NCBI GenBank assembly: GCA_001304215.1
Contig: LJVB01000024.1
Coordinates: 1 to 42,744, forward strand
From: Acidithiobacillales bacterium SM1_46
GTDB taxonomy: Bacteria; Pseudomonadota; Gammaproteobacteria; Acidiferrobacterales; Sulfurifustaceae
DNA: 42,744 nt
Direction of reading: 5' to 3'
Shown: positions 1-42,744 of the stretch, piece by piece
How the letters are laid out: each line of letters starts with the position of its first letter
Numbering within the stretch: position 1 is the first letter of the stretch
The notes under the pieces: model-generated
What the model was told of the DNA's origin: nothing
The model's database searches: none
The model's input: only the letters and a program-made list of their open reading frames with translations
Position numbers and translations under genes: made by a program

Positions 1-737
1 TGGCTATCGATGTGCCGTTCCTTGTCTCCGCCGCGTGGTTCGTCCGGGGGCACGTTCCCAAACACGCTGGCCGCGGGCTGCCGGTAACGGTCGGCGCTTT
101 CCCGGTGCAGCGTGGCCGCGATGTCGTATATGTAGTCACCCTTGTAGCCATTCACCGGAAAGGCGAATTTCTCGCCGCAGAGCTCCAGGTAACGCAGCCA
201 GACGCTGGTGGCAAGAATGTCCATCTGCCGACCGGCGTCATTGATGTAGTACTCGCGATGCACGTGAAAGCCCGCCGCCTCCAGCAGCCGGGCAAGGCTG
301 GCTCCGTAAGCCGCGCCGCGTCCATGACCGACGTGCAACGGGCCGGTCGGGTTCGCGGACACGAATTCCAGCTGGATGCGCTGACCGCCGCCAATCGTGC
401 CGCGACCGTAGGTAGAGCCCTGGGCCAAAATTTCCCGCACCACCGCGGTCTGCGCATCGGGGGACAGAAAGAAGTTAATGAAGCCCGGTCCGGCAATCTC
501 CACTCTTGCGATCTTGTCGGAGCTTGGCAGCGCTTTGACAAGTCGTTCCGCCACCTCGCGCGGCTTCATTCCGGCTGGTTTGGCGAGCAGCAATGCGAGG
601 GTGGTGGTGAAGTCACCATGTTCCTTGGTACGCGCATGCTCGACGCTGATTATTATTTCGTTTCCCGCCGGTAGCGCGCCGGTCGCCTGCAAACCGTGCA
701 GTGCATGGCGCAACAGTTCTTCAATCGCGTGCTTCAA
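1..737 (-). CDS. argS: Arginyl-tRNA synthetase, N-terminal part (runs off the window)
   Basis: Class I aminoacyl-tRNA synthetase that charges tRNA-Arg in the cytoplasm. The reverse strand reads [17 protein letters not shown] and, further on, [18 protein letters not shown]; the HVGH is the class I HIGH signature in its typical ArgS context. The N-terminal additional domain typical of ArgS (about residues 1-110) precedes it. Only about 245 codons are present; the KMSKS loop and anticodon-binding domain lie outside the window. The start is probably the TTG at 737: an in-frame stop (TAA) occurs six codons upstream and no ATG lies between. The ribosome-binding site is poor. The ORF track does not list this gene because it is open at the window edge; the plus-strand 220-aa ORF at 12-674 is its antisense shadow. 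Confidence 0.93.
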
Positions 738-740
738 AGG

Positions 741-1219
741 GGGGTTCCACAGTTATGCCGGGATCGGGCGTGCTTCGATTCTACCGGGCGCGTCCGGAGC
801 CGAGAAGGCCGCTCGCACCTGTTGACCGGCGCGCCGGCGCGGGCAGCTGTCGTGGCGCAAATGCTACTGGCACAGCAGATCGCCCAAGGTGTGACAAAGA
901 TGCAAGAACGATTGTCGCTGCCTGTTCTGGTTCGCCGTCGTTGTTCAGCGCATAGACGCGCGCGAACTCCCCGAGCCAACCACGTGAGGGGCAAGAATCT
1001 TCGGGGATCAGTCCATACAGACGCAACGGGCCTTCGGGTGACCTGCCCTGCGCGCAAAGGCGACGGGCCGTCGCGCACCTGGCAGTTCCAAATCACGAAG
1101 CAAGCGGTTTCAGCATTTGGCCACAGTCGTACGCGAGGAGAGATGATAGCCGGGGCTTGTCCTGGCGCCGTCCGGTGGTTCCCCTTCGATACCAGACTAG
1201 TGAAGGGGATCGGCCGCGC
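741..1219. other. Stretch without a supportable gene upstream of argS
   Basis: About 480 bp between the argS start and the end of the minus-strand unknown gene. ORFs exist in several frames (for example 781-1026 minus and 696-1223 plus). None has a good ribosome-binding site, a recognisable domain or a natural-looking C-terminus. The minus-strand frame contains a fairly protein-like stretch (LRLYGLIPEDS...ARVYALNNDGEPEQ) that then dissolves into low-complexity Arg/Ala/Gly, which would fit a decayed gene. I see no tRNA cloverleaf. The argS promoter presumably lies here, but no convincing -35/-10 pair was found. Confidence 0.4.
1181..1208 (-). terminator. Possible weak hairpin downstream of the mrcA operon
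   Basis: Perfect 7-bp inverted repeat CCCCTTC / GAAGGGG with a 14-nt loop, located about 12 bp past the stop of the minus-strand unknown gene. There is no U-tract on either side, so intrinsic termination is uncertain. Confidence 0.25.
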
Positions 1220-1864
1220 CTAAGTGGCGGGGTTTGGTTCAGCGAGTAGCGATTCCACTTCCCGTTGATTGGCGCGCTGCATTGGCCGACCGTCCACCGG
1301 GCTAAGCGGGGTCTCGCGGGCAGCCGCGTGGGTCAGAACGCATACTTCGATTGGCACACCGTCCGCCACAAACCGGTAGGCCGGTACACGCAATTCGCGG
1401 TCGCCGCCAAATCGTAACCGGCGCTCGCCTTGATCCGCTGGTATGCGGTGTTCGGCAAACAGCAGGGCAATCTCTTCGGGCGTATCTGCACAGATATGCA
1501 GTTGCACCTCGCTGCTCGGCGTGACAATCCCGGTCAGCACCGGGCCGACCAGGCGCGGCTCGTGACGGGCAAGGAATCGCATCGCCTCGAGCGCAGCCGC
1601 CCGCAGCCGCCCGAGATCCGAGACAAGCCGCGCGCCGTGAAACAGCGCAAGATATTGTTGCAGCGCTTCCTCGACCTCATGGTTACTGGGAAGGTTTCTT
1701 CCTTCCGGAAGATTCAGGCGCTGGGTCGCGCGACGCTTGGCCAGCTGAAAGTCGTTCACACCCTCCTCCGCCATGATGCGCGCGGCTTCAGCGCAAACTC
1801 GTTGCCGGGCAGCACCCGATGTGGAGGGTCGACCTCGGGCCAAGTGTGCGTCGCGCGCGCGCAT
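1220..1864 (-). CDS. Conserved hypothetical protein coupled to mrcA
   Basis: A 214-aa soluble protein with no signal peptide or membrane segment. The N-terminal half (AEEGVNDFQLAKRRATQRL, then NHEVEEALQQYLALF) is helical and basic. The C-terminal half has beta-rich stretches (LVGPVLTGIVTPSSEVQLHIC, then GVPIEVCVLTHAA) that loosely resemble a minimal nucleotidyltransferase-like alpha/beta fold; that resemblance is my inference and no catalytic motif is certain. Its ATG overlaps the mrcA stop by one base (TGATG), so it is very probably translationally coupled to PBP1A. I do not recognise a characterised family. It could act with cell-wall synthesis or merely be co-transcribed. Confidence 0.75.
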   Translation of the reverse strand: MRARDAHLARGRPSTSGAARQRVCAEAARIMAEEGVNDFQLAKRRATQRLNLPEGRNLPSNHEVEEALQQYLALFHGARLVSDLGRLRAAALEAMRFLARHEPRLVGPVLTGIVTPSSEVQLHICADTPEEIALLFAEHRIPADQGERRLRFGGDRELRVPAYRFVADGVPIEVCVLTHAAARETPLSPVDGRPMQRANQREVESLLAEPNPAT

Positions 1865-4431
1865 CAGAAGAGTTGCTTGCGCACGTTGTCGGGAGGCGGT
1901 TGGGGAGGCGGTGTGGCGTCGGGCGACTCTTCGTTCGCCTTGTCCTTTGTTGACGACGCGCCCGGGCCTGTCGGCGTCTCGGCGACTTCGGCGAGCGGCC
2001 CCTGAGTCTGGGCTTCGGTACCCTTTACGAAGTACTCCTCCATGGAGTCAATATCGTTCTCATCCGACGGTAGTCCGGTCTCCCGATTTACGCGTGCGGT
2101 GACAACATCCTCTGGTGCCGTGAGTGGCTGCTCGGCGACGCCGTCCAGCGCAACATGCATGTAGTCGATCCACATGGGCAGTGCCGCCCGTCCGCCGGTT
2201 TCTCCGCGACCAAGCGAGGCCGGTTGATCGAAGCCAACCCATGCAGTCGTCACGAGGCTCGAGTTGAATCCCGAGAACCAGGCATCGCGATAGTCATTCG
2301 TCGTTCCGGTCTTGCCGGCAAGATCTTTGCGGCCGAGCACCATGGCTCCACGCCCGGTTCCCTCCCGCACCACATCCCGCATGATGCTTGTCATGATAAA
2401 GGCGAGATCCTGAGGAATGGCTACTGGTGCGGGCTGAGGACCCGCACCGGCTTCGACTGCAATCTCCGCCGCTACAGGTTTCGTGCTGCAGTCGCCACAG
2501 GCAACGAGCGGTTCGGCCTGCTCCAACACCTGATGGTTTGCGTCTTCGATCCGCTGTATGAAGTAGGGCTCGATCAGGTGGCCGCCGTTGGCAAACACAC
2601 TGTAGGCCCGAGCCATCTGCAAGGGCGTTGCCGAGGCGGTGCCAAGCGCCAGCGAGAGGTTGCGCGGGAGCTTGTCCGAATCGAACCCGAATCGCGTGAG
2701 GTACTCGGCGGTATACGTTGCGCCAATCGCTCGCAATAGACGGACCGACACAAGATTAAGCGACAACGTCAGGGCCTTGCGCAGGCGCGTGGGCCCGAAG
2801 AACTTGTGACTGTAATCCTCGGGCCGCCATTCATCCTCAAGTGTGGCGTCCTCAATCACTATGGGGGCGCCGCTCACGGTGCTGGCGGCGGTGTAGCCTT
2901 TGGCTAGCGCGGCGGTATAGACGAACGGCTTTAATCCCGAACCCGGCTGCCGTTCGGCCTGCACGGCGCGGTTGAAGCTCGAATGGTAGAAATCAAAACC
3001 GCCAGACAGCGCGACAATCGCACCATCCGAGGGGCGCAGCGATATCAGCGCGCCGGATACCTGCGGTACTTGCGCTAGTCGCCAGTAGGGTACGAACTCC
3101 TGATCCTTCTCCACTTCGTCGGCAATATCAGGATCGTCGACGTGCTCAAGATATACAATGTCCCCCCGCTGGAGGATGTCGGCTGCAGTCTTTGGCACCG
3201 GGCCCAGGGTGTTTTCGTCGACGTAATGACGCGCCCACATTAGTCCGGTCCATCCCAGGCTGACAGTGTCGCCATCCTGCGTGTAAACCGTTGCACTCTT
3301 CGTTTCCACCTTCAGCACAACGCTGGGGACCAGATCGCCGACGATTCGGTAGTCCTTTAGCGCATCGTCGAGCCGGTCGCGATCCGGCTCCGTCCGGATG
3401 GTCATATGACCCGCCGCGCCACGATAGCCATGGCGACGCTCATACTCGAGCAGGCGGCGGCGCAGGGCACGATTTGCCGCGCGCTGGTTGGCGGTGTGAA
3501 GGGTCGTGTGGACGTGAAACCCGTCGGCGTAGGTCTTCTCGTCGTAGCGCTCAATCATGTATTGACGCACCATCTCGGCAACATGTGGTGCGTCTGCCGC
3601 AAAGCGTAAATTATGCTTGCTGGCGGTCTCGGGCGCGGCTACCGCCGCCAGCAGCGTAGGTTCGTCGATATATCCGAGATTGTGCATGTGCCGTAGCACG
3701 TAGTTGCGTCGCTCCATCGCGCCTGGCGGATTGCTGATTGGATTGGTACGGGACGGGGCCTTGGGTAGACCCGCCAGCATTGCCATGGCCGGCAGCTCGA
3801 GCTCGGCGAGAGGCTTGCCGTAGTAGATTTGTGCCGCGGCAGCAAACCCGTAGGCACGGTGGCCTAGAAAGATCTTGTTGATATAGAGCTCGAGGATTTC
3901 CTTCTTCGAAAGCTCGCGCTCGAGTTTGTAGGCAAGCAGAATTTCCTTGAGCTTGCGGGTATAGGTTTTCTCGGGCGACAGGAAGTAGTTGCGCGCAACC
4001 TGCATGGTGATGGTGCTGGCACCCTGACTCGCACTCTTGGCGCGCAGGTTAGCAATGGCCGCACGCAATATGCCGAGGTAGTCCACCCCATGGTGATAGA
4101 AGAACGAGTGATCTTCAGCGGCAAGAATCGCTTTAATAAGAGTGTCAGGCACTTCGTCGATTCGCAGCGGGATACGCTTTTCTTCGCCGAACTCGGCAAT
4201 CAGATCCCCCTCCGCGGTGTAGACGCGCATCGGAACCTTGAGCTGCCGATCCGAAACCTGGTCTACGGCTGGAAGCGTGGGTGTCAGTATGGCGGCCACC
4301 AGTGCGAGCGCGACGACGCCTGCTGCAAAGACACCAAATACCGCCACGATGGCAAGTTGCCAAGGTGACTTCGGTAGATAGGCCGTCAGTCGCCGGAACG
4401 GCGACGGGCGCGGAACAACAGGCTCTTCCAT
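1864..4431 (-). CDS. mrcA: Bifunctional penicillin-binding protein 1A
   Basis: Peptidoglycan glycosyltransferase and DD-transpeptidase anchored in the inner membrane, 855 aa, the usual PBP1A size. A short basic cytoplasmic tail is followed by one membrane helix (about residues 26-50). The GT51 domain has the catalytic-Glu motif AAEDHSFFYHHG (Glu106) and the STITMQVARNYFL and KKEILELYINKIFLG motifs. An OB-like insertion region lies between about 300 and 460. The transpeptidase domain carries PGSGLKPF (active-site Ser498, Lys501), SLNLVSVRLL (SxN) and KTGTTND (KTG box). The C-terminal tail is proline-rich and low complexity. The gene is transcribed divergently from pilM, an arrangement common in Gammaproteobacteria, and its stop overlaps the start of the next gene. 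All catalytic residues appear intact. Confidence 0.96.
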   Translation of the reverse strand: MEEPVVPRPSPFRRLTAYLPKSPWQLAIVAVFGVFAAGVVALALVAAILTPTLPAVDQVSDRQLKVPMRVYTAEGDLIAEFGEEKRIPLRIDEVPDTLIKAILAAEDHSFFYHHGVDYLGILRAAIANLRAKSASQGASTITMQVARNYFLSPEKTYTRKLKEILLAYKLERELSKKEILELYINKIFLGHRAYGFAAAAQIYYGKPLAELELPAMAMLAGLPKAPSRTNPISNPPGAMERRNYVLRHMHNLGYIDEPTLLAAVAAPETASKHNLRFAADAPHVAEMVRQYMIERYDEKTYADGFHVHTTLHTANQRAANRALRRRLLEYERRHGYRGAAGHMTIRTEPDRDRLDDALKDYRIVGDLVPSVVLKVETKSATVYTQDGDTVSLGWTGLMWARHYVDENTLGPVPKTAADILQRGDIVYLEHVDDPDIADEVEKDQEFVPYWRLAQVPQVSGALISLRPSDGAIVALSGGFDFYHSSFNRAVQAERQPGSGLKPFVYTAALAKGYTAASTVSGAPIVIEDATLEDEWRPEDYSHKFFGPTRLRKALTLSLNLVSVRLLRAIGATYTAEYLTRFGFDSDKLPRNLSLALGTASATPLQMARAYSVFANGGHLIEPYFIQRIEDANHQVLEQAEPLVACGDCSTKPVAAEIAVEAGAGPQPAPVAIPQDLAFIMTSIMRDVVREGTGRGAMVLGRKDLAGKTGTTNDYRDAWFSGFNSSLVTTAWVGFDQPASLGRGETGGRAALPMWIDYMHVALDGVAEQPLTAPEDVVTARVNRETGLPSDENDIDSMEEYFVKGTEAQTQGPLAEVAETPTGPGASSTKDKANEESPDATPPPQPPPDNVRKQLF

Positions 4432-4796
4432 CGGGGAATGCAGGCGCTTTGGGGTGATCTATATTTCAGGGCGGGCTCGCCAAAGGCCTGATCGAGTATA
4501 AACCAGCTGGTATTTCTGGGCACGGCAAGCTCGACAAATCCGCTCAGGTCGCGCGGCACTTCCGCCAATCAGGGGATCAGTGGACCGGCTTCACTGCGAG
4601 CCTGGATTTTGGCTGAGTATCGCTCGGTTGAACGGAGTTGGACGCCGGAAATCCTTGAGTTGGTGAGGGTTGTCGGTCGGAAAGAATGTTCGCGGCCCAA
4701 TTTGTATATTGCGTTTGCCATGGACTATAGTTGGATGTAGCATTTCATCCTCATTATACTTTTCACACATAAGCATCTGAATATAAAGGATTATTT
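4432..4796. other. Divergent mrcA / pilM regulatory region
   Basis: 365 bp between divergently transcribed mrcA and pilM, more AT-rich than its surroundings, especially 4690-4796. It holds the pilM promoter described separately. On the minus strand a TATACT hexamer (4500-4495) lies about 65 bp from the mrcA start and could be its -10, but no clear -35 sits at the right distance. The two short minus-strand ORFs here (60 and 61 aa) look like chance ORFs. Confidence 0.5.
4731..4760 (+). promoter_or_regulatory. Putative sigma-70 promoter of pilMNOPQ
   Basis: TTGGAT (4731-4736) and TATACT (4755-4760) separated by 18 bp. Transcription would start near 4767, about 30 bp before the pilM GTG. It lies in the most AT-rich part of the intergenic region. 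Confidence 0.55.
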
Positions 4797-5873
4797 GTGC
4801 TCGGACTTGAGGGTTTATTCAGCAAGAAGAAGCCTGCGCTAATTGGCGTCGATATCAGTTCGTCGGCGGTCAAGGTTCTTGAGCTGAGTCGCCAGGGAGA
4901 GCAGTTCCGCGTAGAGCGCTACGCGGTAGAGCCACTTCCCCAAAATGCTGTGGTCGAGCACAAGATTACCGAAGTCGACCCGGTCGCGGCGGCCGTCGAG
5001 CGCGCCATCAAGCGCTCCGGTTCGCGATGCAAACATGTGGCCGTGGCGGTCCCAGGCGCGCACGTCATCACCAAGATTATTAAGATGCCCGGAAACATGA
5101 CCGACCAGGAGCGCCAGACGCAGGTCGAGATGGAAGCGGACCATTACATTCCCTATCCGCTTGATGAAGTGAACATGGACTTTCAGGTTATCGGTCCCTC
5201 GGAAGGCAGCCCTGATGAGGTCAACGTGGTGGTGGCTGCTTGCCGCAAGGAAATCGTGGACGACTACCTTGCCGTGATTCAGAACCCGGGACTCACACCG
5301 GCGGTAGTCGATATTGAGACATTTGCTGTTGAAAACTCCTATGGCCTGATCGCGAGTCACATGCCGGGCGGCGGTATGGAAAAGACCGTTGCAGTGCTTG
5401 ATGTGGGCGCCACAACTACCAACATCAATGTCATGCACAACGGCCGCTCCGTTTATACGCGCGATCACGCCTTCGGCGGAAAGCAGTTGACTGAAGAAAT
5501 CCAGCGCCGTTACGGGCTCTCCTATGAAGAGGCGGGGCTCGCCAAGAAGCAAGGCGGGCTGCCGGACAATTATCAGACGGATGTGCTGCGCCCGTTTATG
5601 GAGGCAATGTGCCAGGAAATCATGCGGGCCCTGCAGTTCTTCTACTCGTCCAGCCCGTTCAACAGCGTCGACAATATCCTGCTCGCCGGTGGCTGCGCCC
5701 AAATTGCCGGCGTCGATGAGTTGGTCGCTGCGCGCATTGGTGTGCCCACCATGGTCGCGAATCCGTTTGCCAGCATGTCGCTCAACTCACGCATCAAACC
5801 GCAGTTGCTGGCCAATGACGCGCCCTCGCTGCTGGTGACCTGCGGGCTTGCCATGCGGAACTTTGACGAATGA
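4797..5873 (+). CDS. pilM: Type IV pilus inner membrane platform protein PilM
   Basis: Cytoplasmic actin-like ATPase-fold protein that binds the N-terminal tail of PilN and links the pilus alignment complex to the cytoplasm. At 358 aa it has the usual size. The N-terminus reads FSKKKPALIGVDISSSAVKVLEL (phosphate-1 type loop), followed by VAVAVPGAHVITK, VAVLDVGATTTNINV (phosphate-2 type) and NILLAGGCAQIAGV (adenosine-type motif). Translation starts at GTG 4797, preceded by AAGGA six bases upstream. First gene of the pilMNOPQ operon; its stop overlaps the pilN start (ATGA). Confidence 0.95.
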   Translation: MLGLEGLFSKKKPALIGVDISSSAVKVLELSRQGEQFRVERYAVEPLPQNAVVEHKITEVDPVAAAVERAIKRSGSRCKHVAVAVPGAHVITKIIKMPGNMTDQERQTQVEMEADHYIPYPLDEVNMDFQVIGPSEGSPDEVNVVVAACRKEIVDDYLAVIQNPGLTPAVVDIETFAVENSYGLIASHMPGGGMEKTVAVLDVGATTTNINVMHNGRSVYTRDHAFGGKQLTEEIQRRYGLSYEEAGLAKKQGGLPDNYQTDVLRPFMEAMCQEIMRALQFFYSSSPFNSVDNILLAGGCAQIAGVDELVAARIGVPTMVANPFASMSLNSRIKPQLLANDAPSLLVTCGLAMRNFDE

Positions 5874-6445
5874 CCCGGCTAAATCTTCTGCCATGGCGCG
5901 AAATGCGCCGCAAACAGATGGATCGCCAATTGCTGGCGATTGGTGTGGGTGCGTGGGTCGCGTGCGCGCTCATCGTCTTCTATGTCTATCTACACATCAA
6001 CGGCCTGACGGAAACCCAAAATGGCCGCAATCAGTTTCTCGAAACGGAAATCGCCAAGGTCGAAAAAGACATTAAGCAGATCGCCGAACTGAAAAAGCAG
6101 CGCCAGGCACTGATAACTCGCATGAACGTGATCTATCAGTTGCAGGCCGATCGCGCGCGGCTTGTGCATGTCTTTGACGAACTAGCCCGACGATTGCCTG
6201 AGGGTGTTTATTTCACCTCCATCGCGCATTCCGGTGCCGGATCGAACCTGAAGGGAGTAGCGCAATCCAACGCGCGCGTTTCAGCATTGATGCGCAATCT
6301 CAGCACGTCAGACTACTTCGCCGATCCGGAGCTTGAAGTCATCAACGTCAAGGACAAGGGATCCGATCGCGTGAGCGAGTTCTCCTTGCGCGTGAAGCTG
6401 GTCAACAAGAAGGCCCAGAAATTGCCCGAGGAGCCGGCGTCATGA
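5870..6445 (+). CDS. pilN: Type IV pilus assembly protein PilN
   Basis: Bitopic inner-membrane protein of 191 aa. The conserved N-terminal tail TRLNLLPWREMRRKQ is the PilM-binding motif. A single membrane helix (about residues 22-45, LLAIGVGAWVACALIVFYVYL) is followed by a coiled-coil (EIAKVEKDIKQIAELKKQ) and a small ferredoxin-like periplasmic domain. It heterodimerises with PilO in known systems. It overlaps pilM by 4 bp and pilO by 4 bp, so translation is probably coupled along the operon. Confidence 0.95.
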   Translation: MTRLNLLPWREMRRKQMDRQLLAIGVGAWVACALIVFYVYLHINGLTETQNGRNQFLETEIAKVEKDIKQIAELKKQRQALITRMNVIYQLQADRARLVHVFDELARRLPEGVYFTSIAHSGAGSNLKGVAQSNARVSALMRNLSTSDYFADPELEVINVKDKGSDRVSEFSLRVKLVNKKAQKLPEEPAS

Positions 6446-7068
6446 CACTCGACGATCTGCGCAACATTAATTTCAACGATCTTTCCAGTTGGCCGGTTCC
6501 CATCAAGATCGCCGCGATCGGTATTCTCTCGGTTGTCATCGTTGCGGCAGGTTACTTCGCGTTCATTGAGGGTGCATGGGAGGACTATCAGCGCGCCCAG
6601 AGGAAAGAAGAGCAACTGCGCGAGACCTACCTGAACAAGAAAGCGCTCGCGATCAACCTAGAAGCCTACAAACAGCAAATGGAAGAAATGCAGCAGACAT
6701 TCGGGAGCTTGCTGCGCCAGCTTCCAAATTCGACAGAAGTCCCGGATCTCCTGGTTGATATCACCCAAGCCGGCCTCGGGCGCGGGCTGGAGTTTGTGCT
6801 GTTCAAACCTGAGAAGGAGCTACCCAAGGACTTTTACGCCGAACTGCCGATCAGCCTGCAAGTGCGCGGTAACTATCACGAGCTGGCGCAGTTCATAAGC
6901 GACGTCGCCGCGCTGCCGCGCATCGTGACCTTCGGGAATATCACTATCACGTCCCAAAGCAAGGGTCGGCTCGCCATGGCAGCAACGGCTCGAACCTATC
7001 GTTACCTGGAAGAGGGAGCTGCCAAACCTGCTGCCGGGGCCAAGAAACCAACCGGACGGAAGCGGTAA
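6442..7068 (+). CDS. pilO: Type IV pilus assembly protein PilO
   Basis: Partner of PilN in the inner-membrane alignment complex, 208 aa. It has a short cytoplasmic segment (DDLRNINFNDLSSWPVPIK), a membrane helix (about 23-43), a coiled-coil rich in Glu/Gln (YQRAQRKEEQLRETY) and a periplasmic domain with the typical PilO stretch TEVPDLLVDITQAGLGRGLEF. The C-terminal tail is basic and low complexity (AKKPTGRKR). It starts inside the pilN stop codon and ends 6 bp before pilP. Confidence 0.95.
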   Translation: MTLDDLRNINFNDLSSWPVPIKIAAIGILSVVIVAAGYFAFIEGAWEDYQRAQRKEEQLRETYLNKKALAINLEAYKQQMEEMQQTFGSLLRQLPNSTEVPDLLVDITQAGLGRGLEFVLFKPEKELPKDFYAELPISLQVRGNYHELAQFISDVAALPRIVTFGNITITSQSKGRLAMAATARTYRYLEEGAAKPAAGAKKPTGRKR

Positions 7069-7074
7069 TCAAGC

Positions 7075-7596
7075 ATGAAGGTCATGCGCTGGATCGTGGT
7101 CGTCTCGATTGTTCCCTTGCTCACCGCATGTGCAGACGACGGGTTGCAGGACGTGCGCGAGTTCGTAAAGAACGCGCACGCAGACAAGAAACCCCGTGTC
7201 GAGCCACTGCCGGAACTCAAGGTCCAGGAGTCGTTCGCCTATAACCCGGCGAACCTTTCCGACCCATTTTCGATTGTGAACCTGCGTCCGAAGAGCGCGG
7301 GTGCGGGAAAGGGTGGTGGTCCACGTCCGGATCCGAATCGTCGAAAGGAGCCGCTGGAGGACTACCCGCTCGACTCTCTCAAGATGGTGGGGACAATCAT
7401 GAAGGGCAAACAGGCTTGGGTGATCGTTCAGGCGCCAGACGGCACGGTGCATCGCGCCAAGACCGGTGATCACGTCGGACAGAATTTTGGAATGATCACC
7501 AAAGTAACGGAAGAGAAAGTCGATGTGATCGAGCTAATTCAGGGGTCGCTCGGTGACTGGGTCGAGCGCGAGGCTGGCCTCGCGCTCTCCGACTAA
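7075..7596 (+). CDS. pilP: Type IV pilus lipoprotein PilP
   Basis: Periplasmic inner-membrane lipoprotein that connects the PilN/PilO complex to the secretin PilQ; 173 aa. The signal sequence ends in the lipobox LLTAC (Cys19). After an unstructured linker comes the conserved beta-domain: YNPANLSDPF, then PLDSLKMVGTIMKGKQAWVIVQAPDGTVHRAK. It lies between pilO and pilQ as in other gammaproteobacterial operons. Confidence 0.94.
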   Translation: MKVMRWIVVVSIVPLLTACADDGLQDVREFVKNAHADKKPRVEPLPELKVQESFAYNPANLSDPFSIVNLRPKSAGAGKGGGPRPDPNRRKEPLEDYPLDSLKMVGTIMKGKQAWVIVQAPDGTVHRAKTGDHVGQNFGMITKVTEEKVDVIELIQGSLGDWVEREAGLALSD

Positions 7597-7615
7597 TGCA
7601 AGTGGGACACAAATC

Positions 7616-10177
7616 ATGAAAACGAATTTGCGAGACTACGCGATGTCCGGTATCTCGGGTCTTTCCTTCGTGGCGCGCGTCACGTTGTTTGCCGTAGCGG
7701 TGAGTGCACAGGCGCTGGCGGCCGAAGTACAGTCGCTTGCCTGGGAAGGCCAGGGCGATGCAGCCGCGCTGCGGATAAAAATAGCGGGCGATGCTGCGGC
7801 TAGCACCGAGGTCCTCGACGGCGGCCAGCGTCTTCGCATTGTGCTCGGTGGTGCCACCATGGGCGCCGCGGTAAACGAGCTTGGAGGCCAGGGTCGGGTC
7901 AAGGGTGTCTATCCCTACCTTGCAGAAAGCGGTCAGGCGGTTCATGTGGATTTGTTGTTGAGCGAGCCCGGTGTTTTGGCGCTTGCTCCCTCACAGGACG
8001 GCTACCGCGCTGTCGTGAAGACCGATGTGGCCACGACTACTGCTGCGACCGCGACAGCGGCCGCCACCCCCAGTGCGGCTGCTGCGCCTGCGCCAAAGAA
8101 GGTTGTATTGCAGGATATTATCTACTCAAAACTCGCAGGCGACAGGATTCAAATCACGCTCAAAATGTCGGGTCCGGTGCCCGAGCCGCGGACGTTCAGC
8201 ATCACGAACCCGGCTCGCGTATCTCTGGATTTCAGTGATGTTCGGGTCGGCATGGACAAGAAGACGGTTACGATCAAGCAGGGCGCTGTTACCAGCGTGA
8301 CCGCGGTCGAAGCGGAAGGTCGCTCGCGCGTAGTACTGAGCCTGATCAAGTCTGTCCCCTACACGACCGGCACAAGCGGGAACAATTTTATCATCACTGT
8401 TGATACACCAACTTCTGCTATTGCCGCTGCCGAGCAGCCGAAGACCACGCACTTCGCCACCACCCAAAAGACTGGAAAATTCAGCCTCAAGAATATCGAC
8501 TTCCGACGTGGGGCGCAGGGTGACGGGAAAATCATTATTACCTTGTCTGATCCAGCAGTCGGAATCGATGTCCGCGAGCAGGCCGGCGAAATCATGCTCG
8601 ACTTCCTAAACACATCTGTGCCGGCGGAATTGCAGCGTCGTCTGGACGTGGTGGATTTTGCCACTCCAGTTCAGACGATCGACACTTCCGTGCGCGGAAA
8701 AAACACCCGCATGGTGATCGTGCCGAGAGGCAAGTACGAACATGTCGCCTATCAGGCGGGAAATGTTTTCACCGTCAGCATCAAGCCGATCATCGAGACG
8801 CCGGACGCCAAAAAGGTCGATGAGTTCGGCTACTCGGGCGAGAAGTTGTCGCTCAATTTCCAGAATATCGACGTGCGTGCGGCACTTCAGGTGCTGGCCG
8901 ATTTCACGGGCCTCAACTTCGTAGTGAGCGATACGGTCAAGGGAAGCCTGACGCTGCGCCTCAAAGACGTACCTTGGGATCAGGCCCTCGATATTATCGT
9001 TGACGCCAAGAATCTTGCCGTCCGCAAGAAGGGTAACGTCGTAGCAGTCGCCCCGGCAGCTGAAGTCGCCGCAAAGGAAAAAGCGGCACTCGAGGCGACG
9101 AAATCAGTCCTGGAACTCGAGCCGCTCACATCCGAGCTGATCCAGATCAACTACGCCAAGGCGTCGGAAATTGCCACGTTGCTCAAGTCGATCAAGCCCG
9201 TTGGTACTCTGGTGTCGGCTCAAGAGCACCCGGTTTTTGGTGCACAGGCGACTGGTCGACCGGACGCCCAGGCATCGGCAAGCAATTCCCTTCTTTCGCC
9301 GCGTGGTCAGGTTACCGTCGACACGCGCAGCAACTCAATCCTTGTCCAGGATACAGCGGCAAAAATTCGCGAAATTCGCAAGCTGATTGCCCAGCTCGAT
9401 CAGCCAGTGCGCCAGGTAATGATCGAGACGCGACTGGTAGAGGCACGAAGCGACTTCGCGCGCACTCTCGGCGTGCGTTTGGGTGGCTACGGTCAAAACA
9501 CCACGAGTAACGGAACAGGCGTGGTCCGAACCGGGCGAATGGAAGTGTTGGACCAGTTCTACAACAGCAATACTTTCGAGATTCTGCCCGGGGGGCTCAA
9601 TGTCAATCTTCCTTCCGGCGGCATCGGCGATTTCTCGCCAGCCGGTATCACACTTTCCTTCCTGACCGGTTCGAATATGCTTAATCTAGAGTTGACTGCG
9701 CTCGAGCAGGAAGGAACCGGCAAGATCATTGCCAGTCCGCGCCTGATTACCGCGAACCAGCAAAAAGCTACCATCGAGCAAGGCCAGGAACGCGTTTTCA
9801 CCACAAGCGTCCTCGGTGTCGGTCAGGTGATTACCAAGAAAGCGACCCTGAAGCTCGATGTAACGCCGCGGATCACGCCGGATGATCGCGTCAGCATGGA
9901 TGTCGATATCACCAAGGACGATTTCGCGGATGCAACGGCTGGCCTGTTGAACGTCAAGCAGATCAAGACACAGGTGCTCCTGGATAACGGCGAAACCGTG
10001 GCGATCGGGGGCATTTACACGCAGGACAAGCTCGATACGATTACCAAGGTGCCGTTCCTGGGCGATCTACCGTTGCTTGGCTGGCTGTTCAAGAACAAGG
10101 CGAATCAGGACACCAAGACCGAGTTGTTGATCTTCCTGACGCCGCGCATCCTCTCCGAGAAGATCGCCGTGCGCTGA
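7616..10177 (+). CDS. pilQ: Type IV pilus secretin PilQ
   Basis: Outer-membrane secretin through which the pilus fibre passes, 853 aa with the start chosen here. The ORF track begins at 7553, inside pilP, but ATG 7616 gives a proper Sec signal peptide (...FAVAVSAQALA, then AEVQSL). AMIN-type peptidoglycan-binding beta domains occupy about residues 35-370, separated by an Ala/Thr-rich linker (TTTAATATAAATPSAAAA). A short secretin N0 domain (KLSLNFQNIDVRAALQVLADFTG) and N1 domain follow, then the secretin core from about 610 to the end, including the signature GETVAIGGIYTQ and VPFLGDLPLLGWLFK. The gene ends the pil operon before a hairpin. Confidence 0.96.
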   Translation: MKTNLRDYAMSGISGLSFVARVTLFAVAVSAQALAAEVQSLAWEGQGDAAALRIKIAGDAAASTEVLDGGQRLRIVLGGATMGAAVNELGGQGRVKGVYPYLAESGQAVHVDLLLSEPGVLALAPSQDGYRAVVKTDVATTTAATATAAATPSAAAAPAPKKVVLQDIIYSKLAGDRIQITLKMSGPVPEPRTFSITNPARVSLDFSDVRVGMDKKTVTIKQGAVTSVTAVEAEGRSRVVLSLIKSVPYTTGTSGNNFIITVDTPTSAIAAAEQPKTTHFATTQKTGKFSLKNIDFRRGAQGDGKIIITLSDPAVGIDVREQAGEIMLDFLNTSVPAELQRRLDVVDFATPVQTIDTSVRGKNTRMVIVPRGKYEHVAYQAGNVFTVSIKPIIETPDAKKVDEFGYSGEKLSLNFQNIDVRAALQVLADFTGLNFVVSDTVKGSLTLRLKDVPWDQALDIIVDAKNLAVRKKGNVVAVAPAAEVAAKEKAALEATKSVLELEPLTSELIQINYAKASEIATLLKSIKPVGTLVSAQEHPVFGAQATGRPDAQASASNSLLSPRGQVTVDTRSNSILVQDTAAKIREIRKLIAQLDQPVRQVMIETRLVEARSDFARTLGVRLGGYGQNTTSNGTGVVRTGRMEVLDQFYNSNTFEILPGGLNVNLPSGGIGDFSPAGITLSFLTGSNMLNLELTALEQEGTGKIIASPRLITANQQKATIEQGQERVFTTSVLGVGQVITKKATLKLDVTPRITPDDRVSMDVDITKDDFADATAGLLNVKQIKTQVLLDNGETVAIGGIYTQDKLDTITKVPFLGDLPLLGWLFKNKANQDTKTELLIFLTPRILSEKIAVR

Positions 10178-10206
10178 ACCTGGCTGTCCGGTACGCGGTT
10201 TCCCAA

Positions 10207-10230
10207 GCCCGGGCACCGACCCGGGCTTGC
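10207..10230 (+). terminator. Hairpin between pilQ and aroK
   Basis: Perfect 9-bp inverted repeat AAGCCCGGG / CCCGGGCTT with a 6-nt loop, 30 bp after the pilQ stop, followed by a poor T-tract (GCTTTG). It may attenuate rather than fully terminate, since aroK starts 35 bp further on. Confidence 0.5.
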
Positions 10231-10264
10231 TTTGTCTGGAGCCTGCTGGCATATCTGCCCCATC

Positions 10265-10807
10265 ATGACGCGGGTTGATAACGTATTTCTCGTTGGACCA
10301 ATGGGTGCTGGCAAGTCTACGATTGGACGCGCGCTGGCCACGCAGCTAGGCAAGCGTTTTGCCGACTGTGACCACGAAATCGAATTCCGCACGGGTGCCA
10401 GCATTCCGCTGATTTTTGAAATCGAGGGCGAAGAAGGCTTCCGTCGACGTGAGAGTTCGGTCTTGGATGAGCTCACGCGCGAAAACGGTTTGGTGCTCGC
10501 CACCGGCGGGGGCGTGGTGCTCGCCGAGGAGAATCGCCAGTTGCTCAAAGCCCGCGGTATTGTCATCTACCTGCAGGCGCCGATCGAGGTACTGGTGAAG
10601 CGCACCGCCCATGATCGGAACCGGCCACTCCTGGCCAACGTGGATCGTCGCAGCAAACTGATCGAGATCATGAAGGTGCGCGAACCGTTCTACCGCGAAG
10701 TGGCCGATATCGTCGTGAGCAGCGGCGGCCGACCGGCGTCCGCAGTCGTTCGTGACATTGTGAAACAGCTGAAGGATCTGTCAGGTGATGCAAGAACTGC
10801 AGGTTGA
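10265..10807 (+). CDS. aroK: Shikimate kinase
   Basis: Phosphorylates shikimate at the 3-hydroxyl with ATP in the pathway to chorismate; cytoplasmic, 180 aa. The Walker A loop [11 protein letters not shown] is near the N-terminus, followed by the shikimate-binding DCDHEIE and FRRRESSVL, and the TGGGVVL motif; the lid region HDRNRPLL is present. I prefer ATG 10265 over the TTG at 10232 in the ORF track because [14 protein letters not shown] gives the family-typical start. The gene overlaps aroB, the next but one step's neighbour in the same pathway. Confidence 0.95.
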
Positions 10808-11873
10808 ACTCGGGGCGCGGAGCTATCCGATCTATGTGGGACCCGGCCTATTAGGCCAGGTCGATCTAGTGAACCGGCACGTGAGCGGCTCCCGTGTGGC
10901 GATCGTCACGAATGAAACCATCGCGCCGCTCTATCTCGCGCAGTTGAAGGCACAGCTGGCGCGGTTCCGGCCAATCGAAGTGGTCCTGCCGGATGGCGAA
11001 CAGTACAAGACCCTGAAAGTGCTGGATCACATATTCACGGCATTGCTAGAGGCACATTGCGACCGAAGGACTACGGTTATTGCGCTTGGTGGTGGTGTGG
11101 TAGGAGATATGGCGGGCTTCGCTGCCGCTGTCTACCAGCGCGGTATTTCTTTTATCCAGGTCCCTACTACCCTGCTTTCGCAGGTGGACTCCTCAGTTGG
11201 GGGCAAGACCGGCGTCAACCATCTACTCGGCAAGAACATGATTGGTGCCTTTCACCAACCGCGTGCAGTGGTGATCGACACCGACACCCTCGCCACGCTT
11301 CCCGATCGCGAACTCTCCGCCGGCCTAGCAGAAGTCATCAAGTATGGGTTGATACGCGATCCTGAATATCTGTTGTGGCTCGAGCGGAACACGGATCGAC
11401 TGCTGGCGCGCGATTCGGCCACGCTGACCGAGGCAATTATCCGCTCCTGCCGACATAAGGCCGAGGTAGTTGCCGCCGATGAAACCGAAACGGGCCAGCG
11501 CGCTCTGCTAAATCTTGGCCACACCTTCGGCCATGCGATCGAAACCGGAATGGGGTACGGCGCGTGGTTACATGGCGAGGCAGTCGCCGTCGGTATGGTC
11601 ATGGCTGCCGATCTCTCGCACCGTCTCGGATGGCTTTCCGGGCATGACGTCGCGCGGATAGAGGCGCTCGTTCGTTGTGCCCGGCTACCGGTGCGCGCCC
11701 CGTCGGCGATTTCGCCGGCACGCTTCCTTGAATTGATGAGCGTCGACAAGAAGGCAATCAACGGGCACATACGTCTGATATTGCTGAAGGCGATCGGCCA
11801 GGCCGTGATAGTGGATGACTGCCCGTCAGCAGCACTTGAGGCGACATTGACGGCGATGCGCGACCCAGTATGA
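10785..11873 (+). CDS. aroB: 3-dehydroquinate synthase
   Basis: Converts DAHP to 3-dehydroquinate in the shikimate pathway using NAD and a divalent metal; about 362 aa, normal length. Motifs are [19 protein letters not shown] (NAD and phosphate binding), [20 protein letters not shown] (active site), and [12 protein letters not shown] and [11 protein letters not shown] (metal-binding His). The start is GTG 10785 or ATG 10788; an AAGGA at 10772-10776 is better spaced for GTG. It overlaps aroK by about 20 bp and its stop overlaps the dgt start (ATGA), indicating a tightly packed operon. Confidence 0.96.
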
Positions 11874-12981
11874 ACCTGGCGCCGTATGCGGTGTGCGCGG
11901 CCAACTCGCGCGGGCGTCGCTTGGCCGAGCAACCGCCTGCTTACCGATCCGAATTCCAGCGCGATCGTGATCGCATCATCCACAGCGCGGCGTTTCGCCG
12001 GCTCGAGTACAAGACCCAGGTCTTCATCAATCACGAGGGTGATCTGTTTCGAACGCGGCTCACCCACTCGATTGAGGTGGCGCAAATCGCACGCAGCATC
12101 GCGCGCGCGCGCTCGCGCACGATCTCGGGCACACACCGTTTGGACACTCCGGCCAGGAGGCGCTAAACGAGTGCATGCGCGAGCACGGCGGTTTCGAGCA
12201 CAATCTGCAGTCGCTACGTGTCGTGGATCTGTTGGAGGAGCGCTATGCGGAATTTCCCGGGCTCAATCTCACGTTCGAGACGCGCGAGGGTATTCTCAAG
12301 CACTGCTCGGCCAAGAATGCCCGTGCGCTCGGCGAACTCGGGCAGCGCTTTCTCGACCGAACCCAGCCGAGCCTCGAGGCACAGCTCGTCAACTTGGCCG
12401 ACGAGATTGCCTACAACCATCACGACGTCGACGACGGGTTGCGCGCTGGCCTCATAACCATCGAGGCGTTATGTGACACCGCGTTGTTCGGTGCCGAATA
12501 TCAAGCTGTGATACGCCAGTATCCGGCTCTCGCGCCGCGCCGAGTAGTTTACGAAACTCTGCGTCGAATGATTGGGCGGGTGGTGACCGATCTGATCGAA
12601 ACCAGCGGCCAGCAAGTCGCGGCGGCCGAAATAGCGGACATCGATGGTGTGCGAAGCTATCGCGAGCCACTAATCATCTATAGCGACGACGTGCGTGAGC
12701 AGACTTTGGAGCTGAAGCAGTTCCTGCGACAGCGGCTCTACGCACATCCTCAGGTTCGCGGAAAGATGTCCGAGGCGGTGAAGTTGATTCATGCGTTGTA
12801 TGACGCGTTTACGGGAGATACTCGCAACTTGCCACCGCAATATCAGGAGAAACTTGCTCAGCCGGCTTACGAGGGGCGAGCAGGGCAGGCACGACTCGTG
12901 GCCGACTACATCGCCGGGATGACAGACCGCTTCGCGGTGCGTGAGTACAATCGACTGTTCAGCGCCGCCGAGCTCGTCTGA
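11870..12981 (+). pseudogene. dgt: dGTP triphosphohydrolase-like HD protein, frameshifted with an internal deletion
   Basis: HD-domain deoxynucleotide triphosphohydrolase split into two frames. Frame 1 (11870-12166) gives the family N-terminus [22 protein letters not shown] and [18 protein letters not shown]. Frame 2 then reads [31 protein letters not shown] and continues to 12981 (track ORF 12175-12981), including LADEIAYNHHDVDD. About a dozen residues expected between SIARA and LAHDLGH are missing, and the frame shifts at a GC-dinucleotide run (12101-12118, gcgcgcgcgcgctcgcgc). The metal ligands in THS, HD and the distal ADE are all still encoded, but not in one frame. This is either a true pseudogene or a collapsed GC repeat in the assembly. 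Confidence 0.85.
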
Positions 12982-13020
12982 TACCCGCATTAGTTCAGAT
13001 TGGGGCGCAGCACTGCTGCG

Positions 13021-13049
13021 TTGAACCCCTCCAGCCCCCTCGGTATACT
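13021..13049 (+). promoter_or_regulatory. Putative sigma-70 promoter of gltBD
   Basis: TTGAAC (13021-13026), 17-bp spacer, TATACT (13044-13049). This is close to consensus with ideal spacing. Transcription would start near 13056, giving a leader of about 126 nt before gltB. Confidence 0.65.
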
Positions 13050-13091
13050 CCTTCCCCCTTTGCGCGCTCGGTTCAAGCGTAAGTATCGGTT

Positions 13092-13159
13092 TCCCTAGGG
13101 ATTTCTTTCGTTCCCCGGGAGGTCCCGCGAAGGATCCGTCGGCCAGTTTGGCCGGGAAC
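13092..13159 (+). promoter_or_regulatory. Structured gltB leader (nested inverted repeats)
   Basis: Within the predicted leader there is a 10-bp perfect palindrome TCCCTAGGGA (13092-13101). A long-range pair follows, GTTCCCCGG (13110-13118) with CCGGGAAC (13152-13159). Next to it is a short hairpin CGGCCA-gtt-TGGCCG (13140-13154) that overlaps and would compete with the long-range stem. The ribosome-binding site GAAGGG (13168-13173) lies just downstream. Mutually exclusive stems next to a ribosome-binding site suggest possible RNA-level control; this is inference. Confidence 0.35.
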
Positions 13160-13181
13160 AGTCAGACGAAGGGCCAATACC

Positions 13182-17724
<4,543 letters not shown>

Positions 17725-17732
<8 letters not shown>

Positions 17733-19170
17733 GGCGACCGGCTTTATGGAATTCCACAGGGCAAAACAGCCTTATCGCCCGGTCACCGAGCGCCTGCACG
17801 ACTGGAAACAGGTCATGCGCTCGTACGACGACCCTGAGCTGAAGCACCAGGGCGCACGTTGCATGGACTGCGGGGTACCCTTTTGTCATCAGGGCTGTCC
17901 ACTTGGCAATCTTATCCCGGACTGGAACGATCTCGTCTTCCGTGGCCACTGGCGCGAGGCAATCGAGCGGTTGCACGCCACCAATAACTTTCCTGAGTTC
18001 ACCGGCACGCTCTGTCCGGCCCCCTGCGAGGGTGCCTGCGTGCTGGGCATCAACGATGATCCGGTCACAATCAAGGCGATTGAGCTTGCCATCATCGATC
18101 ACGCGTTCGAAGCAGGCTGGGTACGGGCGGAGCCGCCGCGCAGAGAGACAGGCAAGCGCGTGGCGGTCGTTGGGTCCGGTCCCGCGGGTCTCGCGGCGGC
18201 CCAGCAGCTGCGCCGCGTCGGACATGCCGTTACGGTGTTCGAGCGCGACGACCGGATTGGCGGCCTGATGCGCTACGGCATCCCGGAATTCAAGATGGAA
18301 AAGCGCGTACTCGATCGGCGCTTGGAGCAGATGCGCTCCGAGGGTGTGGTGTTCAAGCCCAATGCGCACGTAGGCGTCGATGTGGCGACGGAAGATCTGC
18401 GGCGCAGCTTTGATGCGGTGCTGCTCGCGGGCGGTGCCTGCGCCGCGCGCGACCTCCCAGTTCCCGGCCGCGAACTGAAGGGCATTCATCTCGCGATGGA
18501 ATATCTTGCTCAATCGAATCGCCGTTGCGAGGGCGACGCCGTCGCGCCGGAGCACGCCATCACCGCGAACGGCAAGCACGTCGTGATCATCGGCGGCGGT
18601 GACACCGGGGCGGATTGCCTTGGCACGGCGCATCGCCAAGGCGCGGCGTCGGTGCACCAGCTCGAGATCGGCGAACGACCGCCCGATACGCGTTCACCGC
18701 GAAATCCCTGGCCGCAATATCCGTTTGTCTATCGAGTAGCGTCCGCTCATGAAGAGGGCGGCGAGCGCCTGTTTGCCGTGTCCACGCGCCGGTTCCTCGG
18801 CGATGCCAATGGCCATGTCACCGGTCTGGAGCTCGTTCGGGTGAAGCAGGACTTCCAGCACGGGCGCCTCGTCTTCAACGAGCTGCCCGGCAGCGAATTC
18901 ACGCTGCCTTGCGATTTGGCATTGCTTGCCATTGGTTTCGCCGGTCCGCAGAAGCCTGGCATGCTGGAGCAACTCGGGGTCAAGTTCACAGATCGCGGAA
19001 ATGTCTGGCGCGATGAGAACTGGATGACCAGCGTGCCGGGCGTGTTCACGGCCGGCGATATGCAACGCGGCCAGTCCCTGATCGTCTGGGCGCTCGCCGA
19101 AGGTCGCTCCGCCGCCCGTGGCATCGACCGCTACCTCATGGGCGGCTCGGATCTTCCGGCTCCGCTCTAA
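17725..19170 (+). CDS. gltD: Glutamate synthase (NADPH) small subunit
   Basis: Flavoprotein subunit that passes electrons from NADPH via FAD and two 4Fe-4S clusters to GltB; 481 aa. The N-terminal cluster-binding cysteines are in [18 protein letters not shown] and [14 protein letters not shown]. The first dinucleotide fold is [17 protein letters not shown] (FAD) and the second is [15 protein letters not shown] (NADPH). The C-terminal [18 protein letters not shown] motif completes the FAD site. The start overlaps the end of gltB, and a strong terminator follows directly. Confidence 0.97.
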
Positions 19171-19177
19171 GGCTTGC

Positions 19178-19217
19178 GGCGCGCGTGAGTGTACACACCG
19201 GAGCGCGCGCCCTTTTT
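19178..19217 (+). terminator. Rho-independent terminator after gltD
   Basis: Perfect 8-bp GC stem GGCGCGCG (19178-19185) / CGCGCGCC (19204-19211), with an 18-nt loop that contains the palindrome GTGTACAC. It is followed one base later by TTTTT (19213-19217). It lies 8 bp past the gltD stop and before hemE. Confidence 0.8.
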
Positions 19218-19245
19218 AACAACGGGTGTCCGGCCGGACCTTCGC

Positions 19246-20310
19246 ATGAGTGACCTCAAGAATGATCGTCTACTGCGTGCCCTGCGGCGCGAGCCGGTAG
19301 ACGTCACCCCGGTCTGGATCATGCGCCAAGCGGGGCGCTACCTGCCTGAGTACCGTGCCACGCGTGAGCGCGCCGGCGATTTCCTCACGCTCTGCCAGAC
19401 TCCCGAACTCGCCTGCGAGGTAACACTCCAGCCGCTTCGCCGTTTCCCCCTGGACGCAGCCATCTTGTTTTCGGACATTCTTACCATCCCGGACGCCATG
19501 GGGCTTGGACTGGAGTTTGCGGAGGGAGAGGGACCGCGCTTTCGCCATCCCGTCCGTAGCGCTGACGCCATTGCGCGGCTTGGTGTGCCCGATCCGGAAA
19601 CCGAGCTGCGCTACGTGATGGACGCAGTGCGGCTCATTCGCCGCGAACTGGCTGGCACCGTCCCGCTGATCGGCTTCGCCGGCAGCCCGTGGACACTCGC
19701 TACCTACATGGTCGAGGGGGGATCGAGTCGCGATTTCACCGAGATCAAGCGCATGTTGTTCGACGAGCCGACGCTCGTGCACCAGCTGCTTGACGTGGTG
19801 ACGCGGGCCATCGAGCTCTACCTGCGCGCCCAGATCGCGGCCGGTGCCCAGGCGGTGATGGTGTTTGATACCTGGGGCGGCGTGCTGACGCCGCGCGACT
19901 ACCGGGAATTCTCCCTGGCGTACATGCGCCGCATTGTCGCAGAACTCGCCAGCAAACCGGACCGCCCCAATGTCCCGATCATACTTTTTACCAAGAACGG
20001 TGGGGCATGGATTGAGGCAATGGCCGAGACCGGTTGTGACGCGCTGGGGCTCGACTGGACGATCGACATTGGTGAGGCACGCCGGCGGGTGGGCACGCAT
20101 GTGGCGCTGCAAGGCAACATGGATCCGTCGGTGCTTTACGCTTCGCCCGCCCGCATACGCACGGAGGTCGCCGCAGTACTGGCTGCTTACGGTGAGGGCA
20201 GTGGGCACGTCTTCAATCTTGGGCACGGCATACATCCCCAAATCGACCCGGAGCATGTGTCTGCTTGTGTCGACGCGGTGCACGAACTGTCAGTGCCCTA
20301 TCATCGGTAG
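19246..20310 (+). CDS. hemE: Uroporphyrinogen III decarboxylase
   Basis: Decarboxylates the four acetate side chains of uroporphyrinogen III to give coproporphyrinogen III in haem synthesis; cytoplasmic, 354 aa with the start chosen here. The signature [17 protein letters not shown] (substrate-binding Arg residues) is at about residues 21-37, followed by [16 protein letters not shown] (catalytic Asp) and [17 protein letters not shown]. The C-terminus [19 protein letters not shown] is typical. ATG 19246 ([14 protein letters not shown]) is chosen over the track start at 19189, which lies inside the gltD terminator. Confidence 0.97.
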
Positions 20311-20325
20311 GTATTCTGGCGCCTG

Positions 20326-20745
20326 ATGAGCGATTTGCCGCGCTGCGCTTTTGAAAAGCCCATCCTGAGTGCGCAGTGCCGCTGCCCGCTTGCCGCGCGC
20401 TCGGCGATCGGCGAGACACTCCGCGTACGTTGCCAGTCCGAGGCTGCGTCCAGCAGGTGCTTCGTTCTGCGCAACCTGCTGCGCGACAAGGCGCGTTTTG
20501 CGCTCAAGGTTACCGATACCCGTGGCAAAATGCCGTTTGGCAAGGAGCTGCGCGTCATGCTGGGTGGCTTGGCCGGACTGGCCGAAGTGCTTGGGGTGCC
20601 GGGCGGCAACCGCGATATCGACGCGCTGGTGCGTATGGCGCAGCAGCAGTATGGAGACCTTGCGCACCTGCCATTCGAAAAGCTGGTGCGTCAAATCGCC
20701 GCCACCCAACCGCGCAGGCGCAGCGGACCGGGTAGCCCCCCTTAG
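20326..20745 (+). CDS. Conserved cysteine-rich unknown protein downstream of hemE
   Basis: A 139-aa soluble protein beginning MSDLPRCAFEKPILSAQCRCP. The N-terminal 45 residues hold five cysteines (7, 18, 20, 36, 45; pattern C-x10-CxC-x15-C-x8-C), which could bind a metal or an iron-sulfur cluster. The middle (KVTDTRGKMPFGKELRVMLGGLAGLAEVLG) and the helical end (DIDALVRMAQQQYGDLAHLPFEKLVRQI) look like a folded domain. The gene starts only 15 bp after hemE, so it is probably co-transcribed. I do not recognise a characterised family. The two other overlapping plus-strand ORFs are frame shadows. Confidence 0.75.
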   Translation: MSDLPRCAFEKPILSAQCRCPLAARSAIGETLRVRCQSEAASSRCFVLRNLLRDKARFALKVTDTRGKMPFGKELRVMLGGLAGLAEVLGVPGGNRDIDALVRMAQQQYGDLAHLPFEKLVRQIAATQPRRRSGPGSPP

Positions 20746-20762
20746 TCCCGGCGCGGCAGCTA

Positions 20763-20782
20763 ACAAACTCGCTGCAGTTTGT
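20763..20782 (+). terminator. Weak hairpin after the hemE operon
   Basis: Perfect 7-bp inverted repeat ACAAACT / AGTTTGT with a 6-nt loop, 18 bp past the cysteine-rich gene. The stem is AT-rich and no T-run follows, so it could equally be a protein-binding site. Confidence 0.3.
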
Positions 20783-21007
20783 GCGATAACCCTTTGACCA
20801 GCCTTCGGTGCAACATCCGCCTTACACCCTCGGTTGTGCGCACCCTGCCCGAAGGTTAGATTGCATCCAAGGGATGGAGAGAAGAACAAGCGGCGTGGCG
20901 TGGAGCGCCCGTGGTCAGGCCCCGCACTCTCATACATTTATAAGCGTTGACGAACCACGCAATAGTACAACGTGGCGCGCGCAGCCGTGCGCAGGGAGTT
21001 GATTGGG

Positions 21008-22342
21008 GTGGGGCAGGACGACGATCAAGAACTGCACGGAGGGCAAGTGCTGGGCCGTGTGCTCGCGCAGCTAGAAGACCTGAAGAGCTCGCCGACGGGC
21101 ACGGTCATCTTCGAGCAGCTCGACGAGCTGCTCGGTGATCACCGCGATATCGTCGCTCGCATCGACCAGACTTATGCCCTGCTTCTGCACCTATTGCTCG
21201 AGTCGTACGCCACGGATCCGCGCGCCGAGCACGTCATGAAAATCCATGCCGGGATGATCCGCTCACGGGAGACCCCGCCCGGCGCGGAACAGCCGACCGC
21301 GCAGCCCGCGACCGAGCCCGAGGCGCCAGCGATGACACCGGCAGATGCGCATCCTGTGTGGGGTCGTCCCGCTCCGCCGACTAGCGCCGCCACCCCCACA
21401 GCTCCCGCCACTGAGCCGGAAGAGCCGCCCACGGAGGGCACCGCAGCGGCGCTCGCAGCGAGTGCCGGAGAGCGGCGCGTGCATTCTGCCTACCGCCTGC
21501 ACCTCGATCGCAAGCGGGACGAAATCGAGAAGCTGCAGGAAACGCTGGCGAAGAGCGTTACCGAGGCGGTGCAGCAAAATCGTGAATTCGGGGCGTTGCT
21601 GCAGATCGAGCTACGTGCGCTCCAGCAGGCCGAGGGCGCAGCAGAGGTCGAGCAGCTGCGCCAGATCCTGATCGGGGGTATTGGCGAGCTCATCCAGGGA
21701 CAGCGCCAACTCGGGCAGAAGCTGCATCGCACCGGTGATTATCTGAAGCTGATCAAGTCGGATAGCCAGCGGTTGCGCGACGAGCTCAACAAAGTCCGGC
21801 TGTTATCCCTGACCGATGAGTTTACCGGACTGCCCAATCGCCGCGCCTTCATGCGTCGACTTCAGGATGAGATCTCGCGCGCTCAGCGCTATGGCATTCC
21901 GCTCGCCATGGCACTCCTCGATCTCGACGAATTCAAGGCGATCAACGATGCCTTTGGTCACGCGGGAGGCGATGAGGTTCTGCGGTGCTACGCCACTCAG
22001 GTTCTGACGGTGCTACGCCACCATGATCTGGTGGCCCGATACGGCGGGGAGGAATTCGCGGTGTTACTGCCCAATACCGCGCAAGAGGGTGCCGTGGCCG
22101 CCATGGCCAAGGTGCGCGAGCGTGCCCAGGCGACCAATTGCGTGGCCGATGGGCGGAAGGTTCCGATGCCGACTTTTTCGGCGGGCGTGACACTGTATGT
22201 GCCAGGTGAGGCGCCCAACGTATTGATCGAACGTGCCGACCGGGCCCTGTACCGGGCAAAGCGCAGCGGGCGTGACCGGGTCGAAATCGAGCTGGGCGCC
22301 CCGCCCGGCGACTCCGAGGACGATCAGACCTCCGGATTCTAG
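21008..22342 (+). CDS. Soluble diguanylate cyclase with a novel N-terminal region (GGDEF-A)
   Basis: Predicted cytoplasmic c-di-GMP synthase, 444 aa from GTG 21008, which has AGGGAG nine bases upstream; the track start at 20972 lacks one. Residues 1-85 are a helical region with LEDLKSSPTG, shared with the next gene. Residues 90-150 are a Pro/Ala/Thr/Glu linker and about 155-265 is a long coiled-coil (KRDEIEKLQETLAKSVTEAV). The GGDEF domain runs from about 270 to 430: LTDEFTGLPNRRAF, LLDLDEFKAINDAFGH and an intact GGEEF (346-350), with an I-site RHHD (337-340) five residues before it. No transmembrane helix or known sensor domain is visible. Intact catalytic and inhibitory sites suggest an active, product-inhibited enzyme. 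Confidence 0.92.
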   Translation: MGQDDDQELHGGQVLGRVLAQLEDLKSSPTGTVIFEQLDELLGDHRDIVARIDQTYALLLHLLLESYATDPRAEHVMKIHAGMIRSRETPPGAEQPTAQPATEPEAPAMTPADAHPVWGRPAPPTSAATPTAPATEPEEPPTEGTAAALAASAGERRVHSAYRLHLDRKRDEIEKLQETLAKSVTEAVQQNREFGALLQIELRALQQAEGAAEVEQLRQILIGGIGELIQGQRQLGQKLHRTGDYLKLIKSDSQRLRDELNKVRLLSLTDEFTGLPNRRAFMRRLQDEISRAQRYGIPLAMALLDLDEFKAINDAFGHAGGDEVLRCYATQVLTVLRHHDLVARYGGEEFAVLLPNTAQEGAVAAMAKVRERAQATNCVADGRKVPMPTFSAGVTLYVPGEAPNVLIERADRALYRAKRSGRDRVEIELGAPPGDSEDDQTSGF

Positions 22343-22445
22343 GCCCTATCGTCGTCCGCCAAGTTGTGCGCCGCCCGGGGGGCGACTACGCTTCCTGAGA
22401 GGTACTGCAATTCCCGCCGGGCCACCCGGCGACAGGAGCCCGTCT

Positions 22446-23918
22446 TTGTCTGCCGTTCCCGCGTCACCACTCGATGGACCGCTGGTCCAGGGTATTCGCC
22501 GTCATCTAGAAGGGCTGAAGAGCAGCCCGGATGGCGCCGCACTCTACATGATGATCGAGCGCGGTTTGCGCCGCTATGGCGGCGCAGGACAGATGGAGGA
22601 CGCGTTTATCGATTTCTTGCACGGCATGCTGGCACGCTACGCCAAGGACCCGAACACCGACCCCGCGACGCGCGTTAAAGCAAGATTGATACAGCAGCGC
22701 CTGACCCTGGCACTCCCCCAGGCACAGCGACCAGCTGTCGAGTCGACGAACACCGAGCAACGCCACGCGACACCTTCGCCAAATGGATTCGACCAAGGGC
22801 CGCAGGCCAGCGATAGTCGACCCGCGGTCTTGCCGACCGCGCCGATAGTGGCAGTCGGCACCACCTCCCTGCCGGCGGACCCGCCCTTCAATCGACCTTC
22901 CCCGCTACCCGAGCGCCGTCCACGTGCCCCGATGTCAGAGGGCACGACGGGGAGCGCGAACGCCGGGTCGTTGGCTGCCGTGCCGGCGATGCAGGAGCGG
23001 CCACAAGAACACGGGAATGCACCAATTTCCGAGACACTGCGCCCAACCACGTCGCAGTTCGAAGAGGTCATTGTTCGTCCTGCGTCGGCGCCTGCACCAG
23101 AAAACGCGCCGGCGGATCAATCGCACGGGAACCTTAATGCGCTCGCGGAAACACTGGCAGAAAAGGTGACGGAGAGCATTACGTCCAACAAGGATTTCGA
23201 CGAGATCGTCAAGACCGAGCAGTCCGCGCTGGAACGCGCCGATAAGGCAATTGGTGATTTCAATGACTTGAAGCAGCTCCTCGTTCGCGGGCTCGATGAT
23301 CTTGTCCGGGAGCGCGACGACCTCAAAGAGCGCCTCAGCACGGCGGCAGAGTTTCTCAAGGCGGTCGAATCTGATCGCCGCAAGCTCAAGGGAGAACTGG
23401 GGCGGCTTCGAAAGCAGGCCTTGGCGGATGAACTTACCGGGCTGCCCAAGCGCGAAGTATTCGTGAAGTCCCTGGAGGCCGAGATTTCGCGCGTGCGGCG
23501 TTATGGATTCGCGCTCGCGCTCGCGGTGCTCGACGTGGACGGACTCGAGCGCATCAATACGCAATACGGTCGCGAGGCGGGGGATGCCGTCCTGCGTTCC
23601 TACGCAAATGAAATCCTGGCAAATTTTCGTACCTACGATCTCGTTGCGCGCTATGGCGAGGACGAGTTCGCCGTGCTGTTTCCCAACACACAAAAGGAAG
23701 GCGCGTTGCGCGCGCTCGAAAAGGCCCAGAAGCGCGCCTCGGAAACCTACCTAAGCCATGACGGTCGCAGTTTTCCCGTTCCCACCTTTTCCAGCGTGCT
23801 GACGCTGTACACGCCGGGGGAAAAGCCCGAGCAGCTGCTGCGACGTGCCGAGGGTGCGCTCGATCACGCCAAATTGAAGGGTCATGCCCGCATGGTGGTG
23901 GCACTGCCCGGCGCCTGA
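22446..23918 (+). CDS. Degenerate GGDEF protein, probable c-di-GMP receptor or regulator (GGDEF-B)
   Basis: Paralogue of the preceding gene, 490 aa from TTG 22446; AGGAG seven bases upstream fixes this start, while the first 71 codons of the track ORF overlap GGDEF-A out of frame. Residues 1-95 match the GGDEF-A head (LEGLKSSPDG). A long disordered Pro/Ala-rich linker (about 95-220) and a coiled-coil (about 225-330) follow, then the GGDEF domain. The signature is GEDEF (404-408) instead of GGDEF; DVDGLERINTQYG replaces the usual D-D-FK-IND sequence and ALDHAK replaces ALYRAK. The I-site RTYD (395-398) is intact at the canonical spacing. Known receptors with dead GGDEF but live I-sites (PelD, PopA) make c-di-GMP binding without synthesis the likely role; this is inference. 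Confidence 0.88.
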   Translation: MSAVPASPLDGPLVQGIRRHLEGLKSSPDGAALYMMIERGLRRYGGAGQMEDAFIDFLHGMLARYAKDPNTDPATRVKARLIQQRLTLALPQAQRPAVESTNTEQRHATPSPNGFDQGPQASDSRPAVLPTAPIVAVGTTSLPADPPFNRPSPLPERRPRAPMSEGTTGSANAGSLAAVPAMQERPQEHGNAPISETLRPTTSQFEEVIVRPASAPAPENAPADQSHGNLNALAETLAEKVTESITSNKDFDEIVKTEQSALERADKAIGDFNDLKQLLVRGLDDLVRERDDLKERLSTAAEFLKAVESDRRKLKGELGRLRKQALADELTGLPKREVFVKSLEAEISRVRRYGFALALAVLDVDGLERINTQYGREAGDAVLRSYANEILANFRTYDLVARYGEDEFAVLFPNTQKEGALRALEKAQKRASETYLSHDGRSFPVPTFSSVLTLYTPGEKPEQLLRRAEGALDHAKLKGHARMVVALPGA

Positions 23919-23985
23919 CGCTACCCCCTCGCGCATCGATTCGGTACCATGCGCGCGGAATCCATCAAACTCAGGAGTCATCGCC

Positions 23986-24540
23986 ATGCGATTGCGTTTC
24001 GCGCTCGCCTGTTTTCTCGTCGCGCTCAGCCTGCCGGCATCGGCGCACACCGTCGATATCAACGTCGGCAGTGACACGGTCGAGGCTTACTACAGCAATA
24101 TCCTCGGAACTTCCGCGGAATGGAGTGTCGGCGGGCTCTACAATCGTGATCTGCACGACGATCTCATTGCTGGTAGCCTGCTTGCCGTAGGAGAACTCGG
24201 CAGCGACAAGCTGCGATCGGAAATCGGGGTTGGCGGCAAGCTGTACTACGCCACGCTCGGCAATGATGATCTGGTCGGTGTTGGTTTGGGTGGCCAGTGG
24301 CGGGTCTATCCGGGCAAGGGGCCGCTGGGTTTCAGCGTATACGGCTTTTACGTTCCGGAAGTGCTGACGGCCAAAGATGGCAAGAATCTGTGGGAAGCCG
24401 GTGCCCGGGTCGAGTTTGAGATCATTGAGCGCACCGCCAATGTCTACCTCGGCTACCGTAAGGTTCGCGTCGAGATGGATTCCGGCCAACACGATGATCT
24501 TTCGAGCAGCGTCATGGTGGGCATGCGCTTCACGTTCTGA
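23986..24540 (+). CDS. YfaZ-like outer membrane beta-barrel protein
   Basis: 184-aa exported protein with a clear signal peptide (MRLRFALACFLVALSLPASA, cleavage before HTVDI). The mature part shows alternating beta-strands ending in an aromatic residue (SVMVGMRFTF), typical of a small outer membrane barrel. Sequence features (AEWSVGGLYNRD, LRSEIGVGGKLYY, ANVYLGYRKV) resemble the YfaZ family, whose function is not established. AGGAG eight bases before ATG 23986 supports this start over the longer track ORF. It appears to be a separate small unit between GGDEF-B and the aldolase gene. Confidence 0.82.
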   Translation: MRLRFALACFLVALSLPASAHTVDINVGSDTVEAYYSNILGTSAEWSVGGLYNRDLHDDLIAGSLLAVGELGSDKLRSEIGVGGKLYYATLGNDDLVGVGLGGQWRVYPGKGPLGFSVYGFYVPEVLTAKDGKNLWEAGARVEFEIIERTANVYLGYRKVRVEMDSGQHDDLSSSVMVGMRFTF

Positions 24541-24566
24541 GCACGGCCTATCTGCATCATGCGATA

Positions 24567-24597
24567 CGGGCGGTGATTCCCATCCTCAAGCCGCCCG
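24567..24597 (+). terminator. Possible hairpin after the yfaZ-like gene
   Basis: Perfect 7-bp inverted repeat CGGGCGG / CCGCCCG with a 17-nt loop, 26 bp past the stop codon. No T-run follows, so termination is uncertain. Confidence 0.3.
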
Positions 24598-24624
24598 CCC
24601 GGGTCTCGGCAGGAAGAGCGCAGC

Positions 24625-26595
24625 ATGAAGAGTCTCTGGGAAGATGGCGAAGCGGCCCGCTTTTCCGGCCCACTTGGGCTGCGTGTGTACACATCCCGGC
24701 TGCTCGGACGCGAGCGCGCCTTGGTATTGCACGGCGGCGGCAACACCTCCATCAAACTGCGCGAGCGCAATGTTCTGGGCGAAGAGGAACAACTGCTTTA
24801 CGTAAAGGGAAGCGGCTCGGATCTCGTCGACATTGAGGCAGATGGATTCGCCCCGGTGCGCTTGGCGCGGCTGCTCGAGCTTGCACGTCTGCCGCGGCTA
24901 GGTGACACGGAGATGGTCAATGAGCTGCGCACGAGTCTCACCCGCGCCTCGGCACCCACGCCCTCGGTCGAGGCCATTTTGCACGCGGTATTGCCGCACG
25001 ACTACGTTGACCACACCCACGCCGACGCGTTGCTGAGCATTACCAATACCGGGGATGGCGAGGCGCGCGTCCGGGAAATCTACGGAAACGATGTGGTCGT
25101 TATCCCCTACGTGATGCCGGGCTTCGAGCTCGCGCGGTTCGTGGCCGGGCACTTTTCCATGAGCGCTCACGCCGCCGCCCTCGGCATGGTGCTGATGAAT
25201 CACGGCCTGTTCACCTTTGGCAAGAGCGCACGCGAGTCATACGAGCGGATGATCGCGTTGGTGACGCGCGCCGAGGATTACCTCAAGCACCACGGCGCGT
25301 GGGCACCTGTGAGCAGGACCGCACCGCCACTGACCATGGCGCCGGTGGAAATCGCAACCCTGCGGCGCGACATCAGCACCCAGGCCGGAAACCCGATGAT
25401 CGTCGGCGTACATGATGATCCACGCAGCAGCGCCTTTGCGCGACGGCCGGACATCGCGAAAATCTCCCAGCAAGGGCCGATCACTCCCGATCATGTCATC
25501 CGTACCAAGCGCGTGCCCATGCTCGGACGCGACTTGCTCAGTTACGCGAATGCCTATCGGCGCTACTTCGAAGCCCACGCGACCGGCGCGCGCGGTGCGA
25601 TAACCATGCTTGATGTAGCCCCGCGCGTGATGCTGGATCCGGATCTAGGCATGCTGACCGTGGGACGCACGGCTCGCGATGCCGAGATCGTTCGGGATCT
25701 CTATGCTCAGACGATGGACGTGATCGAGCGCGCCCAGCGCCTTGGCGGCTACCGCGCGTTGCCGGCGCAGGACATTTTCAATGTCGAGTACTGGGAACTC
25801 GAGCAGGCCAAGTTGAAGCGCAGTGCGAAACCTCCGGTGTTCGCGGGTGAGGTGGCATTGGTGACCGGTGCGGCGTCCGGCATCGGACGCGCCTGTGTCG
25901 ACTCGCTCCTCGCGCGCGGCGCGGCTGTGGCGGCGCTCGATGTCGATCCGGGGGTCACCACGCTTTCGGCGCGACCCGAAATGCGCGGCATCGTCTGTGA
26001 CGTGACCAATCTTGAGCAATTGCGCGCCGCACTGGTCGAGACCGTGCGCGCATTCGGTGGCCTCGATATGCTCATTCTGAATGCCGGAATCTTCCCGGCT
26101 GGCAAGCGTATCGCCGAGCTGGATGATGGCGAGTGGCAGCGGGTGATGGCCGTCAATCTTGATGCCAATCTCGCATTGATGCGCGAGGCGTATGCGCTGC
26201 TCAAGCTCGCGCCGCGGGGCGGGCGGGTAGTGGTCGTCGGTTCAAAGAACGTTCCTGCGCCCGGCCCCGGTGCCGCGGCCTACTCGGCGTCCAAGGCGGC
26301 ACTCAATCAACTCGCACGGGTCGCGGCGCTCGAATGGGGCGGTGATGGTATCCGAGTCAATTCAATCCATCCGAACGCCGTATTCGATACCGGCATCTGG
26401 ACCGACGAGGTACTGGCCGGGCGCGCCGCACATTATGGATTGAGCATCGACGACTACAAGCGTCGCAACGTTCTCGGCGTCGAGGTCAGGAGCCGAGACG
26501 TGGCCGAAATTGCCGCTGAGCTGTGTGGACCGCTGTTCGCCAAGACCACCGGTGCCCAGATCCCGGTCGATGGTGGCAACGAGCGCGTGATCTGA
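24625..26595 (+). CDS. Bifunctional class II aldolase / short-chain dehydrogenase
   Basis: 656-aa fusion. The N-terminal class II aldolase/adducin domain (about 20-250) has LHGGGNTSIK, zinc ligands in YVDHTHADAL and LMNHGLFTFG. The C-terminal SDR domain (about 405-656) has the nucleotide motif VTGAASGIGRACV, LNAGIFPAG, and the catalytic set VVVGSKN and YSASKAALNQ, ending with IPVDGGNERVI. This architecture is that of the RhaD/YuxG-type enzymes, some of which cleave rhamnulose-1-phosphate and oxidise lactaldehyde; the substrate here is unknown. AGGAAG lies about 8-10 bases before the ATG. No other sugar catabolic genes are nearby, so the pathway cannot be assigned from context. Confidence 0.9.
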   Translation: MKSLWEDGEAARFSGPLGLRVYTSRLLGRERALVLHGGGNTSIKLRERNVLGEEEQLLYVKGSGSDLVDIEADGFAPVRLARLLELARLPRLGDTEMVNELRTSLTRASAPTPSVEAILHAVLPHDYVDHTHADALLSITNTGDGEARVREIYGNDVVVIPYVMPGFELARFVAGHFSMSAHAAALGMVLMNHGLFTFGKSARESYERMIALVTRAEDYLKHHGAWAPVSRTAPPLTMAPVEIATLRRDISTQAGNPMIVGVHDDPRSSAFARRPDIAKISQQGPITPDHVIRTKRVPMLGRDLLSYANAYRRYFEAHATGARGAITMLDVAPRVMLDPDLGMLTVGRTARDAEIVRDLYAQTMDVIERAQRLGGYRALPAQDIFNVEYWELEQAKLKRSAKPPVFAGEVALVTGAASGIGRACVDSLLARGAAVAALDVDPGVTTLSARPEMRGIVCDVTNLEQLRAALVETVRAFGGLDMLILNAGIFPAGKRIAELDDGEWQRVMAVNLDANLALMREAYALLKLAPRGGRVVVVGSKNVPAPGPGAAAYSASKAALNQLARVAALEWGGDGIRVNSIHPNAVFDTGIWTDEVLAGRAAHYGLSIDDYKRRNVLGVEVRSRDVAEIAAELCGPLFAKTTGAQIPVDGGNERVI

Positions 26596-26601
26596 CCCCG
26601 C

Positions 26602-26629
26602 AAAAAAATGGGGCGGCTTGCGCCGCCCC
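26602..26629 (-). terminator. Rho-independent terminator of fccAB
   Basis: Read on the minus strand: GGGGCGGC-GCAA-GCCGCCCC, an 8-bp perfect GC stem with a tetraloop, followed after one base by seven Ts. It lies about 30 bp past the fccB stop. It may also slow transcription arriving from the convergent aldolase gene, but has no T-run in that direction. Confidence 0.88.
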
Positions 26630-26658
26630 GCGCGACAGGGATTTCGACGATTCGCGGA

Positions 26659-27942
26659 TCAGCCCCAGGTGTCTGCCGTGATGCTGGCATACCAGCCGAA
26701 GGCGTACTTGGCTTCGTCGGCGCGGAACCCCGCCGATGCATCTTTCGGACTCACGCCACCTTCGATCTGCACGATCCCCTTTTCCGTGACGCGGTAGACG
26801 CCCGCCACCGAGATACCATAGTTCGGCGATACCAGGCTGTAGCAGGTGTTCACGTAGGAAGCATCCGCAATTTCCTCGCCGCGCAAACTCGACACGATGG
26901 CCGCGGCACAGATCTTTCCCTCGCTGTTGGCGGCGAAGCCCGATTTCGGTAGTGCGCCGGCGATCGATGCGTCACCGATAACGTGAATGCCCGGAAGCTT
27001 GGTGGACTCGAACGTCTTCGGGTTCACCGGGCACCAGCCCTTTTCATCGGCGAGCCCGGTCTTGAGCGCGATCTGGCCCGCCGTTTGCGGCGGAATCACG
27101 TTCACGACACTTGCCTTGTATTTCTCCAGTTCGGCATCGACCGTCATGGTCTTGGCGTTGACCGACTTCACCTTGCCCCCCTTGGAGCCGGGCACCCATT
27201 CGATCATGTCGCCATACAGTTCCTTCCACCCGGCCATGAACAATCCTTGCTTGGAGAACTTGTCCTTCGGATCGAGGATAATCACTTTCGAGCGCGGCTT
27301 ATTTGCCTTGAGATAGTGCGCCACCATGCTGGCACGCTCGTACGGTCCAGGCGGGCAGCGGAACGGATTGGGCGGGGCGACCATCACGAACAGCCCGCCG
27401 TCCTTCATCTGTTCAAGCTGCTTGCGCAGCAAGAGCGTCTGCGGTCCCGCCTTCCAGGCATGTGGCATCACCTGCGAGGCCTGTTCGCTATAACCCTCGA
27501 TCGCCCCCCACTTGAAGTCGATGCCCGGCGACAGGACGAGGCGATCGTACTTGAAGTGCTTGCCGCTCTTCAGCATGAGCGTCTTCTTGGCCGGATCGAT
27601 CGACGTCACCGTGTCATGAACAACATTGACCCCATGATTCTTCTGCAGGGAGTCATAACTGTGGGTAATCGACTCGATCTTGCGGATGCCACCAATCACG
27701 TAATTGCTGAACGGGCACGTAACGAATTGACTGCTAGGCTCGATCAGGGTGACGGTTATTCCGGGATTGCCACTGCGCAGGTACTTGGCGCAGGTCGCGC
27801 CACCGAATCCGCCACCAACGACCACGACGTGCGGACCGCCGGGACCGATCTGTGCGCGGGCGATGCCCGCGAATCCCAACGTGCCGGCAGCCGCGCCCGC
27901 TCCGGAGAGCTTCAGGAAATCTCTGCGTGAAAGCTTGCTCAT
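26659..27942 (-). CDS. fccB: Flavocytochrome c sulfide dehydrogenase, flavoprotein subunit
   Basis: Periplasmic FAD enzyme oxidising sulfide to sulfur or polysulfide and passing electrons to the FccA haem; 427 aa. It has a twin-arginine signal (SRRDFLKLSGAGAAAG), so it is probably exported folded with FAD bound. The dinucleotide fold is HVVVVGGGFGGATCAKYL. Cys76 in FVTCPFSN aligns with the cysteine that covalently holds FAD in Allochromatium. Cys196 (FRCPPG) and Cys367 (VNTCYS) match the redox-active disulfide by position. HVIGDASIAGALPKSGFAAN is the C-terminal FAD motif. The gene follows fccA by 11 bp and ends before a strong terminator. It could also be called soxF. Confidence 0.95.
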   Translation of the reverse strand: MSKLSRRDFLKLSGAGAAAGTLGFAGIARAQIGPGGPHVVVVGGGFGGATCAKYLRSGNPGITVTLIEPSSQFVTCPFSNYVIGGIRKIESITHSYDSLQKNHGVNVVHDTVTSIDPAKKTLMLKSGKHFKYDRLVLSPGIDFKWGAIEGYSEQASQVMPHAWKAGPQTLLLRKQLEQMKDGGLFVMVAPPNPFRCPPGPYERASMVAHYLKANKPRSKVIILDPKDKFSKQGLFMAGWKELYGDMIEWVPGSKGGKVKSVNAKTMTVDAELEKYKASVVNVIPPQTAGQIALKTGLADEKGWCPVNPKTFESTKLPGIHVIGDASIAGALPKSGFAANSEGKICAAAIVSSLRGEEIADASYVNTCYSLVSPNYGISVAGVYRVTEKGIVQIEGGVSPKDASAGFRADEAKYAFGWYASITADTWG

Positions 27943-27953
27943 GGCGCCCCCCC

Positions 27954-28310
27954 TTACCTTTTGTTGAGGCTGGCGATGTACATGGCCAGCGCGTTGATTT
28001 CAGCGGCGGTGTAGCCTTTCGCATGACGACCCATGACCGTCCCGGGACGCTGCCCGGTCTTGAACTGTTCCATGTACTCGGCGATGTTCGCCGCGGTCAG
28101 GTTCTGCAGGCTCGGGATGCTGCCGGGACTCACGCCATTCGGGCCATGGCAGGCGAAGCAATTGTTAGCCATGTTGGCTGCGGCTCCCGCGGATATCGGT
28201 TTTGCGGGTGGCGCCGCCGGTTTTGTCGGTTCCGATGGGGTCGTGGCGCAGCCCCCTGCCACAACGCCGGCCGCAAGCGGCAGCCAGATGAATTTCGGCA
28301 TTAGTCGCAT
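27954..28310 (-). CDS. fccA: Monohaem cytochrome c subunit of sulfide dehydrogenase, predicted lipoprotein
   Basis: 118-aa class I c-type cytochrome. The haem is attached through Cys51-Cys54-His55 (NCFACHGPNGV) and the likely axial Met is Met93 (TVMGRHAKGYT); DNA directly downstream encodes fccB. The N-terminus is a lipoprotein signal with Cys21 (VVAGGCATT), followed by a Pro/Ala/Lys linker, so the cytochrome is probably tethered to a membrane facing the periplasm. Allochromatium FccA is a soluble dihaem protein of about 21 kDa, so this is the shorter, monohaem type. The start ATG 28310 has GAGGAG upstream. The FNR-like promoter region lies just upstream. Confidence 0.92.
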   Translation of the reverse strand: MRLMPKFIWLPLAAGVVAGGCATTPSEPTKPAAPPAKPISAGAAANMANNCFACHGPNGVSPGSIPSLQNLTAANIAEYMEQFKTGQRPGTVMGRHAKGYTAAEINALAMYIASLNKR

Positions 28311-28394
28311 GGTTCATCTCTCCTCAATCGTTATGGTGGAATGACTGCAAGCGTCCGGCCAAGCTGCCGGCGTGCCCGCAGGGTCAACCCTCTA

Positions 28395-28436
28395 TTTCTA
28401 CGGTTCCCGCGTCGGAAAGGTATTGATCCAGGTCAA
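28395..28436 (-). promoter_or_regulatory. FNR/CRP-family box and promoter for fccAB
   Basis: On the minus strand TTGAC-CTGG-ATCAA (28436-28423) differs from the FNR consensus TTGAT-N4-ATCAA at one base. A -10-like TAGAAA (28400-28395) would give a start near 28388, placing the box centre at -41.5, exactly the class II activator position. The predicted leader to fccA is about 78 nt. The match is seen in the sequence; regulation by an FNR/Anr/Dnr-type protein is inferred. Confidence 0.55.
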
Positions 28437-28458
28437 TTGTGCAACTGCCGCGCGGGAC

Positions 28459-28484
28459 TGCCAAGCTTGGCATGCGCCGGCGCA
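28459..28484. promoter_or_regulatory. Two abutting perfect palindromes upstream of the fccAB promoter
   Basis: TGCCAAGCTTGGCA (28459-28472) is immediately followed by TGCGCCGGCGCA (28473-28484), both perfect with no loop. They lie between the end of the kinase gene and the FNR-like box, about 71-96 bp upstream of the predicted fccA start site. True palindromes fit operators for dimeric regulators better than an intrinsic terminator, and no T-run follows. Confidence 0.4.
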
Positions 28485-28509
28485 CGGCAAAATCCATGGA
28501 CGCAATGCG

Positions 28510-29397
28510 CTAGCCGATCTCCGCCAACAGACGATCGATCATGGTCTCGGCCTGGGAGGCATAGCCGCCCCCGAACAGGTTGAAGTGATTCAACACGTGA
28601 TAGAGGTTGTAAAGCACCTTTCGCGTGGCGTATCCCTCGTCGAGGGGCCACGCTTCCGCATAGGCGGCGTAGAAGCGCGGGCCGAAACCGCCGAACAATT
28701 GGGTCATCGCAATATCGGCTTCGCGGTCGCCGTAATAGACCGCGGGGTCAAAGATGACCGGCTCACCTTGCTCGGTCACGGCGAAGTTGCCACCCCACAG
28801 GTCGCCATGCAGTAGGGATGGCACGGGCCGATAGCTACCGAATAGCGCCGGGAAACTGTCCTGCAGCCGCTCGCCCTTGCCAATGAGCGTGCCGGGCGCG
28901 CCATTGCGCGCGGCAAGATCCAGCTGAAAGCCAAGGCGAGCCTCGCGCCAGAACTTGAACCAGTCGTGATGAAGCGGATTGGGTTGCGCGGTGGAGCCGA
29001 TTGTGTTGTCGCGCACCCACCCGAAGCTCGGGCGGGTGGCACGGTGCAAGGCGGCGAGTTCGCGGCCCAGGCGTTCAAGCGCCGCGACGCTGGCTGATCG
29101 CAACGACAGGTACTCGAGCACGAGGAAGGCCGAGCCATCCGCTTGGCCCGCGCACAGGGGCGCGGGTACACGCACCGCGCCGGCGCCCGCCAACTCGGCG
29201 AGACCCGCCGCTTCGGCCTGGAACATGTCCAGGCGCGCAGCGCTATTCAATTTGACGAAATAGCTTCCCTCCCGTCCCGCAATGACCAACGCCGAATTGA
29301 TGCAGCCGCCGCCGACATCCTCGATTCCCGTCGGGGCAAACGGGCGACCGGTGGCGCGGGCGATTTCCCGGCAAATCGTCTCGATTTTGCTGTCCAT
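28510..29397 (-). CDS. Fructosamine-kinase family protein
   Basis: 295-aa cytoplasmic kinase-fold protein from ATG 29397 (MDSKIETICREIARATG); the 29-residue extension in the track is unlikely. It contains VGGGCINSALVI, a lysine in GSYFVKLN (nucleotide binding), the catalytic loop LLHGDLWGGNFA and the metal-binding motif VIFDPAVYYGDREADIAM, all typical of bacterial fructosamine kinases (YniA-like). Family members phosphorylate ketosamines or ribulosamines and start repair of glycated proteins; the exact substrate is not shown. It is divergent from the GGDEF-EAL gene and about 200 bp upstream of fccA on the same strand. Confidence 0.92.
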   Translation of the reverse strand: MDSKIETICREIARATGRPFAPTGIEDVGGGCINSALVIAGREGSYFVKLNSAARLDMFQAEAAGLAELAGAGAVRVPAPLCAGQADGSAFLVLEYLSLRSASVAALERLGRELAALHRATRPSFGWVRDNTIGSTAQPNPLHHDWFKFWREARLGFQLDLAARNGAPGTLIGKGERLQDSFPALFGSYRPVPSLLHGDLWGGNFAVTEQGEPVIFDPAVYYGDREADIAMTQLFGGFGPRFYAAYAEAWPLDEGYATRKVLYNLYHVLNHFNLFGGGYASQAETMIDRLLAEIG

Positions 29398-29578
29398 AAG
29401 GCTATTCCCGGCCACTTTAGTGTCTTTGGGACTAAATGGGGAGCGGCGCCGTCCACGGCACGCGCTCCTCATACACGCGGTCAACGCCCGGTACGTGGCA
29501 CCGGAATTGCAGAACTATAACCAAACGGCCTCTACCGCGGCGTTACCGGCGCGCCGGCAGGCCGACCCGTCCAACACC

Positions 29579-31948
29579 ATGACGCTTCTCAACCGCTTCT
29601 CGATGCGCGCAAGCCTGATCGCCACGATTGTGGTGATGGGCCTGCTGGGTCTCGCTCTGGCGCTGTTCACTGCCCGGCTCTACGAGTCCGTGGCCCGTGA
29701 GGCGCATCAGGCTGCGCTCGCCGAACTGCTTTTCCACCGGATCACCGATCTCAGCCGAGATATCGACGTCGAGGCGCAGTTGCGCATCGCCCCGCTGCTA
29801 AGTGACCAGGCGTTCATTGAGAGCCTGCGGGCCAACAAGGCCGATATTGCTCGCGAACGTCTTGTTCGCCTTTGGTCGGAGCCCGGCAAGATTCACGGCA
29901 TAAACAATATGGTCCAGCTCGCTGCATTGCGCTCCGACTTCACGCTGCTGGCATCTGCCGGCCCCGGGTTGGCCACACAACCGTCTTCACTACTCTGTCA
30001 GGGCATGCCGTCCATCGCCGCCGGCACCGAGCAATCCCCCGGCGTCGTGCTGAGCGGGGTCTGTGCCGACCGGCGTCGCCCGAACTACGCAACCGTGATC
30101 CGGCTTGATGGCCAACCGGCCGCTGGCTACCTGGTGGTCTTGACGGATTGGTGGCCGCGACTGCGTGCGCTGGAGTCGTCGTTTTCGGTGCAGCTTGCTC
30201 TCACTGGCGCCGGCGGCAGACTTCTCTATCAGTCGTCGCAGTGGCGCGCAGCGGGAACGGACCAGTTGGTGCGCGCCACGCAGGATGTCCCCCTGATCAG
30301 CGGTGAGCGCGCATCGCTCGCAGTGGCGCGCTCGCTCAAGGCATTTTCGGAGGAGTCGCTGCAGACGCGCATCATCATACTGTTGACCGCGCTCTTGACC
30401 ACGGTCGCAACAGCACTGATCGCGCTATTGGTCCTGCGCGGGACGACGATCAAGCCGCTGGCGCAGCTCGCAATTCAACTTCGGCGCGTCCGTCAGGACG
30501 AGGAGGCGCTCGGCGAACCGGTTGCCATCCAGGGCAGTTCGGAAGTGCGCGAGCTTGCGGCGGGTTTCAACGCCATGACCACGCGGCTCAAGGAGCTCTA
30601 TACGAGTCTCGAGCATATGGCCTATACCGATCCGCTTACGCAACTGCCGAATCGGGTGTTGCTCATGGACCGCCTGCAGCAGGCTATTCTGAATGCCCGC
30701 CGGGACAATCGTCCGTTCGCGCTGTTTCTGATGGATCTCGATCGCTTCAAGGACATCAACGATACCCTCGGCCACCAGGTGGGGGATCAGTTGCTCGAGC
30801 AGGTGGCGCGGCGCTTGCGCGCCAAACTGCGCCAGTCGGACACCGTGGCACGCCTTGGTGGCGACGAGTTCGCCGTATTGTTGCCCAATGTGACCGAGAA
30901 ATATGCCGGCATGGCTGCGCGCATGCTGTTGCAGGCGCTACGTGTGCCTTTCGAGGTGTCGGACCAGAGTCTCGATATTGGCGCAAGCATCGGCGTCGCG
31001 CTTTACCCGGAGCATGGCGTGGACGCCAACGTGCTGATCCAGCGCGCCGATGTGGCCATGTATTCGGCCAAACACACTCATGCCGGGCATGTGTTCTATG
31101 AAGCGCGCCTGGACGAACACAACCCGGGACGACTGATGCGCATGGGCGAGCTGCGCCGCGCCGTGGAACAGGAGCAGTTTGTCCTTCATTATCAGCCAAT
31201 GGTCAGTCTCACCACCGGTCGGGTGGTACGGATGGAGGCGCTGCTACGCTGGCAGCACCCCCGCGAGGGCCTGATGATGCCCGACGCATTTGTCCCGTTG
31301 CTGGAACAAAGCGGGCTCATTCGAGCGCTAACGCCCTGGCTGCTGAACGAGGCGCTTACCTTCGCGCATGAACTGCACCAACAGGACCTGCCGGTAGTGC
31401 TTGCCGTCAATCTCTCGGGGCGCGACCTGCAGGACTTCCTTCTTGCCGATACGCTTGCTGAGCAGCTTGCCGCGCGCCAGGTCGAGCCAGGTTGGATTGA
31501 GCTTGAGATCACCGAGAGCGCTGTTATGGAGGATCCCGCGCGCGCACACGATCTGCTGCAACGGCTCGCCGATATGGGGTTGCGCATTACCGTGGACGAC
31601 TTCGGCACCGGCTACTCATCGCTTGCCTACCTGAAGAAGCTGCCGGTGTCGGCCGTCAAGATCGACAAGTCATTTGTGGCGGGGATGGAGCGTAGCGAGA
31701 ACGATGCGATCATCGTTCGCACCAGTATCGACCTCGCGCACAATCTCGGCCTGTCCGTGGTCGCCGAGGGAGTCGAGAGTGACGATCTGTTGCGGCAGTT
31801 GGCGGAACTCGGCTGCGACGTTGCGCAAGGTTTCTATCTCAGTCGCCCGCTCGCCCCTGATGAGCTTATCACCTGGCTCAAGGAGTCGTTTTGGGGCCTG
31901 CACTCCCGCACGACCGGACTTGACGCAGGGCGATCCCTGCACCACTAA
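29579..31948 (+). CDS. Membrane GGDEF-EAL protein (diguanylate cyclase / phosphodiesterase)
   Basis: 789 aa from ATG 29579 (MTLLNRFSMRASLIATIVVMG); the 99 codons before it in the track lie antisense to the kinase gene and are not credible. Two membrane helices (about 10-30 and 264-285) flank a periplasmic sensor region of unknown type. HAMP (about 285-335, with SSEVRELAAGFNAM) is followed by GGDEF (about 350-510; GGDEF near 427, I-site RQSD five residues before it) and EAL (about 530-785). The EAL domain keeps EALLRW (near 553), NLSGRDL, ELEITES, VDDFGTGYSSLAYLKKLP, KIDKSF, AEGVES and QGFYLSRPL. Both domains look catalytically competent, so net activity cannot be predicted. Confidence 0.95.
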   Translation: MTLLNRFSMRASLIATIVVMGLLGLALALFTARLYESVAREAHQAALAELLFHRITDLSRDIDVEAQLRIAPLLSDQAFIESLRANKADIARERLVRLWSEPGKIHGINNMVQLAALRSDFTLLASAGPGLATQPSSLLCQGMPSIAAGTEQSPGVVLSGVCADRRRPNYATVIRLDGQPAAGYLVVLTDWWPRLRALESSFSVQLALTGAGGRLLYQSSQWRAAGTDQLVRATQDVPLISGERASLAVARSLKAFSEESLQTRIIILLTALLTTVATALIALLVLRGTTIKPLAQLAIQLRRVRQDEEALGEPVAIQGSSEVRELAAGFNAMTTRLKELYTSLEHMAYTDPLTQLPNRVLLMDRLQQAILNARRDNRPFALFLMDLDRFKDINDTLGHQVGDQLLEQVARRLRAKLRQSDTVARLGGDEFAVLLPNVTEKYAGMAARMLLQALRVPFEVSDQSLDIGASIGVALYPEHGVDANVLIQRADVAMYSAKHTHAGHVFYEARLDEHNPGRLMRMGELRRAVEQEQFVLHYQPMVSLTTGRVVRMEALLRWQHPREGLMMPDAFVPLLEQSGLIRALTPWLLNEALTFAHELHQQDLPVVLAVNLSGRDLQDFLLADTLAEQLAARQVEPGWIELEITESAVMEDPARAHDLLQRLADMGLRITVDDFGTGYSSLAYLKKLPVSAVKIDKSFVAGMERSENDAIIVRTSIDLAHNLGLSVVAEGVESDDLLRQLAELGCDVAQGFYLSRPLAPDELITWLKESFWGLHSRTTGLDAGRSLHH

Positions 31949-32069
31949 CCTCCCCGAAGTTTTATGCCGAAGCTGGCGCGCGAGGTGCCTTCGATCACGT
32001 ACTCGCCACCACGCGAGGGCCTTGAGTGGGGTAAGATGCCGAGCATCATGTCTTACGAATGGCAGGTGA

Positions 32070-32786
32070 ATGGCTATGGCGGCGGAGAATGGGCAGGTCG
32101 TGATCATTACGGGTGCGGTGGGCAACCTGGGAAACGCCGTCACCGAGGCTTTTAGCGGCGCGCGGCGCGTGCTCGTGGACCGATCGGCGCAGCGTCTGGC
32201 GCAGCGTTACCCGCCGCTGGTGAACGCAGCTGATACGCTGCTGATCGGGGACGTGAATCTCGCCGATGAGAAAGACGTGCGGCGCATCGCAGCGATGACG
32301 CTAGAGCGATTTGGACGGATCGACGCACTGCTGAATACCGTCGGCGGGTTTACCGGCGGCAAGCCTGTGCATGAGGAGGATCTTGCGGTCTGGGACCGCA
32401 TGTTCGAGATCAATGTGCGCACCGCGTTGCTGAGTTGTCGTGCCGTCATCCCGCAAATGATTCGCCAGGGAACGGGCGCCATCGTCAACGTCGCCGCTCG
32501 AGCGGCGCTGGCCGGGGTGGGCGGGCTCGGGGCCTATTGCGCGGCGAAGAGCGGGGTTATCCGTCTCACCGAGAGCATCGCGCAAGAACTGAAGCCGCAC
32601 GGCGTTCGGGCCAACTGCGTGCTGCCGGGCACCATCGATACCCCGCAAAATCGCAAGGACATGCCGGAAGCGGATTTCAGCAAGTGGGTGGCGCCCGCAG
32701 CTATTGCCCGCGTGATGGCATTCCTGGCCTCGGATGCGGCGGGTGCCATTACCGGTGCCGCAGTACCGGCCTACGGTCGTAGCTAG
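32070..32786 (+). CDS. Short-chain dehydrogenase/reductase lacking the usual catalytic Ser
   Basis: 238-aa cytoplasmic Rossmann-fold protein. The nucleotide motif is VIITGAVGNLGNAV and the catalytic Tyr/Lys lie in GAYCAAKSGVIRLTES. Thirteen residues before the Tyr, where most SDRs have Ser (INISS), this protein has Ala (VNVAARAALAG). NTVGGF replaces the common NNAG motif. The C-terminus MAFLASDAAGAITGAAVPAYG is typical of SDRs. ATG 32070 or ATG 32076 could be the start; AGGTGA lies just upstream. The substrate is unknown. It follows the GGDEF-EAL gene by 121 bp. Confidence 0.88.
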   Translation: MAMAAENGQVVIITGAVGNLGNAVTEAFSGARRVLVDRSAQRLAQRYPPLVNAADTLLIGDVNLADEKDVRRIAAMTLERFGRIDALLNTVGGFTGGKPVHEEDLAVWDRMFEINVRTALLSCRAVIPQMIRQGTGAIVNVAARAALAGVGGLGAYCAAKSGVIRLTESIAQELKPHGVRANCVLPGTIDTPQNRKDMPEADFSKWVAPAAIARVMAFLASDAAGAITGAAVPAYGRS

Positions 32787-32924
32787 GAGGCCAGCCGGCC
32801 TCTCTGCCAGCCTGCTCAGCTGCGGGCCTGCAGGGGACAAAATTCGGGAGTCGCAGCGCAACGATGTGTCAAGCCCAAAAGCGATCCGATTCGCCGTTTT
32901 GCTCGCGCAACATCTCCCAACATA

Positions 32925-32954
32925 TTGAAAAAATTAGTAGAAATTCAGTAGATT
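32925..32954 (+). promoter_or_regulatory. Candidate priA promoter
   Basis: TTGAAA (32925-32930), 18-bp spacer and TAGATT (32949-32954). It lies in the AT-rich patch; the leader to priA would be about 215 nt, which is long, so another promoter nearer the gene is possible. Confidence 0.35.
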
Positions 32955-33028
32955 AAATTTTAATCAATCTGACATTTCACGGCAGTTGCGCACGGCAGAG
33001 CATTTCGCGGAGCCCTTCACCCACATTG

Positions 33029-33037
33029 TTATCCACA
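33029..33037 (+). promoter_or_regulatory. Perfect DnaA box
   Basis: TTATCCACA, identical to the strong E. coli R1/R4 DnaA box, about 140 bp before priA and about 65 bp from the AT-rich patch. I found no second box in the intergenic region. Confidence 0.6.
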
Positions 33038-33175
33038 GAAACTGTTAGTAACCAACGTTTGCTTTCGGGACAACGATTTAGGTGGAACTGGTGACCTGCA
33101 ACTCAACGTGGAGCGGAATGTTTCACGCGCCGGCGCCGCGTTGACCACGAACCGCAGCCCATTCAGAGTCGCGCG

Positions 33176-35368
33176 ATGACGCGAGCTCACCGCGTGCTTC
33201 AGGTCGCGGTCCCCGCGCCGCTCTTCAAGCACTTCGACTACGACGTTGGGGCTAATCCACCGGCGCGCGGCGTCCGCGTGTTGGTGCCCTTTGGCCGCGG
33301 AAAACGCGTCGGCATCGTATTGGGGGTCTCCACTGAGTCGACGCTTGCTCCAGAGCGCCTCAAGGGCGTCCTGGATGTGCTTGATGATGTGCCACTGTTT
33401 CCGGAGCGCCTCATTTCACTGCTGGAATGGGCCGCGACCTACTATCACCACCCGCTCGGCGAAGTATTGGCGGCGGCCCTACCGGCAATCCTGCGCTCGG
33501 GTCGGCCGGCTGAGGCGCTTGGCATCCGATTCTGGGTGCTGACGGAGACGGGGCGCGCGATGGATCTCGGCCTCCTGAGTCGCGCTCCCGCGCAGCGGCG
33601 CATCGTACAGGAGCTCGCCGCCGCGGCTGATGGTCTTGAGGCCGCTCAGCTCGCTGAACTGCTGCCCGCACACGCGAGCCCATTGCGTGCGCTGGTTGAG
33701 AAGGGCCTGGTGGCGGTTCATGAACGCGACTGCCTCGCTGGAGGGTCGCAGGCACTGACGCCCGGTCCGAGTCTCAATGCATCGCAGCAGAGTGCGGTAA
33801 CGGCGATCAGCGGCGCGCTTGATCGCTTCCAGTGCCATTTGCTGCACGGTGTTACCGGAAGTGGCAAGACGGAAGTCTATCTGCATTCTATCGAGCTGGT
33901 GCTCGCCCGGAACAAGCAGGCGCTCGTGCTGGTGCCGGAAATCGGTCTCACACCGCAACTTGTGAATCGCTTTCGCGCCCGCTTCTCGGTGCCAATCGCG
34001 ATGCTGCACTCCGGACTTTCCGATCAGGAACGATTGTGCGCGTGGCTCGCCGCCCAGGATGGGCGTGCGCCAATTGTGCTCGGTACTCGCTCGGCCGTGT
34101 TCGTGCCGCTAAAGTCTCCGGGCATCCTCATCGTGGACGAGGAGCACGACGGCTCCTATAAGCAGCAGGATGGTTTTCGCTACCACGCCCGCGACGTGGC
34201 GGTCATGCGCGCCGCGCGCGAAAAGATCCCGGTCGTGCTCGGGAGTGCTACGCCATCGCTCGAGAGCATGCAGAATGCGCGCGAGGGGAACTACCAGCTA
34301 ATCGAGCTTCCCGAGCGCACTGGCGCGGCCATCTTGCCCACCGTGCAATTGCTCGATATGCGGCGGCTGAAGGCCGCAGACGGGCTATCTGCGCCCCTGC
34401 GCGAGGCCATCGCCGTGCGCCTCGCGCACGGCGAGCAGAGTCTGCTGTTTCTTAATCGCCGCGGTTTCGCACCGGTATGGATGTGCCACGATTGCGGCTG
34501 GGTGGCCTTTTGCCGGAGATGCGATGCGCGCCTGTTCTACCACCAGGGTCATCACAGGCTCCGCTGCCATCACTGTGGGCACGAGGAGCCGCTCGCCGAA
34601 CACTGTCCCCAGTGCGCGACAGGCCAGCCTAAGCCTCTCGGCGAGGGGACCGAGCGCATCGAAGCAGCCATTGCGCGCTGTTTCCCCAGCGCGCGCATCG
34701 AGCGCATCGATCGGGACACGACACGTCGCAAGGGATCGCTCGCGGAAAAGCTCGCGCGCGTGCATGCCGGCGAGGCCGATATCTTGGTCGGCACGCAAAT
34801 GCTCTCCAAGGGTCATGACTTTCCGAACGTCACCCTGGTAGGGGTGCTGAATGCAGACCAGGGCCTTTATAGCGTGGACTTCCGGGCGCCGGAGCGGCTA
34901 TTCCAGCAGATCGCACAGGTAAGCGGTCGCGCCGGGCGTGCGGAAAAGCCCGGCGCGGTACTGATTCAGACCTGGCATCCGGACCATCCGTTGTTCGCCG
35001 CGCTGGCGCGGCACGATTTCCCCGCGTTCGTGGACTTCGCATTGAATGAACGGCGCGAGACGGGCTATCCGCCATTCAGCTTTCTTGCGCTACTGCGCGC
35101 CGAATCGCCAAAGCGCGATGCGACTTACCGGTTTCTGGAGAACGCCCGTGCATTGGCCGGAGCGCCGCCGGAGGTCTCACTCACCGACCCGATGCCGGCG
35201 CCCATGGAACGGCGCCAGGGTCGTTACCGCGCGCAGCTGCTCGTTCAGTCCCGGAATCGCAAGGCGCTGCACGCGTTTCTGCATACATGGGTTTCCGGGC
35301 TCGCGGAAAGCGCTGGTGGTCGAAAGGTGCGCTGGTCGCTCGACGTCGACCCACAAGACCTCTTCTGA
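33176..35368 (+). CDS. priA: Primosomal replication restart helicase PriA
   Basis: Superfamily 2 helicase that reloads the replisome at stalled forks, 730 aa, the usual length. The N-terminal 3-prime-end-binding and winged-helix region begins HRVLQVAVPAPLFKHFDYDV. Walker A is HGVTGSGKTEVYL, Walker B is IVDEEHDGSYKQQ, and LGSATPSLES is motif III. The zinc-binding module holds CHDCGWVAFCRRC and LRCHHCGHEE...CPQC. Motifs DILVGTQMLSKGHDFPNVTLVGV and QVSGRAGRAEKPG follow. ATG 33176 gives the normal N-terminus. The end converges with the oxygenase gene across 13 bp that form a short CTGATC/GATCAG hairpin. Confidence 0.97.
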   Translation: MTRAHRVLQVAVPAPLFKHFDYDVGANPPARGVRVLVPFGRGKRVGIVLGVSTESTLAPERLKGVLDVLDDVPLFPERLISLLEWAATYYHHPLGEVLAAALPAILRSGRPAEALGIRFWVLTETGRAMDLGLLSRAPAQRRIVQELAAAADGLEAAQLAELLPAHASPLRALVEKGLVAVHERDCLAGGSQALTPGPSLNASQQSAVTAISGALDRFQCHLLHGVTGSGKTEVYLHSIELVLARNKQALVLVPEIGLTPQLVNRFRARFSVPIAMLHSGLSDQERLCAWLAAQDGRAPIVLGTRSAVFVPLKSPGILIVDEEHDGSYKQQDGFRYHARDVAVMRAAREKIPVVLGSATPSLESMQNAREGNYQLIELPERTGAAILPTVQLLDMRRLKAADGLSAPLREAIAVRLAHGEQSLLFLNRRGFAPVWMCHDCGWVAFCRRCDARLFYHQGHHRLRCHHCGHEEPLAEHCPQCATGQPKPLGEGTERIEAAIARCFPSARIERIDRDTTRRKGSLAEKLARVHAGEADILVGTQMLSKGHDFPNVTLVGVLNADQGLYSVDFRAPERLFQQIAQVSGRAGRAEKPGAVLIQTWHPDHPLFAALARHDFPAFVDFALNERRETGYPPFSFLALLRAESPKRDATYRFLENARALAGAPPEVSLTDPMPAPMERRQGRYRAQLLVQSRNRKALHAFLHTWVSGLAESAGGRKVRWSLDVDPQDLF

Positions 35369-35381
35369 TCTCGGCGTGTGA

Positions 35382-35993
35382 TCAGATGCGCCGTCGGAAC
35401 CAGCCGGTGAGCGAGAGTCGTTCATGAGTGGTTGGCAGGACTTCGTGTGCTACAGAATTGCTGAGAAAGCACACAAGCGTGCCGCCCTGCGGCGCGACGT
35501 CGCGGTAAGGCGAATCAGCGCGTTCGCTCTCAAACAGGCGCAGGTTGCCGCCCCAGACGGATTCCCATGTCTCGTTGAGATAGAGCACGGCCGATACCGC
35601 ACGCCGGGGATCGCCCCGAAATCGATCCACATGCCGTTGGTAGAAGCCTCCTGGAGGATAAAGTGCAAAGTGGCACTCGTAGTCAAGTAACCCGAGGAAC
35701 AGCCTCTCGTTAAGGGCTAACCGAAGCGCCTCCATCTGCGCGAGGTAAGCGCGTCGCACATCACTGTCAGGCGTATCGAGCCACAAGATGTGATCGCCGC
35801 GAACGTCCGGTCGCAAGACGCGCGTCTCTCCCATGCCCACCCGGGCCGCATGGAAGCGTCCCGCCGAGAATGCGGTGCGCGATTCGCTTGCCAACTCCAG
35901 CACAAGATCAGGTGCGAGGAAACCCGCTCGAATGGCGACACCCGTGCGCGCCAGTGCATCAGCAATATCGGCGGCCGCGCTGGGGTCGATCAC
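35382..35993 (-). CDS. 2OG-Fe(II) oxygenase of the prolyl-hydroxylase type
   Basis: 203-aa double-stranded beta-helix dioxygenase. The iron ligands are His121 and Asp123 (YQRHVDRF) and His183 (SNSVAHEV); Arg192 (THERLSLTGWFRR) would bind 2-oxoglutarate. The core YPPGGFYQRHVDRF...RAVSAVLYLNETW resembles SM-20/EGLN-like bacterial prolyl hydroxylases, including the Pseudomonas PPHD enzyme that modifies EF-Tu; shared substrate is only an inference. It overlaps the upstream YdjM-like gene by 4 bp (ATGA), so the two are co-transcribed. Confidence 0.92.
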   Translation of the reverse strand: MIDPSAAADIADALARTGVAIRAGFLAPDLVLELASESRTAFSAGRFHAARVGMGETRVLRPDVRGDHILWLDTPDSDVRRAYLAQMEALRLALNERLFLGLLDYECHFALYPPGGFYQRHVDRFRGDPRRAVSAVLYLNETWESVWGGNLRLFESERADSPYRDVAPQGGTLVCFLSNSVAHEVLPTTHERLSLTGWFRRRI

Positions 35994-37072
35994 AGCGGGC
36001 GTACGATGGGTTCGGCGATTTCGCGTCCGCTACCGTCGTTCACGAGACGGTAAACGTCCCAGTGCCGGGTGCCGTCGATGCCGCACAGCCCATAGCGAAA
36101 TGGCATGTCGCGACCGACCAGCGCGAAGCGCAGATCGTTGAACCAAACGCATCGACGATCACCGGCCCGGTCAATGCGGTAGAGCGCGGGAAACAGTGCA
36201 AAGCGGCGAAACCGCGAAAAGCTCGCCGAGTGCCAGACTCGTTCAGCCAGTTGGGCCTCGATCGGTGCGTCGCCAAAACGCGCGATGCGCTGCCACTGCA
36301 ACTGATCTTCCGGACGATAGGAAGCAGCGACCCGGCGGAGCCAAGAGGCCTCAGGCGAAACCGGAGCCGGCGCCTCGCGCGTCAGGAGATCCACGTAGGC
36401 GAGGTGGTAGCTGTCCTTGCCCTCGAGCACCACCATCCAGTTGAACGGTGAGAACGGCTGGGGAAGCGCCGATACGGCGGTGCCTGTGAGATGTTGGTCG
36501 GCGACATAGCGCGTTCCGATGGCCACAGCGCGCTGATGCATAATTCCCTGAAGACCGATGTAGCCAGCCAGCACTGCGAGGGCGAACACCGCCGGCTGGC
36601 GCGTCGCGCGCCAGATTGACGAGGCCGCGAGGCCTGCGATCAAAATGGCCGTGAAGTACGGGTCGATAATAAACGTGGTCGGCAACTGCAGGCGCCAGTC
36701 CGTGAGCGGGGCAAGCACCATGGTGCCAAAGGCGGTAATGACATCACCGCCGATATGGATTGCGATACCGAGGGCGATGACCGGCGTAATGGCGCGCCAC
36801 GAATAGCGCCGGCGCAGCAGCAGCCAAACCGCCAGTCCAAGCACTGCCGTCCAGACGGGCAGCATGACGACCGAGTGGGTGATACCGCGATGGGTGGTGA
36901 GATAGGTGAGCGGGTCCAGCAGCAGGACAACAATGTCACTATCGGGAAAGGCAGCTGCCCAGAAGCCGAGCCACAGTCGCGTACGGCGCGGCAGCTCGCC
37001 GGCCCCCGGCGCCGCGGGTTCGGTCGCGCGCGCCAGGAGCGCGCCGGAAAGGGCGTGAGTAAGTGTGTCCAT
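35990..37072 (-). CDS. YdjM-type membrane-bound metal-dependent hydrolase
   Basis: 360-aa inner-membrane protein of the YdjM/LexA-binding membrane hydrolase family. The N-terminus MDTLTHALSGALLARA, then AAAFPDSDIVVLLLDP and THRGITHSVVMLP, carries the conserved His/Asp residues expected to bind metal; HIGGDVITAFGTMVLAP adds another His/Asp cluster. About five membrane helices lie in the first 190 residues, followed by a soluble C-terminal part (ASYRPEDQLQWQRIARFG) that faces one side of the membrane. The biochemical function of the family is unclear. First gene of a two-gene unit with the oxygenase. Confidence 0.88.
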   Translation of the reverse strand: MDTLTHALSGALLARATEPAAPGAGELPRRTRLWLGFWAAAFPDSDIVVLLLDPLTYLTTHRGITHSVVMLPVWTAVLGLAVWLLLRRRYSWRAITPVIALGIAIHIGGDVITAFGTMVLAPLTDWRLQLPTTFIIDPYFTAILIAGLAASSIWRATRQPAVFALAVLAGYIGLQGIMHQRAVAIGTRYVADQHLTGTAVSALPQPFSPFNWMVVLEGKDSYHLAYVDLLTREAPAPVSPEASWLRRVAASYRPEDQLQWQRIARFGDAPIEAQLAERVWHSASFSRFRRFALFPALYRIDRAGDRRCVWFNDLRFALVGRDMPFRYGLCGIDGTRHWDVYRLVNDGSGREIAEPIVRPL

Positions 37073-37119
37073 GCGGCGCAGAGCCAGACCGAATCAGTCT
37101 AGCATCGCGCGCGGCACAT

Positions 37120-40100
37120 TTAACCCGCCGCGAGTTCGCGCCGCTCGTAGAGGAAGTAAACGAGCGGGATCACGAACAGCGTCAACACTGTCGAGGCGAA
37201 CGTGCCGTAGATGAGCGACACGGCGAGGCCACCAAACACCGGGTCGAAGGCCATGATTAGCGTACCAAGTATGATCGCCGCGGCGGTCAACATGATGGGA
37301 CGCAGGCGCGTGACACCCGCTTGCAGGACGGCCTCGTCGAGCGCATGACCTGCACGGCGGTACTCGAGAATAAAGTCAATCAGCAGCAGCGAATTCCGAA
37401 CCACGATGCCAGCCAACGCGATCACGCCGATCATCGAAGTGGCGGTGAAATACTGGCCCATGATGGCATGTCCGGGCAGCACGCCGACCACCGTAAGCGG
37501 GATTGCCCCCATGACGATCAACGGAACGGCAAACGACCGGTAATAGCCGACCAGTACGAGATAGATCAGGATGATCGCGACGCCGAAGGCGGCGCCGAGG
37601 TCGCGGAACACATCGAGCGTGAGACGCATTTCGCCGTCCCAGCGCACGCTATACCCGGTTGTATCCGGGTCAGCCATGAAATACTGCGTGAGCTTCACAT
37701 CGTCCGGCAACTGGTTGGCGCCCAGCCAGCGCCACATTTTGAGCACTGCATACACCTGGCTGGTCGTGGCGAGCTCGCCGGTAACGTACACCACCGGATA
37801 CTGGTCCTTGTGCAGGATCGGTTTCGGCGCGGTAACGCGCTTGATCCGGGCAATGCTGGAGAGCGCCACCTGGCGGCCCTGCGGTGTCGTGAAGAACACC
37901 CTGTCGAGATCAGCGGGGCTGCGGCGACCGGAGGTCGGGATCCGAAAGCGAATTGGCACCGGCTCCTTTTCAAGCTCGAGGTGCACCGTGGTGACATCCA
38001 TGCCGGCGAGGAAAGCGTGCAGCGTCTCCGCGACCTGCGCCGGCGCGATTCCGGCCAGCATGGCTCTTTCGCGATTGATCACTATGTCGTATTCAACGTG
38101 GTCGTCAGTGACCGAGTCGTCGATATCGACAACGTCGGGAGTTTTCGCGAAGACCTCGCGCCGCAACTTGCCTGCGATCTCTCGCAGCCGTTGGTAGTCT
38201 GGACCATACAGCTCTGCAAGGATGGTGGCACGTACCGGCGGGCCGGGCGGATCCTCGACGACCTTGATATTGGCCCCGGTCTCGGTTGCAAGCCGCGCGA
38301 GCGGCGCACGCAGCGCGAGCGCAATGTCGATAGAGGAGGTCCAGCGATCATGCTTGTTGCGCAGATTGACGCGCACGTCCGCCACGTTCGGTCCCCGGCG
38401 CAGCCCTGCGCCGCGCAGCAGACCATTGAAGTCCACCACTCCTGACTCACCGACCGTGCTCTCGTAGGTCTGGACATGCGGATTGGCACGCACCACATCT
38501 CCCACCAGGCGGGCCACGCGATCGGTTTCCTCCAGTGGCGTTCCCTCGGGCATGTCGATCGTGACATTGAAGGTGTTGGTGTTGTTCTTGGGCAGCATTT
38601 TGAACTGCACCAGATTGAACGCCGGTAGCAGCATGACGGCGAGCATCAATGCCCCAATACCCCAGAAGAAGCGCACCCGTGCACCGCGCTGCGAGAGCAA
38701 CCGGCGCAGGAGCGGCTCGTAGCGCATCTCGAGCCAGCCGCGGCCATGGTGCTCCACCCCCTCATGTTCGTGGCCGCGTACCTTGAGAAAACGATACGCC
38801 GCCCAGGGCGCGACGGTATAGGCGATGGCAAGCGAGGTAAGCATCGCAATCGGAACGTTGAATGGAATCGGGGCCATGTACGGCCCCATCATCCCTGTGA
38901 CCCACAACATCGGCAGGAACGCCAGGATCACGGTAAAGGTGGCGAGATTGGTTGGTTTGCCGATCTCGTTGACCGCCAGCACGGCGTGTTTCAGGCGATC
39001 GATCCCGTTGCGTGCGTAGTGGCGGAAGATGTTCTCGATAACGACAATCGAATCATCCACCAGCAACCCCAGTGACAGGATGAGTGCGAACAGTGTGATT
39101 CGATTGATGCTCTGGCCAGCGATCAGGCCGACCGAGAGAGTGATGAAGAGGATAAGAGGGATGGTGACGGTCACGATCGACGCCGCGCGCCAGCCAAGAA
39201 AAAGCACGAGCAGTGCGACCACTGTGGCAATGGCGATCGCGAGATGTTCCATCAGTGTGTTGACGGCATCGTTCGCCTTGGCGCCATCGTTGCGCGTGAC
39301 GTTGACGTCAATACCAGCCGGGATAACGCTTGCTCGCACGCTCTTCAGCTCGGCAAGCACGTTGTCGGCAACGGTCACCGCGTTGCTGCCGGCCCGCTTG
39401 GCGATCGCAATCGTCACGGCCGGCACTTCGAAGTCCGGCGGCCGCTTTCCATCGAACGCCGGCCCATAGCCGATGCGGTGAACTCGCTCGGGTTCGCCGT
39501 AGCCGTCGATGACGCGGGCTACATCCTTCAGGTATACCGGACGGTGCGCGGCCAGCGCTACGACGAGACTTGCGACGTCCCCAGCCGTTTTGAGCGCGCC
39601 GCCGGCCTGGACGGTGGCCATGCGGTTGTCGGAAATGAAGCCACCCGAGGGGATGTCCACGTTGGTCGCCTCGACCACACGGCGGATATCGGCGAGCGTG
39701 ACGTTATAGCGGTGCATGCGCTCGAGATCGAGATAAACGTTGATGCGCCGTGGTTCACCACCGTGCAGGAACGTGAACGACGTATCCTCGACCCGCCGCA
39801 AATGCTCGAGCACGTCGCTAGCAATGCGCCGGAGCGTGCAGGGATCGCGTTCGCGGCAGGAAAGCGAAATCGTCAGGATCGGTACATCATCTACATCGAC
39901 CGGCTTGACCAGCGGTTGTTGGGTGCCCGCCGGCATGCGGTCGATGTTGCTCATGATCTGGTTGTAGAGCTTGACGAGCGAGTCCTCCTTGTCCTGCCCG
40001 ACCTTGAACTGCACCGTGACGACGCCAAGTGAATCCATGGCGATGCCGTAGGTGTGGTCGATGCCCGCCATTCCCTGCAAGATGGCTTCGAGCGGCTTGA

Positions 40101-40335
40101 CGATGAGCTGCTCGATCTCCGTAGGCGAAGCGCCCGGCTTGCTGATCATCACGTTGGCCGCTGGCACCACGATCTTGGGGTTCTCCTCGCGCGGCGTGAC
40201 GAGGAACGCGAACAAGCCGGCGAGGAAAGCAAACAACATGATCAGCACCGTGAGCTTGCTGTCGACGAAATATGCCGCGACCCGCCCGGCGAGATTGAGC
40301 GGGCTGTCAGGGGATGTGCGCTGCTTGCTAGCCAT
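37120..40335 (-). CDS. RND-family efflux transporter permease
   Basis: 1071-aa inner-membrane proton-driven efflux pump, normal AcrB/MexB-superfamily size. The N-terminal helix (TVLIMLFAFLAGLFAFLVTP) precedes a periplasmic porter loop with PGASPTEIEQLIVKPLE. The helix 4 proton relay carries the Asp pair in ALILSLGLLVDDSIVVIENIF. A second large periplasmic loop follows helix 7, and GVIALAGIVVRNSLLLIDF lies in the C-terminal half. Sequence such as LPDDVKLTQYFMADPDTTGYS does not identify a substrate; it looks closer to multidrug-type (HAE1-like) than to heavy-metal pumps. Last gene of the tolC-adaptor-RND operon, 47 bp after the short adaptor. Confidence 0.95.
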   Translation of the reverse strand: MASKQRTSPDSPLNLAGRVAAYFVDSKLTVLIMLFAFLAGLFAFLVTPREENPKIVVPAANVMISKPGASPTEIEQLIVKPLEAILQGMAGIDHTYGIAMDSLGVVTVQFKVGQDKEDSLVKLYNQIMSNIDRMPAGTQQPLVKPVDVDDVPILTISLSCRERDPCTLRRIASDVLEHLRRVEDTSFTFLHGGEPRRINVYLDLERMHRYNVTLADIRRVVEATNVDIPSGGFISDNRMATVQAGGALKTAGDVASLVVALAAHRPVYLKDVARVIDGYGEPERVHRIGYGPAFDGKRPPDFEVPAVTIAIAKRAGSNAVTVADNVLAELKSVRASVIPAGIDVNVTRNDGAKANDAVNTLMEHLAIAIATVVALLVLFLGWRAASIVTVTIPLILFITLSVGLIAGQSINRITLFALILSLGLLVDDSIVVIENIFRHYARNGIDRLKHAVLAVNEIGKPTNLATFTVILAFLPMLWVTGMMGPYMAPIPFNVPIAMLTSLAIAYTVAPWAAYRFLKVRGHEHEGVEHHGRGWLEMRYEPLLRRLLSQRGARVRFFWGIGALMLAVMLLPAFNLVQFKMLPKNNTNTFNVTIDMPEGTPLEETDRVARLVGDVVRANPHVQTYESTVGESGVVDFNGLLRGAGLRRGPNVADVRVNLRNKHDRWTSSIDIALALRAPLARLATETGANIKVVEDPPGPPVRATILAELYGPDYQRLREIAGKLRREVFAKTPDVVDIDDSVTDDHVEYDIVINRERAMLAGIAPAQVAETLHAFLAGMDVTTVHLELEKEPVPIRFRIPTSGRRSPADLDRVFFTTPQGRQVALSSIARIKRVTAPKPILHKDQYPVVYVTGELATTSQVYAVLKMWRWLGANQLPDDVKLTQYFMADPDTTGYSVRWDGEMRLTLDVFRDLGAAFGVAIILIYLVLVGYYRSFAVPLIVMGAIPLTVVGVLPGHAIMGQYFTATSMIGVIALAGIVVRNSLLLIDFILEYRRAGHALDEAVLQAGVTRLRPIMLTAAAIILGTLIMAFDPVFGGLAVSLIYGTFASTVLTLFVIPLVYFLYERRELAAG

Positions 40336-40382
40336 GGCTTGTCGCGGAATGCTGTTCGGAGCCTCGGATTGCCGCGGTGCGG

Positions 40383-40736
40383 CTACTGTTTGCGAATCGG
40401 CCGACCGTCATACAGGCTGATGAGTTCGCCCAGCACAATGGTTTCGTTACCGGTGAGGCCGCTAAGGATTTCAACTTCGTTTGCGCCAAGGGTTCCGCCC
40501 GGCTTGATCATTCGAAACCGCGCGAGCCCGCCATCCAGCACATAGACGCCGGTGATGCCGGCGCGCTCAACAAGCGCGGCACGCGGCACGCGCGTCGGGA
40601 GCTCACCCCGCAGCGTAATCACCGGACGTTCGACGGGCTGTGCTTGCTCGATGGGGCGCGGCACCGGGTCGCTACACGCCGCGAGCGCCGCCGCACCAAC
40701 CAGCACGAGAACGCGCGAAATGCGTCTGGCGATCAT
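40383..40736 (-). CDS. Mini RND periplasmic adaptor lipoprotein (hairpin and barrel domains absent)
   Basis: 117-aa predicted lipoprotein: signal peptide with lipobox ALAAC (Cys21), a short linker (SDPVPRPIEQAQPVERP), then about 75 residues matching the C-terminal membrane-proximal part of RND adaptors (VPRAALVERAGITGVYVLDGG, then VEILSGLTGNETIVLGE). Normal adaptors are about 350-400 aa; the alpha-hairpin, lipoyl and beta-barrel domains that contact TolC and the pump are missing. The join is in frame, with an intact start and stop. The gene overlaps the TolC-like gene by 4 bp and sits in the usual adaptor position. It is either a large in-frame deletion or a specialised minimal adaptor. Confidence 0.85.
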   Translation of the reverse strand: MIARRISRVLVLVGAAALAACSDPVPRPIEQAQPVERPVITLRGELPTRVPRAALVERAGITGVYVLDGGLARFRMIKPGGTLGANEVEILSGLTGNETIVLGELISLYDGRPIRKQ

Positions 40737-42115
40737 GGCTGTGGCTCTCCGGGTGGTGTGAAGGCTCCCTGTGCCAGCGCAAGTGCCGCCTGGCTGACTT
40801 CGAGGCTCAGACGCGCACCGAGCTCTTCGTTGCGCGCCTCCACCAGCGCGCGTTCGGCCTGTAACAGATCGATCAGGATGGTGCGACCCTGCCCATAGCG
40901 TAGCTGCACCTGGCGGACTGTTTCCCGGGCGCGTTCGACGTTACCGGTCGCAATTTCGTGCCGCTCGCGCGCCTCGCGCAGCGCCTGGTAGGCATCGCCC
41001 ACCTCCTGGCGCACGCTCTGAGTACGCGCCTGCACCTGCCACTCCGCCCGTTTGGCCTCCGCCGCGGCGGCAGAAACGCCCGCGCTCGCCTGGCCGCCGG
41101 AGTAGAGATCAAGTGCCACCACGCCCATGACGCTGTTCGAGCTATCGTTGGCATCGCCGTTGTCGAAACGATTGTGCGTCGCGACCAGGTCGACTTGCGG
41201 GAGGTGCGCGGCACGCGCCGCATCGACCTGCGAGCGGGCCGCGAGCTGCACGGCCTGCGCAGCGGCGAGGTCCTTGCGCCGGGCCAGCGCCGTTTGTTCG
41301 AGCGTTGCCGGCTCGGCAGGCTGCGGCGGCATCGAAACGCTACTGCCCGGGTAGGGCGTCACCGACGGCTCGACCAACGGCGGCAGGCCCATCACGCGAG
41401 CCAGCTGATGACGCGCCCGTTCCAGACGTGTGCGCGCCTGCGCGCGAGCTGATTGCATGGCTGCGAGATTGACCTCTGCGGTGAGCTTGTCCGAGGAGAC
41501 GATGCGTCCTTCGCGCGCAAGGCGCGCGGTAGTGTCTGCATGCTGAGTCGCCGAGCCAACCGCATCCTCGGCAATGATGAGTCCCTGCTCGGCGAGTTGC
41601 ACATTCAGATACGCTTGCAGGCAGTAAAACGCCGTGAGCTCGCGCGCCCGTTCAAACTCAAGTTGGGCAGCCTTGGCCATCTCGGCTGCGCCCTCTGCCT
41701 GTGCACTCACGCGCCCGCCGGTATAGAGCGACCAGCGCAACCCCAACTGCCCCAGGTAGAGCTCCCGATACCCGGGATTGTTTAGCCGCGCGGGATCGAA
41801 GTCCTGCGCCGTGACGCTGCGGGTATTGAGTCGGCCGGCGAAGGCATCGAGCGCATTGTTGCTGCTGCTCGCGCTCAGGTTCAATCCAAGTTGCGGCAAT
41901 TGCGCGCCACGCGCGGCATCGCGCCGGCTGCCGGCGGCGGCGGCTTGCTCGCGCATGCCAAGCAGATCAGGGTTGTGCTCAAGAGCGTAGTGAATTGCCT
42001 GTTCGCGGGCGAAGACCTCGGCGTGCGCAGGTGCCGCAAGCAGACTCAGGCCGGCTGCGATCACCAGACCGCGCAGCAGCAAAGAACGTTCCCGTCTCGG
42101 TATCGATTCTCGCAT
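40733..42115 (-). CDS. TolC-family outer membrane efflux protein
   Basis: 460-aa outer membrane factor from ATG 42115, which gives a good signal peptide (LLLRGLVIAAGLSLLAAPAHA, then EVFA); the track start at 42187 would bury it. Two internally repeated coiled-coil/barrel halves are visible: AIHYALEHNPDLLGMREQ...WSLYTGGRVSAQAEGA, and LAARRKDLAAAQAV-type sequence with VALDLYSGGQASAGVSAAAAEAK. The C-terminus LRYGQGRTILIDLLQAERALVEARNEEL is typical of the family. It is first in the efflux operon and overlaps the adaptor gene by 4 bp. It could serve other pumps as well. Confidence 0.94.
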   Translation of the reverse strand: MRESIPRRERSLLLRGLVIAAGLSLLAAPAHAEVFAREQAIHYALEHNPDLLGMREQAAAAGSRRDAARGAQLPQLGLNLSASSSNNALDAFAGRLNTRSVTAQDFDPARLNNPGYRELYLGQLGLRWSLYTGGRVSAQAEGAAEMAKAAQLEFERARELTAFYCLQAYLNVQLAEQGLIIAEDAVGSATQHADTTARLAREGRIVSSDKLTAEVNLAAMQSARAQARTRLERARHQLARVMGLPPLVEPSVTPYPGSSVSMPPQPAEPATLEQTALARRKDLAAAQAVQLAARSQVDAARAAHLPQVDLVATHNRFDNGDANDSSNSVMGVVALDLYSGGQASAGVSAAAAEAKRAEWQVQARTQSVRQEVGDAYQALREARERHEIATGNVERARETVRQVQLRYGQGRTILIDLLQAERALVEARNEELGARLSLEVSQAALALAQGAFTPPGEPQP

Positions 42116-42189
42116 GGCCCGCTTTCCGCTAGGGTTCACAGCGCCTAGATACTGGCGCGGGGACAAAAAATCAATGATGTCGGTCAAGC

Positions 42190-42639
42190 TCAGACCGGTC
42201 GCGCCACCACCAGGATCACGGCGCCGACCAGAACGAGCACGGGCAGTTCATTGAACCAGCGATAGTAGACATGGCCATGGCGGTTGCGGTCACCGCGAAA
42301 GTCGCGCAGCAGTTTTGCGCAATACGCGTGGGCGCAATACGCGTGGCATGCGATCAGTAGCGCCACCAGCGCAACCTTCCACTACAACCATGCGCCATCG
42401 ACACCGTAATAGAGCCACAACTACAGCCCAAACGCGATCGTCGGCACGCCGCCCGGCGTCATGATGTCAAAGAAGAGCTTGCGCTCCATTACCTTGAATC
42501 GCTCGTTGCCGGCGCGATCCGCAACGTCGCCGCCGGGCGGACAGATGAGCGCGTGGTACACGAACAGTCGCGGCAGGTAGAAAAGTTCCGCGAACCAGGT
42601 GACCATGAAAATGACATGCAGCGCCTTGATCCAGAGCAT
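42190..42639 (-). pseudogene. hemJ: Protoporphyrinogen oxidase HemJ with two in-frame amber codons
   Basis: 150 codons in one continuous frame with the HemJ sequence: MLWIKALHVIFMVTWFAELF, YLPRLFVYHA, RFKVMERKLFFDIMTPGG, then, after stops, LWLYYGVDGAWL, WKVALVALLIA and YYRWFNELPVLVLVGAVIL. TAG codons interrupt it at codon 73 (42423-42421) and codon 86 (42384-42382). A 15-bp tandem duplication repeats HAYCA, and a normally conserved Tyr before it is Cys. HemJ oxidises protoporphyrinogen IX in the inner membrane. The ORF track lists only codons 1-72. Elsewhere in the window TAG is a normal stop (GGDEF-A, SDR), so recoding is unlikely. Real decay or sequence errors are both possible. Confidence 0.88.
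42317..42346. repeat. 15-bp tandem duplication inside hemJ
   Basis: GCGCAATACGCGTGG occurs twice head to tail (42317-42331 and 42332-42346). On the coding strand it repeats the residues HAYCA once more than HemJ needs. It preserves the reading frame. Confidence 0.95.
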
Positions 42640-42653
42640 GGCGACGACGCGTG

Positions 42654-42744
42654 TCAGGAGCGAGCCAGTTCGAGTTCGATCGCCTGGCGCAGGCGCGCCG
42701 CATCGAGCAGGCCGGCGTGTGAATACACAATGCGTCCGCTCCGG
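42654..42744 (-). CDS. C-terminal end of an unidentified protein (runs off the window)
   Basis: The reverse strand from the window edge reads RSGRIVYSHAGLLDAARLRQAIELELARS and stops at 42654, 14 bp before hemJ begins. The GRIVYSHAGLL...LRQAIE ending resembles the last strand and helix of TlpA-like thioredoxin-fold proteins, but about 29 residues are too few to be sure. The track ORF 42467-42730 is in another frame and is not this gene. Confidence 0.5.
   Translation of the reverse strand, partial: RSGRIVYSHAGLLDAARLRQAIELELARS

Follow-up and report, generated by a model that had tools for sequence, protein, structure and literature searches.

A conserved FNR-type box and a predicted class II promoter before the fccAB sulfide dehydrogenase operon of an Acidithiobacillales bacterium

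The class II promoters of FNR in Escherichia coli and of Anr and Dnr in Pseudomonas are the closest described counterparts of the locus considered here, which carries the same TTGAY-N4-RTCAA box at the same -41.5 spacing, measured in our case from a predicted start. As in those systems, an FNR with four cysteines is encoded and the predicted regulon includes hemN, UbiT and NosR-like genes; unlike them, the site described here, predicted from sequence, precedes an operon for sulfide dehydrogenase. The FnrL/Dnr network of Dinoroseobacter shibae is similar in having several FNR/Dnr paralogues and almost identical boxes that precede respiratory genes at -41.5 or close to it (PMC5398030). However, D. 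shibae is an alphaproteobacterial heterotroph and, in the portion of that account used here, the genes preceded by boxes are nap, nir, nor, nos and haem genes and do not include fccAB (PMC5398030). In Allochromatium vinosum grown on pyrite, fccAB is likewise strongly regulated by growth condition, but there it responds to the electron donor and FNR is not mentioned (PMC11267869). The role of fccAB is debated, as A. vinosum mutants in these genes still oxidise sulfide (PMC11267869). A search of open-access literature returned nothing on control of fccAB by FNR. To our knowledge, the regulation of this operon has been little studied. The switch we predict is of an ordinary, well-known kind, with fccAB as a new target.

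The window, by which we mean the whole stretch of DNA analysed, comprises 42.7 kb (62% GC) of contig LJVB01000024.1 from Acidithiobacillales bacterium SM1_46. A FccB protein with two diagnostic FCSD domains, encoded next to a cytochrome c, identifies a flavocytochrome c sulfide dehydrogenase operon, and FccA bears a lipoprotein-like signal (VVAGGC, judged by eye). The intergenic region on the minus strand (28310-28510) separates fccA from the stop codon (28510-28512) of a fructosamine-kinase-like gene, both genes being read leftward. In the direction of transcription it contains the 12-bp palindrome, the 14-bp palindrome, the box, 22 nt, TAGAAA, the leader and the fccA ATG. The features are as follows.

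26659..27942, minus strand: fccB, flavocytochrome c sulfide dehydrogenase flavoprotein (FCSD_central 2.6e-53, FCSD-flav_bind 9.5e-27, TAT_signal)
27954..28310, minus strand: fccA, 118-residue cytochrome c with one CxxCH (Cytochrom_C PF00034 and open reading frame)
28388, minus strand: predicted transcription start, placed from the spacing of box and -10 element
28395..28400, minus strand: predicted -10 element TAGAAA
28423..28436, minus strand: FNR/Anr/Dnr-type box TTGACCTGGATCAA, centre 28429.5 (from the sequence and from relatives with a box at similar positions)
28436..28464, minus strand: candidate sigma-70-like promoter TTGGCA-17-CACAAT, abutting the box
28459..28472, no strand assigned: 14-bp perfect palindrome TGCCAAGCTTGGCA
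28473..28484, no strand assigned: 12-bp perfect palindrome TGCGCCGGCGCA, abutting TGCCAAGCTTGGCA
28510..29484, minus strand (open reading frame limits, the true start probably lying further inside): fructosamine-kinase-like gene, upstream neighbour of fccA (PF03881, 4.3e-107)

The box differs from TTGAT-N4-ATCAA at one base and is the only exact TTGAY-N4-RTCAA in the window. An initial annotation had proposed a near-FNR box with one mismatch, placed 41.5 bp from a start predicted by TAGAAA, and both proposals are borne out: TTGACCTGGATCAA occupies 28436..28423 of the minus strand, 22 nt from the -10 element, and its centre lies at -41.5 from the predicted start, the class II position. The TAGAAA hexamer is missing the conserved final T, and a leader of ~78 nt would connect the predicted start to the fccA ATG at 28310. 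We estimate a probability of about 0.72 that positions 28423-28436 are a genuine FNR-family operator, forming the core of a class II fccAB promoter that FNR activates at low oxygen. What the sequences themselves show is the box, its conserved position, the class II spacing across the genome and the encoded regulators, and together these lend good support to an FNR/Anr/Dnr-type site before fccAB.

To place the box in an evolutionary context, we gathered fccAB loci from two sources and searched the 350 bp before fccA in the 81 that had non-identical upstream regions. The exact TTGAY-N4-RTCAA pattern occurred at 11 of the 81 loci and a box with at most one mismatch at 17, set against 0.0009 and 0.033 boxes per region, respectively, in shuffled upstream regions. 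Box density was 0.36/kb before fccA and 0.013/kb in 522 kb of flanking sequence, a roughly 27-fold enrichment. With the window's own locus omitted, an exact box was present at 10 of 80 loci, where the background rate per 350 bp is 0.0047; the binomial P is 6e-12, and it becomes 5e-6 on the assumption that 2% of all promoters carry a box. Both values are optimistic owing to shared descent among the loci, which does account for some of the conservation. Within the window's family, five genomes have an exact box (G000, G001, G003, G011 and G014) and two a box with one mismatch (G007 and G015). These boxes (TTGACCTGGATCAA, TTGATATACGTCAA, TTGATATACGTCAG, TTGACTTATATCAA, TTGATCCATATCTA, TTGACCCAAGTCAA and TTGACCTAGGTCAA) occupy similar positions, with centres between 119 and about 148 bp upstream of the start codon, which in G014 and G015 was set 27 nt further upstream than the scripted one, beside the ribosome-binding site. 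Their half sites are constant while their spacers differ, the pattern that selection on a protein site gives.

The conservation in relatives on which the initial annotation had staked its prediction is thus partial, as no box precedes fccA in four close relatives (G002, G004, G013 and G016) that have intact fccAB as well as FNR. Most of the distant loci are also without one, so control of fccAB through the box is not universal, and no extra exact box was found at the second fccAB copies of G002 and G007 or at the partial G019 locus. The missing boxes in the four family members and in most distant loci are what would be expected if the fccA box were a chance match and the operon were constitutive or governed by another, sulfide-responsive factor. 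A second observation in the same direction comes from one genus (g5), in which GAGTTAGAT, with CTTG upstream, is strictly conserved before fccA at six loci (L104, L106, L107, L108, L109 and L111). This element lies further upstream than the box, is common to three species with a box and three without, and looks like a shared sigma-70 promoter; box control therefore appears to have been acquired or lost while a background promoter stayed the same. The local enrichment of the exact box before fccA, the similar positions of the family boxes and the class II spacing, which is genome-wide and recurs at the fccA site, all argue against a chance match, and we consider it quite improbable.

The wider genome provides further context for an FNR-family operator at fccA. 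TTGAY-N4-RTCAA occurs at about 51 sites, compared with 1 for a reversed-pattern control, and the asymmetric form alone at 23, again compared with 1. Because this control leaves codon-usage effects in place, we examined where the boxes lie: relative to genes called with a simple longest-ORF procedure, most lie upstream of a gene start, no more than a few hundred bases from it, and only a minority are deep within genes. Adjoining genes encode HemN, UbiT, a NosR-like protein, a class I fumarase, a hibernation-factor-like protein, a rhodanese and GroEL, and several of them are classical FNR/Anr targets. We scored each position downstream of the box as a -10 element for the 33 other box-gene pairs of this genome. 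The score was highest 22 nt from the box (mean 3.61), whereas the maxima of randomly rotated profiles averaged 2.48 and never exceeded 3.09 in 5000 trials. The fccA hexamer TAGAAA joins a series of -10 elements at boxes in the genome that includes TAGAAT, TAGATT, TAGTAT and TAGTTT. As this peak coincides with the 22-nt gap at fccA, the 41.5-bp spacing is a rule in this organism and no coincidence picked out by eye. At the promoters of fcc homologues, a gap of 22 nt gave no stronger -10 signal than gaps of 25 or 28.

Several other boxed loci may be recorded here. On contig C9 of the same genome (G000), an exact FNR-type box lies near the head of an operon (L162:6649-9182) encoding a ba3-like oxidase subunit I, whose best PDB matches are the Thermus ba3 oxidase, and a CuA-like subunit; the same contig carries a NosR-like gene with a further FNR-type box. 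On contig C133, the GroEL gene (L143, around 2526) has an FNR-type box 82 bp upstream and is itself situated just downstream of a cytochrome cd1 nitrite reductase gene.

The genome encodes five proteins with a Crp/Fnr-type HTH. L081 is an FNR, scoring 255 bits against the curated NF008365 cut-off of 228, with cysteines at positions 19, 22, 28 and 121, and it closely matches a solved FNR, while L084 is Dnr-like (best PDB match DNR 3dkw, 9.1e-47). A second FNR-like regulator (L082:480-1175, contig C49) has cysteines at positions 4, 6, 11 and 14, plus 109, in place of the usual C-x2-C-x5-C, possibly reflecting a different cluster arrangement. All three share E..SR in the recognition helix, so each could bind the box. 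It is conceivable that the main activator at fccA is the NO-sensing, haem-type Dnr, or the second FNR-like protein, making the response one to NO or nitrite and not directly to oxygen. The encoded Dnr orthologue and the cytochrome cd1 nitrite reductase gene speak for this, as does the published description of Anr and Dnr boxes as indistinguishable (PMC5398030), such that the box alone cannot tell one from the other. The nosZ profile PF18764 had no match in the genome, and controls were likewise without a match. FNR-like matches were present in 20 of the 21 genomes checked. Two complete genomes with a box before fccA (G026 and G075) encode an FNR orthologue (62% and 57%, respectively), whereas a close orthologue of Dnr is absent from both. 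This makes FNR the more likely shared regulator and leaves Dnr or the second FNR-like protein a rather unlikely main activator.

In the FNR-activated model, a [4Fe-4S] FNR dimer would bind the box at -41.5 when oxygen is low and touch RNA polymerase, driving fccAB transcription from about 28388, with the flavocytochrome c sulfide dehydrogenase induced jointly with the micro-oxic and nitrite-respiration regulon. Dnr, in response to NO, may act at this box too, as may the second FNR-like protein. That FNR binds and activates at fccA, where transcription starts and which signal is sensed are all predictions of this model. Where the initial annotation had proposed that fccAB responds to low oxygen or nitric oxide through an FNR/Anr/Dnr-type activator, the site itself is upheld by the relatives, the class II spacing and the encoded regulators; activation, and low oxygen in preference to NO as the signal, we infer. 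From a conserved FNR box one would expect sulfide oxidation to be induced alongside low-oxygen and nitrite respiration, and the box offers a testable reason for keeping fccAB, as an enzyme for times of oxygen shortage or of growth with nitrite as the acceptor. The boxes listed above also provide a first predicted FNR regulon for the window's family, which consists mostly of uncultivated sulfur oxidisers.

A different arrangement of the promoter is suggested by TTGGCA-17-CACAAT, which matches 9 of 12 consensus bases (0.1 such matches being expected in the region), with its -35 within the 14-bp palindrome and its -10 ending at the edge of the box. Here, the sigma-70-like promoter would give basal fccAB expression from a start inside the box, and FNR would repress it, opening or not opening the downstream class II promoter. 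Neither the palindrome nor the -35 is conserved in relatives, and the other boxes of this genome and those of fcc homologues show no preferred promoter position just upstream, making such a switch improbable. A broader proposal, which we advance tentatively, is that fccAB belongs to the core FNR regulon of several gammaproteobacterial sulfur-oxidiser lineages, in which sister species differ through gain and loss of the box, and that FNR might here also silence the overlapping sigma-70 promoter. If the first part were true, periplasmic sulfide oxidation would be tuned to oxygen shortage or nitrite respiration; if the last were, the fccA locus would be a promoter switch.

The two abutting perfect palindromes that the initial annotation had described, of 14 and 12 bp, are indeed present at 28459-28484. 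Its suggestion that they bind a second dimeric regulator finds no support, as their frequency fits chance: the window contains 26 palindromes of at least 12 bp (19 expected) and 5 of at least 14 bp (5.6 expected), although an abutting pair is somewhat rare (0.05 expected per window). Neither was found upstream of fccA in the closest relatives. A search for the same palindromes elsewhere in the genome, which the annotation had recommended, found the exact 14-mer only once, with one-mismatch copies at two other places. It is most likely that the palindromes beside the box are incidental, TGCCAAGCTTGGCA probably not being an operator and TGCGCCGGCGCA probably having arisen by chance. We also considered them as an intrinsic terminator of the upstream gene and rejected this, as no terminator and no T run were found. 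The longest perfect palindrome in the window lies elsewhere, a 16-bp sequence (CGCCGCTCGAGCGGCG) at 32492-32507 in a gene-dense stretch, and is within chance expectation.
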